A stretch of 64,000 nt of DNA from Rhodococcus ruber NBRC 15591. GTDB lineage: Bacteria > Actinomycetota > Actinomycetes > Mycobacteriales > Mycobacteriaceae. Within the stretch, counting starts at the first letter, position 1, and the number at the start of each line of letters is the position of its first letter. The position numbers and the translations under genes are program-made. The notes under the pieces are model-generated. The model worked only from the letters and a program-made list of their open reading frames with translations, did no database searches and was not told the origin of the DNA. The DNA is taken from positions 62,001 through 126,000 of the forward strand of contig NZ_BCXE01000016.1 of NCBI RefSeq assembly GCF_001894945.1, in the 5' to 3' direction. Of the stretch, positions 1 to 64,000 are shown piece after piece.

Positions 1-493
<493 letters not shown>

Positions 494-1657
494 CTAGTTC
501 TTCTCTCCCTCGAGCATGCTGGTGAACCGGTCGAACAGGTAGGAGGCGTCGTGCGGGCCGGCCGCCGCCTCGGGGTGGTACTGCACGGAGAAGGCGGACC
601 CGTCGAGCAGGCGCACGCCCTCGACGGCGCCGTCGTTGGCGCAGGTGTGGCTGATCACGGCCCGGCCGAACGGGGTGTCGAACTCCTGGCCCGCCTCGCC
701 CTCGAGCGCGAAGCCGTGGTTCTGGGCGGTGATCGCGATCCGCCCGGTCTCGTGTTCGATGACCGGGATGTTGATGCCGCGGTGCCCGAACTTCATCTTG
801 TAGGTGCCCAGACCGAGGGCGCGGCCGAGGATCTGGTTGCCGAAGCAGATGCCGAACAGCGGCAGTCCCTGCCCGAGCACTTCCTGGGTCAGGTGCACCG
901 CGCCGTCCGCGGTGGCCGGATCCCCGGGACCGTTCGAGAGGAAGACGCCGTCGGCCTTCAGGTCCAGGATGTCGTGCAGCGTCGCGGTGGAGGGCAGCAC
1001 GTGCACGCGCATGCCGCGCTCGGCGAACATCCGCGGGGTGTTGGTCTTGATGCCGAGGTCGATCGCGGCGACGGTGAAGCGGGCCTCGCCGTCGGGCTCG
1101 ACGACGTAGCCGCTGGTGGTGGTGACCTCGCCGGCGAGGTCGGCGCCGAGCATCGACGGCTGGCTCCGGACCCGGTCGAGCAGCTCGGCGTCGTCGGCGA
1201 GGGCGTCGCCGGAGAAGACACCCGCCCGCATCGAGCCGCGGGTGCGCAGATGCCGCACCAGGGCGCGGGTGTCGATCCCGGCGATGCCGACGATGTTCTG
1301 CCGCTCGAGTTCGTCCTGCAGGGAGCCGGCCGCGCGCCAGCTCGAGGTGCGGCGCGACGGGTCGCGCACGACGTACCCGGCGACCCAGATCTTCGCGCCG
1401 GCGGGGTCACCGGTGGGGCCGACGGACTCGTTGTCCTCGGCGTTCCACCCGGTGTTGCCGATCTGCGGGGCCGTGGACACCACGATCTGCCGGTGGTAGC
1501 TGGGGTCGGTGAGGGTCTCCTGGTAGCCGGTCATGCCGGTGCTGAACACCGCCTCGCCGAGGGTCTGGCCCACCGCACCGAAGACGGTGCCGCGGAACGT
1601 GCGACCGTCCTCGAGCACCAGTATCGCGGTGTCCGTGTCGAAGTTGTTGCCGCTCAT
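494..1657 (-). CDS. carA: Carbamoyl-phosphate synthase small subunit
   Basis: This 387-residue protein has the CarA N-terminal domain followed by a class I glutamine amidotransferase domain. The nucleophile Cys271 lies in [10 protein letters not shown], and the catalytic His/Glu pair in YHPEAAAG near the C-terminus. It hydrolyses glutamine and channels ammonia to CarB. Length is normal for the family (about 380). It follows the small membrane-protein gene in the pyr operon, and its TAG is immediately followed by the carB ATG. Confidence 0.97.
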
Positions 1658-1753
1658 GCGTTCTCTCCGTTCTGCTCGACCTCACCGGAGCTCGCCGCAT
1701 CAGCCGAAATCTCGCGTGCCGTCGTCGCTGTACCAGCCGTCCAGGCTGTCGTC

Positions 1754-2260
1754 CTAGCTGTCACTGTCCCGGTGATTCTCGTTCGTCTCCTGCACCCACT
1801 GGGGGTAGATGGTCTTGTCGTCGCCGCGGAATCCGGTGTCGATCTCGGTGCCGGACGGCAGCTGCCAGCGGATCACCAGCACCCCGTCCTTGGTCATCAC
1901 CTTTCCCGCGAGGCCACGTTCGGTGCGCACCGCTCGGATCGAGTCCTGCGGGATCCAGATCGGCGAGGCGCCGTCCCGTTCGAGCAGCACCCCGGCGCGG
2001 TAGCGGCTGATCTCGCCGGCCGCGCGGTGGCCCAGGTCGCCGACGGCGATCCGGTCCTGCCAGCTCGGCGCGAGGGTACTGCCCACGTACAGGCCGGTGC
2101 TCGGGGCCACCAGCTGCTCCCCCAGCTCGGCCGGCACCGGCGGGAGGGCACCGACGGCCTCGGCCTGGCGGCGGCCGCGGCCGCGCCAGCCCTTCCACAT
2201 CAGCAGGACCAGCACCACCCACAGGGCGACGAAGCCGAGCGTGAGCCACAGGCGGTCCAT
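1754..2260 (-). CDS. Conserved membrane protein of the pyr operon (Rv1382-like)
   Basis: A 168-residue protein with one N-terminal membrane helix (about residues 4-22, LWLTLGFVALWVVLVLLMW), a basic stop-transfer stretch (KGWRGRGRR) and a soluble C-terminal domain that looks beta-rich. The ATG overlaps the pyrC stop in an ATGA arrangement. A protein of this kind sits between pyrC and carA in mycobacteria too (Rv1382 in M. tuberculosis, from memory). The retained position suggests a link to pyrimidine synthesis or a passenger role; no biochemical function is visible. Confidence 0.85.
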   Translation of the reverse strand: MDRLWLTLGFVALWVVLVLLMWKGWRGRGRRQAEAVGALPPVPAELGEQLVAPSTGLYVGSTLAPSWQDRIAVGDLGHRAAGEISRYRAGVLLERDGASPIWIPQDSIRAVRTERGLAGKVMTKDGVLVIRWQLPSGTEIDTGFRGDDKTIYPQWVQETNENHRDSDS

Positions 2261-3579
2261 CACCGCACCCCGCTTCCGGTGCCGGGCCGGACCGCTCCGT
2301 CGAGTGCGGTGATGCGGCCGCGCAGCACGGTCGCAACGACCTTGCCGGGCAGCGTCATCGCCTCGTACGGCGTGTTGTGCGCCACCGAGGCCAGCTCCGG
2401 TCCGCGCACCGTCCATTCGGCGTCGGGGTCGACGAGCACCACGTTGGCGGGCTCGCCCACCTCGAGCGGGCGCCCCTGGTCGTCGAGGCCGACGATCTCG
2501 GCGGGCCGTTCGCTCATCACCTTCGCGACGCCGCGCCAGTCCAGCAGCCCGGGACGGACCATCGTCTCGACGACGATCGACAGGGCCGTCTCGAGCCCCA
2601 GCATGCCGGGCCGGGCCTGCGAGAACTCGCAACACTTGTCCTGCTCGGCGTGCGGGGCGTGGTCGGTGGCGATGCAGTCGAGCACGCCCTCGGCCAGTCC
2701 GCGGCGCAGCGCCTCGACGTCGGAACGCTCGCGCAGCGGCGGGTTGACCCGGTTGATGCCGTCGTAGGTCTCGAGCCGCGAATCGTCGAGCATCAGATGA
2801 TGCGGGGTCACCTCGGCGGTAATCGGGATCCCTTGTGCCTTGGCCCATTTCACCAGTTCGACGGTGCCGGCGGTGGAGGCGTGGCAGATGTGCACGCGGG
2901 CCCCGGCGTCCCGGGCGAGCAGGGCGTCGCGCGCGACGATCGACTCCTCGGCCGCGCGCGGCCAGCCGGCCAGCCCGAGACGCGCCGCGGTGGGCCCCTC
3001 GTGCGCGACGGCCCCGGCGGTCAGCCGCGGCTCCTCCGCGTGCTGGGCGATGAGCACCCCGAGCGAACTCGAGTACTCCAGCGCCCGCCGCATGATCAGC
3101 GGATCGTGGACGCAGTGCCCGTCGTCGGAGAACATCCGGACGCGGCCGACGCCGGCGGCCATGGTGCCCATCTCGGCGAGCTGCGTGCCGGCGAGCCCGA
3201 CGGTGACGGCACCCACGGGGTGCACATCGACGAGGCCGACCTCCTGCCCCCGTCGCCACACGTGGTCGGTGACGACGACGGAGTCCGCGACGGGGTCGGT
3301 GTTGGCCATCGCGAACACCGCGGTGTAGCCGCCGAGCGCCGCGGCCGCGGATCCGGTGTCGATGGTCTCGGTGTCCTCGCGGCCGGGCTCGCGCAGATGC
3401 GTGTGCAGGTCGACGAAGCCGGGCAGCAGGATCCGTCCGGCGCCGTCGATCACCTCGGCGTCGGGGCTCGCCTCGAGGTCGGGGCCGAGGGCGAGGATCT
3501 GTTCGTCGCCGAGCAGCACGTCGGTCGGCGCACCCTCCCCGTAGACGAGCACGTTGCGGATGAGCACCTGCGGCGACAC
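2260..3579 (-). CDS. pyrC: Dihydroorotase
   Basis: Cyclises carbamoyl-aspartate to dihydroorotate. The protein shows the metal-site motif [16 protein letters not shown] (the Asp that replaces the carboxylated Lys in class I enzymes), [17 protein letters not shown] and ATDHAPH. Two starts compete. GTG at 3579 has a strong AGGAGA ribosome site eight bases upstream and gives 439 residues, close to the family norm. An ATG at 3648 overlaps the pyrB stop (ATGA) and adds 23 polar residues unlike the family N-terminus. I chose the GTG. The stop overlaps the next gene's ATG. Confidence 0.92.
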
Positions 3580-3644
3580 CGAATCTTCTCCTGTCCCACT
3601 GTTCTTCGTCTTCTGCGCGGACGTCCGGTCCGCATACGCGTCGG

Positions 3645-5221
<1,577 letters not shown>

Positions 5222-5321
5222 TTAAAGGATGCCTGACGGTGCTCCAGCCTAGCAGCGGCCGGTGCCCGCCAGACACGGATGCGGGGTGAGGCCCGACACA
5301 GGCCGGGGTCCCCGAAGCGGC

Positions 5322-5365
5322 GAGCGGGCCCGGGCGGCGACCTCCGTCGCCGGCCGGGCCCGCTC
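5322..5365 (-). terminator. Strong hairpin between nusB and pyrR
   Basis: Arms at 5322-5340 and 5347-5365 pair over 18 of 19 positions around a 6-base loop. No run of T follows on the minus strand, which is common for actinobacterial terminators. It lies just after the nusB stop and ahead of pyrR, so it may end the efp-nusB transcript or act as a pyr leader structure. Confidence 0.7.
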
Positions 5366-5376
5366 CCGCTGCGTTG

Positions 5377-5886
5377 TCAGGGCCGCTCGGAGTCCCGCTG
5401 CCCGGCCGGGTCGGCGGCGCGCGACGAGGTGGCCGCCGCGGCGGCACGCACCTGGTCGGCGAGCGCCACGATCTGACCGAGGATGCCGTTGACGAAGGCC
5501 GGCGAATCGTCGGTGGACAGCTGCTTGGCCAGCTCGACCGCCTCGTCGACGGCCACCACCGGCGGCACGTCGGGGGCGTGGAACAGCTCCCACACCGAGA
5601 TGCGCAGGATCGCCCGGTCCACGGCGGGCAGCCGCTCGAGCGTCCAGTCGTGCAGGTGCTCGGCGATCACCTGGTCGAGCTCGTCGAGTCGCTCCGCCAC
5701 GCCGCGCACGACGGTCTGCGTGTACGGCGGGATCTGCGCGACCTGGTCGTCGGTGACGGCGAGCGCGATCCGGTCGGCGGCGAGACCGACCGGATCGATG
5801 TCGCGGGCCTCGGCCTCGAACAGCAGATCCACGGCGCGCTTACGCGCCTTGTGCCGGGCTCCGAGTTTCTTCTGCGTACCGGACAC
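5377..5886 (-). CDS. nusB: Transcription antitermination factor NusB
   Basis: A 169-residue protein opening [20 protein letters not shown], the classic NusB basic N-terminus, followed by an all-helical core with LLFEAEARD and [25 protein letters not shown]. It binds boxA RNA with NusE/S10 in rRNA antitermination complexes. The GTG start abuts the efp stop, so the two are co-transcribed. The C-terminal 20 residues are an Ala/Arg-rich tail. Confidence 0.96.
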
Positions 5887-6450
5887 TCAGGAATTCACTC
5901 GCCCGAGGTAGCTGCCGTCACGGGAATCGACCTTGAGCTTGTCACCGGTGTTGATGAACAGGGGCACCTGGATCTCGGCGCCGGTCTCGAGGGTCGCGGG
6001 CTTGGTGCCGCCGGTCGAGCGGTCGCCCTGCAGGCCGGGATCGGTGTGGGTGACCTCGAGTTCGACGGTGACGGGCAGTTCGACGAACAGCGGGGTGCCC
6101 TCGTGGGTGGCCACCTGCACCTGCATGTTCTCGAGGAGGAATCGGGCGCCGCCGCCCAGGGTCTCCTCGCTGATCGAGATCTGGTCGTAGGTCTCGCCGT
6201 CCATGAAGACGTAGTCGGTGCCGTCGTGGTACAGGTACGTCATGTCGCGACGGTCGACGGTGGCCGTCTCGACCTTCACGCCGGCGTTCCAGGTCTTGTC
6301 GACGGTCTTGCCGGAGAGCACGTTCTTGATCTTCGTGCGGACGAACGCCGGCCCCTTGCCGGGCTTGACGTGCTGGAACTCGATGATCTGCCACAGCTGA
6401 CCGTCGATCTTCAGCACGAGCCCGTTCTTGAAATCGCTGGTATCGGCCAC
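5887..6450 (-). CDS. efp: Translation elongation factor P
   Basis: A 187-residue protein with the N-terminal KOW-like domain ([20 protein letters not shown]), the modification loop [12 protein letters not shown] whose Lys contacts the P-site tRNA, and two OB domains ending in [19 protein letters not shown]. It relieves ribosome stalling at polyproline. Length is exact for the family. It sits between pepQ and nusB, as in mycobacteria. Confidence 0.97.
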
Positions 6451-6485
6451 TTGGTTTCGCGTCTCCTAGAGTCGAGGTACCGCCC

Positions 6486-7580
6486 TTATACGACGGTCAA
6501 TGTCTTGTCGGTGAGTGTGAGCAGCTCCGGTCCCTGCTCACGCACCACGAGCGTGTCCTCGATCCGCACGCCTCCGCGCCCGGAGAAGTACACGCCCGGT
6601 TCGACGGTCACCGCCGCACCGCAGGCAAGTGTACCGGTCGCGGCCTGGCCGATTCCGGGTGCTTCGTGGATCTCCAGACCGACGCCGTGGCCGAGTCCGT
6701 GCAGGAACAGCTCACCGTGGCCGGCGGCGGCGATCACGTCGCGGGACGCGGCGTCCACGGCGGCCAGGTCGACGCCCGGCACGAGCGCCGCCCGCCCGGC
6801 CGCCTGGGCGCGCGCGACCAGGTCGTACACGTCACGCTGCCAGTCGGCGGCCCGGCCGAGGACGTAGGTGCGGGTCATGTCGGAGTGGTATCCGCCGACC
6901 TGTGCACCGAAATCGAGCTTGACGAAGTCGCCGGCGGCGAGCACGGCGTCGGTGGGCCGGTGGTGCGGCACGGCCGAGTTCGCCCCGGTCGCGACGATCG
7001 TCTCGAAGGAGATGCCGTCGGCGCCGTGGTCGAGCATGCGGGCCTCGAGATCGCGGCCGACCTGCCGTTCGGTGCGGCCCGGGCGCAGGCCGCCGGCGGC
7101 GACGAGATCGGCCAGTGCCCGGTCGGCCACGGCGCACGCCGCCGCGAGCAGCCCGACCTCGTGTTCGTCCTTGACCATGCGCAACTGCTCGACCAGCCCG
7201 GGCGCGGGGGTGAGGGTGAGCGGGCTGTCCAGCCCCGCCCAGCGCACGTGCGCGTCGACGGTGACGACATGGCTCTCGAAGCCCCACCGGGCCGGCGTCG
7301 CCGCGGAACGGACCAGGTGATCGGCGCTGGCGCGGGCGATCTCGGCCCGCAGATCGGGCACCTGCGCGGCGACCTGGGTGAGGTAGCGGCCGTCGGTGCA
7401 CACGACGGTGCGGGACTCGTCGAGGTCGTCGTCGGTGGTGACGAGCAGCGCGGCGTTCGAGCCGGTGAATCCGGTGAGGTAGCGGATGTTGAGCAGGTCG
7501 GTCACCAGGAGCGCATCGAGGTCGCGGTCGGCGAGCAACCGGCGCAGCGCGGCGCGGCGGGCGGAGTGATCGGCGGACAT
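6486..7580 (-). CDS. pepQ: M24 family Xaa-Pro aminopeptidase/dipeptidase
   Basis: A 364-residue enzyme with an N-terminal creatinase-like domain and a pita-bread catalytic domain. The dinuclear metal ligands are visible: Asp in VKLDFGAQVGGYHSDMTRT (two Asp), His in HGLGHGVGLEIHEAPG, Glu in AVTVEPGVYF and Glu in GVRIEDTLVV. It releases residues ahead of proline. The upstream position next to efp is conserved in mycobacteria. The symbol follows common usage; it could equally be called an aminopeptidase P. Confidence 0.93.
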   Translation of the reverse strand: MSADHSARRAALRRLLADRDLDALLVTDLLNIRYLTGFTGSNAALLVTTDDDLDESRTVVCTDGRYLTQVAAQVPDLRAEIARASADHLVRSAATPARWGFESHVVTVDAHVRWAGLDSPLTLTPAPGLVEQLRMVKDEHEVGLLAAACAVADRALADLVAAGGLRPGRTERQVGRDLEARMLDHGADGISFETIVATGANSAVPHHRPTDAVLAAGDFVKLDFGAQVGGYHSDMTRTYVLGRAADWQRDVYDLVARAQAAGRAALVPGVDLAAVDAASRDVIAAAGHGELFLHGLGHGVGLEIHEAPGIGQAATGTLACGAAVTVEPGVYFSGRGGVRIEDTLVVREQGPELLTLTDKTLTVV

Positions 7581-7681
7581 GGGGTCAACGTACTCCCGCG
7601 CCGACAGCCGGGACGGCCGTCGACGGTCACGAATGTGGGGCGGGACACATCCGCGCCGATCCAGACGTTACTCTGAGGTAC

Positions 7682-8254
7682 ATGAAACCCTGGTTGCTTC
7701 GCGGGCTCGGCCTGACCCTCGTGCACGTGCTGGTACGGGTCCTGCTGGGGGTCGCCCTGGTGCAATGGCCGCTGCAAGGCTCGATGCTGCGGATGGTCGC
7801 GTTGGCCGTCGTCGTGCTCGCCGCGATCGTGTGGGCCGGGCTCGACGGGATCCGCGATCAGCGGGCGCACCCGCAGTCGGAGGACGGGGCGGACCTGACG
7901 ATGCTGTGGCTGAAGGCCGCGGCGGTCACTGGTCTCGCCGCCGGCCTGCTGACGTGGCTGATCGACACGGTCGGTCCGATCCAGGTCGGGGTCAAGTCGC
8001 TGTTCTTCGAACTGACCTCGGGTGCGGCGTTCACCGTGCTGCTGGTGTTCGTTCCCGCGACGGCCGCGGTGATGCTCGGGCGGCTGCTGGTGCGTCGAGA
8101 TCAGCGCAAGTCTGCGGCGACGGGGACGGCGACGGGGAAGCCGGACGACGGGCCGGCACCGGTCACGGCGTCCGCTGCCCCGGATCAGGGGTGGCGTGAC
8201 GACGACGCGCCCACCGAGGTGTTCGAGCGGATCGACCCGGACCGCCGCCCCTGA
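7682..8254 (+). CDS. B-4DMT family four-helix membrane protein
   Basis: A 190-residue protein with four predicted membrane helices within about residues 1-140 (GLTLVHVLVRVLLGVAL, MVALAVVVLAAIVWAGL, AAAVTGLAAGLLTWLI, AAFTVLLVFVPATAAVML) and a polar C-terminal tail. It resembles actinobacterial proteins named B-4DMT transporters, whose substrate is unproven. A TACTCT -10 element ends seven bases before the ATG and no ribosome site is seen, so the transcript may be leaderless. It is transcribed away from pepQ. Confidence 0.82.
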   Translation: MKPWLLRGLGLTLVHVLVRVLLGVALVQWPLQGSMLRMVALAVVVLAAIVWAGLDGIRDQRAHPQSEDGADLTMLWLKAAAVTGLAAGLLTWLIDTVGPIQVGVKSLFFELTSGAAFTVLLVFVPATAAVMLGRLLVRRDQRKSAATGTATGKPDDGPAPVTASAAPDQGWRDDDAPTEVFERIDPDRRP

Positions 8255-8326
8255 CACCTACCCGGGTCCGCACCGTTGGCGGAGAATCGGGTCCGCGGCC
8301 CGGAGCGGGCAGGTACCGTTCGGCCC

Positions 8327-9547
8327 ATGGCCGGACGCGGGACGAGCGGCACCCACGGACGCCGGCGGACGGCGCTGGTCGTCGCGGGCGCGGGTGCGCG
8401 CGGCGCGTATCAAGCCGGCGCGATCACGACCCTGCTCCCCCGGATGACGCGGCACCACGGAGCGCCCCGGATCCTCGTCGGGACCAGCGCCGGCGCCATC
8501 AACGTGGTCGGGCTCGCCGCGTTCGCCGACGAGGGACTGCCGACGGCCGCCGAACGGCTCGTGGACCTGTGGACCGGGGTGGTCTCGTCCGACGTGTACT
8601 CGTCGGTGCACAGCGTGCTCGGCACCGGCGCGGCGTTCCTGGGTCAGGCGATCGGTTTTCCCCGCACGCGTCTCGTCAGCCTGCTCGACACGACCCCGAT
8701 CCGGGGGACCCTGCAGCGCCTGGTGCCGTGGGACCGGCTGCACGAGAACATCCGGGCCGGGCTGGTGGACGCGGTCGCGGTCGCGACGACGTCCGTGGCC
8801 ACCGGCGGGACGGTGGTGTTCGTGGAGAAGAACGCCTCGGTGCCGCTCCCCGAGTACGACATCCGCCGCAACATCAGCTACGTCGAGACGACCCTGACCG
8901 TCGACCACCTGCTGGCGTCCTCCGCGGTGCCGATCCTGTTCCGGCCCATCCACGTCACCGATCGGTGCGCCCCGCAGCGCTCCGGCTGGTACATCGACGG
9001 CGGTCTGCTGCTCAACACCCCGATCAAGCCCGCGCTCGTGCTCGGCGCGAACGACGTCGGCGTCGTGGCGACGCAGCCGCGGATGTGGCCCCCGCCGGTG
9101 TCCGCGCGCACCGGCAGGCGCCGACCGGCACCTCCCGACGTGGCCGGCGTCGCGGCCCTGGCGCTGCGGGCGATGCTCGGCTACCGGATGATCGAGGACC
9201 TGCACACGCTCGAGTTCCGCAATGCCCGCATCGCCCAGACCCGAGCCGTGTCCCCCACCGACCGTCCCATCGGGATCGACTTCGCCGGCCCGCCGCCCGG
9301 CCAGGCCGGGCGGATCGCCGAGATCGCGGAAGGGGTGGTCCGTCGCCGCCCCGCCGTGCGCCGGTTCCTGCGCAACCCCGCGCCGTCCGTCGTCGCACGA
9401 TTGATCGGTGGCGACGACGAGGATCGCGGCGACCTGCTCAGCTTCCTGCTGTTCGATCCCGAATTCACGTGCGCGATCGCCGAACTGGGTCGCGAACACG
9501 GCGCCGAACCGAGCACCGCACAGCCTGCCGCCGAGCTCCGGGCCTGA
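8327..9547 (+). CDS. Patatin-like phospholipase
   Basis: A 406-residue protein with all patatin landmarks: oxyanion loop GAGARGAYQAG (residues 21-31), nucleophile Ser54 in GTSAGAIN and catalytic Asp224 in DGGLLLNTP. It should be a Ser-Asp dyad acyl hydrolase of lipids; the substrate is unknown. ATG at 8327 is preferred over an upstream in-frame TTG because the family match begins right after it. A TACCGT -10 element seven bases before the ATG suggests a leaderless message. It converges on the MpaB-like gene with a 21-base gap. Confidence 0.92.
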   Translation: MAGRGTSGTHGRRRTALVVAGAGARGAYQAGAITTLLPRMTRHHGAPRILVGTSAGAINVVGLAAFADEGLPTAAERLVDLWTGVVSSDVYSSVHSVLGTGAAFLGQAIGFPRTRLVSLLDTTPIRGTLQRLVPWDRLHENIRAGLVDAVAVATTSVATGGTVVFVEKNASVPLPEYDIRRNISYVETTLTVDHLLASSAVPILFRPIHVTDRCAPQRSGWYIDGGLLLNTPIKPALVLGANDVGVVATQPRMWPPPVSARTGRRRPAPPDVAGVAALALRAMLGYRMIEDLHTLEFRNARIAQTRAVSPTDRPIGIDFAGPPPGQAGRIAEIAEGVVRRRPAVRRFLRNPAPSVVARLIGGDDEDRGDLLSFLLFDPEFTCAIAELGREHGAEPSTAQPAAELRA

Positions 9548-9568
9548 TCCCCGCGCCGATCCGGGCGG

Positions 9569-10453
9569 TCAGGGCCGTCGCGCCGGGGCCGGGCGCCGAT
9601 ATCCCACCGCATCCCGGTCACGGGGCCCGTACCGCGCCGTCCCGAAGGTCTCCACGAAACTGCGGTCGCGCCGTACCGGCCGCAGCCCGGTGGCGGCGAA
9701 GTAGGTGCGCACCGCGGATCGCGCGACGTAGGCCAGAGCGGGCCGCGGCTCGGGCAGGCTCTGCACGGCCCGTAGGCGGTCGTCGCAGAACGTCGACAGC
9801 ACCTCCGGCGCGAGCGGTCGCAGCGGACCCGGAAACCAGCGGTCCGCGAAGTCGTCGACGAGTCGCCGGGTCACGGCGAGCCCGTCGTCGGTGCGCGCGT
9901 ATTCCGCGGCCTCGAAGTCGGCGGTCCACCGCGCGAGCTCGTCGCGGGAGCCGGGGATGTCCGTGATGCGCTGGGCGGCCGCCACGCCGCGCCAGAAATG
10001 CCACTGCGCTTGAAGTTCCGTCCCGGAGAACGGCCGGGACCCGACGAGCGCGGCGATACGCTGCGGTTCGAGCACGAGCGTGGCGAGCGTGTAGAGCGAG
10101 TCCTCGTTGCGGATCGGGAAGTGCCCGTGGATCTCGTTGAGCCGCTCGATCCATGCGAGCCCCTCGGACGTGTCGTAGCCGAGTTCGAGGAACTTGCCGA
10201 AGAACACCATCGTGTCGTCGTTGCGCTTCGCCGTGCGGACGACGATGTCGCCGCGTCCGCGGCGGTGCAGGATCTTCGCGATGCCGGGCACGGCCACCTG
10301 CCGGATGAACGACACCGTGAACAACGCGTTGACGAGCATCGCGTTCCCGTGCAGGACCTCGAGCGAGAGTCGAGCGACGGCGCGATCGTCGCGGAGCGGA
10401 TCGAGACGCTCGATTTCCCGTCGGACCTGCCGTCCGATCGTCACATTCCTCAT
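9569..10453 (-). CDS. MpaB-like oxygenase (DUF2236 family)
   Basis: A 294-residue soluble protein. The segment VLHGNAMLVNALFTVSFIRQVAVPGIAKIL and the later WHFWRGVA and FADRWFPGPLRPL match the oxygenase MpaB/DUF2236 group, which includes latex-clearing-type and mycophenolic-acid oxygenases that bind b-type heme. I have not confirmed heme-ligand residues. The start ATG has a GGAGG site four bases upstream. It is divergent from a TetR gene with a 34-bp palindrome between them, so it is probably the regulator's main target. Confidence 0.78.
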   Translation of the reverse strand: MRNVTIGRQVRREIERLDPLRDDRAVARLSLEVLHGNAMLVNALFTVSFIRQVAVPGIAKILHRRGRGDIVVRTAKRNDDTMVFFGKFLELGYDTSEGLAWIERLNEIHGHFPIRNEDSLYTLATLVLEPQRIAALVGSRPFSGTELQAQWHFWRGVAAAQRITDIPGSRDELARWTADFEAAEYARTDDGLAVTRRLVDDFADRWFPGPLRPLAPEVLSTFCDDRLRAVQSLPEPRPALAYVARSAVRTYFAATGLRPVRRDRSFVETFGTARYGPRDRDAVGYRRPAPARRP

Positions 10454-10477
10454 TCGTCCTCCGTCGCTCTCCCGGCC

Positions 10478-10511
10478 CCCGTAGTGGACAACATATGTTG
10501 TCCACTACGGG
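10478..10511. promoter_or_regulatory. 34-bp perfect palindromic operator
   Basis: Bases 10478-10494 are the exact reverse complement of 10495-10511; the core reads GTGGACAACATATGTTGTCC. It lies between the divergent MpaB-like and TetR genes, 25 bases upstream of one start and 52 of the other. Long perfect dyads of this kind are typical TetR-dimer operators. Binding by the adjacent regulator is inferred. Confidence 0.85.
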
Positions 10512-10563
10512 CGGGTCAACGGCCGTTCCCGGTCCGACCGATCGGTCCGGCAGGATGGGATCC

Positions 10564-11184
10564 ATGCGCACCCCCCCGAGCCGCAGCTGGCACGGCGTCA
10601 GCGCCGACGACCGGCGCGCGCAGCGCCGTACCCGGATCCTGGCGGCGGGTACCGAACTGCTCGGCACCGGCGGAGGCCGCGCGGTCACGGTCCGCGCCGT
10701 GTGCCGGGCCGCCGGGGTCAGCGAGCGGTACTTCTACGAGAGTTTTCCCTCGCGCGACGAACTGGTCGCCGCAGTCTTCGCAACGACGGCGGAGGGCCTC
10801 ATGCGTCACATGCAGGCCGTCGTGGCCTCCGCCCCGGCGGAGGTCGCCGCGCGGGCCCGCGCCTTCGTCTCCGGAGCGATCGACTTCTTCGCCGCCGACC
10901 CCCGCCGCGGCCGGGTGCTGGTCCGCGAGGCGATGACCGAGCCGGCGTTGTCGCAGCAGGGCCTGCACGCAGCACCCGCCCTCCTCGGCGCCCTGCTCGT
11001 CGGCGTCGCTGCGCCGGAACCGGACGCCGAGTCCCGGCTGATCAGCGGCGCCGTCCTGGGCCTGGGCATCGGGGCGCTGATCGTCGCGTGGATCGACGGG
11101 CAGGTCGACGTCGAGCGAGAGGCGCTCGTCGAGCACTGCACCCTGCTCGTCCGACGCGCCGTCACCCCCTCGGAGTCCGGGTAG
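10564..11184 (+). CDS. TetR/AcrR family transcriptional regulator
   Basis: A 206-residue protein with an N-terminal TetR helix-turn-helix (about residues 17-63: RRTRILAAGTELL, then VTVRAVCRAAGVSERYFYESFPSRDEL) and a helical ligand-binding domain. The recognition helix is VSERYFYESF. The ATG at 10564 was chosen over an upstream TTG that would begin inside the operator. The adjacent palindrome and divergent oxygenase imply repression of that oxygenase and itself; the inducer is unknown. Confidence 0.93.
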   Translation: MRTPPSRSWHGVSADDRRAQRRTRILAAGTELLGTGGGRAVTVRAVCRAAGVSERYFYESFPSRDELVAAVFATTAEGLMRHMQAVVASAPAEVAARARAFVSGAIDFFAADPRRGRVLVREAMTEPALSQQGLHAAPALLGALLVGVAAPEPDAESRLISGAVLGLGIGALIVAWIDGQVDVEREALVEHCTLLVRRAVTPSESG

Positions 11185-11203
11185 GTTCCCCGGAACCGGA
11201 CTC
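11173..11203 (+). terminator. Two-part hairpin at the TetR stop codon
   Basis: Inner arms GGTTCC (11184-11189) and GGAACC (11192-11197) enclose a two-base loop. Outer arms GAGTCC (11173-11178) and GGACTC (11198-11203) extend it with a bulge holding the stop codon. A likely factor-independent terminator of the TetR gene. Confidence 0.65.
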
Positions 11204-11344
11204 GCCGGGCGGAACGGACCGATTCGGACGGAAGCAGTGTCACGGGACGTGCCGGTGGTGTAAATGTGAACTGTCGGGGTCGAGAACCGGGAACCGGCAG
11301 GGGCACGCCGGTCACCCGACCGCACGCACCGAGGGGGGATTGCG

Positions 11345-11488
11345 ATGGCCGAATTCGAGCGATGGCCGACCGATCTGCTCGCCGAATTCGTAGCCGACCT
11401 CGAACTGGGACGCACCCTGACACTTCCGGCCGCCGTCGAAATCGCCGCGCGCGAGGAACTGGCCCACCGGAGCATCGACGCCGGATGA
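11345..11488 (+). CDS. Small acidic hypothetical protein (47 aa)
   Basis: An open frame of 47 codons reading MAEFERWPTDLLAEFVADLE and ending AHRSIDAG, with normal actinobacterial codon bias. A G-rich ribosome site (GAGGGGGG) ends six bases before the ATG. The peptide is acidic and predicted helical, with no membrane segment or known motif. It stands between the TetR terminator and the 185-residue hypothetical gene. Function unknown. Confidence 0.55.
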   Translation: MAEFERWPTDLLAEFVADLELGRTLTLPAAVEIAAREELAHRSIDAG

Positions 11489-11618
11489 GTCCGATCCGCG
11501 GCACCGGCCGCGGCGGCCCCGCGCACCGGGACATCGGGCACAGGAGCCGCCGCTCCCCCGTCATGCGATCGCCGAAAACCAATCCCTCTGGCGCCCAGCA
11601 CATTTAAGGTAGGGAAGC

Positions 11619-12176
11619 ATGGGAGAGCGCGCCCCGATACGTCCCGACCGGAAGACGGTCCCGAACGGCTCGGACGAGGGCGGAGCCTTCGCGTCGCGGA
11701 CCGGCGGCGAGCCGCAGCTGGGGCGACTGCTCGGGGCGATACTGCCGCTGACGCACCCCGGAGGGCTGTGGTCCACGACGCGGGGGCTCGTGAAAGGAAC
11801 GTGCAGCGCCGCGGCGGCGGTGGGCGGACGGGTGCTCGGTCTCCGCCACCCGGGCGCCCGGCAGGCGGCCGACCCCGTCCTGCCGGCGAACTGGTGGCCC
11901 GACGACCTCGATCTCGAGGCGGCGGCCCGGAAGTGCCCGGGGGTGGATCTGTATGCGGTGACCGTCGACTTCGTCGAGCGCCACCACGGGTTCGCCCTGT
12001 CGATGCTGGGCGGGATCCCGTCCTGGACCGCCGCCTGGTACTCCCGGGTCGGCGTGGCCTATCTGCAGGCCCACCGGATCGCCCGCCCGGACCGGGACGA
12101 ACGGGCCCGCCGCGGGGCACCTCCGTCGGCGCGGGCGACCCGTCCCGGCCTGCAGGTCGTGCACGGCGCCGAGTAG
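11619..12176 (+). CDS. Hypothetical protein, unrecognised family
   Basis: A 185-residue protein I cannot assign. The N-terminal 30 residues are polar; a Gly/Ala-rich stretch with modest hydrophobicity follows (RLLGAILPLTHPGGLW and CSAAAAVGGRVLGL), then a Trp-rich central part (LPANWWPDDLDLE, VDFVERHHGF, IPSWTAAWYSRVGVAYLQ) and a basic tail. Codon bias and an AGGTAGGGAAGC ribosome site ahead of the ATG support this frame over the competing antisense frame. No clear signal peptide. Possibly lineage-restricted. Confidence 0.6.
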   Translation: MGERAPIRPDRKTVPNGSDEGGAFASRTGGEPQLGRLLGAILPLTHPGGLWSTTRGLVKGTCSAAAAVGGRVLGLRHPGARQAADPVLPANWWPDDLDLEAAARKCPGVDLYAVTVDFVERHHGFALSMLGGIPSWTAAWYSRVGVAYLQAHRIARPDRDERARRGAPPSARATRPGLQVVHGAE

Positions 12177-12197
12177 CCCGGCCGGGGCCGGCCGCGC

Positions 12198-12240
12198 CGG
12201 CGACCGACGCGCGGGTGACCGGTCCGCGCGCGCGTCGCCG
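12198..12240. terminator. GC-rich hairpin between converging genes
   Basis: The right arm (12229-12240, CGCGCGTCGCCG) pairs with 12198-12204 plus 12208-12213, leaving a three-base bulge. It sits between the plus-strand hypothetical gene and the minus-strand thrS paralogue, so it may end both transcripts. Confidence 0.55.
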
Positions 12241-12293
12241 TCCCGGCCCGGCCCGATCGATCATGGTCCGGCTCGACGACGGCGAGAGCACCC

Positions 12294-13520
12294 TCACGGC
12301 AGTGCGGACGGGCCCAGGACCCGGCCCCGGACGTCGGCCAGCACCCGGCGCACGAACTGCTCGTGCCCGATGCGCGCCCGCTGACCGCACTGCGGCACCA
12401 GGACGCTGACGGTGCCGTCCGCGAGTTCCTCGTCGCCGACGATCGCGAGGTAGGGATCGCGGTGCAGGCGCGCAGCGCGGATCCGGCTGCCCAGCGATCC
12501 ACCGGAGAGCACCTCGGCGCGAATCCCCTCGTCCAGCAGCCTGTCCCGCAACGCGCCGGCCTCGTCGCGGTGTGGGTCACGGACCGGCAGGACCGCCACT
12601 TGGCGGGGCGAGAGCCACGGCGGCATGCGCCCTTCGAAGCGTTCGACGAGCATCGCGGTCAGCCGCTCCATCGATCCGAGCACACCCCGGTGGATCATCA
12701 CGGGCCGGTGCCTGTGCCCGTCCTCGCCGGTGTATTCGAGGCCGAAACGCTCGGGTTGAGTGAAGTCGAACTGGACGGTGGACACGGTCTCCTCGCGCCC
12801 GTGCGCCCCGGCGACCTGGACGTCGATCTTCGGACCGTAGAACGCGGCCTCCCCCTCGGCTTCGAAGAAGTCCAGCCCACACCGTTCGAGCGCACCGCGC
12901 AGCTGACCCTGAGCATGCGCCCACTGCTCGCCGGAGCCGAGATAGCTGCCCCCGGCACCGCGGAGGGAGAGGCGGTAGCGCCGGGCGTCGAGCCCGAGAA
13001 CCCGATAGCAGCGCTCGATCGCACTCAACGCGAGTTCCACCTCCGCACCGGCCTGTTCGGGCGCGCAGAACACATGCGCGTCGTCGAGACCGATCTGCCG
13101 GACCCGGCTCAGGCCGCCGAGCACGCCCGACAGTTCGCTGCGGAACATCGATCCCAGCTCCGACAGGCGGATCGGCAGGTCGCGGTAGCTGCGGGCCCGC
13201 GAGGCGAAGATCTGGGCGTGATGGGGACAGTTGGCGGGCCGCAGGACGAAACTCTCGCCGCCGACCCGCATCTCGGGGAACATGTCGTCGGCGAACTTGG
13301 ACCAGTGGCCCGACCGGACGAACAGCTCCTTCTTGGCGAGCACCGGGGTGTAGACGCGGCGACAGCCGGACTCGGCCGCCACCTCGGCGGCGAAGGCCTC
13401 GAGCTCGGCACGGATCACCGCACCGTCCGGCAGCCACAGCGGAAGACCCGCACCCACAATCGGCGCGCTGGCGAACATGTCGAGTTCGCGACCGAGCACT
13501 CGGTGATCTGCACCGTTCAT
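12294..13520 (-). CDS. thrS: Short threonyl-tRNA synthetase paralogue lacking TGS and editing domains
   Basis: A 408-residue protein that aligns by eye with only the catalytic and anticodon-binding domains of bacterial ThrRS (normally 640-690 residues); the TGS and editing domains are absent. Active-site zinc ligands are all present: Cys98 (PANCPHH), His149 (DDAHVF) and His277 (VMIHRG). The motif 2 Arg is Arg127 (MFRSE), and motif 3 reads HRGVLGSMER. Motif 2 is divergent: the usual CHRNEPSG is replaced by MFRSELSG. It is probably an active but non-proofreading ThrRS, or a resistance or stress copy backing up a main thrS outside this window. An AACAGGAA site precedes the ATG, and a threonine attenuator lies upstream. 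Confidence 0.9.
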   Translation of the reverse strand: MNGADHRVLGRELDMFASAPIVGAGLPLWLPDGAVIRAELEAFAAEVAAESGCRRVYTPVLAKKELFVRSGHWSKFADDMFPEMRVGGESFVLRPANCPHHAQIFASRARSYRDLPIRLSELGSMFRSELSGVLGGLSRVRQIGLDDAHVFCAPEQAGAEVELALSAIERCYRVLGLDARRYRLSLRGAGGSYLGSGEQWAHAQGQLRGALERCGLDFFEAEGEAAFYGPKIDVQVAGAHGREETVSTVQFDFTQPERFGLEYTGEDGHRHRPVMIHRGVLGSMERLTAMLVERFEGRMPPWLSPRQVAVLPVRDPHRDEAGALRDRLLDEGIRAEVLSGGSLGSRIRAARLHRDPYLAIVGDEELADGTVSVLVPQCGQRARIGHEQFVRRVLADVRGRVLGPSALP

Positions 13521-13578
13521 TTCCTGTTCCTCGACTCTCGTCTCGGCGAGAGGGAGCGACGTGCCCGAACACGACGAA

Positions 13579-13605
13579 AGCCCCGGGACGTCGACTCCCG
13601 GGGCT
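13579..13605 (-). terminator. Attenuator terminator of the thrS paralogue
   Basis: On the minus strand, AGCCCCGGGA (13605-13596) pairs perfectly with TCCCGGGGCT (13588-13579) around a seven-base loop. TTTCGTCGTGTT follows, the most T-rich tail of any hairpin near here. It lies between the leader peptide stop and the synthetase ATG, so it would stop transcription before the gene. Confidence 0.8.
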
Positions 13606-13616
13606 CGCTTGGTGGG

Positions 13617-13679
13617 TCAGCAGTGAGCGACGCGGCGCCGGAAGGCATCCGGCGTCGTCGTGACCTGCTGAGCGTTCAT
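13617..13679 (-). CDS. Threonine leader peptide (20 aa)
   Basis: A minus-strand frame encodes MNAQQVTTTPDAFRRRVAHC and stops at TGA 13617. Codons 7-9 are three consecutive ACG threonine codons. A GTG directly ahead of the ATG (13682) could be the true first codon: it starts seven bases after a TACGAT -10 element, so translation would be leaderless. The threonine codons lie in the 5' arm of a hairpin (CGCCGGA pairing with TCCGGCG). A segment on its 3' side (TTCCGG, then TCGCT) can instead pair with AGCGA and CCGGGA in the terminator's 5' arm. This is the layout of ribosome-mediated attenuation. Confidence 0.8.
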   Translation of the reverse strand: MNAQQVTTTPDAFRRRVAHC

Positions 13680-13689
13680 CACGACCGGA

Positions 13690-13719
13690 ATCGTACGGCC
13701 GGTTTCGCCCGGAAATCAA
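13690..13719 (-). promoter_or_regulatory. Promoter of the thrS leader
   Basis: On the minus strand a TTGATT -35 (13719-13714) and a TACGAT -10 (13695-13690) are separated by 18 bases. The predicted start of transcription falls at or next to the leader's GTG/ATG codons. This is the clearest sigma-A type promoter in the window. Confidence 0.7.
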
Positions 13720-13808
13720 CGGCGAAGAGCGATTGCATCCCGGAGCTCCTGCGCGCCCGGGTTTTTCATCGTCTTTTCGGTAGGCGGCCGTTCGGCTCGG
13801 GCGGGGAC

Positions 13809-13829
13809 CAGGAATTCGGAGAATTCCTG
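13809..13829. repeat. Inverted repeat upstream of the thrS promoter
   Basis: CAGGAATTC (13809-13817) and GAATTCCTG (13821-13829) form a perfect dyad with a three-base centre in an unusually AT-rich stretch, about 90 bases upstream of the thrS -35. It could be a protein-binding site; no regulator gene is adjacent. Confidence 0.5.
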
Positions 13830-13891
13830 CGTTCCGTCCAGGGCGAATTATCCGCGCGGTGGTGAACCGGGAAGATCTCCGACGAGGACGC

Positions 13892-13922
13892 GGGCCGTCG
13901 CACCCCGAGGGTGCGACGGCCC
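13892..13922 (-). terminator. aroK-aroB operon terminator
   Basis: A perfect 14-bp stem: 13892-13905 pairs with 13909-13922 around a three-base loop. It begins 35 bases after the aroB stop on the minus strand. There is no T tract. The 437 bases between thrS and aroB hold this hairpin, the attenuator, its promoter and the inverted repeat. Confidence 0.75.
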
Positions 13923-13957
13923 GTCGACGACGGTCGGCAGCTCAGCCGGTCAGCAGC

Positions 13958-15652
<1,695 letters not shown>

Positions 15653-16840
15653 TCACCGTGGCACCCGGGCCGCGACGGCCTCGAGGTAGTTGCGGACGTT
15701 GGTGCGGGTCTCGTCGATCGAGTCGCCCCCGAACTTCTCGAGCGCGGCCTGCGCCACGACGAGCGCCACCATCGCTTCGGCCACGACACCGGCCGCGGGC
15801 ACGGCGCACACGTCGGAGCGCTGATGGATCGCGACGGCCTCCTCGCCGGAGGCCATGTCGACCGTGGCGAGGGCGCGCGGCACCGTCGAGATGGGCTTCA
15901 TCGCCGCCCGTACCCGCAGCGCCTCGCCGTTGGTCATGCCACCCTCGAGGCCGCCGGCCCGGTTGGTCGAGCGGAGCACGCCGTCCGGGCCGGGCCGGAT
16001 CTCGTCGTGGGCGACGCTGCCGCGCCGGCGGGCGGTCTCGAAGCCGTCGCCGACCTCGACACCCTTGATCGCCTGGATGCCCATGAGGGCCGCGGCGAGC
16101 CGGGCGTCGAGCCGGTCCGCACCGCTGATGAACGAACCCAGGCCCACCGGCAGGCCGTGCACCACGACCTCCACGACACCGCCGAGGGTGTCACCGTCGC
16201 GCTTGGCGGCCTCGATCTCGGCGATCATCGATTCCTCGGCCGCCTTGTCGAAGGCCCGCACGGGGCTGGCGTCGATGGCGGCGAGATCGGCCCCGGTCGG
16301 CTCCGCTCCCACGTAGGGTTCGGACGCGCCGATGGAGATCACATGCGAGACGACCTCCGCGCCGAACACCTGGCGCAGGAAGTTGCGGGCCACGGTGCCG
16401 GCGGCGACCCGGGCCGCGGTCTCCCGGGCGCTGGCGCGCTCGAGGACGGGACGCGCGTCGTCGAAGCCGTACTTGAGCATCCCCGAGTAGTCGGCGTGAC
16501 CGGGTCGCGGGCGGGTGAGCGGTGCGTTGCGGGCCTGTCCGACGAGCAGTTCGGCGTCCACCGGGTCGGCGGACATGATGGTCTCCCACTTGGGCCACTC
16601 GGTGTTGCCGATCTCGATGGCCACCGGGCCACCGAGGGTGTGGCCGTGCCGGACGCCGCCGAGAATGGTGACCTTGTCGGCCTCGAACTTCATGCGTGCG
16701 CCGCGGCCGTAGCCGAGGCGCCGCCGCGCGAGCTGCTCCGAGATGTCGCTCGACGTCACCTCGACACCGGCGACCATCCCCTCGAGCATCGCGACGAGGG
16801 CGGGACCATGGGACTCTCCAGCAGTTATCCAGCGCAGCAC
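15653..16840 (-). CDS. aroC: Chorismate synthase
   Basis: A 395-residue FMN-dependent enzyme making chorismate from EPSP. Visible signatures are [11 protein letters not shown] at the start, [23 protein letters not shown] and [14 protein letters not shown], and near the end [15 protein letters not shown]. The GTG at 16840 has a GGAAGG site eight bases upstream. It leads aroC-aroK-aroB with only four bases to aroK. Confidence 0.96.
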
Positions 16841-16887
16841 AGGACCATCCTTCCACGTTCGCCGCCACCGGCGGGACGCCGCCCCGG

Positions 16888-17493
16888 TCAAGCCGCCGCC
16901 AGGACCCCGGCGACGGCTGCCGCGCACATCGACGGCCCGTGCGGCAGCACCACACCGCGCGGGCGACGGTGTGCCCGTACCCAACCCACGGCGACGGCGA
17001 CGGCGCCCGCCGCGGCGGTGAGCAGCGGCGGCAGCAGGGCCGCCGTCGTCCACGCCCCCGCGCCGGCGGCGCCCGCGGCTGCCCCCAGCCCGGCGGCGAG
17101 CTTCACGTCGCCCGCGCCGAGACTGCGCGGGACGGCCAGATGGGCAAGCAGGTACGGACCCGCCAGCAGGCACGCCCCGGCGAGCGCCGGGGCTCCCTGC
17201 CCCGCTGCCGCGGCGACCGCGAGGACGACGCCGGCGCCCGGCACGGTCAGCACGTTCGGCAGCCGCCGCGCCGACAGGTCGGCCGCGCTCAGGCACAGGC
17301 ACCACCAGATCAAGGCCGCGACGGCGAACGCGCCCGGCATCGTCGAGGTCGCGAGCACGGCCACGGCGCCACCGGCCGCGCCGGCCGCCTCGCACATCCC
17401 GCGCGGTGGGAGCCGCCGGACGAGGCGGGCGACGAGCCGCCGCATGCCGGTTCCGGCCGCGGCGCCGAGCACGGCGAACAACACGACGGTCAT
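16888..17493 (-). CDS. A24 family prepilin peptidase
   Basis: A 201-residue membrane protein with several hydrophobic helices and the two catalytic Asp residues of type IV prepilin peptidases, in [12 protein letters not shown] and [12 protein letters not shown]. The cytoplasmic methyltransferase region of PilD is absent, as in short TadV-type enzymes. It would cleave pre-pilins or pseudopilins, but no Tad/Flp genes are in the window. A homologue lies beside aroE in M. tuberculosis (Rv2551c, from memory); here it sits beside aroC. Confidence 0.88.
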
Positions 17494-17656
17494 GCCGTCA
17501 GCGTGCCGTCCGGGTCGCGCCGGAACGACGATCTTGCCGCCCACGACCGGAATCTGTGGACGGACGGGCTGGTTGTGGACAACCCGGTTGCCGGGACGGA
17601 TCGAGCCGGACCTGCGACGATGACCGAATCGTCCCGTCCGCATCCCGGAGGTTCGC

Positions 17657-18031
17657 ATGGAGCTGGCCCGCGTTCTCGAGACCGTCGGCGGCGCCGTCGA
17701 CGTCGTCGGGGTGGCGGTGATCGTCGTCGGTGCGGCGGTGGCGAGCTGGATCGCCCTGCGGTCCTGGCGCCGCTCGCCGGGCGCGCCGATCTACGAACGC
17801 TACCGGCGTGATCTGGGACGGTCCATCCTGCTCGGCCTCGAGTTCCTGGTGGCCGCGGACATCATCAAGACGGTCGCCGTGACCCCCACCTTCACGTCGG
17901 TGGGGGTCCTGGCGATCATCGTCCTGATCCGGACCTTCCTGAGCTGGTCGCTGCAGCTCGAGATCTCCGGGCGGTGGCCGTGGCAGAACGGCAGGAGCGA
18001 ACCGCGGCCCGAGCAGGCACCGGTCAGCTGA
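17657..18031 (+). CDS. DUF1622 membrane protein
   Basis: A 124-residue protein with three membrane helices (VDVVGVAVIVVGAAVASWIAL, ILLGLEFLVAADIIKTVAV, VGVLAIIVLIRTFLSW) and RRDLGRSILLGLEF between, the usual DUF1622 pattern. Function is unknown. A GGAGG site precedes the ATG. Its 3' end overlaps the 3' end of the opposing sigma factor gene by eight bases. Confidence 0.87.
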   Translation: MELARVLETVGGAVDVVGVAVIVVGAAVASWIALRSWRRSPGAPIYERYRRDLGRSILLGLEFLVAADIIKTVAVTPTFTSVGVLAIIVLIRTFLSWSLQLEISGRWPWQNGRSEPRPEQAPVS

Positions 18032-19250
18032 GTTCGGCGCGGCGACGTTGCAGGAAGCCGCGCTCGGCGGCGTTGGTGGCCCGGGCGAGCGCGGCGTCGT
18101 ATGCCGCGGCGGCCTCGGGGAGACGGCCGAGCCGGCGGAGCAGGTCGGCCCGCACCGCGTGCCACAGGTGGTAGCGGTCCAGGTCGAGGTTGTCGACGAG
18201 GTCCAGACCCGCGCCGGGGCCGTCCACCTCGGCCACCGCGACGGCGCGGTGCAGGGCGGCGACCGGGGTGGGGGCGACGACGAGCAGTTGATCGTAGAGC
18301 GCGACCACCTGGCGCCAGTCGGTCGCCCCGACCGTGGCGGCGTCGCTGTGGACGGCGGCGATCGCGGCCTGGATCTGGTACGGGCCGGGCCGGCGCAGCT
18401 GCAGGCAGCGGCGGACGAGGGCCTGTCCCTCGCTGATCAGGTCTCGGTCCCAGAGCGTGCGGTCCTGCGCGGCGAGCGGGATCAGATCGCCGTGGGCGTT
18501 CGTGCGGGCCGGTCGCCGCGCGTCGGTGAGCACCAGCAGCGCGAGCAGGCCCAGCACCTCGGGTTCGTCGGGCAGCAGTTCGGCCAGCAGGCGAGCGAGC
18601 CGGACCGCCTCGGCGCACAGGTCGTCGCGGACCAGACGGTCCCCGCCGGCAGCGGTGTGCCCCTCGGTGAAGACGAGATAGACGACGGCGAGGACGGATG
18701 CGAGGCGGCCGGGTAGCTCCGCTGGGCCCGGAACGCGGTAGGGGATCCGGGCGTCGCGGATCTTGCCCTTGGCGCGCACCAGCCGCTGCGCCATCGTCTT
18801 CTCGGGAACGAGGAAGGCTCGGGCGATGTCGGCGGTGCTCAGGCCGCCGAGCAGCCGGAGCGTGAGAGCGACGCGGGCGGCGGGCGCCAGCGCGGGATGG
18901 CAACACGTGAAGATCAGGCGCAGCCGGTCGTCGGGCACGGCATCGTCCTCGCCGCCGATGTCGCTGGTCACGGCGGCGTGCAGGCGGGCGGCCTCGGCGT
19001 GCTTGCCTGCGCGGGCCTTCTCCCGGCGGAGGCGGTCGATCGCGCGGCGCCGGGCGGTGGTGACGATCCAGCCGGCCGGACTCGGCGGCAGTCCGTCGGC
19101 GGGCCACCGGGCGGCGGCGGCGGTGAACGCGTCCTGCACGGATTCCTCGGCGAGGTCGATGTCCCCGAAGACGCGGACGAGCACGGCGACCGCGCGACCG
19201 TGTTCGCTACGGAACACGCGCGCGATCTCCGCGTCCGTCACCGCGGGCAC
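18024..19250 (-). CDS. ECF42-type sigma factor with C-terminal TPR-like extension
   Basis: A 408-residue sigma factor. Region 2 spans about residues 7-70 (RSEHGRAVAVLVRVFGDIDLAEESVQDAF, then PAGWIVTTARRRAIDRLRRE); region 4 follows (ALTLRLLGGLSTADIARAFLVPEKTMAQRLVRAKGKI). A helical extension of about 230 residues (DUF6596/TPR-like, with LYDQLLVVAPTPVAALHRAVAVAE) has the form typical of ECF42. No anti-sigma gene is adjacent; ECF42 members are instead linked with DGPF/YCII proteins, and one is encoded just upstream. GTG 19250 begins eight bases after that gene's stop. Confidence 0.9.
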   Translation of the reverse strand: MPAVTDAEIARVFRSEHGRAVAVLVRVFGDIDLAEESVQDAFTAAAARWPADGLPPSPAGWIVTTARRRAIDRLRREKARAGKHAEAARLHAAVTSDIGGEDDAVPDDRLRLIFTCCHPALAPAARVALTLRLLGGLSTADIARAFLVPEKTMAQRLVRAKGKIRDARIPYRVPGPAELPGRLASVLAVVYLVFTEGHTAAGGDRLVRDDLCAEAVRLARLLAELLPDEPEVLGLLALLVLTDARRPARTNAHGDLIPLAAQDRTLWDRDLISEGQALVRRCLQLRRPGPYQIQAAIAAVHSDAATVGATDWRQVVALYDQLLVVAPTPVAALHRAVAVAEVDGPGAGLDLVDNLDLDRYHLWHAVRADLLRRLGRLPEAAAAYDAALARATNAAERGFLQRRRAELS

Positions 19251-19257
19251 GGACGTC

Positions 19258-19611
19258 TCACCCGCAGTGCCCGCCCGCCAGCGGCCGCACCTCGATCGGC
19301 AGCGTGATCGCGCGGGCGAGCTTGCGGCCCCATTCGAGGGCGGCGTCGAGGTCGGGCGCCTCGACGACCGTGAACCCCCCGATGTGTTCCTTGCCCTCGA
19401 GGTACGGGCCGTCGGTGGTGAGGATTCCGTCGCCGTCGAGCCGGACCACGGTGGCCGTGCTCGGCGGGTGCAGGCCACCGGCGAACACCCAGGCGCCGGC
19501 GGCGCGCATCTCGGCGTCGACGGCCTCGACGTCGCGCATGATCGGCTCGAGGATCTCCGCCGGCGGCGGGTCGCCGTCCGGCTGGTAGATGCTCAGCAGG
19601 TACTGGGGCAT
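19258..19611 (-). CDS. YCII/DGPF domain protein, ECF42 partner
   Basis: A 117-residue single-domain protein: MPQYLLSIYQPDG at the start, DGPYLEGKEHIGGFTVVEAPD in the middle (the DGPF-like motif) and LDAALEWGRKL later. These ferredoxin-like proteins regularly accompany ECF42 sigma factors and are often among their targets. AGGAGGAGTGCC precedes the ATG. It is the first gene of a two-gene unit with the sigma factor. Confidence 0.9.
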   Translation of the reverse strand: MPQYLLSIYQPDGDPPPAEILEPIMRDVEAVDAEMRAAGAWVFAGGLHPPSTATVVRLDGDGILTTDGPYLEGKEHIGGFTVVEAPDLDAALEWGRKLARAITLPIEVRPLAGGHCG

Positions 19612-19622
19612 GGCACTCCTCC

Positions 19623-20708
19623 TCACGATCGCCGGACCGGCGCCGGTGATCCACCCTCTACACGATCGGCGGGCCGCCGAATCGACATCGCACGCGCCGG
19701 CTCGGAACGTCCCTCTTCCTCCGCACGCCATCGGCTCGGGCTGCACCCGAACCGGTTCCTGAACCAGCGGGAGAAGTTGCTGGGCGCGGAGAACGACAGC
19801 AGGTCGGAAACCTCGGTGAGCGAGTGCCGTCCGCTCCCGACCATGCGTACCGCCAGGTCCGCGCGGGTGGCATCGAGGACGGACGAGAACGTCTCCCCCT
19901 CGTCCGCGAGTCGGCGGTGCACGGTCCGGCGGTCGATGCCGAGACTGCGGGCCACCTGGCCGACCGAGCACCGGCCGGTGGGAAGGAGCAACTCGATCAG
20001 CTCCCGCACCCGGTCCACCGTGGTGGTCTCGCGGGGACTTCCGACCGAGTCGAGGAACTGCTGCGCGTACGACCGCAGCAGCGGATCCGCCATGGCATTG
20101 GGCGCGTCCAGATCCGCGGTGTAGAGGACGATTCCGTCGAAGTCCTGATCGAAGTCGACGGCGGTGCCGAAGACGCGGTGGTGAGTTTCGCGGTGCCGGG
20201 GTGCGGGATGCGCGAACGAGACGGACAGCGGACGCCATTGCGGACCGAGGAAGCCCTGCAGCAGACGATGCATCACCGCTACCGCGAGTTCGACGGATTG
20301 GCGGAACTCCCCGGTCCGGCCGACGTCGAGGGTGATGCGGATGGTGGCGATACCGCCCTGCTCGGTCAGGCGGGTGTGCAGGGCCTCGTTGTACATGTGC
20401 TCGTAGCGCACGAGGATTCGCAGCGCGCTGCGGACGTCCGGCTCCTCGCGGACCACCAGGCTCAGCGGGCCCAGGTTGGAGAACCGTCGTCGCTCGGCCA
20501 GCACGAGGCCGAAGTCGTCGCGATCGGCTGCCGCGGCGGAACGTTCGAGCAGGTCCGCGATCGCCTCGGCCGGTACCCACCGGTCCTGCAGGCTCAGGCC
20601 GGCCAGGTCGAGACCGGACGCGCGCAGCAACGTGGCCGGATCGATCTTCGACGAATGTGCCAGTTCGACATAGCTGTTCAGTGCGGCGTAGCGCGCCAGT
20701 GGTTTCAC
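19623..20708 (-). CDS. AraC family regulator with OruR-type N-terminal domain
   Basis: A 361-residue protein. Residues 1-190 match the arabinose-binding-like domain of OruR/ArgR-type regulators (KPLARYAALNSYVELA at the start). The C-terminal 100 residues hold two helix-turn-helix motifs (CSVGQVARSLGIDRRTVHRRL, and SLTEVSDLLSFSAPSNFSRWFRNRFGCSPSRWR). GTG 20708, with an ACAGGA site, matches the family N-terminus; an in-frame ATG at 20759 is possible. It is divergent from the nine-gene catabolic operon across 282 bases and is its probable activator. Confidence 0.88.
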   Translation of the reverse strand: MKPLARYAALNSYVELAHSSKIDPATLLRASGLDLAGLSLQDRWVPAEAIADLLERSAAAADRDDFGLVLAERRRFSNLGPLSLVVREEPDVRSALRILVRYEHMYNEALHTRLTEQGGIATIRITLDVGRTGEFRQSVELAVAVMHRLLQGFLGPQWRPLSVSFAHPAPRHRETHHRVFGTAVDFDQDFDGIVLYTADLDAPNAMADPLLRSYAQQFLDSVGSPRETTTVDRVRELIELLLPTGRCSVGQVARSLGIDRRTVHRRLADEGETFSSVLDATRADLAVRMVGSGRHSLTEVSDLLSFSAPSNFSRWFRNRFGCSPSRWRAEEEGRSEPARAMSIRRPADRVEGGSPAPVRRS

Positions 20709-20990
20709 TACCGGTCCTGTCCCGAAATGAATGGCAATCCGTCCCCAGGGGATAAGCATATCGCCTCGGGAACCCCTACTGTTAGTTGCATCACAAGGTA
20801 CGGCGAAGTGTGACGGAGCGGATCGAGAGTCCAGACGCCCCAGCAGCTCCGCTTCCATCGCCCCGGGGTCCTCGGCCGCACCCACGGCCGAGAGCCGGGA
20901 TCGCCGCCACCGGCGCTCCCGTCCCACCGAGTTCATACACATCTGCCCTCCGCCGGCCCCCGGCCTGCGAGTGCGCGTTCAGGAGGAAAC

Positions 20991-21965
20991 ATGGCAAAGG
21001 CTGTCCGCTTCTACGAGACCGGTGGTCCGGAGGTTCTGCAGTGGGAGGCCGTCGAGGTCGGCGAACCCGGCCCCGGCGAGGTCCGCATCCGGCACGAGGC
21101 GGTGGGCCTGAACTTCGCCGACACCTACTTCCGCACCGGCCTGTACCCGGCACCGCTGCCCGCCGGGATGGGCGTCGAGGCTGCCGGGGTGGTCGAGGCG
21201 GTGGGCCCAGGCGTGACGTCGGTCCGGGAAGGCGACCGGGTGACCTACACCGGCAGCCCGCTCGGGGCCTACAGCACCGAACGGGTGATGCCCGCCGAGC
21301 ACCTGATCGCGCTGCCCGACGCCATCGGCTTCGACACGGCCGCGGCGATGACGATGCGCGGTCTGACCACCGCCTACCTGCTGCGGCGCATCTGGCCGCT
21401 GGCGGCCGGGGACACGGTGCTGCTGCACGCCGCCGCCGGCGGCGTGGGCCTGATCTTCTGCCAGTGGGCGAAGCTGCTGGGCATCCGGGTGATCGGCACG
21501 GTCTCGAGCGAGCGCAAGGCGCAGGTCGCCCGGGCACACGGCTGCGACGAGGTCGTCATCTACACCGAGGAGGACGTGGCGCAGCGGGTGCGGGAACTGA
21601 CCGACGGCAAGGGCGTTCCGGTGGTGTTCGACAGCGTCGGCGCCACCACCTTCGAGACCTCACTGAACTCGCTGGCCCGCCGCGGCCTGCTGGTGTGCTT
21701 CGGCACCGCCTCGGGGCCGATCCCGCCGATCGATGCCATGCAGCTCGCGATCAAGGGTTCGGTGTACGTCACCCGTCCGGCGCTGGCGGACTACATCGCC
21801 GACCCGGCCGAGCGGGCCGCCCTCGCCGCGGAACTGTTCTCGCACGTCGCGACCGGCGAGATCGCGATCGAGATCAACCAGCGGTACGCACTCGAGGACG
21901 CGGTGCAGGCGCATCGCGATCTCGAGGCCGGCCGCAGCATCGGCTCGTCGGTCTTCGCCCTCTGA
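20991..21965 (+). CDS. NADPH:quinone oxidoreductase, zeta-crystallin type
   Basis: A 324-residue MDR-family protein with a GroES-like N-terminal domain (LNFADTYFRTGLYP) and a Rossmann domain (LLHAAAGGVGLIFCQWAKLLG). Zinc-ligand cysteines are absent, as in quinone reductases. It probably reduces a quinone or an alpha,beta-unsaturated carbonyl in the operon's pathway. An AGGAGGAAAC site precedes the ATG. It is the first gene of the AraC-linked operon; the 282 bases upstream should hold the divergent promoters, but I could not fix their -35/-10 elements. Confidence 0.92.
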   Translation: MAKAVRFYETGGPEVLQWEAVEVGEPGPGEVRIRHEAVGLNFADTYFRTGLYPAPLPAGMGVEAAGVVEAVGPGVTSVREGDRVTYTGSPLGAYSTERVMPAEHLIALPDAIGFDTAAAMTMRGLTTAYLLRRIWPLAAGDTVLLHAAAGGVGLIFCQWAKLLGIRVIGTVSSERKAQVARAHGCDEVVIYTEEDVAQRVRELTDGKGVPVVFDSVGATTFETSLNSLARRGLLVCFGTASGPIPPIDAMQLAIKGSVYVTRPALADYIADPAERAALAAELFSHVATGEIAIEINQRYALEDAVQAHRDLEAGRSIGSSVFAL

Positions 21966-22013
21966 CCCGGTCCGGGCCGCACCCGGAGTCCGCCCACTTC
22001 CGAAGGACCACCC

Positions 22014-22904
22014 ATGACCACCGCCACCCGACCGCCGAGTCCGGTCTCCCCGGCCTTCCGGGCCGAACCACTGACCTGCACGATCGGCGCCGAACTGTTC
22101 GACGTGGACCTCGGTGAGGTCTCGCGCGACGACACGCTGTTCGCCGAGCTGCGAGCCCTGTTGCTCGAGCACAAGGTGCTGTTCTTCCGCGATCAGGACA
22201 TCACCCGCGCCGAGCACGTCGCCCTGGCCGAGCGGTTCGGCCCGCTCGAGGATCACCCGGTGGTCGGCAGCGACCCCGACCATCCCGGGCTGGTGCGGAT
22301 CTACAAGGACCCCGACAGCCCGCCCGAGCACTACGAGAACGCCTACCACTGCGACGCCACGTGGCGCGACAACCCGCCGCTGGGATGCGTGCTGCGCTGT
22401 GTGCAGACCCCGCCGGTGGGCGGGGACACCATCTGGGTGAACATGGCCGAGGCCTACCGGCGCCTGCCCGGACCGGTCAAGGAGCAGATTGCCGACCTCC
22501 GGGCCCGGCACAGCATCGAGGCGAGCTTCGGCGCCCGGTTGCCGCTCGAACAGCGGCATGCGCTGCACGCCCGCTACCCGGACGCGGAACATCCGGTGGT
22601 GCGTACCCACCCCGAGACCGGCGAGAAGATCCTGTTCGTCAACTCCTTCACCACCCACCTGGTCAACTACCACACCGCCGAGAACGTCCGATTCGGCATC
22701 GACTACGCCCCGGGTGCCGGCAACCTGCTGCAGTTCCTGACGAGCCAGGCCTCGATTCCCGAGTACCAGGTGCGCTGGCGCTGGACGAAGAACAGCGTCG
22801 CCATCTGGGACAACCGCTCCACACAGCACTACGCGGTGCAGGACTACCGGCCCGCCGTTCGCAAGATGGAACGCGCCGGGATCGTCGGCGACCGGCCGTT
22901 CTGA
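22014..22904 (+). CDS. TauD/TfdA family Fe(II)/2-oxoglutarate dioxygenase
   Basis: A 296-residue enzyme with the iron facial triad His112-x-Asp114 (AYHCDATW) and distal His272 (WDNRSTQHYAVQDY). The 2-oxoglutarate-binding Arg follows in RPAVRKMERAG. The family hydroxylates or cleaves sulfonates, phenoxyacetates, carnitine precursors and other small acids. Here it would functionalise the operon's unknown substrate. Length and motifs are intact. Confidence 0.93.
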   Translation: MTTATRPPSPVSPAFRAEPLTCTIGAELFDVDLGEVSRDDTLFAELRALLLEHKVLFFRDQDITRAEHVALAERFGPLEDHPVVGSDPDHPGLVRIYKDPDSPPEHYENAYHCDATWRDNPPLGCVLRCVQTPPVGGDTIWVNMAEAYRRLPGPVKEQIADLRARHSIEASFGARLPLEQRHALHARYPDAEHPVVRTHPETGEKILFVNSFTTHLVNYHTAENVRFGIDYAPGAGNLLQFLTSQASIPEYQVRWRWTKNSVAIWDNRSTQHYAVQDYRPAVRKMERAGIVGDRPF

Positions 22905-22956
22905 GTTCTTCCCTTCCCTCTCTTCACCTTCCACATCCCGAAACGGAGACCCGACA

Positions 22957-24009
22957 ATGCACTTCCACGACGACGCCCTGTTCCCCGAGAACCAGGAGAA
23001 GCTGGTCATCACCGCCGCGCCCTACGGCCCGGAATGGGAGCTCGACGACTTCCGCGAGGACCTTCCCCTGACCATGGAGGAGCACGTCCAGCAGGCGGTG
23101 GACTGCTACGAGGCGGGCGCGACCGTGCTGCACATCCACGTCCGTGAACTCGACGGCAAGGGCAGCAAGCGACTGTCGAAGTTCAACGAGCTGCTCGCCG
23201 GCCTGCGCGAAGCGGTGCCGGACATGATCCTGCAGGTCGGTGGATCCATCTCCTTCGCCCCCGAAGGCGAAGACGCCGAGGCGAAGTGGCTCTCGGACGA
23301 CACCCGGCACATGCTCGCCGAGCTCGACCCGGCGCCGGACCAGGTGACCATCGCCATCAACACCAGCCAGATGAACATCATGGAGCTGATGACGGCCGAC
23401 GACATCGCCGGCACCTCGATGGAACGTCCGGAACTCGCGGCGACGTACCGGGAGATGACCGTGCCCGCCGGGCCGGAGTGGGTTGCGGAGCATCTGAAGC
23501 GACTGCAGGCCAAGGGTATTCAGCCACACTTCCAGCTCTCGTCCATCCCGCAGCTCGAGACCGTCGAACGACTGATCCGGCGCGGGATCTACACCGGACC
23601 GTTGAACCTGACGTGGGTCGGTATCGGCGGCGGCTTCGACGGCCCCAATCCGTACAACATCATGAATTTCGTCCAGCGGGTTCCGGACGGCGCCTGCCTG
23701 ACCCTCGAGACGCTCATGCGGTCCGTGCTCCCGGTCAACGCGATGGCCATCGCAATGGGCCTGCACACCCGCTGCGGCAACGAGGACACCATCTGGGGCC
23801 GCAAGGGCGAGAAGATGACCTCGGTGGAGCAGATCCGGCAGCTGGTCCGCATCGCCGGGGAACTGGGCCGCGAGGTCGCCACCGGCAAGGAGGCCCGCGA
23901 GATCTACCGGATCGGCGAGACCTACCGCGACGCCGACGAAACCCTCGCCAAGCTCGGCTACGCCCCCAATCGCCGGCCCGGACAGGTCGGCTTCACCCAC
24001 CACGGCTGA
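22957..24009 (+). CDS. Beta-keto acid cleavage enzyme (BKACE)
   Basis: A 350-residue TIM-barrel enzyme of the BKACE family (formerly DUF849, which includes Kce of lysine fermentation). The zinc-binding His59 and His61 lie in VLHIHVRELDGKGSKR. Later elements are LQVGGSISF, INTSQMNIMEL and the late GLHTRCGNEDTIWGRKG. The reaction is beta-keto acid + acetyl-CoA giving acetoacetate + a new acyl-CoA. The CoA-transferase pair downstream would recover acetoacetate. Which beta-keto acid is used cannot be read from the sequence. Confidence 0.92.
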   Translation: MHFHDDALFPENQEKLVITAAPYGPEWELDDFREDLPLTMEEHVQQAVDCYEAGATVLHIHVRELDGKGSKRLSKFNELLAGLREAVPDMILQVGGSISFAPEGEDAEAKWLSDDTRHMLAELDPAPDQVTIAINTSQMNIMELMTADDIAGTSMERPELAATYREMTVPAGPEWVAEHLKRLQAKGIQPHFQLSSIPQLETVERLIRRGIYTGPLNLTWVGIGGGFDGPNPYNIMNFVQRVPDGACLTLETLMRSVLPVNAMAIAMGLHTRCGNEDTIWGRKGEKMTSVEQIRQLVRIAGELGREVATGKEAREIYRIGETYRDADETLAKLGYAPNRRPGQVGFTHHG

Positions 24010-24162
24010 ACCACGGACCCCCGGGGCACGCGACCCGCACCGTGTGCCCCGGGACCCGGCCGGTGACCGAGTCCGTCGAGCCCTCCCTGTCCTCGCCCCT
24101 CTCGCGGTGGGCGCTCCCCGATGCGCATCCCCGCCCGCCGCCCCAGCCTTGCAGGAGCACCC

Positions 24163-25521
24163 ATGGGATCGTCCACCTCCTCCCTGGAGAACCACACCGC
24201 CACCAGCACCCCCGCCGGTCCGAGGACCCGATCGCGGAAGTACCCGTGGCTCGTGTTCGCTCTCACCTTCGGACTGCTGTTGTCGGACTACATGTCCCGG
24301 CAGGTTCTCAGTGCCGTCTTCCCGTTCCTCAAGACCGAATGGGCCCTGACCGATTCACAGCTCGCATCGCTGACGAGCATCGTGGCGCTCATGGTCGGCC
24401 TGCTCACGCTTCCGCTGTCGCTGCTGGCCGATCGCTGGGGCCGGGTCAAGAGCCTGGTGCTCATGGCGGTGCTGTGGTCGGTCGCCACTCTCATGTGTGC
24501 GGTGGCCACCAACTTCGAGCAGATGCTCGGCGCGCGATTTCTCGTCGGCGTCGGCGAGGCCGCCTACGGCAGTGTCGGAATCGCGGTGGTGCTGAGCGTG
24601 TTCGCTCCCCGGGTCCACGCCTCCCTCAGTGGGGCGTTCATGGCCGGCGGCTCGTTCGGCTCGGTCCTCGGTGTCGCCCTCGGCGGCGTCATCGCCGTTC
24701 ATCTGAGCTGGCGGTGGTCGTTCGCGGCGATGGCGGTCTTCGGGCTCATCCTGGTGGCACTGTTCCGCGCCCTGGTCACCGAGCGCAAGCTCGCCGCGCA
24801 CGCCGCCGACGACCGGCCCGCTGCCGTCGACGAGCGAGCCGCCGGTGCCGCGACCACACCGCCGGACGGATTCCGCGCGCCGGTGTCGAGCCTGTTCACC
24901 AACCCCGCCGTGCTGTGCGCCTACGTCGGCGGCGGCCTCCAGATGTTCACCGCCGCGGTCCTGCTGTCGTGGACGCCGAGCTTCTTCAACCGCTACTACG
25001 GCCTCGCCCCGGACAAGGCCGGCGTCGCCGCCTCGATCGTCGTCCTGCTCGTCGGCAGCGGCATGGTGGTGTGCGGGATCGTCACCGACCGCGTCGGACG
25101 GCACGACATCACCCGCAAGTGGACCACCGCGATCGCCTTCTGCGCCATCTCCCTGGCGTGCCTGGCCCTCGCGTTCCGTCTCGACACGGGCACCGCGCAA
25201 CTGGTGCTGCTCGGGATCGGTGCGTTCTTCTCCGCCGGATCCTCCGGACCCACCGCGGCCATGGTCGCCAACCTCACGCACTCGTCCGTCCGCGCGTCCG
25301 CCATGGGGACGCTGACCGTGGCCAACAATCTGCTCGGCCTCGCCCTCGGCCCGTTCGTGGTGGGCATCCTCGCCGACCGCCTCGGCCTGCGGGAAGCGCT
25401 GCAGCTGTCCCCGCTGGTCTACGTCCTCGCCATCGGCGCACTGGTAGCAGGCAAACGCCTCTACCCGCTGGGCCTGCGCAAGTTCACCACCCTCGGCACC
25501 GGCTCCGGCGCGGCTGCCTGA
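24163..25521 (+). CDS. MFS transporter, probable organic-acid importer
   Basis: A 452-residue protein with 12 predicted helices. It carries the MFS loop motif LADRWGRVKSLVLM between helices 2 and 3 and the opening YPWLVFALTFGLLLSDYMSRQVLSAVFPFLKTEW pattern seen in acid:proton and anion:cation symporters. The central loop (about residues 205-240) is Ala/Asp-rich. The ATG at 24163 has a GCAGGAGC site. As the only transporter in the operon it probably brings in the pathway substrate. Confidence 0.9.
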   Translation: MGSSTSSLENHTATSTPAGPRTRSRKYPWLVFALTFGLLLSDYMSRQVLSAVFPFLKTEWALTDSQLASLTSIVALMVGLLTLPLSLLADRWGRVKSLVLMAVLWSVATLMCAVATNFEQMLGARFLVGVGEAAYGSVGIAVVLSVFAPRVHASLSGAFMAGGSFGSVLGVALGGVIAVHLSWRWSFAAMAVFGLILVALFRALVTERKLAAHAADDRPAAVDERAAGAATTPPDGFRAPVSSLFTNPAVLCAYVGGGLQMFTAAVLLSWTPSFFNRYYGLAPDKAGVAASIVVLLVGSGMVVCGIVTDRVGRHDITRKWTTAIAFCAISLACLALAFRLDTGTAQLVLLGIGAFFSAGSSGPTAAMVANLTHSSVRASAMGTLTVANNLLGLALGPFVVGILADRLGLREALQLSPLVYVLAIGALVAGKRLYPLGLRKFTTLGTGSGAAA

Positions 25522-25563
25522 ACGACTGTCGTCCCGTTCCCACCCCATCTCCCGGAGTCCCCC

Positions 25564-26151
25564 GTGAACCCCTCCCACTCCCCGACCGTGGTCATCGTCC
25601 CCGGCCTGCGCGACCACGTCGCCGATCACTGGCAGACCCTGCTCGCCGAACGTCTTTCCGACGTCCGGACCGTTCCTCCGCTCGAGCGCGACAAGCTCAG
25701 CCGCGCTGCCCGCGTCGCCGCACTCGACGAGGTCCTGCGTGAGATCGACGGACCCGTGGTGCTCGTCGCCCACAGCGCCGGCGTGATGATCACCGTGCAC
25801 TGGGCGCAGAACCCGACGCGTCCGATCCAGGGCGCGCTGCTGGCCACGCCGGCAGACCTGGAACTACCCCTGCCCGAGGGCTACCCGACCACCGACGACC
25901 TCGACCGGGGCGGATGGAACCCCATCCCCCGCCGCAGGCTGCCGTTTCCGAGCATCGTCGCCGCCAGCCGCACCGATCCGCTCGGCGGCTACCGGCGCAT
26001 CGCCGGCATGGCCGAAACGTGGGGCAGCCGCCTGGTGGACCTCGGCGACGTCGGGCACCTCAATCCCGCCGCCGGATACGGCTACTGGCCCGACGCCGAG
26101 AACCTGCTCCGGCAACTGCTCGACAGCACCGCCCTCCCGGTACACAGCTGA
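25564..26151 (+). CDS. RBBP9/YdeN-type alpha/beta hydrolase
   Basis: A 195-residue small serine hydrolase: opening VVIVPGLRDHVADHWQTLLAE, nucleophile Ser in VLVAHSAGVMIT, acid Asp in AASRTDPLG and catalytic His in GDVGHLNPAAGYG. The family is compact and cleaves esters or amides of largely unknown type. It starts at GTG. Its place between transporter and CoA-transferase suggests hydrolysis of an ester, amide or thioester intermediate. Confidence 0.88.
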   Translation: MNPSHSPTVVIVPGLRDHVADHWQTLLAERLSDVRTVPPLERDKLSRAARVAALDEVLREIDGPVVLVAHSAGVMITVHWAQNPTRPIQGALLATPADLELPLPEGYPTTDDLDRGGWNPIPRRRLPFPSIVAASRTDPLGGYRRIAGMAETWGSRLVDLGDVGHLNPAAGYGYWPDAENLLRQLLDSTALPVHS

Positions 26152-26222
26152 ACCCCACCGGCACCGCGACTCCGTCCCCGTCCACACTCCGAGCGCCTCG
26201 CTCACGTCCGGAAAACCACGAA

Positions 26223-26981
26223 ATGACCAAGATCTATGAAACGGCCGCCGAGGCGGTCGCCGACGTTCCCTCCGGAGCCTCCCTCGCCGTCGGCGGGTTC
26301 GGCCTGTCCGGCATCCCGGACCAGCTGATCGCCGCGATCGCCGCCGGGGACGCGACCGACCTCGAGGTGTTCTCCAACAACTGCGGCGTAGACGGCCGCG
26401 GACTGGGAATCCTCCTCGAACGACGACGGATCCGACGAGTGACGGCCTCCTACGTCGGCGAGAACAAGGAGTTCGCCCGGCAGTACCTCTCCGGTGAACT
26501 CGAAGTGGAACTGACGCCGCAAGGCACCCTGGCCGAGAAGCTGCGCGCCGGCGGCGCCGGCATCCCGGCCTTCTTCACCCCGGCCGGTGTCGGCACCCCC
26601 GTCTCCGACGGTGGCCTGCCGTGGCGCTACCACCCCGACGGCTCGGTGGCAGTCGCGTCCCCACCGAAGGAGATCCGCGAGTTCGGCCGCAAGCAGTACG
26701 TGCTCGAAGAGTCCATCACCGCCGACTATGCACTGGTACACGCCCTGCGCGGCGACACCGAGGGCAACCTGGTGTTCAACAAGGCCGCAATGAACTTCAA
26801 CCCGCTCGCCGCGACGGCCGGACGCATCTGCATCGCCCAGGTCGAACAGCTCGTCGCACCGGGCGAGATCGACCCGGGCCAGGTACACCTGCCGGGCGTC
26901 TTCGTCGACCGCATCGTGCACACCGGCGCCCAGGACAAGCAGATCGAAAAGCGCACCGTCTCGACGGGAAAAGGAGCCTGA
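26223..26981 (+). CDS. 3-Oxoacid CoA-transferase subunit A
   Basis: A 252-residue class I CoA-transferase alpha subunit with [17 protein letters not shown] near the start, [12 protein letters not shown] and [20 protein letters not shown], all ScoA/PcaI-like. With subunit B it moves CoA from succinyl-CoA to acetoacetate or a related 3-oxoacid. It ends one base before subunit B begins. Paired with BKACE, the natural role is turning released acetoacetate into acetoacetyl-CoA. Confidence 0.94.
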
Positions 26982-26982
26982 C

Positions 26983-27636
26983 GTGACCGTAGTAGCAGAA
27001 CCCAAGATCCTCGGATGGTCGCGGACCGAGATGGCCGCCCGTGCCGCGGCCGAACTCTCGCCCGGCCAATATGTCAACCTCGGTATCGGACTGCCGACAC
27101 TGATCCCGAACCATCTGCCCGCCGGGGTGAAGGTCACCCTGCACAGTGAGAACGGAATCCTGGGCACCGGCCCCTACCCCACCGAGGAGCAGGTGGACGC
27201 GGATCTGATCAACGCGGGCAAGGAGACCGTCACGGTCGAGCCCGGCGCGTCGTTCTTCGATTCGGCGACGAGCTTTTCGATGATCCGCGGCGGTCACATC
27301 GACACCGCGGTGCTCGGCGGGATGCAGGTCTCGGCCACCGGTGACCTCGCGAACTGGATGGTGCCCGGCGCGATGGTCAAGGGCATGGGCGGGGCGATGG
27401 ACCTCGTCCACGGCGCCGCCAAGGTCATCGTGCTCATGGAACACACCGACAAGCACGGCAATCCGAAGATCGTCGAGAAGTGCACGCTGCCCCTCACCGG
27501 CCGAGCCGTGGTGCAGCGCATCGTCACCGATCTCGCGGTCGTCGACGTCACCGACCACGGACTGGTCCTGGTCGAGACCGCGCCCGGCGTCACCGACGAG
27601 CAGGTCCGCGCCGCCACCGGCGCTCCCCTCGTCTGA
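26983..27636 (+). CDS. 3-Oxoacid CoA-transferase subunit B
   Basis: A 217-residue class I CoA-transferase beta subunit. The catalytic Glu56 that carries CoA lies in [26 protein letters not shown] and [15 protein letters not shown] are typical. It starts at GTG two bases after the subunit A stop, so the two are coupled. It belongs to the acetoacetate/3-oxoadipate CoA-transferase group; the precise acid is unknown. Confidence 0.94.
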
Positions 27637-27672
27637 TCCCCTCGTCCCCCTTCCGACAGGACATCGATTCGT

Positions 27673-29258
27673 ATGCTCAATCTCTCCGTCTTACTGGAGG
27701 ACTCCGCGCGCCGCTACCCCGACCGGACCGCGCTGGTCCTCGCAGCGAACGACTCACCTACGCGCAACTCGACGCGCAGGCCAACCGGATCGCCAACCTG
27801 CTCGTCGCCGAGGGCGTCGCGCCGGGCGACAAGGTCGCGCTCTCGTGCCCGAACGTCCCCCAGTTTCCCGCCGTCTACTACGGCATCCTCAAGGCCGGCG
27901 CGGTGGTCGTGCCCCTGAACGTTCAGCTCAAGCCTCGCGAGATCGCCTATCACCTCGACGATTCCGGTGCCGCCCTCTACCTCTGCTTCGAAGGGACCGC
28001 GGAACTTCCCGTCGGCGAATACGGCAGGGCCGGTTTCGACCGGGCCGACCGTTGCCGCACCATGCTGCTGATCACCCGCGATCCGCAGGCCCCGTCCCCG
28101 CTCGACGGTATCGCCACCCTGGCCCACGCCACCGCCGAACAGCCGGACACGTTCGCCACCGCCGTGCGCGAACCCGTCGACACCGCCGTGATCCTCTACA
28201 CCAGCGGCACCACCGGCCGGCCCAAGGGCGCCGAACTGACCCACGCCAACATGGTGCTCAACGCCCTGACCGCGAACCGCCTGTTCGACAGCACCCCGCA
28301 GCGTCCGGACACCTATCTGCTCACCCTGCCGCTGTTCCACTCCTTCGGCCAGACCGTGACGATGAACGCCGCACTGTCGGTCGGTGCCACCTGCGTGCTC
28401 ATGCCCCGCTTCGACGCCCCCGCGGCGCTGCACCTGATGGACGAGCACGACATCACCGTGTTCGCCGGGGTGCCGACAATGTACTGGGCGCTGCTCGGTG
28501 CGCTCGACGCCGCGAAGGCGGCCGGCGTCGACGTCGAAAAGATCGCGCGGACCATGCGTCGGGCGATCTCCGGCGGCGCGGCGCTGCCGGTGGAGATCCT
28601 CACGCAGTTCAAGGACAGGTTCGATGTCCAGATCCTCGAAGGCTACGGCCTGTCCGAGACGTCACCGCTGGCAATGTTCAGCGACCCCGAACGCGCCCCG
28701 CGTCCCGGTTCGATCGGCGTACCGGTGTGGGGCATCGAGGCCGCCCTCGTCGACGAACACTGGAATCCCGTCCACGACGGCGTCGGAGAACTCGTCCTGC
28801 GCGGCCACAACATCATGACCGGCTACCTCGGACGACCCGAGGCGACCGCCGAGGTGATGCGCGACGGCTGGCTGCGCACCGGCGACCTGGCCCGGCGTGA
28901 CGAGGACGGGTTCTACTACATCGTCGACCGCGCCAAGGACCTCATCGTCCGCGGCGGCTTCAACGTCTACCCGCGCGAGATCGAAGAGGTCCTCATGACC
29001 CACCCGGCCGTCTCCCTCGCCGCCGTCGTCGGAGTCGCCGACGAACGTCACGGCGAGGAGGTCAAAGCGTTCGTCATCCGCGAACCGGGCGCACAGATCA
29101 CCGAACCCGAGCTGATCGCCTGGTGCAAGGAGCAGATGGCCGGCTACAAGTACCCGCGCCACATCGAGTTCGCCACCGTACTGCCCATGACCGCCACCGG
29201 AAAAATCCTCAAACGCGAACTGGTTCCAGCCGTCGCAGGTCAGGGCAGTGGCCGATGA
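27673..29258 (+). pseudogene. Acyl-CoA ligase (FadD-like) with a single-base frameshift
   Basis: The product would be about 528 residues. It begins in one frame (MLNLSVLLEDSARRYPDRTA) and continues after about base 27742 in the next (ERLTYAQLDAQANRIANLLV). The AMP-binding loop YTSGTTGRPKGAELTH, YGLSETSPL and the C-terminal TGKILKREL are all in the second frame. Restoring one base (a G in CTCGCAGCG) joins the frames as ALVLGSERLTYAQ, the family consensus. Everything else is intact, so this is a recent mutation, a sequencing error or, less likely, programmed slippage. An intact enzyme would activate a carboxylic acid in the pathway. Confidence 0.85.
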
Positions 29259-29629
29259 CAACCCACGACGCAGCTTCGTCCATCGTCGACCGCCTCAAGC
29301 GCGAAGGAAGTTGGAACCCGTTGTGGGACGGACTCGACGAACTCGATCCCGGATGGACCGAGCACTACCTGACTGCCACGCTGCAACCCTACGAAAGCGG
29401 TGTGCTCCCGCCGCAGGTCGTCCAGTTGCTGTGCATTGCGGTCGATGCCTCCTGCACCCACATGTACGGCCCCGGACTGCAGCGGCACATCCGAGCCGCA
29501 CTCGATCTGGGCGTCACCGCACACGAAATTCTCGAAGTCCTCAAACTCGCCACGACCGTCGGCATCCACTCGCTCAACCTCGGCGTGCCGATCCTGCTCG
29601 AGGAACTGTCCGCGCGAGACTCGTCCTGA
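29255..29629 (+). CDS. Carboxymuconolactone decarboxylase family protein
   Basis: A 124-residue helical protein: WTEHYLTATLQPYESGVLPP, then CIAVDASCTHMYGPGLQRHIRAALDLGVTA and EILEVLKLATTVGIHS. It belongs to the CMD/AhpD group. The first redox Cys of the AhpD CxxC motif is present but the second position is Met, so peroxidase activity is unlikely and a decarboxylase or structural role more so. Its ATG overlaps the ligase stop (ATGA). It is the last gene of the operon. Confidence 0.85.
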   Translation: MTTHDAASSIVDRLKREGSWNPLWDGLDELDPGWTEHYLTATLQPYESGVLPPQVVQLLCIAVDASCTHMYGPGLQRHIRAALDLGVTAHEILEVLKLATTVGIHSLNLGVPILLEELSARDSS

Positions 29630-29635
29630 CCTCCA

Positions 29636-29659
29636 CCGGCCGTGCCGAGGCACGGCCGG
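29636..29659. terminator. Bidirectional terminator of the catabolic operon
   Basis: CCGGCCGTGCC (29636-29646) and GGCACGGCCGG (29649-29659) form a perfect 11-bp stem with a two-base loop. It lies between the convergent CMD and GH15 genes. Confidence 0.8.
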
Positions 29660-29689
29660 CAGTCCTGACATCTCGTGCCGCGTACCCGG

Positions 29690-31468
29690 TCACCTCTCGT
29701 CGGCTGCGCCCTCTGCCGCGGCGATCGCGTAGGCCGCACCGATCAGGGTCAGGTGGCTGAACGCCTGCGGGAAGTTGCCGACCTGGCGACGACGTCCGAC
29801 GTCGTACTCCTCCGCCAGCAACCCGAGATCGTTGCTCAAGGCGGCGAGCCGCTCGAACAACGTCCGAGCCTGCTGAAGACGGCCGTTGCGGGCGAGCGCA
29901 GCGACCAGCCAGAACGAGCACGCCAGGAACTGGCCTTCGTCGCCGGGCAGACCGTCGTCCGTCCGGGAGGTCGAGTACCTCGAGACGAACCCGTCGCGCC
30001 CGAGTTCGCGGGTGACCGCGTCGATCGTGCCGGTCACCCGCTCGTCGGTGCCCGGCAGGAAGCCGACGAGCGGAATCGTCAGCACGCTGGCGTCGAGTTC
30101 CTCCGATCCGTAGTACTGGGTGAAGGTGTTGCGCTGCGCATCGTAGCCGCGCTCGCACACCTCGTCGTGGATCTCGTCCCGTAGCCGCCTCCACCGTTCG
30201 ACCGGACCGTCCAGGTCGTAACGTTCGACCAGGCGGACCGCCCGGTCGAACACCACCCATGCCATCACCTTCGACTGGGTGAAGTGCCGCCGCGGCCCGC
30301 GGGTCTCCCAGATTCCGTCGTCGGGTTCACCCCAGATCGACTCGACGTATTCGATCAGAGTGCGCCAGCGCGGCCACAGGTGCGGTTCGACCCGCCCCAC
30401 GGCCTCGGTGCTGAGGAAGGCGACGCCGATCAGTTCGCCGTAGACGTCGAGCTGGAACTGTTCCGAGGCGGCGTTGCCGACCCGTACCGGGGCGGATCCC
30501 TCGTATCCCGGCATGTCGGGCAGCTCGAACTCCGTCAAGCGCCGCTCACCGCCGATGCTGTACATGATCTGGATCTTCGCGGGGTCTCCCGTGCCGACCC
30601 GCTGGAGGAAACTGCGGAACGAGAACGCCTCCTCGGTGTATCCGCCGGCGAGAAGGGATTCCAGGGCCAGCACAGAGTCACGGATCCAGCAGAACCGGTA
30701 GTCCCAGTTGCGCACTCCCCCGATGTCCTCGGGCAGGGACGTCGTCGGCGCTGCTATCAGCGCGCCGGTCACCTCGTAGGTCATGGCCTTGAGCACGATG
30801 AGGGAGGTGAGTACCTCGTCCCGGTACGGTCCGGCGTACTCGAGCCGGCTGCTCCACTCGTGCCACCACGCCTGCGTGCGGGCCAGCGCCGAGTCCGCGT
30901 CCTCGACCGACGGCGGGGGACCGAAGGAGTAGTGCCAGCACAGCGTGAAGCGCTCGCGTCGCCCCTCGGCGACGGTGAAGTCCGCCGTCGCATCACCATC
31001 CGATATCCCCAGCGGCACCGGAGTACTCAGCCGGAACGAGTCGGGTCCCGCGGTGGCGAGTACACCGTCGGCAGCGGGCTCGACCCAAGGCGTGATCGTG
31101 CCGTAGTCCGGTCGGAGCGACAGACGCATCCGCATCGACACCCTGCCGCGCAACCCCTCGACGATGCGCATGAGCCGCGGAGGTCCGTCGCCGCGGCGCG
31201 GCATGAAGTCGATCACGCGGACCGCACCGTCCGCGGTCTCGAAGTCGGTCTCCAGGATGAGCGTTCCGGGGCGGTACCGCCGCGTGACCCCCGTGATCTC
31301 GGCTGCCGGGCGCAGACTCCAGTGCCCGTGCCGATCGTCACCGACCAGCGCGGCGAAGCACGACGGCGAATCGAACCGAGGCAGGCACAACCAGTCGATG
31401 TTGCCGGCGCGGCCGACGAGCGCGGCACTCTGCAGATCTCCGATCAGACCGTAGTCTTCGATACGCAT
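29690..31468 (-). CDS. Glycoside hydrolase family 15 protein (trehalase/glucoamylase-like)
   Basis: A 592-residue protein with the N-terminal beta-sandwich (MRIEDYGLIGDLQSAALVGR, IDWLCLPRFDSPSCFAALVG) and a C-terminal alpha/alpha barrel. The GH15 signatures are GGVRNWDYRFCWIRDS and the catalytic-Glu region LLAEEYDVGRRRQVGNFPQAFSHLTLI. Actinobacterial members are often trehalases, so osmolyte or storage-sugar breakdown is likely. The ATG at 31468 has a GGGAG site; an upstream in-frame ATG would add 14 residues outside the family. Confidence 0.92.
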   Translation of the reverse strand: MRIEDYGLIGDLQSAALVGRAGNIDWLCLPRFDSPSCFAALVGDDRHGHWSLRPAAEITGVTRRYRPGTLILETDFETADGAVRVIDFMPRRGDGPPRLMRIVEGLRGRVSMRMRLSLRPDYGTITPWVEPAADGVLATAGPDSFRLSTPVPLGISDGDATADFTVAEGRRERFTLCWHYSFGPPPSVEDADSALARTQAWWHEWSSRLEYAGPYRDEVLTSLIVLKAMTYEVTGALIAAPTTSLPEDIGGVRNWDYRFCWIRDSVLALESLLAGGYTEEAFSFRSFLQRVGTGDPAKIQIMYSIGGERRLTEFELPDMPGYEGSAPVRVGNAASEQFQLDVYGELIGVAFLSTEAVGRVEPHLWPRWRTLIEYVESIWGEPDDGIWETRGPRRHFTQSKVMAWVVFDRAVRLVERYDLDGPVERWRRLRDEIHDEVCERGYDAQRNTFTQYYGSEELDASVLTIPLVGFLPGTDERVTGTIDAVTRELGRDGFVSRYSTSRTDDGLPGDEGQFLACSFWLVAALARNGRLQQARTLFERLAALSNDLGLLAEEYDVGRRRQVGNFPQAFSHLTLIGAAYAIAAAEGAADER

Positions 31469-31553
31469 CGCATACTCCCGCTGGTCGGTCGTGTACCGCC
31501 GGTGATGCACACACGTGCGGTTCCGGTGACGCGCCGGGCGCCGCCGGCGTGTC

Positions 31554-31751
31554 TCAGTCTTCGCGCTCGAACGTCACGAGCATTCCCTCGACGCCGCCTG
31601 GACCGAGCCGGCCCTTGATGTCCGCCGACGTGATCGCCTTCAAGCGCCACCCCTGTCGGGCCTGTTCGTTGAGGAGCCGCTCGAGCTTGTCACCCGACAT
31701 CTTGCCGCCGAGCATCTTCTCGCGAACTTCGATCACCTTGTACGTGTACAC
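31554..31751 (-). CDS. DUF4177 protein
   Basis: A 65-residue protein opening with YTYKVIEVREKMLGGKMSGD, then LERLLNEQARQGWRLKAITS, the full DUF4177 fold. Function is unknown. The GTG start at 31751 has a perfect AGGAGG site seven bases upstream and matches the family N-terminus; a longer ATG version (from 31814) lacks family similarity in its first 21 residues. It lies between the amidotransferase and GH15 genes in one minus-strand run. Confidence 0.85.
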   Translation of the reverse strand: MYTYKVIEVREKMLGGKMSGDKLERLLNEQARQGWRLKAITSADIKGRLGPGGVEGMLVTFERED

Positions 31752-31829
31752 GCCGCCTCCTCCTGATTGCCGGATGTGTCCGCCGGGCCGGGTGCCCAGC
31801 ACGACTCGCGACATTCCTTCCGGTGAATG

Positions 31830-32663
31830 TCAGACCGGCTCGAGCGGCCGGAACGGGAGGATCTCGTCCGCCCCGGGCCGGACGATTCCGACGGACGCCT
31901 CGGGCACCTCGTTCCAGGCACCCGGCAGGTCGCGCAGTGGTTCGGAGACCACGAAGCGGGTCTCGGGGCCGAGGCGATGCAGCACCTCCACCTCCGGATG
32001 CAGCGCCCGGACCTTGTCGACCGCCGTGGAAAAGAACAGCGAGCGGCTGCGGCCCACGCTCGAGTACCGGAAGACCCACAGGGATTCGCCGTCGGTGGTG
32101 GCCACGGTCATCTGCACCGGGTCGTCGACGCCCTTGGCGCGAGCGACATGTTCGACGGTCCCGACGGCCCTGGAGACCGCGGTGATCGGATCGTCCGACA
32201 AGCCGAAGGTCAGGGCGAGGAAGAACAGTACCTCCGAATCCGTCGACCCCTCGATGTCCGGATACAGTTCCGGATCGACCGCCAGCACCAGATCGCGTTT
32301 GATGCGCCGGAATTCGCTCAGCACCCCGTTGTGCATCCACAGCCAACGGCCGTGACGGAACGGATGACAGTTGCTGCGCTGAACCGGTGTGCCCGTCGAG
32401 GCGCGGATGTGCGCGAGGAGCAGCGGCGTGCGCACATGGGCGGCGAGTTCCCGGAGATTGCGGTCGTTCCACGCCGGATCGACCCCTTTGAACACGGCCG
32501 GCTCGTCCTCCTCGCCGTACCACCCGATCCCGAATCCGTCACCGTTGGTGGTGGTCGCCCCGAGCCGCGAGTGCAGGCTCTGGTCGATCAGGGAATGCTC
32601 GGGCTTGAACAGCAAGTCCTCCACGAGGATCGGATCGCCCGAGTAGGCCATCCATCTGCACAC
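31830..32663 (-). CDS. Class II glutamine amidotransferase (YafJ-like)
   Basis: A 277-residue Ntn-hydrolase. Choosing GTG 32663 places the nucleophile Cys at position 2 (MCRWMAYSG after Met), as the mechanism requires; a GTG one codon earlier would not. Other landmarks are GDGFGIGWYG, HIRASTGTPVQRSNCHPFRHGRW and MHNGVLSEF. Stand-alone members lack a synthase domain, and their physiological role is poorly defined (some are gamma-glutamyl hydrolases like EgtC). No ergothioneine genes are nearby. Confidence 0.9.
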   Translation of the reverse strand: MCRWMAYSGDPILVEDLLFKPEHSLIDQSLHSRLGATTTNGDGFGIGWYGEEDEPAVFKGVDPAWNDRNLRELAAHVRTPLLLAHIRASTGTPVQRSNCHPFRHGRWLWMHNGVLSEFRRIKRDLVLAVDPELYPDIEGSTDSEVLFFLALTFGLSDDPITAVSRAVGTVEHVARAKGVDDPVQMTVATTDGESLWVFRYSSVGRSRSLFFSTAVDKVRALHPEVEVLHRLGPETRFVVSEPLRDLPGAWNEVPEASVGIVRPGADEILPFRPLEPV

Positions 32664-32756
32664 CACCTCATTGCATCACACCGGCGCCATCCCCGGCTCG
32701 AGAATGCCGAGGTTGCCGCCGGAACCGAGCGGTCCGGTACCCCCTCGTGACAAGGG

Positions 32757-33293
32757 TCAGTGAGTGAGCACGATCTTCACGATCACGACGACGGTCGCGA
32801 TCGCGGTCAAGAGCGCAGCAGCAACCACCGACGCACGGGTGGGACGTTCGCCCTTCAACCGGCCGATGACCCACACGATTCCTCCGATGCGGACCAGCAC
32901 CGCGACTTCGGCCACGATCTGGGCGGTCCTCGGCTCGAGCCATCCCAGCAGCGCGGTCCCGAGGACTGCACACGGCAGCACAGCGGAACTGAGAATCGGT
33001 ACGGAGTTGCGCAGCTCGCGGATCTTGTCCGCTCGAGTCACCGTGATTCCTTCTCGGACACTCTGACCCACGCCTTCGGCGAAGGCATGGGCAAGGAAGG
33101 TGGACAGGGCCGTGCCGAGGACGACGAGAATCCCGACGCGCTCACTCGAAGTGGCGATCGGCACCAGCGCCGCAAGGACGAGGACATTGCCGTAGACGTA
33201 GGCGCTGATCCGACTCGCCGCGTTCTCGCGGTCCAACGGTCGACGGCGCGAGAACAACGGGCCGTGAAGCAGCGCGTGCGTATCGGTTCCCAT
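32757..33293 (-). CDS. Conserved four-helix membrane protein, unknown function
   Basis: A 178-residue protein with four hydrophobic segments: YGNVLVLAALVPIA, VGILVVLGTALSTFLAHAFAEGV, VPILSSAVLPCAVLGTALLG and VVAAALLTAIATVVVIVKIVL. A charged loop EGITVTRADKIRELRN lies between them. I do not recognise the family with confidence; the HAFAEGVG motif slightly recalls VIT-like proteins. It begins a minus-strand run towards the amidotransferase. A GGGAC-N4-GTACA element lies 56 bases upstream. Confidence 0.75.
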   Translation of the reverse strand: MGTDTHALLHGPLFSRRRPLDRENAASRISAYVYGNVLVLAALVPIATSSERVGILVVLGTALSTFLAHAFAEGVGQSVREGITVTRADKIRELRNSVPILSSAVLPCAVLGTALLGWLEPRTAQIVAEVAVLVRIGGIVWVIGRLKGERPTRASVVAAALLTAIATVVVIVKIVLTH

Positions 33294-33348
33294 CGGATCC
33301 CACCTTTCTCCTCAACCGGATCGAGCCGTGGCTCGCAGGTCACATCGT

Positions 33349-33362
33349 GGGACCGTCGTACA
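33349..33362. promoter_or_regulatory. Degenerate DosR-like element
   Basis: GGGACCGTCGTACA has the GGGAC-N4-GT half-site geometry of a DosR/DevR box, but the right half is GTACA rather than GTCCC. It lies 56 bases upstream of the four-helix membrane-protein gene. A near-identical element occurs at 38356. Assignment is tentative. Confidence 0.35.
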
Positions 33363-33399
33363 GCGACGTGCCGTTCGGTCGAGCGGACCGCTCCGGGTG

Positions 33400-35136
33400 T
33401 CACGATTCCGCGCCGTCGTCGTCTCCCGGTCGGATCGGGTCGTGCAGCCGATCGCGGGACTCGAAGGCGTCCACGGCAGCCTCGAGCGTGGGATGGAAGC
33501 GGGACGGATCGAAGCGGTCGCCCACACCGAACCGCACCAGCCGATCCTTGATCGGGCCCTTCATCTCCGCGAACCCCAGCCTGATGCCGCAACTCTCCAG
33601 GTAGCGGTCGAGGTCGACGAGTTCGTCGACCGCGGTGGTGTCCAATCCGATGATGGGTTCGGCGGCGAGCACGACCCATTCGACCGGACGGGGAGAATCG
33701 GTCACCAGCGAGCGAACGTAGCGATCGAACATCTCCCCGTTGGCGAAGAACAGCGGTGCGTCGAATCGGACGATGACCAATCCCGGGATGCGCCGGCCCT
33801 CGGGATGACGGGCGAGGTCGTGGAAGCCCTCCCGATCGGGCACGGCCACCAATTCGGCCCGGTACGGCTGCCACACCCGCACCACCACCGCGAGGAACGA
33901 CAGTCCGATCGCGACCAGGATGCCCTGCAGGACTCCCACCAGTGCGACGCCGACGAATGCCGCGGCCGCGAGCAACGCCTCCGTCCGGCTCATACGCCAC
34001 ATCTGCACCAGCCCGCGGACGTCGACCAGCGCCGTCGCCGCGACGATCACCACCGCTCCGAGGGTCGCCTGGGGCAGGTACGCGGTCACTCCCGGTGCCA
34101 GGAGGACGAACAACAGCACCGCCACGGCGCCGACCACGCCGGCAAGCTGGGTACGCGCCCCGCTCTGCTCTGCCACAGGCGTGCGCGATCCGCTGGCAGA
34201 GATGGGAAACCCCCCGAACATGCCACTGGCCACGTTGGCGACCCCGATCGCCTTCATCTCCGTGTTCCCGTCGACGCTTTCCCCCCGCCGGGCAGCGAAG
34301 GTGCGGGAGAGCACACCGGAGTCGGCGAATGCGATCAGCGCGATGCCCGCGGCCGGTCCCACCAGAGACGCGACGTCACCCCAGTCGACCCCGCCGAACG
34401 AGGGACGCGGCAGGCCCTCGGGCAGTGCGCCGACCATGTCGATGTCGTCGCTCAGATCCGCCACCGCGGCCACGATCACGGCTCCCACGACCGCGACGAG
34501 CACCCCCGGGACCCTCGAATGCAGCACCTTGAAACCCACGATGACCAGCAGCGATGCGACTCCGACCCAGGCAGCTGTCGGATCCACCTGCCCGTCCCCC
34601 ACCGCGCGGGCGATCGCGCCGATCTCACCGAGCAACCCGGACGCGTCCACCGAGAAGCCCAGCAGCTTCGGCAACTGCCCGACGATGACGACGAGCGCGA
34701 TGGCGTTGAGGTATCCCAGCCGCAACGGCTTGGACAGCAGCTCGGTGACGAAGCCGAGGTTCAGGAATCCGCCCGCGATCATGATGGCACCCACGAGCAC
34801 GGCGAGGACGCCGGCCAATGCGAGGGCGCTCTCGGGGTCGTCGGTCACGGCCAGCGGCACCACCGCCGCCGCGATCAACGGCGCCAGCGACGAATCGGGG
34901 CCGAGGACGAGGATCTTGGACGGCCCCACGATCGCGTAGGCGAGCAGCGGAACGATCGTCGCGTAAAGCCCCGCGTACGCGGGCAGTCCCGCCGCCTCGG
35001 CGTATCCCATGCCGGCGGGGATCAACAGGGCAGTGAGAACGAGACCCGCGACGAGATCCGAGCGCAGCCAGTCCCGACGGTAGCCGCGTACCGTCTCGAC
35101 TCCGGGCAGTCGAGCGAGAGCTCGCCTCCGAGACAT
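33400..35136 (-). CDS. SulP family anion transporter with STAS domain
   Basis: A 578-residue SLC26/SulP protein. The membrane domain opens RSDLVAGLVLTALLIPAGMGYAEAAGLPAYAGLYATIVP, with ILVLGPDSSLAPLIAAAVVPL and the later SASGSRTPVAEQSGARTQLAG. A C-terminal STAS domain follows (about residues 440-560, VIVRFDAPLFFANGEMF and GLDTTAVDELVDLDRYL). It could carry sulfate, bicarbonate or a dicarboxylate; substrate residues were not resolved. No carbonic anhydrase is fused or adjacent. Confidence 0.92.
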   Translation of the reverse strand: MSRRRALARLPGVETVRGYRRDWLRSDLVAGLVLTALLIPAGMGYAEAAGLPAYAGLYATIVPLLAYAIVGPSKILVLGPDSSLAPLIAAAVVPLAVTDDPESALALAGVLAVLVGAIMIAGGFLNLGFVTELLSKPLRLGYLNAIALVVIVGQLPKLLGFSVDASGLLGEIGAIARAVGDGQVDPTAAWVGVASLLVIVGFKVLHSRVPGVLVAVVGAVIVAAVADLSDDIDMVGALPEGLPRPSFGGVDWGDVASLVGPAAGIALIAFADSGVLSRTFAARRGESVDGNTEMKAIGVANVASGMFGGFPISASGSRTPVAEQSGARTQLAGVVGAVAVLLFVLLAPGVTAYLPQATLGAVVIVAATALVDVRGLVQMWRMSRTEALLAAAAFVGVALVGVLQGILVAIGLSFLAVVVRVWQPYRAELVAVPDREGFHDLARHPEGRRIPGLVIVRFDAPLFFANGEMFDRYVRSLVTDSPRPVEWVVLAAEPIIGLDTTAVDELVDLDRYLESCGIRLGFAEMKGPIKDRLVRFGVGDRFDPSRFHPTLEAAVDAFESRDRLHDPIRPGDDDGAES

Positions 35137-35327
35137 TCCGCAAGTATGGCACCGCCCACAGGGCGCTCACCGCACTTCGGGCAGTCCGCATACCTGCTGC
35201 CGCGCGAACGAATTTCGTGGCACGGCCTCGCCGGCATCCGACGGGACGCGGCCGCTCGTGCCGCGCTGCGTCGACCGGATCCCGAACGCCGTGCGCGGGA
35301 GGACGGCGATCCGCATCGACCGGTGCC

Positions 35328-37094
35328 CTACTCCCCCGCGTCGATGATGTCCCGGAGGGTGGCGAGTTGCTCGGTGGTGATCCCCACCGGTTGCACGACC
35401 GTGTTCAAGCCGTCGACGTACTCGCCGGTGTATTTGTGGCCGTGGCCGCCGGGCACTCCGGTGGAGAACGGCAGATCGGCGGTGACCTGCCAGAACGTGA
35501 CGAACGGAATCCAGACCATGTCCTCGAGCACGTCCCGGCCGGGTGCCTCCCCGATCCAGTCCGGTTCGCGGAGAATCAGATTCGGGCTCCACCACACGAT
35601 GGGATCGGACGGATGCATCAGGTACAGCACCCGGCTGCCGTCCCACGGACGATCCGCGGGAGGAATGCCGCCCTGCGGATCGTTGGTGAACCGCACGGTG
35701 CGCCCGTCCTTGTAGACCGGTTCGACCTCCGGACTGCCGGGTTCACGCCGGTCGCTGAATTCCCGGAACAGCGTGTTGAAGTTGGGGGGCCCGGCGAACA
35801 CGGTTCCCGAGGTGCGGTTACGCAGATCGTATTCGCCGCTGAAGGCGGTCTCGCCGCCGAACGAGCCGAGACTCTCTCCGGCGACGAACAGTCGGGGACG
35901 GGCGTCCTGGGGCAGCTTCGACCACACGTCGTACACCGCGTCGAACAGATCGCGACCGGCCTGCCGAGCCTTCGATTGGTCCACCAGATAGGAGATCCAC
36001 GACGGCAGGTACGAATACTGGACCGTCACGGTCGCCGCGTCGCCCCCGGTGAGGTACTCGAACGAATCCACCAGCGCCGGGTCCACCCACCCGCTCCCCG
36101 TGGTCGTGACCACGAGCAGATTCGCCCGCTCGAAGCCTCCGGCACGCTCCAGATCCTGGACCGCCGCCGCTGCCCGAGCCTCGGAGTCGTCCGCCGACGC
36201 CAGACCGGCATACGTCCGAATCGGCTCCACAGCCGGGCGGCCGACGAACTGTGCGATCTCCTCGGTGGTGGGGCCCGAGCCGATGAAGGTGCGCCCCTGG
36301 TACCCCAACGAGTCCCACGGCACCACCGAACCCGGTCCACCCGATCGCAGGCTCGTCTCGGGTTGCTGCACGCCCTCGGGAGTCGTGGTGTCGCGCAGAG
36401 AGAATGCGGAGTTGGCGACGTTGACGAGGCCACCGAGCAGCACACCCGAGACGACCGCGTAGACCAGCCAGGCGACCGCGATCCACCCGAGCACCCTCGC
36501 CGCGCGATGCCCGATCCATCTGTCGAGCAGAGTGGTCAGCCACCGGTACGCGCCCCGCACGCCACGTCCGATCGCGAGCAGGAGACCGAAGACGAGCACT
36601 GCCACGAACGGCGAGAGGACGACGAGCGCGACGTTGTACTCGGTGACTCCCATCAACGTGCGGATCTGGTGCTGCCAGTATTGTCCGGCGGCGAAGGAGC
36701 CGACGAACAGCACCGTCGCCGCGGCGAGGAAGACGTACCAGGAGCCGCGCCGCGGGCGCCGGGGACCGCGATCGGCGAAGGCGCGCCACACGTACGCCGC
36801 GAATACTCCCAGCCCGTAGCCGATCGCGGCGGTGATGCCGCAGATCACGCCCTGGAGCAGGCCTCCTCGAGGCAGCAGCGACGGCGTGAACGACAGGCAC
36901 GCGAAGAGCAGTGCGCCCCAGCACCCCGGAAGGGTGACGAACAGCAACCTCCGGCGGCGCCCGGTCTCGCGATCCGTGTCGTCCGCACTCGGCGCGTCCT
37001 GGGGCTCGGTGCCGGCAGCACGGACTCCGCTGTTCTGCTTCCCGGGCGTGCTCGCCGCCGGTTCGTCCTCCACCCTGGGTCCGTGCGCTGTCAT
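35328..37094 (-). CDS. Membrane-anchored alpha/beta-hydrolase (PF10081-like)
   Basis: A 588-residue protein with an N-terminal membrane domain of about four to five helices (LPGCWGALLFACLSFTPSLLPRGG, VICGITAAIGYGLGVFAAYVW and others to about residue 240) and a C-terminal hydrolase domain. The latter shows RLFVAGESLGSFGGETAF, with GESLGS as the nucleophile elbow, and ends with GHGHKYTGEYVDGL. The family is common in actinobacteria and of unknown substrate. ATG 37094 starts 11 bases after the upstream gene's stop; a longer start would overlap it. Confidence 0.87.
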   Translation of the reverse strand: MTAHGPRVEDEPAASTPGKQNSGVRAAGTEPQDAPSADDTDRETGRRRRLLFVTLPGCWGALLFACLSFTPSLLPRGGLLQGVICGITAAIGYGLGVFAAYVWRAFADRGPRRPRRGSWYVFLAAATVLFVGSFAAGQYWQHQIRTLMGVTEYNVALVVLSPFVAVLVFGLLLAIGRGVRGAYRWLTTLLDRWIGHRAARVLGWIAVAWLVYAVVSGVLLGGLVNVANSAFSLRDTTTPEGVQQPETSLRSGGPGSVVPWDSLGYQGRTFIGSGPTTEEIAQFVGRPAVEPIRTYAGLASADDSEARAAAAVQDLERAGGFERANLLVVTTTGSGWVDPALVDSFEYLTGGDAATVTVQYSYLPSWISYLVDQSKARQAGRDLFDAVYDVWSKLPQDARPRLFVAGESLGSFGGETAFSGEYDLRNRTSGTVFAGPPNFNTLFREFSDRREPGSPEVEPVYKDGRTVRFTNDPQGGIPPADRPWDGSRVLYLMHPSDPIVWWSPNLILREPDWIGEAPGRDVLEDMVWIPFVTFWQVTADLPFSTGVPGGHGHKYTGEYVDGLNTVVQPVGITTEQLATLRDIIDAGE

Positions 37095-37104
37095 CGCCGT
37101 CCGC

Positions 37105-37437
37105 CTACGCGAGTTCGATCCGAGACGACGCTGTGCCCTCATCGATCTCGCGGCGGGCTGCCTTCTCGATCAACAGGGACAGGAAGTCCCGGACCTTCGC
37201 GTCGGCGAACCGCTTCTCGACGGTCCGCACCACGACCTCGATGTCGCCGCGCGACATCGACGGAAAGCGCACGGCGAGGCGAGTGACGATCAGCTCGAGC
37301 TGCACGGCTTCGTCCCCGCCCGGTGGGGGCACGTCCCGGGTGCGGACCCGCCTCAGGTCGCTGGTGGCCGGCTGCGGAGCCGACCGCGCCGACGCGGGAC
37401 GGACATCGCTCCTCGGGTCGAGGGCACTGTAGACCAT
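37105..37437 (-). CDS. Three-helix bundle dimerization domain protein
   Basis: A 110-residue protein with a polar N-terminus (about 45 residues) and a C-terminal three-helix domain: LIVTRLAVRFPSMSRGDIEVVV, RTVEKRFADAKVRDFLSLLI, EKAARREI. This RFP...VR(D/E)F pattern marks small actinobacterial proteins often adjacent to stress-regulon genes. It probably co-transcribes with the hydrolase downstream. Partner and role unknown. Confidence 0.8.
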   Translation of the reverse strand: MVYSALDPRSDVRPASARSAPQPATSDLRRVRTRDVPPPGGDEAVQLELIVTRLAVRFPSMSRGDIEVVVRTVEKRFADAKVRDFLSLLIEKAARREIDEGTASSRIELA

Positions 37438-37603
37438 GTCGCACTCCTTCCGCGTGCACCGGCCGACTCCGCCGGATCCGTCCCCGAGAGTTGGAATCTA
37501 CTTCTGCCGCAACGGACCCGATCACGAATTCGACTGCCGGCCACCTGCCCTCACCGACATGATGAAAGGACGATCGCACCGGACTTCCGGTCCCGCTCGC
37601 GAC

Positions 37604-38020
37604 TCAGCCGACGGGGACGCCGTCACGACCAGCGGTACCCCGTCCCAGCGCCTGAGCTTTGAGGTGCTCGAACTCGGCGGCCGTGATCGCACCCGAGTCG
37701 AGTAGCGCCTTGGCGTCGGCGATCTGCTCGGCCGGGGACTTGCCGGCCGCGACGTTCCGGATGTACTCGTCGGTGGCCTGCTTGGCTTCCGCCTGTGCCT
37801 GCTGCGCCCGTAGCGCCATCCCCCGGCCTCGGACGATCAGGTAGACCAGTGCGCTGATGTACGGGAAGAGCACCAGCACGACCACCCACACCGCCTTGGC
37901 GAAGCCGGATACGGTGTGATCGCGGAACAGGTCGACGAGAATCTGGAACAGCACGATCAGATACGCCACGAAGGCGAATACGACGACCGTGTACCACACG
38001 TAATCCCAGAAGGAATCCAT
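37604..38020 (-). CDS. SHOCT-domain membrane protein with PLDc_N-like helices
   Basis: A 138-residue protein with two N-terminal helices (VWYTVVVFAFVAYLIVLFQIL, and VWVVVLVLFPYISALVYLIVRG, which resembles the phospholipase D N-terminal pair). A charged linker follows, and then a C-terminal SHOCT motif (SPAEQIADAKALLDSGAITAAEFEHLKAQAL). SHOCT is a short helical module of uncertain function. A second SHOCT protein is encoded at 43964-44266. Confidence 0.87.
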   Translation of the reverse strand: MDSFWDYVWYTVVVFAFVAYLIVLFQILVDLFRDHTVSGFAKAVWVVVLVLFPYISALVYLIVRGRGMALRAQQAQAEAKQATDEYIRNVAAGKSPAEQIADAKALLDSGAITAAEFEHLKAQALGRGTAGRDGVPVG

Positions 38021-38111
38021 CAGGTCAGCCTCCTCGACCGGACCGGCAAGGTGATTTCCCGAAGCCGGCCGGAATGAAATTCTCGGATCCTGCTACGGCG
38101 ATCCCGGCGCG

Positions 38112-38330
38112 CTACGGTACCGCCGTCGTCCGCGACTCGACCGAGTTCAGCGGACCCCGACGGAGGAACCGTCCCCCGGGTTCCGGCAGATCCGACTCCG
38201 GAACCCCGCTCGAATTACCGACGCCCACCACCACCGCGGCCTCGAGGACCGCGGGTGGTACATCGCCACCGAAATCGGTGGTAAGCCGATCGACCGTGAC
38301 AGCGTCGGCACCAGCACCCGGCATGCTCAT
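38112..38330 (-). CDS. Possible small hypothetical protein (72 aa)
   Basis: A 72-codon frame whose middle, VDRLTTDFGGDVPPAVLEAA, loosely echoes the first helix of three-helix bundle proteins such as the one encoded at 37105-37437. The ribosome site is weak. A GGGAC-N4-GTACA element lies 26 bases upstream of the ATG. It is either a real small gene, a decayed fragment or chance. The rest of the 388-base interval 38021-38408 shows only short inverted repeats (for example CGTAC-N5-GTACG at 38364-38378). Confidence 0.3.
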   Translation of the reverse strand: MSMPGAGADAVTVDRLTTDFGGDVPPAVLEAAVVVGVGNSSGVPESDLPEPGGRFLRRGPLNSVESRTTAVP

Positions 38331-38355
38331 CTCGCATCCATGTGGCCCCTTTTGC

Positions 38356-38369
38356 GGGACGACCGTACA
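38356..38369. promoter_or_regulatory. Degenerate DosR-like element
   Basis: GGGACGACCGTACA matches the element at 33349-33362 in both outer halves and differs only in the four-base centre. It overlaps a CGTAC-N5-GTACG inverted repeat. It could serve the small gene at 38112-38330 or the SHOCT gene beyond. Tentative. Confidence 0.35.
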
Positions 38370-38408
38370 TATCGTACGCCGCCCATATACGCAAAGCCCC
38401 CGAAACCG

Positions 38409-39812
38409 TCAACGTGGTGCCGGAGTTCGATCGGGTGTGCCGGGGAGAAGCAGCGCCGCCACCAACCCGATCAGACCGAGGACGGCCAGCACTGTCATGG
38501 CCAGCGCGTACGCGCGGTCGGGCGAGGTCAACCCGGCGACCAGGACGGTACCCGCCACAGCCGTACCCAGCGACGATCCGAGATTGGATACGCACCGCGA
38601 CAACCCCGAGATCTCGCCTTGACGCTCCTCCGCGAATGCGGACTGCACCACGTTGACCGACGGCGTCAGCATCGTCCCGAGTCCGATGCCGATGAGCAGC
38701 AGCCCTGGCGTGAATGCCCATGCACTCGTCCAAGCCCGCACGAGCAGGAGAAGGACACCGACACCCGCGAGGGTGGTGACGAACCCGGCTGTGATCAGCG
38801 TGCGCTGCGGGTACTTCGCCGTCAGCCGCTCCGCCACGAGCGAGGCACCGAGGATGCCGGCGGTGGCCGCGGTGAAGATCACGCCGGTCTCGATCGCGTT
38901 GTATCCCCGGACGACCTGCAGGAAGGCGGAAACGACGAACGCGATCCCCATCAGCAGCAGCCACTGGATGTTCTGCGTCACCAGCGCGAGGTTCGAGGTG
39001 CGGTTGCGGAACAGTGACAGCGACAGCAGTGGCTCCTTGCCGGCCCGTTCACGGGCCCGCACGTACAGCAGGAACCCCATGATGAACAGCGCTCCCACCA
39101 CGACCAGGATCGCCATCAGGACGACATCGGTGTCTGCCTGCAGGATCCCCATCACGAGACAGACCAGGCCGGCGGCGGAAAGGAGGGCGCCGACGGCGTC
39201 GAACGGTCGCGCCGGGTCGGGAGGCACCGGGTCCACGATCCCCCGGCTGAGCACGAGGATGGCTCCGATGATCAGCGCCTGGAACACGAAGGCCGCGCGC
39301 CAGTCGATGCCGGTGGTGATGACACCACCGATCAGCGGACCTGCTGCCGCTCCGATGCCGCCCATCCCGGTGATGACACCGAATGCCCGCGCTCGAGAGG
39401 TCAGATCACTGAAGAGCATCGTGGTGAGGATGTACACCGGCGGAATCAGCAGCGCGGTGCCCACCCCTTCGAGGATCGAGTTGCCGATGATCAGTACCCC
39501 GAGGTTGGGCGAGACCGCGCTGATCAATGCTCCGATGCCGTACAGAACGAGACCGAGCACAAAGCACCGCTTACGCCCCCACCGGTCGGTCAGCTTGCCT
39601 CCGGGGATCATGAACGCGGCCATCACCAGCAGGAACACGGTGATCGCGGTCTGCACACCCTGCACGGTCGTCCCGAGATCCGCACTGATGTCGTTGATCA
39701 TCACGTTCATGTTCGACCCGGCGAAGCTGCAGATGAACTGTGCCAGAGCGAGCGGCACGAGCATCCGCCGCAGGGTCGAGGACGGGCGCGGAGAGTCGAG
39801 ACTGTCCGGCAT
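38409..39812 (-). CDS. MFS drug-efflux-type transporter (DHA2-like)
   Basis: A 467-residue transporter, probably with 14 helices. Loop 2-3 carries GGKLTDRWGRKRCFVLGL, and helix 5 carries the exporter motif C-like GMGGIGAAAGPLIGGVI, which together mark a proton-driven efflux pump of the DHA2 class. Substrate unknown. ATG 39812 has a GGAAGG site. It is divergent from ppk2 across 273 bases that hold an inverted repeat but no other visible gene. Confidence 0.9.
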   Translation of the reverse strand: MPDSLDSPRPSSTLRRMLVPLALAQFICSFAGSNMNVMINDISADLGTTVQGVQTAITVFLLVMAAFMIPGGKLTDRWGRKRCFVLGLVLYGIGALISAVSPNLGVLIIGNSILEGVGTALLIPPVYILTTMLFSDLTSRARAFGVITGMGGIGAAAGPLIGGVITTGIDWRAAFVFQALIIGAILVLSRGIVDPVPPDPARPFDAVGALLSAAGLVCLVMGILQADTDVVLMAILVVVGALFIMGFLLYVRARERAGKEPLLSLSLFRNRTSNLALVTQNIQWLLLMGIAFVVSAFLQVVRGYNAIETGVIFTAATAGILGASLVAERLTAKYPQRTLITAGFVTTLAGVGVLLLLVRAWTSAWAFTPGLLLIGIGLGTMLTPSVNVVQSAFAEERQGEISGLSRCVSNLGSSLGTAVAGTVLVAGLTSPDRAYALAMTVLAVLGLIGLVAALLLPGTPDRTPAPR

Positions 39813-40007
39813 GGCGAGCCCTTCCGCTCGACAAAGAGATGCACTGACTCGTGCACAACGTGGCCAGTGACATTCTGGGGCATTCGAAGAACCCAAGGTG
39901 GCAATTTCGAGCGTCCACCGCCGCCGTTGCGTCGCCCCGATCGAGCCGGCGAAATGGTCGAAATCCGGCGGATTTCTCGGCACTGATGGAAAATCGCTTC
40001 CATGCAC

Positions 40008-40029
40008 CTTCCGGCGATCGCTCCGGAAG
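40008..40029. repeat. Inverted repeat between MFS and ppk2
   Basis: CTTCCGG (40008-40014) and CCGGAAG (40023-40029) flank an eight-base centre, 56 bases before the ppk2 ATG and about 195 from the divergent MFS start. A candidate operator or leader hairpin. Confidence 0.4.
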
Positions 40030-40085
40030 TGCCGGCCGTTCGATGAGGCCCCTCGCCTCCAGTCCACACATCGGGAGATTCGGTC

Positions 40086-40973
40086 ATGGGTTCCAAATCG
40101 GCCCGGAAGAAGGCACCGAAGGGCGGCCACGGCCGGAAGCGCGTTGACGAAGCCGGGGAGCTCCGTTCGCCCGCTGCGGAACCGGGAACGCCGGCGAAGA
40201 AGCCGATGAAGAACAAGGAGTATCTACGACGTCTCAAACCGCTCCAGGGTGAACTCGTCGCCATGCAGGAATGGGTCAGATCCTCCGGCGCGAAAGTCTG
40301 CATTCTGTTCGAGGGCCGCGACACCGCCGGAAAGGGCGGCGTCATCAAGGCGATCACCGAACGCGTCAGCCCGCGTGTGTTCCGCGTGGTCGCCCTGCCC
40401 GCGCCGACCGAGCGCGAGAAGAGCCAGATGTACGTGCAGCGGTACCTTCCGCATCTGCCGGCCGGTGGCGAGGTGGTGATCTTCGACCGCAGTTGGTACA
40501 ACCGCGCGGGAGTCGAACGGGTGATGGGGTTCTGTACCGACGAGGAAGCGCGGCACTTCCTCGAGATGACGCCCGCGGTCGAACGGGCGATCGTCGACTC
40601 GGGCATCGTTCTGCTCAAGTACTGGCTCGAGGTGAGTCAGGAACAGCAGACGGTGCGGCTGCAACGCCGGATCGACGATCCGCGCAGGATCTGGAAACTC
40701 TCGGACCTCGATCTACAGTCGTACAGCCGGTGGTACGACTATTCGCGGGCACGCGACGAGATGTTCCGCTACACCGACACCGGCTGGGCACCCTGGTATG
40801 TCGCCGACAACGACGACAAGAAGCGCGGCCGGCTCAATGTCGTCAGCCACCTGCTGAGCCAGATTCCCTACGAACCGCTCGAACACCGCGACATCACCCT
40901 GCCGGAGCGTCGGGGTCCGCACGGATACCGGACGCCCAGGCAGCAACTGCACTGGATCCCCACGCCCTTCTGA
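40086..40973 (+). CDS. ppk2: Polyphosphate kinase 2
   Basis: A 295-residue PPK2-family enzyme with Walker A at residues 76-85 (EGRDTAGKGG), Walker B VVIFDRSWYNRAGVERVMGF and the lid RRIDDPRRIWKLSDLDLQSYSRW. It transfers phosphate between polyphosphate and nucleotides, usually making GTP or ATP from NDP. The first 45 residues are Lys/Pro-rich and disordered. GGGAG lies nine bases before the ATG. It precedes the P-type ATPase by 43 bases, so the two are probably one unit. Confidence 0.94.
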   Translation: MGSKSARKKAPKGGHGRKRVDEAGELRSPAAEPGTPAKKPMKNKEYLRRLKPLQGELVAMQEWVRSSGAKVCILFEGRDTAGKGGVIKAITERVSPRVFRVVALPAPTEREKSQMYVQRYLPHLPAGGEVVIFDRSWYNRAGVERVMGFCTDEEARHFLEMTPAVERAIVDSGIVLLKYWLEVSQEQQTVRLQRRIDDPRRIWKLSDLDLQSYSRWYDYSRARDEMFRYTDTGWAPWYVADNDDKKRGRLNVVSHLLSQIPYEPLEHRDITLPERRGPHGYRTPRQQLHWIPTPF

Positions 40974-41016
40974 GGAGTCGTCTCCGACGAGTCGTCTCCG
41001 GCGAGGAGAAGCGATC

Positions 41017-43815
41017 ATGGCTCTCACCGAACACCCCCCGGATCAGGGGCATCCCACCGACACCGACGACGTGCAGGCCGAGCGGAACACCTGGCACGTC
41101 CAGGAGCCGGATACCGTTGTCGCGGTGCTGAACTCGGATCGGCACTCGGGGTTGACCGCGGGAGAAGCCGGTGCCCGCCGCCGCCGGTACGGCCTCAACG
41201 AGATCGCCTCCGAGCCCGGACCGTCGATGTGGGCGATCGCGCTTCGGCAGCTCGAAGATCCGATGAACCTGATGCTGGTCGCGGTCGCCGTCGTCAGCAT
41301 CGTCATCGGTGAGGTACCGACGGCGATCGTGGTCGTGGTGCTCGTCGGACTCAACATCGTGCTGGGCACGCAACAGGAACTGAAGGCTCGTGCCAGCGTC
41401 GATGCGCTCGCGAGGATGCAGACCCCGCAGACGCGCGTGATCCGTGACGGCATCCTGGTTCAGCTCGCCGCCACCGACCTCGTCCCGGGCGACATCGTGC
41501 AAGTGGAGGCCGGCGACATCGTGCCCGCCGACGGTCGGCTGCTCACGACGGCCACCCTCGAGACGCAGGAGGCGGCGCTGACGGGTGAAAGTACCCCCGT
41601 CCCGAAGGACCCCCACACGCTCGACACCACCGATGTCGCCCTCGGCGACCGCAGCAACATGGTCTTCCAGAACACGTCGGTCACCCGGGGCACCGCCACG
41701 ATGATCGTCACGGAAACCGGCATGCACACGGAGATGGGCCGGATCGCGTCGATGCTGTCGGCCGTCGCACCGAGCAAGTCGCCGCTTCAGCGCGAGCTGG
41801 ACTCACTGACCAAGATTCTCGGGATCATTGCGTGGGCTGCGGTCGCGATCATCGTGATCATCGGGTTGGTTCGGGGGCAGGAACTGGCGACGCTGCTGCT
41901 GCTGGGCATCTCCATGGGGGTGTCCGCCATCCCCACCGGTCTGCCCACGTTCGTCCAGGCCATGCTCGCCTTCGGGGCTCGTCAACTGGCGGACGCCAAG
42001 GCCGTCGTGAAGAACCTCACCGACGTCGAGACACTCGGTGCCACCAGCGCGATCAACTCGGACAAGACCGGCACCTTGACCATGAACCAGATGACCGTCC
42101 GGTCCCTGTACTTCCACGGCCGCTGGTACACCGTGGACGGCGAGGGCTACGACAAGACGGGGAGGATTGCCCAGGCTGCTGGCCTGGAGGTTCCGGACTT
42201 CACCCTGCTCGCGTACGGCCTGTGCCTGGACAGCGACGCCACCGTCTCCGACACCGGCGACATCGTCGGCGATCCCACCGAGGCCGCGCTCGTGGTGCTC
42301 GCCGCGAAGATCGGGATCGACGCTCCGCTGACCCGGCGGACGTATCCGCGGGTCGCGGAGGTGCCGTTCGACTCCGCTTACAAGTTCATGGCGACGTTCC
42401 ACCACCTACCGGTCGACGGCACCACCCGATTCGTGGAACTCGTCAAGGGTGGACCCGATGTCGTCCTCGCCCGCTGCACCAGCGCCTACCAGCCGGGCCG
42501 TCGGGAGGTACCGATCGAGGAGGTCCGCGACGACCTGGGCGCGGCCAACCGAACTCTCTCGGAGCAGGGGTTGCGCGTGCTGGCGTTCGCGGTCCGCCTG
42601 CTCGACGGTCGGGAAGAGGCGGTGCAGGCCGACCCGATGTCGTTCGTCGGTGAGCTCATCTTCGTCGGGATGGTCGGCATCATCGATCCGCTTCGCCCGG
42701 AGGCCGTCGACTCGGTCCGCACCGCGCGAGCGGCCGGCATCGAGGTCCGCATGATCACCGGCGACCACGCGATCACAGCGTCGGCGATCGGTGCCGAACT
42801 CGGTCTCGGGCCGGGCGCGATCGGCGGGGCCGAACTGCACGCCATGTCGGACGAGGAACTGACGGCAGCGTTGCCGAACCTGCACGTCTTCGGCCGCGTC
42901 ACTCCGCAGGACAAGCTGCGGCTGGCCGACCTCATGCAGCGGAGCGGCGCGGTAGTGGCCATGACCGGCGATGCCGTCAACGACGCCGCGGCCCTGAAGA
43001 AGGCCGACATCGGGGTGGCCATGGGCTCGGGCAGCGAGGTCACCAAGCAGGCCGGCAAGATGGTGCTCACGGACGACAACTTCGGGACGTTGATCACCGC
43101 GATCAGGTTGGGACGCAGCATCTACGACAAGATCGTGTCCTACATCCGCTACCAGATGTCCAAGCTGTTCTCACTCGTCCTGCTGTTCCTCGTCGCGAGC
43201 ATCTTCGACATCAACGACGGCGTCGCGCTCACGCCGCTGATGGTGCTGTTCCAGCACTTCTTCATCACCCTCTTTCCGGTTGCGGTCATCATGCTCGACC
43301 CGCCACCGCCGAACCTGATGACCAAGACGCCCCGCGACCCCGGGGTGCCGATCGCGAACCGCACGGCGCTACTGCAGTGGCTGGCATATGGCATCCTGCA
43401 GTTCGCCGTCACCCTCGCTGCGATGCTCCTCGCTCCCGGCGAGATGAGCCCCACCGCGGCCAACGTCCCGATGACGACCGCATTCGTGGTCTTGTCGTTC
43501 GGTTCCATCCTGAGCGGACTCGCCCTGCGCCGAGACCCGGACTCGGGGATGACCGCTCCGGTCCTGAGGGCGCTCGGAATCCTGTCCATCCCCGTCGTCG
43601 TCACAGTGTTCGCCGTCGAGGCCGGCTTCCTCCAGGATCTGCTGATGACCACCTCACTGACCGGCGGCCAGTGGCTCGCCTGCGTGGGTTGGTCGCTCCT
43701 CGTTCCGGTCGTCATCGAAGGCGAGAAGGTACTGCGGCGACGCCGACGTTCGGCGCCGACGGCCCCCATCCCCGTCGCGGCCGCAGTGGCACCGCAGCGT
43801 GTCCATCACCGCTGA
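41017..43815 (+). CDS. P-type cation-transporting ATPase with altered ion-site motifs
   Basis: A 932-residue P2-like ATPase: cation ATPase N-domain (ERNTWHVQEPDTVVAVL), actuator TGES at residues 189-192, phosphorylated Asp349 in DKTGTLT, and about ten helices. Two hallmark sites are changed. The helix 4 PEGLP motif is PTGLP (306-310), losing the Glu that binds calcium in SERCA, and TGDGVNDAPALK is TGDAVNDAAALK (650-661). The ion is therefore uncertain. CtpF-like ATPases of this broad type belong to the M. tuberculosis dormancy regulon. Confidence 0.92.
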   Translation: MALTEHPPDQGHPTDTDDVQAERNTWHVQEPDTVVAVLNSDRHSGLTAGEAGARRRRYGLNEIASEPGPSMWAIALRQLEDPMNLMLVAVAVVSIVIGEVPTAIVVVVLVGLNIVLGTQQELKARASVDALARMQTPQTRVIRDGILVQLAATDLVPGDIVQVEAGDIVPADGRLLTTATLETQEAALTGESTPVPKDPHTLDTTDVALGDRSNMVFQNTSVTRGTATMIVTETGMHTEMGRIASMLSAVAPSKSPLQRELDSLTKILGIIAWAAVAIIVIIGLVRGQELATLLLLGISMGVSAIPTGLPTFVQAMLAFGARQLADAKAVVKNLTDVETLGATSAINSDKTGTLTMNQMTVRSLYFHGRWYTVDGEGYDKTGRIAQAAGLEVPDFTLLAYGLCLDSDATVSDTGDIVGDPTEAALVVLAAKIGIDAPLTRRTYPRVAEVPFDSAYKFMATFHHLPVDGTTRFVELVKGGPDVVLARCTSAYQPGRREVPIEEVRDDLGAANRTLSEQGLRVLAFAVRLLDGREEAVQADPMSFVGELIFVGMVGIIDPLRPEAVDSVRTARAAGIEVRMITGDHAITASAIGAELGLGPGAIGGAELHAMSDEELTAALPNLHVFGRVTPQDKLRLADLMQRSGAVVAMTGDAVNDAAALKKADIGVAMGSGSEVTKQAGKMVLTDDNFGTLITAIRLGRSIYDKIVSYIRYQMSKLFSLVLLFLVASIFDINDGVALTPLMVLFQHFFITLFPVAVIMLDPPPPNLMTKTPRDPGVPIANRTALLQWLAYGILQFAVTLAAMLLAPGEMSPTAANVPMTTAFVVLSFGSILSGLALRRDPDSGMTAPVLRALGILSIPVVVTVFAVEAGFLQDLLMTTSLTGGQWLACVGWSLLVPVVIEGEKVLRRRRRSAPTAPIPVAAAVAPQRVHHR

Positions 43816-43913
43816 CAGCGAATCACGATCGCGCACCTACGATCCGGCCGCACGTACGACTCGGGAAGCGGATGACCGAGACTTCGAGCATGTGGGGCCC
43901 GAAGGCGCCGGGA

Positions 43914-43952
43914 CACGCCCGCCCGCAGGATGATTCACCGCGGTCGGGCGTG
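43914..43952. terminator. Terminator between convergent ATPase and SHOCT genes
   Basis: CACGCCCG (43914-43921) pairs with CGGGCGTG (43945-43952), and CCGC (43923-43926) with GCGG (43940-43943) inside. It lies immediately beyond the SHOCT stop, about 100 bases after the ATPase stop. Confidence 0.6.
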
Positions 43953-43963
43953 CCGTCGGCTGG

Positions 43964-44266
43964 TCAGGAAGCCAGGATTCGGGCCTTCTCGGCTTCGAAC
44001 TCGGCCTCGGTGAGCACGCCCTGCGCCTTCAGCTCGGCGAGGTCCTTCAATGCGGCGATCCGGTCCGTCCCTCCTTGGGCGACGGGCGCGGCCGGGGCGG
44101 CGGGCGGCGGGGCGGGTTCAGGCGGATACTGCTCGTAGCGTTCGTATCGCGCCTGCTCCTGCCCCGCCCAGCGCTGGCCCTGTCGCCGGGACACACGGTT
44201 GGAGACGGCGGTGGCGGTTCCCGCCACCACGGCCGTGCGGGCGACGCCCCGCAGCAGTCCGGGCAT
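43964..44266 (-). CDS. SHOCT-domain protein
   Basis: A 100-residue protein. A short hydrophobic N-terminus (MPGLLRGVARTAVVAGTATAVSN) precedes a Gln/Arg/Tyr-rich linker, a Pro/Ala stretch and a C-terminal SHOCT motif (RIAALKDLAELKAQGVLTEAEFEAEKARILA). AGAGGAG precedes the ATG. Likely a small membrane-associated stress protein. It lies downstream of the DUF6325 gene by 56 bases, probably in one unit. Confidence 0.88.
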   Translation of the reverse strand: MPGLLRGVARTAVVAGTATAVSNRVSRRQGQRWAGQEQARYERYEQYPPEPAPPPAAPAAPVAQGGTDRIAALKDLAELKAQGVLTEAEFEAEKARILAS

Positions 44267-44322
44267 GACGCACTCCTCTGCATACTCGAAGGATCGACGT
44301 AGCCGAATCCCTCTGTCTGTTC

Positions 44323-44772
44323 TCAGCTTTCGGACTCGATCCGATCCAGGGACGACAGGATGCTCTGCACGGGAATCCGGCCCGACGCGACGAGCTGGGC
44401 GCCGTTGCGGCGCAGAGCGCGAGCAAAGGGTGCTGCCCACGTGTTCTCGTACACGAGCACAGCCGCCGAACAGCCCGGCTCGAGTGCGGCGCCGGCTTCG
44501 GCGAAGTCGGTGTCGTCGAGCAGACCGGAGGCGGCCTCCGCGAACAGCGTGACATCGACCTCGCCTTCGAGCCCGACGTCGGCGATGTCGATCCCGGCGA
44601 CGGAGCCGTCCGGATCCTTCTGGACGAACGCCAGGTCCAGCACTCGGACGATGCCGCGCTCGACGAGATCGCGCAGCAGGGGCAGCGCCGACCCGTCGGG
44701 CGGACGGTCGGCGGGGAACTCGATGACGAGATAGTCGACCGGACCCATCTCGTCGATGTCGGAATCGGTCAC
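44323..44772 (-). CDS. DUF6325 family protein
   Basis: A 149-residue protein: MGPVDYLVIEFPADRPPDGS, LPLLRDLVERGIVRVLDLAFVQKDPDG, then a ferredoxin-like alternation ending VQSILSSLDRIESES. The family regularly pairs with SHOCT-domain genes in actinobacteria, as here. GTG 44772 has a GAGGC site; ATG 44748 matches the family start but has no ribosome site. Function unknown. The 331 bases upstream, shared with the divergent DUF7144 gene, hold the DosR-type box and no other visible gene. Confidence 0.85.
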   Translation of the reverse strand: MTDSDIDEMGPVDYLVIEFPADRPPDGSALPLLRDLVERGIVRVLDLAFVQKDPDGSVAGIDIADVGLEGEVDVTLFAEAASGLLDDTDFAEAGAALEPGCSAAVLVYENTWAAPFARALRRNGAQLVASGRIPVQSILSSLDRIESES

Positions 44773-45025
44773 CGGGTGCCTCGTTTCAGCGACGGGATCG
44801 GTCTTCGGCAGCAGTTCGGGCGGTTTCACGGCGCCACACCCGCATGGTGGCGACGCCGACCGGGGAACGGAGAACCGGTCCACTGCATGTTCGACGATAG
44901 CTCGCACATGTCTGCGCGCATCCGGTTTTCGGGCAGGCTGTCTTCGGGCAGGCAACCGGATTGCTCCCGCCTCGTCGCCGAAAGAAGGAGCGCGAGGGGT
45001 GCGTGACCGCGCCGATACCGAGAAT

Positions 45026-45039
45026 GGGACGAAAGTCCC
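45026..45039. promoter_or_regulatory. DosR/DevR-type box
   Basis: GGGACGAAAGTCCC matches the core of the mycobacterial dormancy-regulator site (GGGACTWWAGTCCC) at 13 of 14 positions and is palindromic apart from its centre. It ends 64 bases before the DUF7144 start, a normal distance for this regulator. Regulation by a DosR homologue is inferred; no such gene is in the window. Confidence 0.65.
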
Positions 45040-45103
45040 TGCTGGACCTGTGCAACCCGGCGCACACTCGACCCGTCAGATCCGTTCGGAGAGGGAGACG
45101 ACC

Positions 45104-45529
45104 GTGTCACACAACGTGCATGTCGAACCGGAACCCATGTCCACGAAACAGGCCGTCGCGGCGGGGACGTCGATCGGAGCCGCGGTCATCATGGCCACGA
45201 TCGGAGTCCTGCAGTTCTTCCAGGGGATTGCGGCGGTCGCCGAGGACGAAGTGATCGTCCAGGGCCAGGAGTACACTTTCAAGTTCGATCTCACGACCTG
45301 GGGATGGATCCACATCGTCATGGGTGTCGTGATCGTCGTCGTCGGCATCGCGCTGATCACCGGCGCGACGTGGGCACGGGTGGCGGCCATCATCATCGCC
45401 GCGCTGTCCATTCTGGCGAATTTCCTGTGGTTGCCGTACTACCCGTGGTGGTCGATCCTGATCATCGCCTTGGACGTCGTGGTCATCTGGGCGATCTCGA
45501 CGTGGAACCCCCGGGCCGACTACTACTGA
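45104..45529 (+). CDS. DUF7144 four-helix membrane protein
   Basis: A 141-residue protein with four membrane helices after a short polar start: IGAAVIMATIGVLQFFQGIAAV, TTWGWIHIVMGVVIVVVGIALI, WARVAAIIIAALSILANFLWLP, WWSILIIALDVVVIWAIS. This matches the DUF7144/DoxX-like actinobacterial family. GTG 45104 has a GGGAG site; ATG 45137 is an alternative. The DosR-type box upstream suggests induction in low oxygen. Confidence 0.85.
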   Translation: MSHNVHVEPEPMSTKQAVAAGTSIGAAVIMATIGVLQFFQGIAAVAEDEVIVQGQEYTFKFDLTTWGWIHIVMGVVIVVVGIALITGATWARVAAIIIAALSILANFLWLPYYPWWSILIIALDVVVIWAISTWNPRADYY

Positions 45530-45548
45530 TCGCGCCCGGCACCGGGTC

Positions 45549-45575
45549 GTGCGACGGCGATCCGTCCCGTCGCAC
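45549..45575. terminator. Hairpin after DUF7144
   Basis: GTGCGACGG (45549-45557) pairs perfectly with CCGTCGCAC (45567-45575), 20 bases past the DUF7144 stop. Confidence 0.65.
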
Positions 45576-45599
45576 GGCCCGCGGCGTCGCGCGGGTGGC

Positions 45600-45632
45600 G
45601 TCGATGCAGTCGTTCCTCAGTACTGCATCGAC
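45600..45632. terminator. Second hairpin between DUF7144 and aroE
   Basis: GTCGATGCAGT (45600-45610) and ACTGCATCGAC (45622-45632) form a perfect 11-bp stem with an 11-base loop. Less GC-rich than its neighbour; it sits where convergent DUF7144 and aroE transcripts meet. Confidence 0.55.
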
Positions 45633-45703
45633 CCCCGCTCCATCGATCACCCCGGATGCGACGACCGTCGCCGGTGCCGGCCGGAGCCGAACCCGCCGCG
45701 TCG

Positions 45704-46546
45704 TCAACCGGCGAGGGCCGCGGCCATCTCCGCCTTCGGTGCGGGTCGACCGGTGAACTGCTCGACCTGGCCGAATGCCTGATGCAGCAGCATCTGCAGG
45801 CCGCCCACCACGACGGATCCATGCGCCGTGGCGGCCTCGGCGAGCGGGGTGGGCCACGGGTCGTAGATCGCGTCGAGGACGAACGGTGCGCGGCCGAGCT
45901 GCTGCGCGTAGGGCGCCGCCGCGGCCGCCGGCACGGTGCTCACGAGCGCACCAGCGCCGGCGCACACGTCCGCGAGTTCCGGGGCGTCGAACGGCAACCA
46001 ACGCGGCTTCATACCCACCGCCTCGGCGCAGTCGAACGTCTCGGCGGCCCGGACCTCGTTGCGGGCGACGACGGTCACCGAGGTGACCCCGAGCTCGGCG
46101 AGCCCCACCAGGGCCGGCCGCGCGGTCCCCCCGGCCCCGACCACCACCGCCGAAGCGCCGGCCAGATCCCCGACGCCGGCGGCGCGCAGCGCGCCGGTGA
46201 CGCCGTCGACGTCGGTACAGTCGGCCCGCCAGCCGTCCGCGGTCCGCACCAGGGTATTCGCCGAGCCGATCAGCACCGCCCGGTCGGTGCGCTCGGTCGC
46301 GAACTCGAGGGCCGCGAATTTGCCGGGCATCGTCACCGACACCCCGACCCACTCGGGCCCGAGTCCCGACACGAGGGCCGGCAACTCCTCGCCCGTGCAT
46401 TCGATGCGCTCGTAGGTCCAGTCCGTCAGACCCAGTGCCCGGTAGGCAGCCAGGTGAAGCAACGGGGACTTCGAATGCGCGATGGGGCTGCCGAGGACCG
46501 CGGCCCTGCGGGCGCCGGTCACGATGTCATCTGCCACTGTCGTCAT
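45704..46546 (-). CDS. aroE: Shikimate dehydrogenase
   Basis: A 280-residue NADP-dependent enzyme reducing 3-dehydroshikimate. Substrate residues lie in GSPIAHSKSPLLHLAAYRAL and VTMPGKFAA (catalytic Lys) and in DCTDVDG; the cofactor loop is VVVGAGGTARPAL; the end reads GGLQMLLHQAFGQVEQFTG. The ATG overlaps the mltG stop (ATGA). It is cut off from the rest of the aro genes by about 28 kb. Confidence 0.95.
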   Translation of the reverse strand: MTTVADDIVTGARRAAVLGSPIAHSKSPLLHLAAYRALGLTDWTYERIECTGEELPALVSGLGPEWVGVSVTMPGKFAALEFATERTDRAVLIGSANTLVRTADGWRADCTDVDGVTGALRAAGVGDLAGASAVVVGAGGTARPALVGLAELGVTSVTVVARNEVRAAETFDCAEAVGMKPRWLPFDAPELADVCAGAGALVSTVPAAAAAPYAQQLGRAPFVLDAIYDPWPTPLAEAATAHGSVVVGGLQMLLHQAFGQVEQFTGRPAPKAEMAAALAG

Positions 46547-48309
46547 CTGCCACTGTCGAGGATTCCGCTGTCCAGCGCCTGCTGCGTATTCGTCAGGTGT
46601 TCGTCGTAGTTGTCGGCGAACAGGGTCGTGCCCTGAGCGTCGATGGTCACGAAGTACGTCCAGTTCCCCGCCTCCGGGTTCTCCACGGCCTGCAGCGCCT
46701 CGATGCTCGGCGACGAGATCGGGGTGGCGGGCAGTCCCGGGCTCGCGTACGTGTTCCAGGGGGTGACCTGCGCCCGGTCGGCATCGGTGGTCGCCAGCTC
46801 GGTTTCGTCGAGGGCGTAGTTGACCGTCGAGTCGAACTGCAACGGCTGCCCGATCTCGAGCCGGTTGAGGATCACCCGGGCGACCTTCGAGAAGTCGTCC
46901 GGCAGCGCCTCGCGTTCCACGAGGGACGCGGCGACGAGCATCTCGTACGGCGTCAGTCCCACCTTCGCCGCAGCCTGGGTGATACCCGTCTCGTCGTAGC
47001 GCTCGGCGCTGGTGGAGACGAGGTACCGGAGTATGTCCGCTGCCCCGGCGCCGGGATCGAAGTCCCAGCGCCCCGCCGCGATGAGTCCCTCGAGCTGCCG
47101 GCTGCGGTCGGGCACGTTCGCGACGGCGGCCCGCGCCCATTCCGGCACACCGAGCGCGGCGAGGTCGGTGCTCGCACCCGCGGCGTCGAGTTCCTCGTAG
47201 GTCAGACACGTGCGTTGCCCGTCGCGTTCGAGGCAACTGGCCTCCGCGATGAGCGTGTAGATCCCCTTGCGCACGGCACCGGTGTTGACATCGCGGATGT
47301 CGTGCAACTGCCGGCCCTCGGAGATCACCAGCGCCCCGACCCGGTTCGCGGGGTCGACCAGCGCGGCGACGGCCTCGCGGGCGGGAAGCTTGCTGGCGAT
47401 CGAGTAGAAGCCCGGCTGCAACGAGTTCATGCCGGGGTTCTGGACGGCGGCGTTGTAGAAGGCGTCGGAGCTGGCGACGATGTCCGCTTCCTTGAAAGCG
47501 GCGCCGATCTGCTCGGCGGTGTCACCCGGGTGCACCTGCACGACGACGGCCGGACCGCCCGCACCGGTGTAATCGGGCGGCAGGTCGGGGCCGGTGAACT
47601 TCTGGTAGGCGAAGAACCCGCCGCCGAGGAGCAGAACCAGCACGGCCGCGACGGCGAGCATCCCGACGATCCGGCCGCGCGTGCGGCGGCCCCGGGCCGA
47701 GCGGGCGTGGGCCCGGCGGGCCGGGGACATCCCGACGGGCTCGGGGGCGGCACGGTCGGCGGAGTCGGTCCAGTCCCGTCCCGCCGCGGACGTCTCGGTG
47801 TGGCCGCGCGGATCGTCGTCGGCCGCGGCGTACCCGAACTGGTCGTAGCCCGACTCGTCGTAGGCGGGCCGCTGCTCGTAGTCGTCGTGTCGGTAGGCGC
47901 CCGGCGCGGGGTCGTATCCGTCGTGGTCGCGGGGGTCGTAGTCGGGCGGCTCGTAGCCCTGGGTCTCGTAGGTCCGGGCCTCGAAGACCTGGGTTTCGGA
48001 ACCCGGCTCGTCGGCGGGATGTCCACCGTAGGGCCGGCGCTCGGGCTGCGACGGGGCGCCGGGGTCGTATTCGTCGAGCCGGTAGACGTGCTCGGTGGTC
48101 GGGGCGTCGTCGTAGGGATGCCCACCGGCCGGATGCGGTGGCGGCTCGTAGCGGTGCCCGCCCCCGGTGTGGTCCGGCGGCTGCGAAGCCTCCGTCCCGT
48201 GCCGCGGCCGGTACCACTCGTCCTGCTGGGCGGGTTCGAACCCGGGACGATCCCCGGAGACGTGGTTCGCCCCGGTGGACTCGTCGTCCGGCCTCCCGTG
48301 CCGGCTCAT
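46543..48309 (-). CDS. mltG: Endolytic transglycosylase MltG
   Basis: A 588-residue protein. The first 200 residues are disordered and rich in Tyr, Asp, Pro and Gly (repeated YEPPDYDP-like units). A basic stretch and one membrane helix follow (about 215-237, [22 protein letters not shown]), then the YceG domain with catalytic Glu in [10 protein letters not shown] and [21 protein letters not shown]. It cuts nascent peptidoglycan strands in the periplasm. It overlaps both ruvX and aroE by four bases. Confidence 0.94.
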
Positions 48310-48827
48310 CGTCCGCTCTCCGGCTTGCCGTCCTCGGCCACGTTCACCACTGCACTCCGCTCGTCCAACCAACCCTGCAAGATGGCGACGGCGGCGGCCT
48401 GGTCGATCACCGGCCGCGCACCGCGCGCACTGACTCCGCTCTCGCGGAGGGCCCGCGCCGCAGTGACCGTCGTGAATCGTTCGTCGGCCATCCGCACGGG
48501 AATCCCGGTCAGCCGCCGGCGCAACCGTCCCGCGAAATCACGGGCCAGTTTCGCGGCCTTGCCGGGCTCCCCGCGCAGGGTCTGCGGCAGTCCGACGATA
48601 ACCTCCACGGCCTCGTACTCCGTGACGATGTCCACAATGCGCCGGATATCCGGCGCGTCGGGCCCGCGTTCCTTCGAGCGCGGCACGGTCTCGACCGGGG
48701 TGGCCAGGATCCCGTCCGGATCCGACGAGGCGACGCCGATCCGGACACTTCCGACATCGATGCCGATGCGGCGGCCGCGGCCGGGATCGTCGACACCCGG
48801 GCGGTCGGGACCGGCGAAGTCGGCCAC
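48306..48827 (-). CDS. ruvX: Holliday junction resolvase-like RuvX/YqgF
   Basis: A 173-residue RNase H-fold protein with [18 protein letters not shown], the loop [16 protein letters not shown] and the C-terminal [13 protein letters not shown] plus [18 protein letters not shown]. Acidic nuclease residues are present. Proposed roles are Holliday resolution or pre-16S rRNA processing. The GTG start is two bases after the alaS stop. Confidence 0.94.
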
Positions 48828-48829
48828 GA

Positions 48830-51496
48830 TCAGCCGGCCAGCTCGCTGAGCCGGGCGCGGAACGCGGTCAACGCCGCGGGGATCCCGGCGGGGTCGGATC
48901 CCGATCCCTGTGCCATGTCGGGCTTGCCGCCGCCGCGGCCGCCGATGACCGGTCCGAAGCTCGAGACCAGGTCGCCGGCCTTGATGCCCTTGGCCTGCGC
49001 GGCCTTGGTGGTGGCGACGACGAACGGCACCTTGCCGTCGGCCGAACCGAGCAGCAGCACCACGGCGGGCTCGCTGCCGAGCCGGCCGCGGACGTCGGAG
49101 GCGAGGCTGCGCAGGTCGTTGCCGGCCACGCCCTCGGGGGCCGCCTCGGCGACGACGAGCAGATCACCGGTGCGCTGTGCCTTCTCGGCGAACGTGCCGG
49201 CCGAGGCGAGCACTGCGGCGGCGCGGGTGCGTTCGAGTTCCTTCTCGGCCGCCTTCAGCCGCTCGACCAGCGATTCGACGCGCGCAGGCACCTCCTCGGA
49301 GGGCACCTTCAGGGTCGAGGACAGACCGGCGAGCAGGGCCCGTTCCTTGGCCAGGTGCCGGTACGAGTCCAGGCCGACGTATGCCTCGACACGGCGCACA
49401 CCCGAGCCGACGGACTGCTCGCCGAGCAGGGTGACGGTGCCGACGTGGGAGGAGTGCTCGACGTGCGTGCCACCGCACAGCTCCATCGAGAACGGGCCGC
49501 CGATCTCCACGACGCGGACCTCGTCGCCGTAGTTCTCGCCGAACAGCGCCATCGCACCCATCTTCTTGGCCTTGTCCAGGTCCGTGACGAAGGTGTTGAC
49601 CGGGTAGTTCGCCGCGACCGCCTCGTTGGTGACGGCCTCGATGTCGGCCTTCTGCTGCTCGCTGAGCGCACCGGGCCAGGAGAAGTCGAACCGCAGGTAG
49701 CCCGGCTTGTTCAGCGAACCCGCCTGCACGGCGTTGGGGCCGAGGACTTCGCGCAGCGCGGCGTGGACCAGGTGGGTACCCGAGTGGCCCTGCGTGGCGC
49801 CCTTGCGCCAGGACGGGTCGACCTGCACGAGGACGGCGTCGCCCTCGGTGACCTGGCCCTCGAGCACGGTCACCTTGTGCACCCACAGCTGCTTGGCGAT
49901 CTTCTGGACGTCGTTGACCTTGATGCGCAGGCCGCCGGCGGTGATGGTGCCGACGTCGGCGATCTGTCCGCCGGACTCGGCGTAGAGGGGGCTGCGGTCG
50001 AGGATCAACTCGACGTCCTGGCCGGCCTGCGCCGCGTGCAGCCGCTCCCCGCCGGTGATGACGGCCAGCACCGTCGCCTCGGTCACCAGCTCGGTGAAGC
50101 CGGTGAACTCGGTGGGGCCGCGGTCGAGCAGTTCCTTGTAGACGGTCAGGTCGGCGTGGGCGTGCTTGCGGGCACGGGCGTCGTCCTTGGCGCGCTGACG
50201 CTGCTCGGCCATGAGGGAACGGAAGCCGTCCTCGTCGACGGTCAGGCCCGCCTCGGAGGCCATCTCCAGCGTCAGGTCGATGGGGAACCCGTAGGTGTCG
50301 TGCAGAGTGAAGGCTTCGGTGCCACCGAGAACGGACCTGCCCTGCGCCTTCGCGGACTCGACCGCGCCCTCGAACAGCTTGCTGCCGGTGCCCAGGGTCT
50401 TGAGGAACGCCGTCTCCTCACCGACGGCGACGGTCTCGATGCGCGAGAAGTCCGTCGCCAGCTCCGGATAGGACGGGCTCATGGTGTCGCGCACGACGGC
50501 CATGAACTCGGCCATCGTCGGCGCGTCGGCGCCGAGCAGGCGCGCGGAACGCACGATTCGGCGCAGCAGGCGGCGCAGGACGTAGCCGCGCCCGTCGTTG
50601 CCGGGGTTGACGCCGTCGACGATGAGCATGGCGGCGGTGCGGGCGTGGTCGGCGATGACCCGGAAACGCACGTCCGAGGCATGGTCGGCGCCGTAGACGC
50701 TGCCGGTGAGCTCGGCGGCCTTGTCGATGACCGGGCGCAGCAGGTCGGTCTCGTAGACGTTCTCGACGCCCTGGAGCAGGAACGCGACTCGCTCGACACC
50801 CATGCCGGTGTCGATGTTCTTCTTCGGCAGTGGCCCGAGGATCGGGTAGCCCTCCTTGGCCCCGCCCTCCCCGCGCTCGTTCTGCATGAACACGAGGTTC
50901 CAGATCTCGATGTAGCGGTCCTCGTCGGCCTCGGGGCCGCCCGGGGCGCCGTATTCGGGGCCGCGGTCGTAGAAGATCTCCGAGCAGGGGCCACAGGGAC
51001 CGGGGATGCCCATGGACCAGTAGTTGTCCTTCATGCCGCGGCGCTGGATGCGCTCGGCGGGGACGCCGATCTTGTCGTGCCAGATCGAGTACGCCTCGTC
51101 GTCGTCCAGATACACCGTCGCCCAGAGCTTCTCGGGATCGATGCCGTAGCCGCCGTCGTCGACGGAGCCGGTCAGCAACGACCACGCGTGCCCGATCGCC
51201 TCTTCCTTGAAGTAGTCGCCGAACGAGAAGTTGCCGGCCATCTGGAAGAACGTGTTGTGCCGGGTGGTGATGCCCACCTCCTCGATGTCGAGGGTGCGCA
51301 CGCACTTCTGCACCGAGGTCGCGGTGCTGAACGGCGGGGTCTGCTGGCCGAGGAAGTAGGGCACGAACGGGACCATGCCGGCGTTGACGAACAGCAGGTT
51401 CGGATCGGCCAGGATCAGCGACGCGCTGGGCACCTCGGTGTGGCCGGCCTTCACGAAGTGGTCGAGAAAGCGCCTGCGGATCTCGTGGGTCTGCAC
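48830..51496 (-). CDS. alaS: Alanyl-tRNA synthetase
   Basis: An 888-residue class II synthetase: N-terminal catalytic domain ([37 protein letters not shown]), the editing domain with zinc ligands in [11 protein letters not shown] and [10 protein letters not shown], and a C-terminal DHHA1 domain ([15 protein letters not shown]). GTG 51496 starts the canonical [13 protein letters not shown] and has an AGAGGA site. It leads alaS-ruvX-mltG-aroE. Confidence 0.97.
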
Positions 51497-51703
51497 GTCG
51501 ATGGTCCTCTTTGTCTGACGGTGTGGACTACCGTGCCCGTCCGGACACGGCGAATCGGCCATCGTTCAGCCTATCGCGCCGACGTCGGCGGCCGCCGTGA
51601 GCATCCGCCGGGCGTGAGCGAAGTATCGTTCGGCCCTGTCGACCGGCGGCCCGAGGCGGCACAGCGACCGTCGACGGACCGGCTGACACCCGGCGGTACG
51701 CGC

Positions 51704-52804
51704 TCAGTCGAACTGCAGCGGCAGCTTCGCGAATCCGCCGATCGGATAGCGGGCGCGCACGGCGGCGCACCCGTCGGCCGGCATGATCCGCGCGGTGCGG
51801 CCGAGCAACTCCTCGAACAGCACCCTCAGCTCGAGCCGGGCCAGCGGGGCGCCCGGGCAGTAGTGCACGCCCCGGCCGTAGACCAGGTTGTCGGCGGGGT
51901 CGCGGTCGAGCCGGAACTCGTCGGGGTCACCGAAGACCGCCCCGTCCCGGTTCACCGACGCCCACAGCACCTGTACCCGCGCATCGACGGGCAGCGGGCA
52001 ACCGGCGACCCGGCGCTCGGCAGTTACCCGGCGGCGGCTGGCGACGAACGGCGGGTCGATCCGCAGGATCTCGTCGCTCGCGGCAACGAGCAGCGTCGGG
52101 TCCGCCCGCAGCCGGTCCTGCACCTGGGGGTGGTTCGCCAGGAAGCCGGCGACCACGCCGACGCTCGCGGCGATCGTCGACAGCTCGCCGACGGTCCAGT
52201 TGCGCACGATCGAGACGATCTCCTCGTCGCGCAGCGGCCGGCCGTCCACGGTTTCGTGCAGCAGTTCGCCCGTGGGATCGGTGACGGGCTCGCCGCGACG
52301 GGCGTCGAGCTGGGCGCGGATGTGGCCGTCGAACTCGACGGCGATCGTCGACAGCGCCGTCCGGTCCCCGGCGCGGGTGGCGCGACGATTCTTCTCCGCC
52401 CACGCCCGCAGCGGCGCCCGCAGCGCATCGGGCCAGCCCATGAACGCGCACGTGACGTTGTCGGCGAACGGCTCGGCCAGCACGGACATCACCTCGACCG
52501 CGCGTCCGCGGGGCAGTGCGGCGGCCAGTTCGGCGGCGACGGCGCGGCAGGCCGGTTCGAACGCGGCGAGCCGCTCGGCGGTGAAATAGCGGTCGACGAC
52601 GGCGCGGTACGCGCGGTGCCGTTCCCCGTCGAGTCCGTTGGGGATCTGCAGGTGCCGGGACACGGCATTGGAGAACGTCGCGGGGTCGTCCAGGATCCGC
52701 ACGGCCTCGGCGTGTCCGAAGACGGTCCAGCTGCGGTCACCGTCGTACGCGATCGGCCCGCGGGCCCGCATCGCGTCGTACCCGGCGACCTGATCCGCCT
52801 GCAC
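51704..52804 (-). CDS. Cytochrome P450
   Basis: A heme monooxygenase with Cys316 in YGRGVHYCPGAPLARLELR, the K-helix ExxR in DEILRIDPP and an I-helix GELSTIAASVG. P450-like sequence (DTAHAEWDPRSEAVQADQV) continues 14 codons upstream of this GTG to an ATC at 52846 that has an AGGAGG site five bases ahead and no ATG, GTG or TTG before the in-frame stop. Either ATC is used (380 residues) or the protein is short. No ferredoxin or reductase is adjacent; substrate unknown. Confidence 0.9.
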   Translation of the reverse strand: MQADQVAGYDAMRARGPIAYDGDRSWTVFGHAEAVRILDDPATFSNAVSRHLQIPNGLDGERHRAYRAVVDRYFTAERLAAFEPACRAVAAELAAALPRGRAVEVMSVLAEPFADNVTCAFMGWPDALRAPLRAWAEKNRRATRAGDRTALSTIAVEFDGHIRAQLDARRGEPVTDPTGELLHETVDGRPLRDEEIVSIVRNWTVGELSTIAASVGVVAGFLANHPQVQDRLRADPTLLVAASDEILRIDPPFVASRRRVTAERRVAGCPLPVDARVQVLWASVNRDGAVFGDPDEFRLDRDPADNLVYGRGVHYCPGAPLARLELRVLFEELLGRTARIMPADGCAAVRARYPIGGFAKLPLQFD

Positions 52805-52878
52805 CGCCTCCGAGCGGGGATCCCACTCCGCGTGCGCCGTGTCGATGGTCGCCTCCTCGCCTCGGTGCCCGGATCACG

Positions 52879-54288
52879 CTAACGCGCGCCGCGCACGATC
52901 CGTCGGAGTTTCGGCACCCGCTGTGCCAGCTCGCGCTCGGCGCCGTGGCCGGTCGGGGTGTAGTAGTCGACGCCGACGAGTTCGTCGGGCGCGTACTGCT
53001 GTGCCAGCACGCCGTCGGGGTGGTCGTGCGGGTAGCGGTAGCCGACGGCGTTGCCGAGCTTCTGGGCGCCTGCGTAGTGGCCGTCGCGCAGATGCGCCGG
53101 CACCGACCCGGACCGGCCGGCCTTGACGTCGGCGATCGCGGCGCCGAGCGCGGCGGTGACCGCACCCGACTTGGGTGCGGTGGCGATGTGGATGGTGGCC
53201 TGCGCCAGGGCGAGCTGGGCCTCGGGCATGCCGACGAGCTGCACGACCTGCGCGGCCGCGGTCGCCGTCTGCAGCGCGGTCGGATCGGCCATGCCGACCT
53301 CCTCGCTGGCCTGGATCATCAGCCGCCGCGCGATGAACCGCGGGTCCTCCCCCGCGACGATCATCCGCGCGAGGTAGTGCAGCGCGGCGTCGACGTCGGA
53401 GCCGCGCAGCGACTTGATGAACGCGCTCGCGACGTCGTAGTGCTGGTCGCCGTCGCGGTCGTAGCGCACCGCGGCCTTGTCGATGCTCGACTCGACGGTC
53501 GGCAGGTCGATCGTCGCGCCCGTACCGCCGCGGTCGAGGGCGGTCTCGGCGGCCGCCTCGAGGGCGGTCAGCGCGCGGCGTGCGTCGCCACCGGCGAGGC
53601 GCACCAGGTGCTCGAGCGCGTCGTCGGTGATCTGCACGCTTCCACCGAGGCCGCGTTCGTCGGTGCGGGCCCGCTCGAGCAGGGCCCGGATGTCGTCGGG
53701 GCCCAGCGGTTGCAGCTGCAGCACCAGGGAGCGGGACAGCAGCGGGGCAACGACGGAGAACGACGGATTCTCGGTGGTGGCGGCCACGAGCAGCACGATC
53801 CGGTTCTCCACCGCGGCGAGCAGCGCGTCCTGCTGGGTCTTGGAGAAGCGGTGCACCTCGTCGATGAAGAGCACGGTCTGCTCGCCGGCGCTCAGGCGGC
53901 GACGGGCCAGGTCGATCACGGCCCGCACGTCCTTGACGCCGGCCGACAGCGCGGACAGTGCCTCGAAGCGTCGACCGGTGGCGCCGGAGATGAGGGAGGC
54001 CAGGGTGGTCTTGCCGGTCCCGGGCGGGCCGTAGAGCACGACGGACGCGGCGCCGGAGCCCTCGACGAGGCGGCGCAGCGGCGCGCCGGGGGCGAGCAGG
54101 TGCTGCTGGCCGACGACTTCGCTCAGGTCGGCCGGGCGCATGCGGGCGGCGAGCGGTGCGTTCGGTCCGCCGCCGCGGGGCGGACGCGCCGCCGGTTGCG
54201 CGGGGTCGGGTTCGGGTTCGGCCGGGCGGGGGGCCTCGAACAAGGCGTCCGGGCCGGTGGGTTCCTCCGCTCCGAAGAAGGTGCTCAC
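52879..54288 (-). CDS. rarA: Replication-associated recombination protein A
   Basis: A 469-residue AAA+ ATPase of the RarA/MgsA/WRNIP1 family: Walker [14 protein letters not shown], Walker [17 protein letters not shown], sensor region [17 protein letters not shown], and the C-terminal clamp-loader-like domain with [17 protein letters not shown]-type sequence. The first 45 residues are Pro/Ala-rich and disordered. It acts at stalled forks. Confidence 0.95.
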
Positions 54289-54332
54289 CCCACGAAGCTA
54301 CCGTCCCGTCCCGACGGCGGTCCGGGCCGACG

Positions 54333-54354
54333 GGACCGTGAACCGACCGTGAAC
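54333..54354. promoter_or_regulatory. Pho box (PhoP-type direct repeat)
   Basis: Two adjacent 11-base units, GGACCGTGAAC and CGACCGTGAAC, differ only in the first base. On the other strand they read GTTCACGGTCG then GTTCACGGTCC, the GTTCAC-type 11-base direct repeat bound by actinobacterial PhoP. They end 60 bases before the phoD start. Phosphate-starvation control is inferred. Confidence 0.7.
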
Positions 54355-54413
54355 GTTCAGGACGTTCGGCTGTGGTGCTTGCTCATCGCCGGGCACGCTG
54401 GTCTGATCGTCCG

Positions 54414-56081
54414 GTGCCCCCCACCGAACCTCGTGCCGTGTCGCGACGGACCGCGCTGCGCGCGGGCGGCGCCGTCCTCGGCGCCGCGGCCCTCGCGGCC
54501 GTCTGCGCCTCCCCCGCCTCGGCGCAGAACTCCGTGTTCGCACACGGCGTCGCCTCCGGCGACCCGCTGCCCGACCGGGTGATCCTGTGGACCCGCGTGA
54601 CCCCCGCCCCGGGCGCCGTGCCGGGTTCCGGCCTCGGCGCGGCGACGGCGGTCCGCTGGGAGGTCGCCACCGACGGCGATTTCCGCGACGTGGTGGCCTC
54701 GGGGTCCGTGACCACGTCCCCGGTGTCCGACCACACCGTCAAGGTCGACGCGACGGGCCTGGAACCGGACACCGCCTACGTCTACCGGTTCACCGCCGGC
54801 GACGTGTCCTCCCCCGTCGGCCGTACCCGCACCGCGCCGGGGCCGGACACGGACCCGGACCGCCTGCGGTTCGCGGTGGTGTCGTGCTCGAACTGGGAGG
54901 CCGGGTTCTTCGGCGTCTACCGGCATCTGGCGGCGCGCCCGGACCTCGATGCCGTCGTGCACCTCGGCGACTACCTGTACGAGTACGGCACGGGCGAGTA
55001 CGCCGCCGGTGACCGGGTGGTGCGCCCGCACGATCCGCGACACGAGATCGTCACCCTGGCGGACTACCGGATCCGGCACGGCCAGTACAAGAGCGATCCC
55101 GACCTGCAGCGATTGCACGCGCTGGTGCCGTGGATCGTGGTGTGGGACGACCACGAGAGCGCCAACGACGCCTGGTCCGGCGGCGCGGAGAATCACGATC
55201 CGGCCGTCGAGGGAATCTGGGCGGACCGGCGGGCCGCGGCCCTGCAGGCGTACCTCGAATGGCAGCCCGTCCGGCCGGGCGGCACCACCGACGCGCCCCG
55301 GTTGTACCGGCGGCTGCAGTTCGGGAGCCTGGCCGAGTTGTCGATGCTGGATCTGCGCAGCTACCGATCCGAGCAGGTGAACGGGCGCCGCCTCGACGAC
55401 CCGGAGCGCACCATCACCGGCGCCGAGCAGATGGCGTGGCTGACCGCGGGCGTCGCCAGTTCGGGCACGCGATGGCAGCTCGTCGGGAACCCGGTGATGA
55501 TCGCACCCGTGCTGCTGCCGCCGCTGGACGAGCGGACCACGGCGGCGCTGACCGCCGTCGCGGGGATCCCGGCTGCGGGGGCGCCGTTCAACGTCGACCA
55601 GTGGGACGGCTACCCCGCGGACCGGCGACGGCTGCTCGACGCGATTCGCGCCTCCGGCCGGGACGTGGTGTTCCTCACCGGCGACATCCACTCGTCGTGG
55701 GCCGCCGACATCCCTGTCGACGCCGCGAACTATCCGGGCGCAGGCACCGTGGCCACCGAGCTCGTGGTGCCCTCGGTGACCTCGGCGAACATCGACGAGT
55801 TGCTCGGCGTCGCGCCGCGCACCGTCTCCCCGTCGATCGAGGCGGCGGTACAGGCGACGAATCGCCACATCGGGTACGTCGAGCTGGATTCGCACGGCTT
55901 CGGAATCCTGGACGTGACCGCCGACGCGGTGCAGATGGACTGGTTCTACGTCCTCGATCCGACCGACCCGGGGACCGGCGTGCGGTACGGCACGAGCCGA
56001 CGGGTCGCAGCCGGCACGCCGCGGCTCGCCCCGGCCGGCCCGCTCGACCCCGGTGCGCACCGCCGGGCGGACCGGCCGTGA
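54414..56081 (+). CDS. phoD: PhoD-type alkaline phosphatase, Tat-exported
   Basis: A 555-residue protein with a Tat signal peptide (SRRTALRAGGAVLGAAAL, cleavage near ASA-QN), the N-terminal fibronectin-like PhoD domain and a metallophosphoesterase core showing HLGDYLYEYG, VWDDHESAND and LTGDIHSSW. It releases phosphate from mono- and diesters outside the membrane with Fe/Ca. GTG 54414 was chosen as the nearest start leaving a normal n-region; 54372 and 54438 are alternatives. A Pho box lies upstream and a second phosphatase is coupled downstream. Confidence 0.9.
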   Translation: MPPTEPRAVSRRTALRAGGAVLGAAALAAVCASPASAQNSVFAHGVASGDPLPDRVILWTRVTPAPGAVPGSGLGAATAVRWEVATDGDFRDVVASGSVTTSPVSDHTVKVDATGLEPDTAYVYRFTAGDVSSPVGRTRTAPGPDTDPDRLRFAVVSCSNWEAGFFGVYRHLAARPDLDAVVHLGDYLYEYGTGEYAAGDRVVRPHDPRHEIVTLADYRIRHGQYKSDPDLQRLHALVPWIVVWDDHESANDAWSGGAENHDPAVEGIWADRRAAALQAYLEWQPVRPGGTTDAPRLYRRLQFGSLAELSMLDLRSYRSEQVNGRRLDDPERTITGAEQMAWLTAGVASSGTRWQLVGNPVMIAPVLLPPLDERTTAALTAVAGIPAAGAPFNVDQWDGYPADRRRLLDAIRASGRDVVFLTGDIHSSWAADIPVDAANYPGAGTVATELVVPSVTSANIDELLGVAPRTVSPSIEAAVQATNRHIGYVELDSHGFGILDVTADAVQMDWFYVLDPTDPGTGVRYGTSRRVAAGTPRLAPAGPLDPGAHRRADRP

Positions 56082-57352
56082 GGCGGCCCGCCGGGGCGAT
56101 CGACCGGCGCACGATGCTCGCGGGCACGGCCGTGCTGGCCGGCGCGGCCCTGATCGGCGCGGCACCGGCGAGGGCGGCCACGTCGGCGCTGGTTCCGGAC
56201 GCGGACGTGCACGTCCTCGTCGTCGACGGGATGCGTCCGGACGAGCTCGCGCCGGGTCTCACGCCGCATCTCGTGGCGCTCGCCGACGCCGGCACCCGGT
56301 ACACCGCGGCCCGGGCGATTCCGGTGGCCGAGACGCTGCCCAACCATGCGGCGATGATGACCGGTGTGCTGCCGCACCGGAACGGGGTGCCCGCGAATTC
56401 GGTCTTCGACCCGGCGCTCGGACGCACCCGGGACCTGGATCGGCCGGCCGACCTGCGCGCCGCCACGGTGCTCGACCGGTTGTCCCGCGAACTGGGGTTG
56501 ACGACGGCGAGCGTGCTGTCCAAGCGGTACCTGCACGGCTTGTTCGGCGGTCGCGCGTCGGTGGCGTGGGATCCGGTGCCGCTGCTCCCGCTCACCGAGC
56601 ACGCCCCGGACCGGTTCACGGTCGACGCGCTGATCTCCGTGGTGGACGAGCGGTCTCCGCGGTTCACGTTCACCAATCTCGGCGACGTGGACCGCGTCGG
56701 GCACCTGGACGTGCTCGGCGCGTCACTGCGGCTCGCCCGGACGGCGGCGCTGCGCTCGGCGGACGAGCAGGTGGCGCGGTTCGTCGAGTTCCTGCGCGCG
56801 ACAGGGCGGTGGGAACGCTCGGTGCTGATGGTGCTGGCCGACCACGGGATGGACTGGTCGGCGCCGGACCAGGTGATCGGACTCGTCGACGTGCTCGGCG
56901 CCGACCCGCTGCTCGCCGGCTCGGTGCGCACCGCGCAGAACGGTGGCGCGAACCTGCTGTACTGGGTCGGCGATCCGGCGGCCCGTCTCGAGGCGGTCGC
57001 GCGGATGCGGGAGGTGACCTCCGCCGTGCCGGGCGTGGCCGAGTTGTACGCGGGAGCGGATCTGGGTCTCGGGGCGGCCGCGGGCGATCTGGTCGCGCTG
57101 TGCGACGCGGGGTGGCGGTTCTCCGATCCGAGCCCGCTGTCGAATCCGATCCCGGGCAATCACGGTCACGCCGCGACCGTCGAGATCCCGTTCTTCGTCG
57201 CCGGCGGGCACGCCAGCCTCCGCCGGGGCTCGACGGTCTCCGAGCCCGTCCGCACCCTCGACGTCGCCCCTACGGTCGCGGCGCTGTTCGGGCTGGCCGA
57301 GCCGCCGGGCGGCTGGGACGGCCGCGCGGCGACGCACGCCTTCGCCGGGTGA
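56078..57352 (+). CDS. Tat-exported nucleotide pyrophosphatase/phosphodiesterase-like protein
   Basis: A 424-residue alkaline-phosphatase-superfamily enzyme. A Tat-like signal (IDRRTMLAGTAVLAGAALIG) leads to VLVVDGMRPDE (first metal Asp), the nucleophile Thr in AETLPNHAAMMTGVLP, LADHGMDW and late GNHGHAATVEIPFF. It probably hydrolyses phosphodiesters or pyrophosphates outside the cell. Its GTG overlaps the phoD TGA (GTGA), so both should respond to the same Pho box. Confidence 0.9.
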   Translation: MRRPAGAIDRRTMLAGTAVLAGAALIGAAPARAATSALVPDADVHVLVVDGMRPDELAPGLTPHLVALADAGTRYTAARAIPVAETLPNHAAMMTGVLPHRNGVPANSVFDPALGRTRDLDRPADLRAATVLDRLSRELGLTTASVLSKRYLHGLFGGRASVAWDPVPLLPLTEHAPDRFTVDALISVVDERSPRFTFTNLGDVDRVGHLDVLGASLRLARTAALRSADEQVARFVEFLRATGRWERSVLMVLADHGMDWSAPDQVIGLVDVLGADPLLAGSVRTAQNGGANLLYWVGDPAARLEAVARMREVTSAVPGVAELYAGADLGLGAAAGDLVALCDAGWRFSDPSPLSNPIPGNHGHAATVEIPFFVAGGHASLRRGSTVSEPVRTLDVAPTVAALFGLAEPPGGWDGRAATHAFAG

Positions 57353-57438
57353 GTTCGATGGCCCCTCCCCCCTTCCACCGCCCGCCGCCGCGCGTGACAA
57401 TGGAAGGGCAGTAACCGTTTTCAACGGAGGAGGCAGTG

Positions 57439-57864
57439 ATGACCACCGCACGCGACATCATGCACCGTGACGCGGTCTGCATCGGTGAACACGACACCCT
57501 CGAGACCGCGGCCCGGCGGATGCGGGAACTGGATATCGGCGCGTTGCCGATCTGCGGCGACGACAATCGGCTCCACGGCATCATCACCGACCGCGACATC
57601 GTGCTCGAGTGCGTGGCAGCGGGCGGCGACCCGCGTTCGATGACGGCCGGTGCGCTCGCCCACGGCAAGCCCTACGTGGTCGACGCGGACGCGGACGTCG
57701 GCCGGGTCCTGACGGTGATGGAGGAACACCGCATCCGCAGGCTGCCCGTCGTCGAGGAGCATCGGCTGGTGGGGATGATCAGCGAGGCCGACCTGGCCGT
57801 GCATCTGCCCGAGTCGGAGGTGGGCCGGTTCGTCGAGGCGATCTGCGCACGCACCGCGCCGTGA
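57439..57864 (+). CDS. Tandem CBS-domain protein
   Basis: A 141-residue protein made of two CBS motifs: TARDIMHRDAVCIGEHDTLE... GIITDRDIV, and KPYVVDADADVGRVLTVM... GMISEADLA. Stand-alone pairs bind adenosine nucleotides; in actinobacteria they are often hypoxia-related (hrp1-like), which is a family link, not shown here. GGAGGAGG lies five bases before the ATG. Its TGA is also the first base triplet of a 24-bp tandem repeat. Confidence 0.9.
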   Translation: MTTARDIMHRDAVCIGEHDTLETAARRMRELDIGALPICGDDNRLHGIITDRDIVLECVAAGGDPRSMTAGALAHGKPYVVDADADVGRVLTVMEEHRIRRLPVVEEHRLVGMISEADLAVHLPESEVGRFVEAICARTAP

Positions 57865-57995
57865 CCCTTCGAGCGTCCCGCGCCGTGACCCTTCGAGCGT
57901 CCCGCTCCGTGACCCTTCGAGCGTCCCGCTCCGGAGCCCTTCGAGCGTCCCGCTCCGGAGCCCTCCGAGCCTCCCGCGCCGGGGCGCTCCGGGCG
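57862..57995. repeat. 24-bp tandem repeat, about 5.6 copies
   Basis: Units begin at 57862, 57886, 57910, 57934, 57958 and 57982 (partial). Each centres on CTTCGAGCGTCCCGCTCCG, with a small GAGCG/CGCTC dyad; copies 2 and 3 are identical and the later ones drift. The array starts on the CBS stop codon and ends before the convergent phosphotransferase stop. The unit is a multiple of three but lies outside genes. It is a candidate variable-number repeat. Confidence 0.85.
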
Positions 57996-58003
57996 TGGTG
58001 TGG

Positions 58004-59167
58004 TCAGTCGCCGACGCGCTGCTCGAGCCGGTCGAGGACGTCCCGGGCATGCCCGGCGACGTCGTCGTGTCCGGCGTCGCCGGCGAAGTCGGCGAGCAGC
58101 GACCAGCGGGTGCGCAGCGCGTCGGTCCACGGCACGGACAGATGGTGGTCACGCACCGCAGCGATGCGGGCCGGGTCCTCGGGAACGAACAGGTAGGTGC
58201 TCAACCACACCCACGCGAGTTGTGCGTCGAGCAACCGCTCGGCGAGCACCTCGTCGAAGCCGAGCGAGGGCCACATGCCCACCACCTCGGCGCGCCACGC
58301 GTCGGCCATCGCGCGGGCCCGCTCGAGGGTGAGCGGTGCCTTGCACAGGCAGGCCGGGAAGGAGGTCAGGGCATAGGCGATGTCGAGGGTGGCGTCGCGG
58401 AAGCCGCCCCATTCGTAGTCGAGGAACTGCACGCCCTCGTCCCCGACGACGATGTTGTCCGGGCACAGATCCGAGGGACTGAACGCCCGGAACCGGCCGG
58501 CGGTGAACAGCTTCGCGGCCCGCTCGGCGCGGTCGATCACGCTCTGCGGCACCTCGAGCCCGAACTCGGTGGCGAAGCGGTCCGGCACCCCGCGGAGCGC
58601 GCCGGTGGCCTGCTCGACGACGGCGTCGGCGAAGTGCGCCACCTCGGCGCGACGCAGCAGCGCGGCGAAGTCCTCGTCGCGCCCGACGGTCGCGGCGTGC
58701 ATCCGGCCGAGGGCCTGGGCGAAGGCCATGAGGGTGTTGGTGACCGTGTCGGTGTCGTCGCTGCGCAGCAGTGTCGCGATCGGAGTGGCGTCGCCGAGAT
58801 CGCTGAGCACGAGCAGACGGGATTCGAAGTCGTAGGCCAGGAGTTCGGCGCCGGGCCGGTCGTCCTTGGGCAGGGCGGTAGCGAACTGGTAGGACACCGC
58901 CTCCCGGAGGAACGCGACCTCGTCGTCGGTGGCGGCACCGCGGAAACCCACCTGCCGGTTCGCGCGTGGCGGCACCTGCTTGAGCACGAGGGTGCGCGGC
59001 AGGGAGAACGGGTTCGCCGCGACCCGCACGCGCAGGACCACCGAGCGGCCGCTGCCGCCGAGATCCACCGGATCGGCCAAGGTCACGGGTGCGCCGGTGC
59101 GCCGGGTCAGCAGCTTCTCCGCCGCCTCCACCACTTCCGACATGGGCTCCGCCAATGTTGCAGTCAT
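58004..59167 (-). CDS. Aminoglycoside-phosphotransferase-fold protein
   Basis: A 387-residue kinase-like protein: glycine-rich VDLGGSGRSVVLRVRV, Lys in TLVLKQVPP, catalytic loop AFSPSDLCPDNIVVGDEG and metal site FLDYEWGGFRDATLDIAYAL. The usual HxD of the loop (HGDLxxxN) is SPSD here: Asp and Asn are kept but the His is lost. Likely a small-molecule kinase or its inactive derivative; drug resistance is not implied. ATG at 59167. Confidence 0.82.
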   Translation of the reverse strand: MTATLAEPMSEVVEAAEKLLTRRTGAPVTLADPVDLGGSGRSVVLRVRVAANPFSLPRTLVLKQVPPRANRQVGFRGAATDDEVAFLREAVSYQFATALPKDDRPGAELLAYDFESRLLVLSDLGDATPIATLLRSDDTDTVTNTLMAFAQALGRMHAATVGRDEDFAALLRRAEVAHFADAVVEQATGALRGVPDRFATEFGLEVPQSVIDRAERAAKLFTAGRFRAFSPSDLCPDNIVVGDEGVQFLDYEWGGFRDATLDIAYALTSFPACLCKAPLTLERARAMADAWRAEVVGMWPSLGFDEVLAERLLDAQLAWVWLSTYLFVPEDPARIAAVRDHHLSVPWTDALRTRWSLLADFAGDAGHDDVAGHARDVLDRLEQRVGD

Positions 59168-59266
59168 CGCCTGACAATCTACCCGGTTCGGACGACGATC
59201 AGTTCGTGCACGAACCGCATCTTGACCGAAACGTGCGTGGGCAGCACGAACGGATGCCGGTCCCGT

Positions 59267-59284
59267 GACCCGGTGCACCGGGTC
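59267..59284. repeat. 18-bp perfect palindrome
   Basis: GACCCGGTGCACCGGGTC is self-complementary. It lies in the 191-base gap between aspS and the phosphotransferase, which also holds several GC-rich inverted repeats (for example CCCGGG-GAT-CCCGGG near 59315-59330) and no visible gene. Confidence 0.5.
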
Positions 59285-59339
59285 CGGCGACGGCCGGTGC
59301 CCCGGGGGCGCCACCCGGGGATCCCGGGCGGCGCCACCG

Positions 59340-59356
59340 GGACGGCTCCGCCGTCC
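59340..59356 (-). terminator. aspS terminator hairpin
   Basis: GGACGGC (59340-59346) and GCCGTCC (59350-59356) form a 7-bp stem with a three-base loop, starting two bases after the aspS stop on the minus strand. No T tract. Confidence 0.6.
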
Positions 59357-59358
59357 TC

Positions 59359-61137
59359 TTACTTCCCGGCCGGCTTCGGCTCCGGCTTGAAGTCGATGCC
59401 CGAGTCCTTGCGCTGTTCGGCGGTGATGGGCGCCGGGGCGTCGGTCAGCGGATCGACGCCACCCCCGGACTTCGGGAACGCGATGACCTCGCGGATCGAG
59501 TCCGCGCCGGCGAGCAGGGCGGTGATGCGGTCCCAGCCGAAGGCGATGCCGCCGTGCGGCGGCGCGCCGTACTTGAACGCCTCGAGCAGGAAGCCGAACT
59601 TCTCGTTCGCCTCCTCCTCGGAGATTCCCATCACCTTGAACACCCGCTGCTGGACGTCCATGCGGTGGATACGGATCGAGCCGCCGCCGATCTCGTGACC
59701 GTTGCACACGATGTCGTACGCGTAGGCGAGCGCCGAACCGGGGTCGGTGTCGAACGTGTCGAGGTGCTCGGGCATCGGCGAGGTGAAGGCGTGGTGCACC
59801 GCGGTCCACGCGGAGGTGCCCAGCGCCACGTCGCCGGACGCGGTGGCGTCGGCGGCCGGCTCGAACAACGGGGCGTCGACGACCCACACGAACTTCCAGT
59901 CGTCGGGATCGATGAGATCGAGCTTGCGGGCGATCTCGCCGCGCGCGGCACCGAGCAGCGCACGCATGGGCTTGGTGGGGCCGGCGGCGAAGAAGATGCA
60001 GTCCCCCGGCGCTGCACCGACGTGCGCGGCCAGCCCGGCCCGCTCGGTGTCGGTGAGGTTCTTCGCGACCGGTCCGGACAGCTCGCCGTCCTCACCGACC
60101 AGTACGTACGCCAGGCCCTTCGCACCCCGCTGCTTGGCCCACTCCTGCCAGGCGTCGAGCTGGCGCCGCGGCTGGCTCGCACCGCCGGGCATGACGACCG
60201 CACCGACGTACTCGGCCTGGAAGACCCGGAAGGTGGTGTCCTTGAAGAACTCCTTGCACTCGACCAGTTCGAGACCGAAACGCAGGTCGGGCTTGTCCGA
60301 GCCGAAGCGGCGCATCGCCTCGGCGTAGGTCATGCGCGGGATCGGTGTGGTCAGCTCGTGGCCGATCAGGCGCCACAGCGCGTGCAGGATCTCCTCGGCG
60401 AGCAGGATCACGTCGTCCTGGCCCACGAAGGCCATCTCGATGTCGAGCTGGGTGAACTCCGGCTGGCGGTCGGCGCGGAAGTCCTCGTCCCGGTAGCAGC
60501 GGGCGATCTGGTAGTAGCGCTCGATGCCGCCGGCCATCAGCAGCTGCTTGAACAGCTGCGGCGACTGCGGCAGCGCGTAGAAGCTGCCGGGCTGCAGCCG
60601 GGCCGGCACCACGAAGTCGCGTGCGCCCTCGGGGGTGGAGCGCGTCAGCGTCGGAGTCTCGACCTCCACGAAGCTGTGGTGGGCGAGCACGGCACGCGCG
60701 GCGGCGTTGACCTTGCTGCGGAGCCGGATCGCCTTGCCGGGGCCCTCGCGTCGCAGGTCCAGGTAGCGGTACTTGAGGCGGGCTTCCTCCCCGACCTGGT
60801 CGTCGAGCTGGAACGGCAGCGGTGCGGCCTCGTTGAGCACCTCGAGCTGCGTCGCGTTCACCTCGACGGCGCCGGTGGGGATGTCGAAGTTCTGGTTGCC
60901 CTCGGGGCGGACCTCGACGACCCCGACGACCTTGATGCAGTACTCGGCGCGCAGACGGTGTGCCTGCTCGAGGACGTCGCCCTCGCGGAAGACGACCTGC
61001 GACACGCCCGACGCGTCGCGCAGGTCGATGAAGATCACCCCGCCGTGGTCGCGGCGCCGGGCCACCCAGCCGGTGAGGGTGACGGTCTGCTCGGCGTGCT
61101 CGGCTCGCAACGAGCCGGCGAGATGGGTGCGCAGCAC
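59359..61137 (-). CDS. aspS: Aspartyl-tRNA synthetase (Asp/Asn-type)
   Basis: A 592-residue bacterial-type AspRS: OB-fold anticodon domain ([23 protein letters not shown]), class II motifs ([37 protein letters not shown]), a GAD insertion domain and motif 3 [13 protein letters not shown]. In actinobacteria such enzymes are often non-discriminating and feed the transamidation route to Asn-tRNA. The GTG start at 61137 gives the usual [11 protein letters not shown]. Confidence 0.96.
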
Positions 61138-61282
61138 GGAATTCCTTTCGAAACAACTTTGGCGAGGGACGTCGTCGCTGCAATCCTACGAAAGGCACAT
61201 ATCCGCCGAGGACACCCGTACCCGATCGGCCGTGCCAAGCTGAACCGGTCGGTCACCCTGCGACGAGAAAGCGAAGGCGGCG

Positions 61283-62197
61283 ATGACGTTCAACGAGGGC
61301 GCGCGGATGGAGGGCGGCCGGATCCAGCTCGGCGGCGGGGGCAGCCCCGGCGGGCGGATCGCGATCGGCGGTGGCGCCGGCGGCCTCGTGGTGCTGATCC
61401 TGGCACTGCTGTTCGGGGGTGACCCCGGTTCCCTGCTCGGCAGCGGCGCCCCGGAGCAGTCCGGACAGTACGGTTCGGGCACCCTCGAGGGCTGCGAGAC
61501 GGGTGCGGACGCCAACGCGAGCGTCGACTGCCGCGTCCAGTTCACCGTCGGCAGCCTCGACGCGGTGTGGGAACAGCAGCTCGGTCGGCAGACCGGCGTC
61601 GAGTACGTCCGGCCCGACGTCGTGCTGTTCTCCGGCGCGGTCGCGACGGGCTGCGGCAACGCCACGAGCGACGTCGGGCCGTTCTACTGCCCGGCCGACC
61701 GGACCGCGTACTTCGACACCAGCTTCTTCCAGGATCTGGTCACCCGGTTCGGTGCCAACGCGGGCCCGCTCGCGCAGGAATACGTCGTCGCGCACGAGGT
61801 GGGTCACCATCTGCAGAACCAGCTCGGCGACCTCGGCCGCGCGCAGGCCGATCCGCGTGGCGCCGACTCCGGGGCGGTCCGCACCGAACTGCAGGCCGAC
61901 TGCTACGCCGGCGCGTGGGCGTACCACGCCGACAAGCAGCCGGATCCGAACACCGGGGAGCCGTTCCTGCAGCCGCTCAGCGACCAGGACATCCGCGACG
62001 CCCTGTCGGCGGCCTCCGCCGTCGGCGACGACCGGATCCAGGCCTCCGCCGGCGGGCGGGTCAACCCCGAGGGCTGGACGCACGGCTCGTCCGAACAGCG
62101 GCAGAAGTGGTTCCTCGCCGGGTACACGACGGGGCAGATCGCGGCGTGCGACACGTACACGGCGCGGGACCTGGACAACCCGCCGGCGCTGCGCTGA
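61283..62197 (+). CDS. Neutral zinc metallopeptidase (YpfJ family)
   Basis: A 304-residue protein with a cytoplasmic Gly-rich start (MTFNEGARMEGGRIQLGGGG), one membrane helix (GGLVVLILALLFGG) and an extracytoplasmic peptidase domain. The zinc site is HEVGHHLQNQLGD, followed by ELQADCYAGAWAYHADK (third ligand Glu) and WTHGSSEQRQKWFLAGY. Substrates are unknown. It is divergent from aspS across 145 bases. Confidence 0.92.
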   Translation: MTFNEGARMEGGRIQLGGGGSPGGRIAIGGGAGGLVVLILALLFGGDPGSLLGSGAPEQSGQYGSGTLEGCETGADANASVDCRVQFTVGSLDAVWEQQLGRQTGVEYVRPDVVLFSGAVATGCGNATSDVGPFYCPADRTAYFDTSFFQDLVTRFGANAGPLAQEYVVAHEVGHHLQNQLGDLGRAQADPRGADSGAVRTELQADCYAGAWAYHADKQPDPNTGEPFLQPLSDQDIRDALSAASAVGDDRIQASAGGRVNPEGWTHGSSEQRQKWFLAGYTTGQIAACDTYTARDLDNPPALR

Positions 62198-62285
62198 CGC
62201 CGCCTCGCACCGCGGGGATTCCGTACCCGGAACGCGGTGCGCGTGCCATGCTCGAGGGGTCCGCACCGGTACGAGGTGACCTGCC

Positions 62286-63725
62286 GTGGAATGGTACGAC
62301 GCCGAGGGGTATTCGCTGGGACGGTTGCTGTGCACGCGCGCGCTCGCCCTGGTCTACCTCGTCGCGTTCCTCGTGGCGCTCAATCAGTTCCGGGCGCTGC
62401 TCGGATCCGCCGGCCTGACGCCGATCCCCCGCTTCCTGAGCGCGACGTCGTTCGGGCGTGCCCCGAGCGTGTTCCACCTGCGCTACTCGGACCGTCTCTT
62501 CGCGGCGGTCGCCGGTCTCGGCGCGGTCCTGGCCGCCGCGACGGCCCTCGGGGTGACGGACCGGCTGCCGCTGATCGCCTCGATGCTCGTCTGGTTCCTG
62601 ATGTGGCTGCTGTACCTGTCGATCGTCAACGTCGGTCAGGTCTGGTACTCGTTCGGCTGGGAATCGTTGCTGCTCGAGACCGGATTCCTGGCGATCTTCC
62701 TCGGCAACGCGGACACCGCCCCGCCGCTGCTCGGCCTGATCCTGCTCCGCTGGCTGCTGTTCCGGCTCGAGTTCGGCGCGGGCCTGATCAAGATGCGCGG
62801 CGACCGGTGCTGGCGGGACCTGACGTGCCTGTACTACCACCACGAGACCCAGCCGATGCCGGGGCCGCTGAGCTGGTACTTCCATCGTCTGCCGAAGCCG
62901 CTGCACCGGGTCGAGGTGGCCGGGAACCATGTCACCCAGCTGGTGGTGCCGTTCTTCCTGTTCGCGCCGCAGCCGATCGCGGGGATCGCGGCGTCGATCA
63001 TGATCGTCACCCAGCTGTGGCTGGTGGCCAGCGGGAACTTCTCCTGGCTGAACTGGCTGGCGATCGTGCTGGCGCTGTCGGTGATCCCCGACGACTGGTG
63101 GGAGCGTCTGCTGCCGCTCGAGCCGGGCACGGGGTACGGGCCGACACCGACGGTGTTCGTGGCCGCGGTCCTGGCGCTGACCGGGGCGGTCGCGGTGCTG
63201 AGCTACCTGCCGGTGCGGAACATGCTCTCCCACCGGCAGGCGATGAACGCCTCGTTCAATCGATGGCACTTCGTCAACACCTACGGTGCGTTCGGCAGCA
63301 TCACCCGGCACCGGCACGAGGTGATCGTCGAGGGCACCTCGGATCGGGACGTCGGTCCCGGCACCGTGTGGCGTGAGTACGAGTTCAAGGGCAAGCCCGG
63401 CGACGTGCACCGCCGGCCCCGTCAGTACGCGCCGTACCACCTACGGCTGGACTGGTTGATGTGGTTCGCTGCGCTGTCCCCCGACTACGCGCGGTCCTGG
63501 TTCGGGCGGCTGCTCGAGAAGCTGCTCACCAACGACGAGCACGTGACGGCGTTGCTGCGCCGTAATCCGTTTCCCGACGAGCCGCCGCGGTGGGTGCGGG
63601 CCCGGTATTTCAGTTATCGGTACACCACGCGGCGCGAGCGCCGGGAGACCGGCGCGTGGTGGGTGCGTGAATACATCACCGAGTACATGCGACCGGTGAC
63701 CCTGGCCGAGGGCGACGTCGGCTGA
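62286..63725 (+). CDS. Lipase maturation factor family membrane protein
   Basis: A 479-residue protein resembling animal LMF1. It has about eight helices in the first 320 residues, with GWESLLLETGFLAIFLG, RWLLFRLEFGAGLIKMRGDRCWRDLTCLYYHHETQPMPGPLSWYFHRLP and RVEVAGNHVTQLVVPFF. A soluble tail with WREYEFKGKPGDVHRRPRQYAPYHLRLDWLMWFAALSP follows. In animals LMF1 aids lipase folding; the bacterial role is unproven. Starts at GTG. Confidence 0.92.
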   Translation: MEWYDAEGYSLGRLLCTRALALVYLVAFLVALNQFRALLGSAGLTPIPRFLSATSFGRAPSVFHLRYSDRLFAAVAGLGAVLAAATALGVTDRLPLIASMLVWFLMWLLYLSIVNVGQVWYSFGWESLLLETGFLAIFLGNADTAPPLLGLILLRWLLFRLEFGAGLIKMRGDRCWRDLTCLYYHHETQPMPGPLSWYFHRLPKPLHRVEVAGNHVTQLVVPFFLFAPQPIAGIAASIMIVTQLWLVASGNFSWLNWLAIVLALSVIPDDWWERLLPLEPGTGYGPTPTVFVAAVLALTGAVAVLSYLPVRNMLSHRQAMNASFNRWHFVNTYGAFGSITRHRHEVIVEGTSDRDVGPGTVWREYEFKGKPGDVHRRPRQYAPYHLRLDWLMWFAALSPDYARSWFGRLLEKLLTNDEHVTALLRRNPFPDEPPRWVRARYFSYRYTTRRERRETGAWWVREYITEYMRPVTLAEGDVG

Positions 63726-63799
63726 AACTGCCGCGACGGCGACGTTACCGATTGTTTGTTTTCCGAAATCGAGATATTTACCCGCGGGAATTCACAAGA

Positions 63800-63833
63800 A
63801 GGCGGCCTGCGGTTGTGCAACCGCAGGCCGCCT
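63800..63833. terminator. Strong bidirectional terminator
   Basis: A perfect 16-bp stem (63800-63815 with 63818-63833) around a two-base loop. On the minus strand it is followed by TCTTGTGAATT, so it should end the small porin-like gene; on the plus strand it is 75 bases past the LMF stop in an AT-rich stretch. Confidence 0.85.
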
Positions 63834-63849
63834 GCTCGTCGAGTCGAGC

Positions 63850-63963
63850 CTACGCAGCAGCCTCGGAGCTGCCGGCGGCCTCAGCCGAACCCGAGAAGAA
63901 GTCGAGCGCGTCGAAGAGCGTCGACACGGCGTCGAAGAATTCGCTGAGGAAAGCGAGGTCCAT
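63850..63963 (-). CDS. 37-residue amphipathic peptide, possible small porin
   Basis: The frame encodes MDLAFLSEFFDAVSTLFDAL then DFFSGSAEAAGSSEAAA. The first 24 residues would form an acidic amphipathic helix with a regular hydrophobic face, and no signal peptide is present. In size, MDL start and helix design it resembles the PorH/PorA-type mycomembrane peptides of Corynebacterineae, though clear homology cannot be shown. GGAG lies seven bases before the ATG, and a 16-bp terminator directly follows. Its promoter is probably past the window end. Confidence 0.6.
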   Translation of the reverse strand: MDLAFLSEFFDAVSTLFDALDFFSGSAEAAGSSEAAA

Positions 63964-64000
63964 TAGGTAACTCCATTTCTGATGCTGTACACGGCGGTGC

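Follow-up and report, generated by a model that had tools for sequence, protein, structure and literature searches.

The short threonyl-tRNA synthetase (ThrRS) gene of Rhodococcus ruber NBRC 15591 is very probably (at a probability of about 0.85, judged from the sequence and its relatives) controlled by a ribosome-mediated transcription attenuator of the trp/leu/pheST kind, and the leader in front of it most likely lets the cell switch on a spare ThrRS when charged threonine tRNA is short. This attenuator is a well-supported, widespread and much better documented case of a known type of control, since thrL of Streptomyces lividans has already been described (PMC8079986) and attenuators of trpS and leuS in Streptomyces have been predicted (PMC1262725).

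Genomic Context and the Short thrS Gene

On the minus strand of the window (the whole stretch of DNA analyzed, 64,000 nucleotides long), aroB is followed by a stable hairpin and then, in this order, by the promoter and short ORF of the leader, two hairpins of which the second has a weak T tail, and a gene of 408 codons. The aroB gene, recognized by Pfam, precedes the leader and has its stop at 13958. Directly 3' of it lies a very stable hairpin (13880..13935, minus strand; -41.6 kcal/mol, z -5.7), which is probably the aroB terminator; if so, the leader and thrS would form a separate transcription unit. As for the other neighbors, Pfam assigns 8276-9547 (plus strand) to a patatin-like phospholipase, 9569-10453 (minus strand) to an MpaB/rubber-oxygenase-like protein, and 10495-11184 (plus strand) to a TetR regulator, none of them with an evident link to thrS; an ORF of 185 aa downstream of thrS (11619-12176, plus strand) is without a Pfam match and may not be a gene.

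The 408-codon gene (12294..13520, minus strand) encodes a short ThrRS consisting of catalytic and anticodon-binding domains, as indicated by Pfam, TIGR00418 and alignment. It scores 439.8 bits against TIGR00418 (cut-off 383.65), with the match running from model position 171 on, and its Pfam matches are tRNA-synt_2b and HGTP_anticodon only; neither the TGS domain nor the tRNA_SAD (editing) domain was matched. In an alignment with 1nyq, the ThrRS of S. aureus, the sequences NCPHH, DDAHVF and MIHRG face identical residues or D/H and H, and the Cys, His and His at the positions that presumably bind zinc in the ThrRS catalytic family are all present. The nearest named relative in the scan is the protein of Rhodococcus aetherivorans, with 90% amino-acid identity. 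The genome carries a second thrS (at C17), an 818-codon frame that matches tRNA_SAD and shares 43% identity with the short protein over residues 4-373. Against the ThrRS of 1nyq, the short protein reaches 375 bits, and against this second copy 291 bits. The two values come from different programs and can therefore do no more than suggest that the gene arose by transfer and not by duplication.

Promoter and Leader ORF

The leader promoter (13690..13719, minus strand) consists of TTGATT at 13719-13714 and TACGAT at 13695-13690, separated by an 18-nt spacer, and is identified by its sequence and by the spacing found in relatives. Among 79 distinct related promoters, with the -10 taken as TANNNT, the start codon always follows at 6-8 nt (7 nt in 62, 6 nt in 15 and 8 nt in 2), a spread somewhat favored by the spacing rule through which the leader start was chosen wherever several codons were possible. 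Most transcription starts of WblC-activated promoters are reported to lie 7 or 8 bp past the -10 in the relevant passages of PMC7157823, and a leaderless leader transcript would fit these distances.

The leader ORF (13617..13682, minus strand) is of the thrL type, with a probable GTG start, 21 codons, a TGA stop at 13619-13617 and the predicted peptide (V/M)MNAQQVTTTPDAFRRRVAHC; three consecutive ACG threonine codons lie at 13661-13653. The original prediction described a leaderless leader peptide of 20 residues. The short, threonine-bearing ORF is indeed there, and its start was probably placed one codon late: GTG 13682 is more likely than ATG 13679, because the -10 spacing is 7 nt in 62 of the 79 promoters and because R. 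aetherivorans has ATGATG at the same place, and the peptide would then have 21 residues.

At least two consecutive Thr codons occur in all 48 distinct leaders, and at least three in 46 of them, while leader length ranges from 16 to 22 codons among relatives. The codons of these runs are ACG (136), ACC (8) and ACT (1), and the run opens with ACG in 42 leaders, with ACC in 5 and with ACT in 1; in the 34 ORFs of the window, ACG makes up 305 of 927 Thr codons. The overlapping hairpin imposes part of this bias, and the leaders are relatives of one another. ACG is favored over the commoner ACC even at the first codon of the run (42/48), a preference that may perhaps tune the switch to one tRNA-Thr isoacceptor.

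Hairpin 1 and the Terminator

Hairpin 1 (segment 1:2; 13636..13654, minus strand) pairs CGCCGGA (13654-13648) with TCCGGCG (13642-13636), and its 5' arm overlaps the last Thr codon. The stop codon of the leader lies 5-18 nt 3' of its 3' arm in all 48 distinct leaders. The terminator hairpin, GCCCCGGGA-GTCGACG-TCCCGGGGC (13580..13604, minus strand), has its arms at 13604-13596 and 13588-13580, which form nine pairs plus one A-T, and its 5' arm doubles as the partner of segment 2. Sequence, folding and covariation all point to both hairpins. A perfect terminator of ten pairs with a T-rich tail had been proposed; the ten pairs are confirmed, whereas the T tail is short and weak (CTTTCGTCG) and a terminator scanner did not report this terminator in the window. 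The leader at 13679-13575 folds with a z of -4.5, none of 200 shuffles being as stable, and a terminator hairpin is predicted from sequence in 48 of 48 distinct leaders, with its bounds set by hand in L055 and L059.

Hairpin and terminator covary. In a covariance-model alignment of 47 leaders (46 distinct rows), which is fitted to the proposed structure and hence leans towards it, 99.5% of the cells of the two hairpins are paired, against only 29-64% in slid controls. Changes on both sides were found at 6 of the 14 pairs, and doubly changed cells number 19, where shuffling gives 3.4 on average. One leader, L068, was left out of this alignment; its score with model R1 was only 16 bits (E 0.0087). 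A MAFFT alignment of 38 distinct family leaders analyzed with RNAalifold had misaligned the linkers, which differ in length, and so yielded just 4 pairs with no double change; it was replaced by the model-fitted one.

The Proposed Antiterminator Pairing

Segment 2 of the proposed antiterminator (13626..13643, minus strand) comprises TTCCGG at 13643-13638, which can pair with CCGGGA at 13601-13596, and TCGCT at 13630-13626, which can pair with AGCGA at 13609-13605; flank covariation speaks for it, with folding being weak evidence by itself. Much of the competing pairing comes free because CCGG is self-complementary. The positions flanking this core were compared in 15 distinct combinations from 47 leaders (L073, without a CCGG core, was skipped). 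At the first two flank positions, 12 of 15 and 12 of 15 combinations are paired, where shuffles pair 9.3 and 8.2 on average (jointly 0 of 10,000 shuffles, in a permutation test that is inflated, like the one below, by the relatedness of the sequences), and the third position, with 7 of 15 paired and a shuffled mean of 7.3, does not covary. The antiterminator flanks hence covary at two of three positions, more weakly than the hairpin and terminator. Among 32 combinations, cognate duplexes of segment 2 and the terminator arm average -15.5 kcal/mol versus -14.2 kcal/mol for permuted ones (1 in 20,000), and seven of the 32 are weaker than their own row average (L045, L048, L049, L050, L058, L069 and L072).

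When a stalled ribosome is simulated in folding, the antiterminator appears in all 48 leaders (at least 9 pairs; at least 8 under a stricter count), but the same number of pairs is reached in a median of 28 of 100 controls with shuffled linkers, so that this folding alone proves little. With the full transcript and the stalled ribosome masked, the terminator is still part of the minimum-energy fold in 45 of 48 leaders; antitermination would therefore have to be kinetic, with the antiterminator forming first. In the truncated transcript without a ribosome, at least 9 antiterminator pairs are already formed in 14 of 48, and hairpin 1 is absent from the fold in 10 of 48. Masking up to 9 nt past the stop, as by a ribosome at the stop codon, leaves a terminator of 9-15 pairs in 48 of 48, largely by construction.

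Distribution and Linkage to the Short thrS

The short protein is matched at E 1e-110 or better in 39 of 401 genomes of the family, the window included, and at 1e-100 in 2 of 18 genomes of the genus. All 46 whole-gene loci (39 from the family and 7 from named Rhodococcus) have the whole arrangement in front of them: the short ORF is apparently leaderless and contains 2-3 Thr codons in succession, a hairpin overlaps it, and a terminator rich in G+C follows. These loci correspond to 38 distinct leader regions, and some of the named contigs are perhaps from the same strain as other genomes counted. The named-contig set held 20 loci, of which 7 were counted while L025 and 12 Saccharibacteria loci were set apart. 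L025 (R. tukisamuensis) covers residues 230-407 only, in a 230-codon frame, with no leader-like ORF in the 700 nt upstream. The Saccharibacteria loci are long open frames, 11 of 583-653 codons and one running off the end; a 700-nt screen, which reaches little beyond these frames, gave a leader-like ORF in one of them (L020), taken as chance. In the phylum sample, 12 of 396 genomes match; besides the window, 10 of the 11 show a leader whose Thr run is three codons or longer, and at the exception (L071), a full-length thrS with a 628-codon frame and tRNA_SAD, no leader was seen.

Searches with covariance models recovered leaders before the short thrS in the family, in the genus of genome G423 and in the class sample. 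Model R2 matches 70 places in 67 of the 401 family genomes at E 0.001, and all 39 short thrS genes of the family start 34-63 nt past an R2 match of E 1e-10 or better (from model end to match start). Further confident matches, in G133, G197 and G292 (1e-10 or better) and in G360 (3.5e-7), precede thrS genes broken over several frames; of the 27 weak family places, 10 were inspected and none adjoins a thrS match. The genus of G423, probably Streptomyces to judge from its S. lividans-like leaders, has R2 matches at 1e-5 at 102 places in 101 of 199 genomes. Thirty-four of these places were inspected: 32 precede a short thrS (the one at L147 is in two pieces and looks interrupted), one, at L152, precedes a truncated remnant, and L149 (E 1.5e-6) counts as background. 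For the class sample, matches at 1e-6 or better occur in 28 of 197 genomes, and 28 of 28 precede a short thrS; these are 26 loci (those of G524, G566 and G577 being shared with the phylum sample), the window and G423. Model R1 gave no match at the locus of the genome's other thrS (L002). Confident matches that were inspected adjoin a short thrS or its remnants.

Within the available flanks, aroB is found only in the window and in R. aetherivorans-type loci (3 of 48), so that leader and gene appear to stay together while their neighbors change. Leaders also stand ahead of broken, interrupted or truncated copies of the short thrS (L105, L106, L107, L108, L147 and L152), showing that the spare gene has decayed repeatedly with its leader still recognizable.

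Every element that the original prediction had named, namely the promoter, the leader with three ACG codons, the hairpin, the competing pairing and the terminator arms, is present in the sequence, and its reading as an attenuator is supported by Thr codons in 48 of 48 distinct leaders, by a covarying hairpin and terminator, and by flanks that covary at two of three positions. It would have been refuted by a lack of conservation of the Thr codons or of the pairings in relatives, and no such lack was found.

Proposed Mechanism

From the comparison of anatomy, conservation, covariation and gene linkage, we infer a leaderless start, ribosome stalling, antitermination and a spare-enzyme role. The start codon of the leader would also be the start of transcription, and a ribosome would translate the leader during its synthesis. 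When charged Thr-tRNA is plentiful, the ribosome would reach the stop codon, 5-18 nt past the 3' arm of hairpin 1, and cover segment 2; the terminator could then form, and transcription would mostly end ahead of thrS. When charged Thr-tRNA is short, the ribosome would stall on the Thr codons, cover the 5' arm of hairpin 1 and free segment 2, which could pair with the 5' arm of the terminator, letting RNA polymerase read into the short thrS so that the spare ThrRS is made. A trp-type model of this sort would explain the Thr codons and where they lie relative to hairpin 1, the distance of the stop codon, and the presence of competing pairings.

A WblC/WhiB7-like Promoter Box and Alternative Explanations

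Of the 84 distinct promoters outside the Rhodococcus-type set, 21 carry an exact GAAAWY box at -35 to -31 before the -10 and 55 carry one with no more than a single mismatch, compared with 0 exact and 0-3 one-mismatch occurrences in seven control windows. Box and position match those described for WblC in passages of PMC7157823. Among the promoters of L044-L074 and L119-L178, this WblC/WhiB7-like GAAAWY, where present, lies about 33 nt ahead of the -10, which suggests activation of the same transcript by antibiotic stress. The box in front of the leader outside Rhodococcus is a new observation. Among the 17 distinct Rhodococcus-type promoters, the window's included, there is no exact box, and a one-mismatch box occurs in 7, with as many as 8 in a control window. 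No statement can therefore be made for the promoter of the window itself, in which an exact GAAAWY box 3 nt before the -35, as in the WblC/WhiB7 regulon, is absent.

The box raises the question of whether the leader senses general translation stress, caused by any antibiotic that slows ribosomes, with the Thr codons mattering little. Besides the box counts, this explanation draws on PMC7157823, where thrS2 of S. coelicolor is listed among the WblC-activated genes (Table 1; neither a locus number nor an attenuator is given in the relevant passages) and a uORF is said to mediate attenuation of wblC itself. The box, however, would work at the promoter and not at the leader, it is never exact in the Rhodococcus-type promoters, and Thr runs occur in all 48 distinct leaders, even where the overlapping hairpin changes. 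A WblC input and a Thr input can also coexist, and we consider general stress sensing unlikely as a replacement for threonine control.

Far less probable is a reading in which the conserved TTP is a nascent-chain arrest motif that acts as a peptide and not through the supply of Thr-tRNA. The codon directly 3' of the Thr run is indeed Pro in 45 of 48 distinct leaders (Gly in 3), but this codon belongs to the hairpin arm CGCCGG, and the residues ahead of the run vary. In L064, L068 and L073, where the hairpin arm differs, Pro is lost and the Thr run is kept as TTTT, TTTTT and TTT, respectively, which argues for selection on Thr. The least probable explanation of all is that the hairpin is a processing element or a terminator that acts constitutively, that the ORF is incidental and that threonine plays no regulatory part: G+C-rich hairpins are common, and all ten weak family matches inspected lie away from thrS, yet such an element would hardly come with consecutive Thr codons before a ThrRS gene and a start at a near-constant distance from the -10 in several families. 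Control by a T-box was considered and rejected, as neither the window nor 17 related loci matched the Rfam T-box or any other family at gathering scores; at 13400-13900 there were only sub-threshold Rfam matches. The trp-type attenuator is thus the reading that we retain.

Relation to Known Systems

Two ThrRS genes of Bacillus subtilis are reportedly under antitermination control, and thrZ of this organism is controlled by a T-box. Unlike these genes with their tRNA-binding T-box, the leader described here matches no Rfam family. A spare tryptophanyl-tRNA synthetase of S. coelicolor is said to be under attenuation; it resembles the present case in being a spare enzyme and differs in responding to tryptophan.

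The closest described system is thrL (MKRVRPFLETTPGFVPAR) before thrS in S. lividans TK24 (SLIV_19412/SLIV_19410), published in 2021 (PMC8079986). It is likewise a leaderless short ORF with two consecutive Thr codons before thrS, and its TTP...VPAR ending is also the ending of leaders here in g23, g10 and g34 genomes. The same arrangement, a leaderless Thr-codon ORF before thrS, was found in the window, where the transcription start is placed from the -10 spacing. The original prediction was accordingly mistaken in holding that no actinobacterial thrS with this control had been described. In the relevant passages of PMC8079986, thrL has one hairpin and no U-rich stretch, termination is called unclear, and neither an antiterminator nor a phylogenetic analysis is presented. 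Table 4 of that paper also lists an S. lividans metL leader containing TTTPGAR, which resembles the Thr leaders and is possibly a mixed or misassigned signal.

A study of 2005 (PMC1262725) predicted attenuators ahead of trpS and leuS in Streptomyces; they combine a leader peptide, a terminator and an antiterminator before an actinobacterial synthetase gene, the elements also proposed here, for other amino acids. According to the relevant passages of that paper, threonine operons showed no conserved RNA structures upstream. In Anabaena, T2 is an inducible second ThrRS with impaired proofreading; it is induced by low zinc via Zur, and no leader peptide is mentioned in the relevant passages (PMC4787780).

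In a mostly open-access literature, where absence is weak evidence, no report of an attenuated ThrRS gene with a leader peptide in Rhodococcus was found, and PMC8079986 was the only report found of a thrS attenuator or leader peptide in Actinobacteria. With similarly partial coverage, ribosome-mediated attenuation of an actinobacterial aminoacyl-tRNA synthetase gave no further report under those terms, and no report joined three of the four topics WhiB7, thrS, leader peptide and Nocardia.

Significance

These comparisons turn one Streptomyces table entry into a conserved class of regulatory RNA, tied to one gene family and matched by no Rfam 15 family in the window or the 17 related loci. In the cell, the spare ThrRS would be made at low tRNA-Thr charging, in many lineages after activation of an antibiotic-stress promoter, and would serve as a spare enzyme under threonine, ThrRS or antibiotic stress. 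A broader idea, which we put forward tentatively and at somewhat less than even odds, is that the leader and the short ThrRS form one mobile, two-input stress cassette across Actinomycetota. In most lineages, a WhiB7-type promoter would respond to translation-blocking antibiotics, the Thr attenuator would gate the transcript by tRNA-Thr charging, and a ThrRS without an editing domain might keep translation going at the cost of Ser-for-Thr errors or resist natural ThrRS inhibitors. The leader class would thereby link a proofreading-less synthetase to the charging of tRNA-Thr and to an antibiotic-stress regulator in a way that can be tested.
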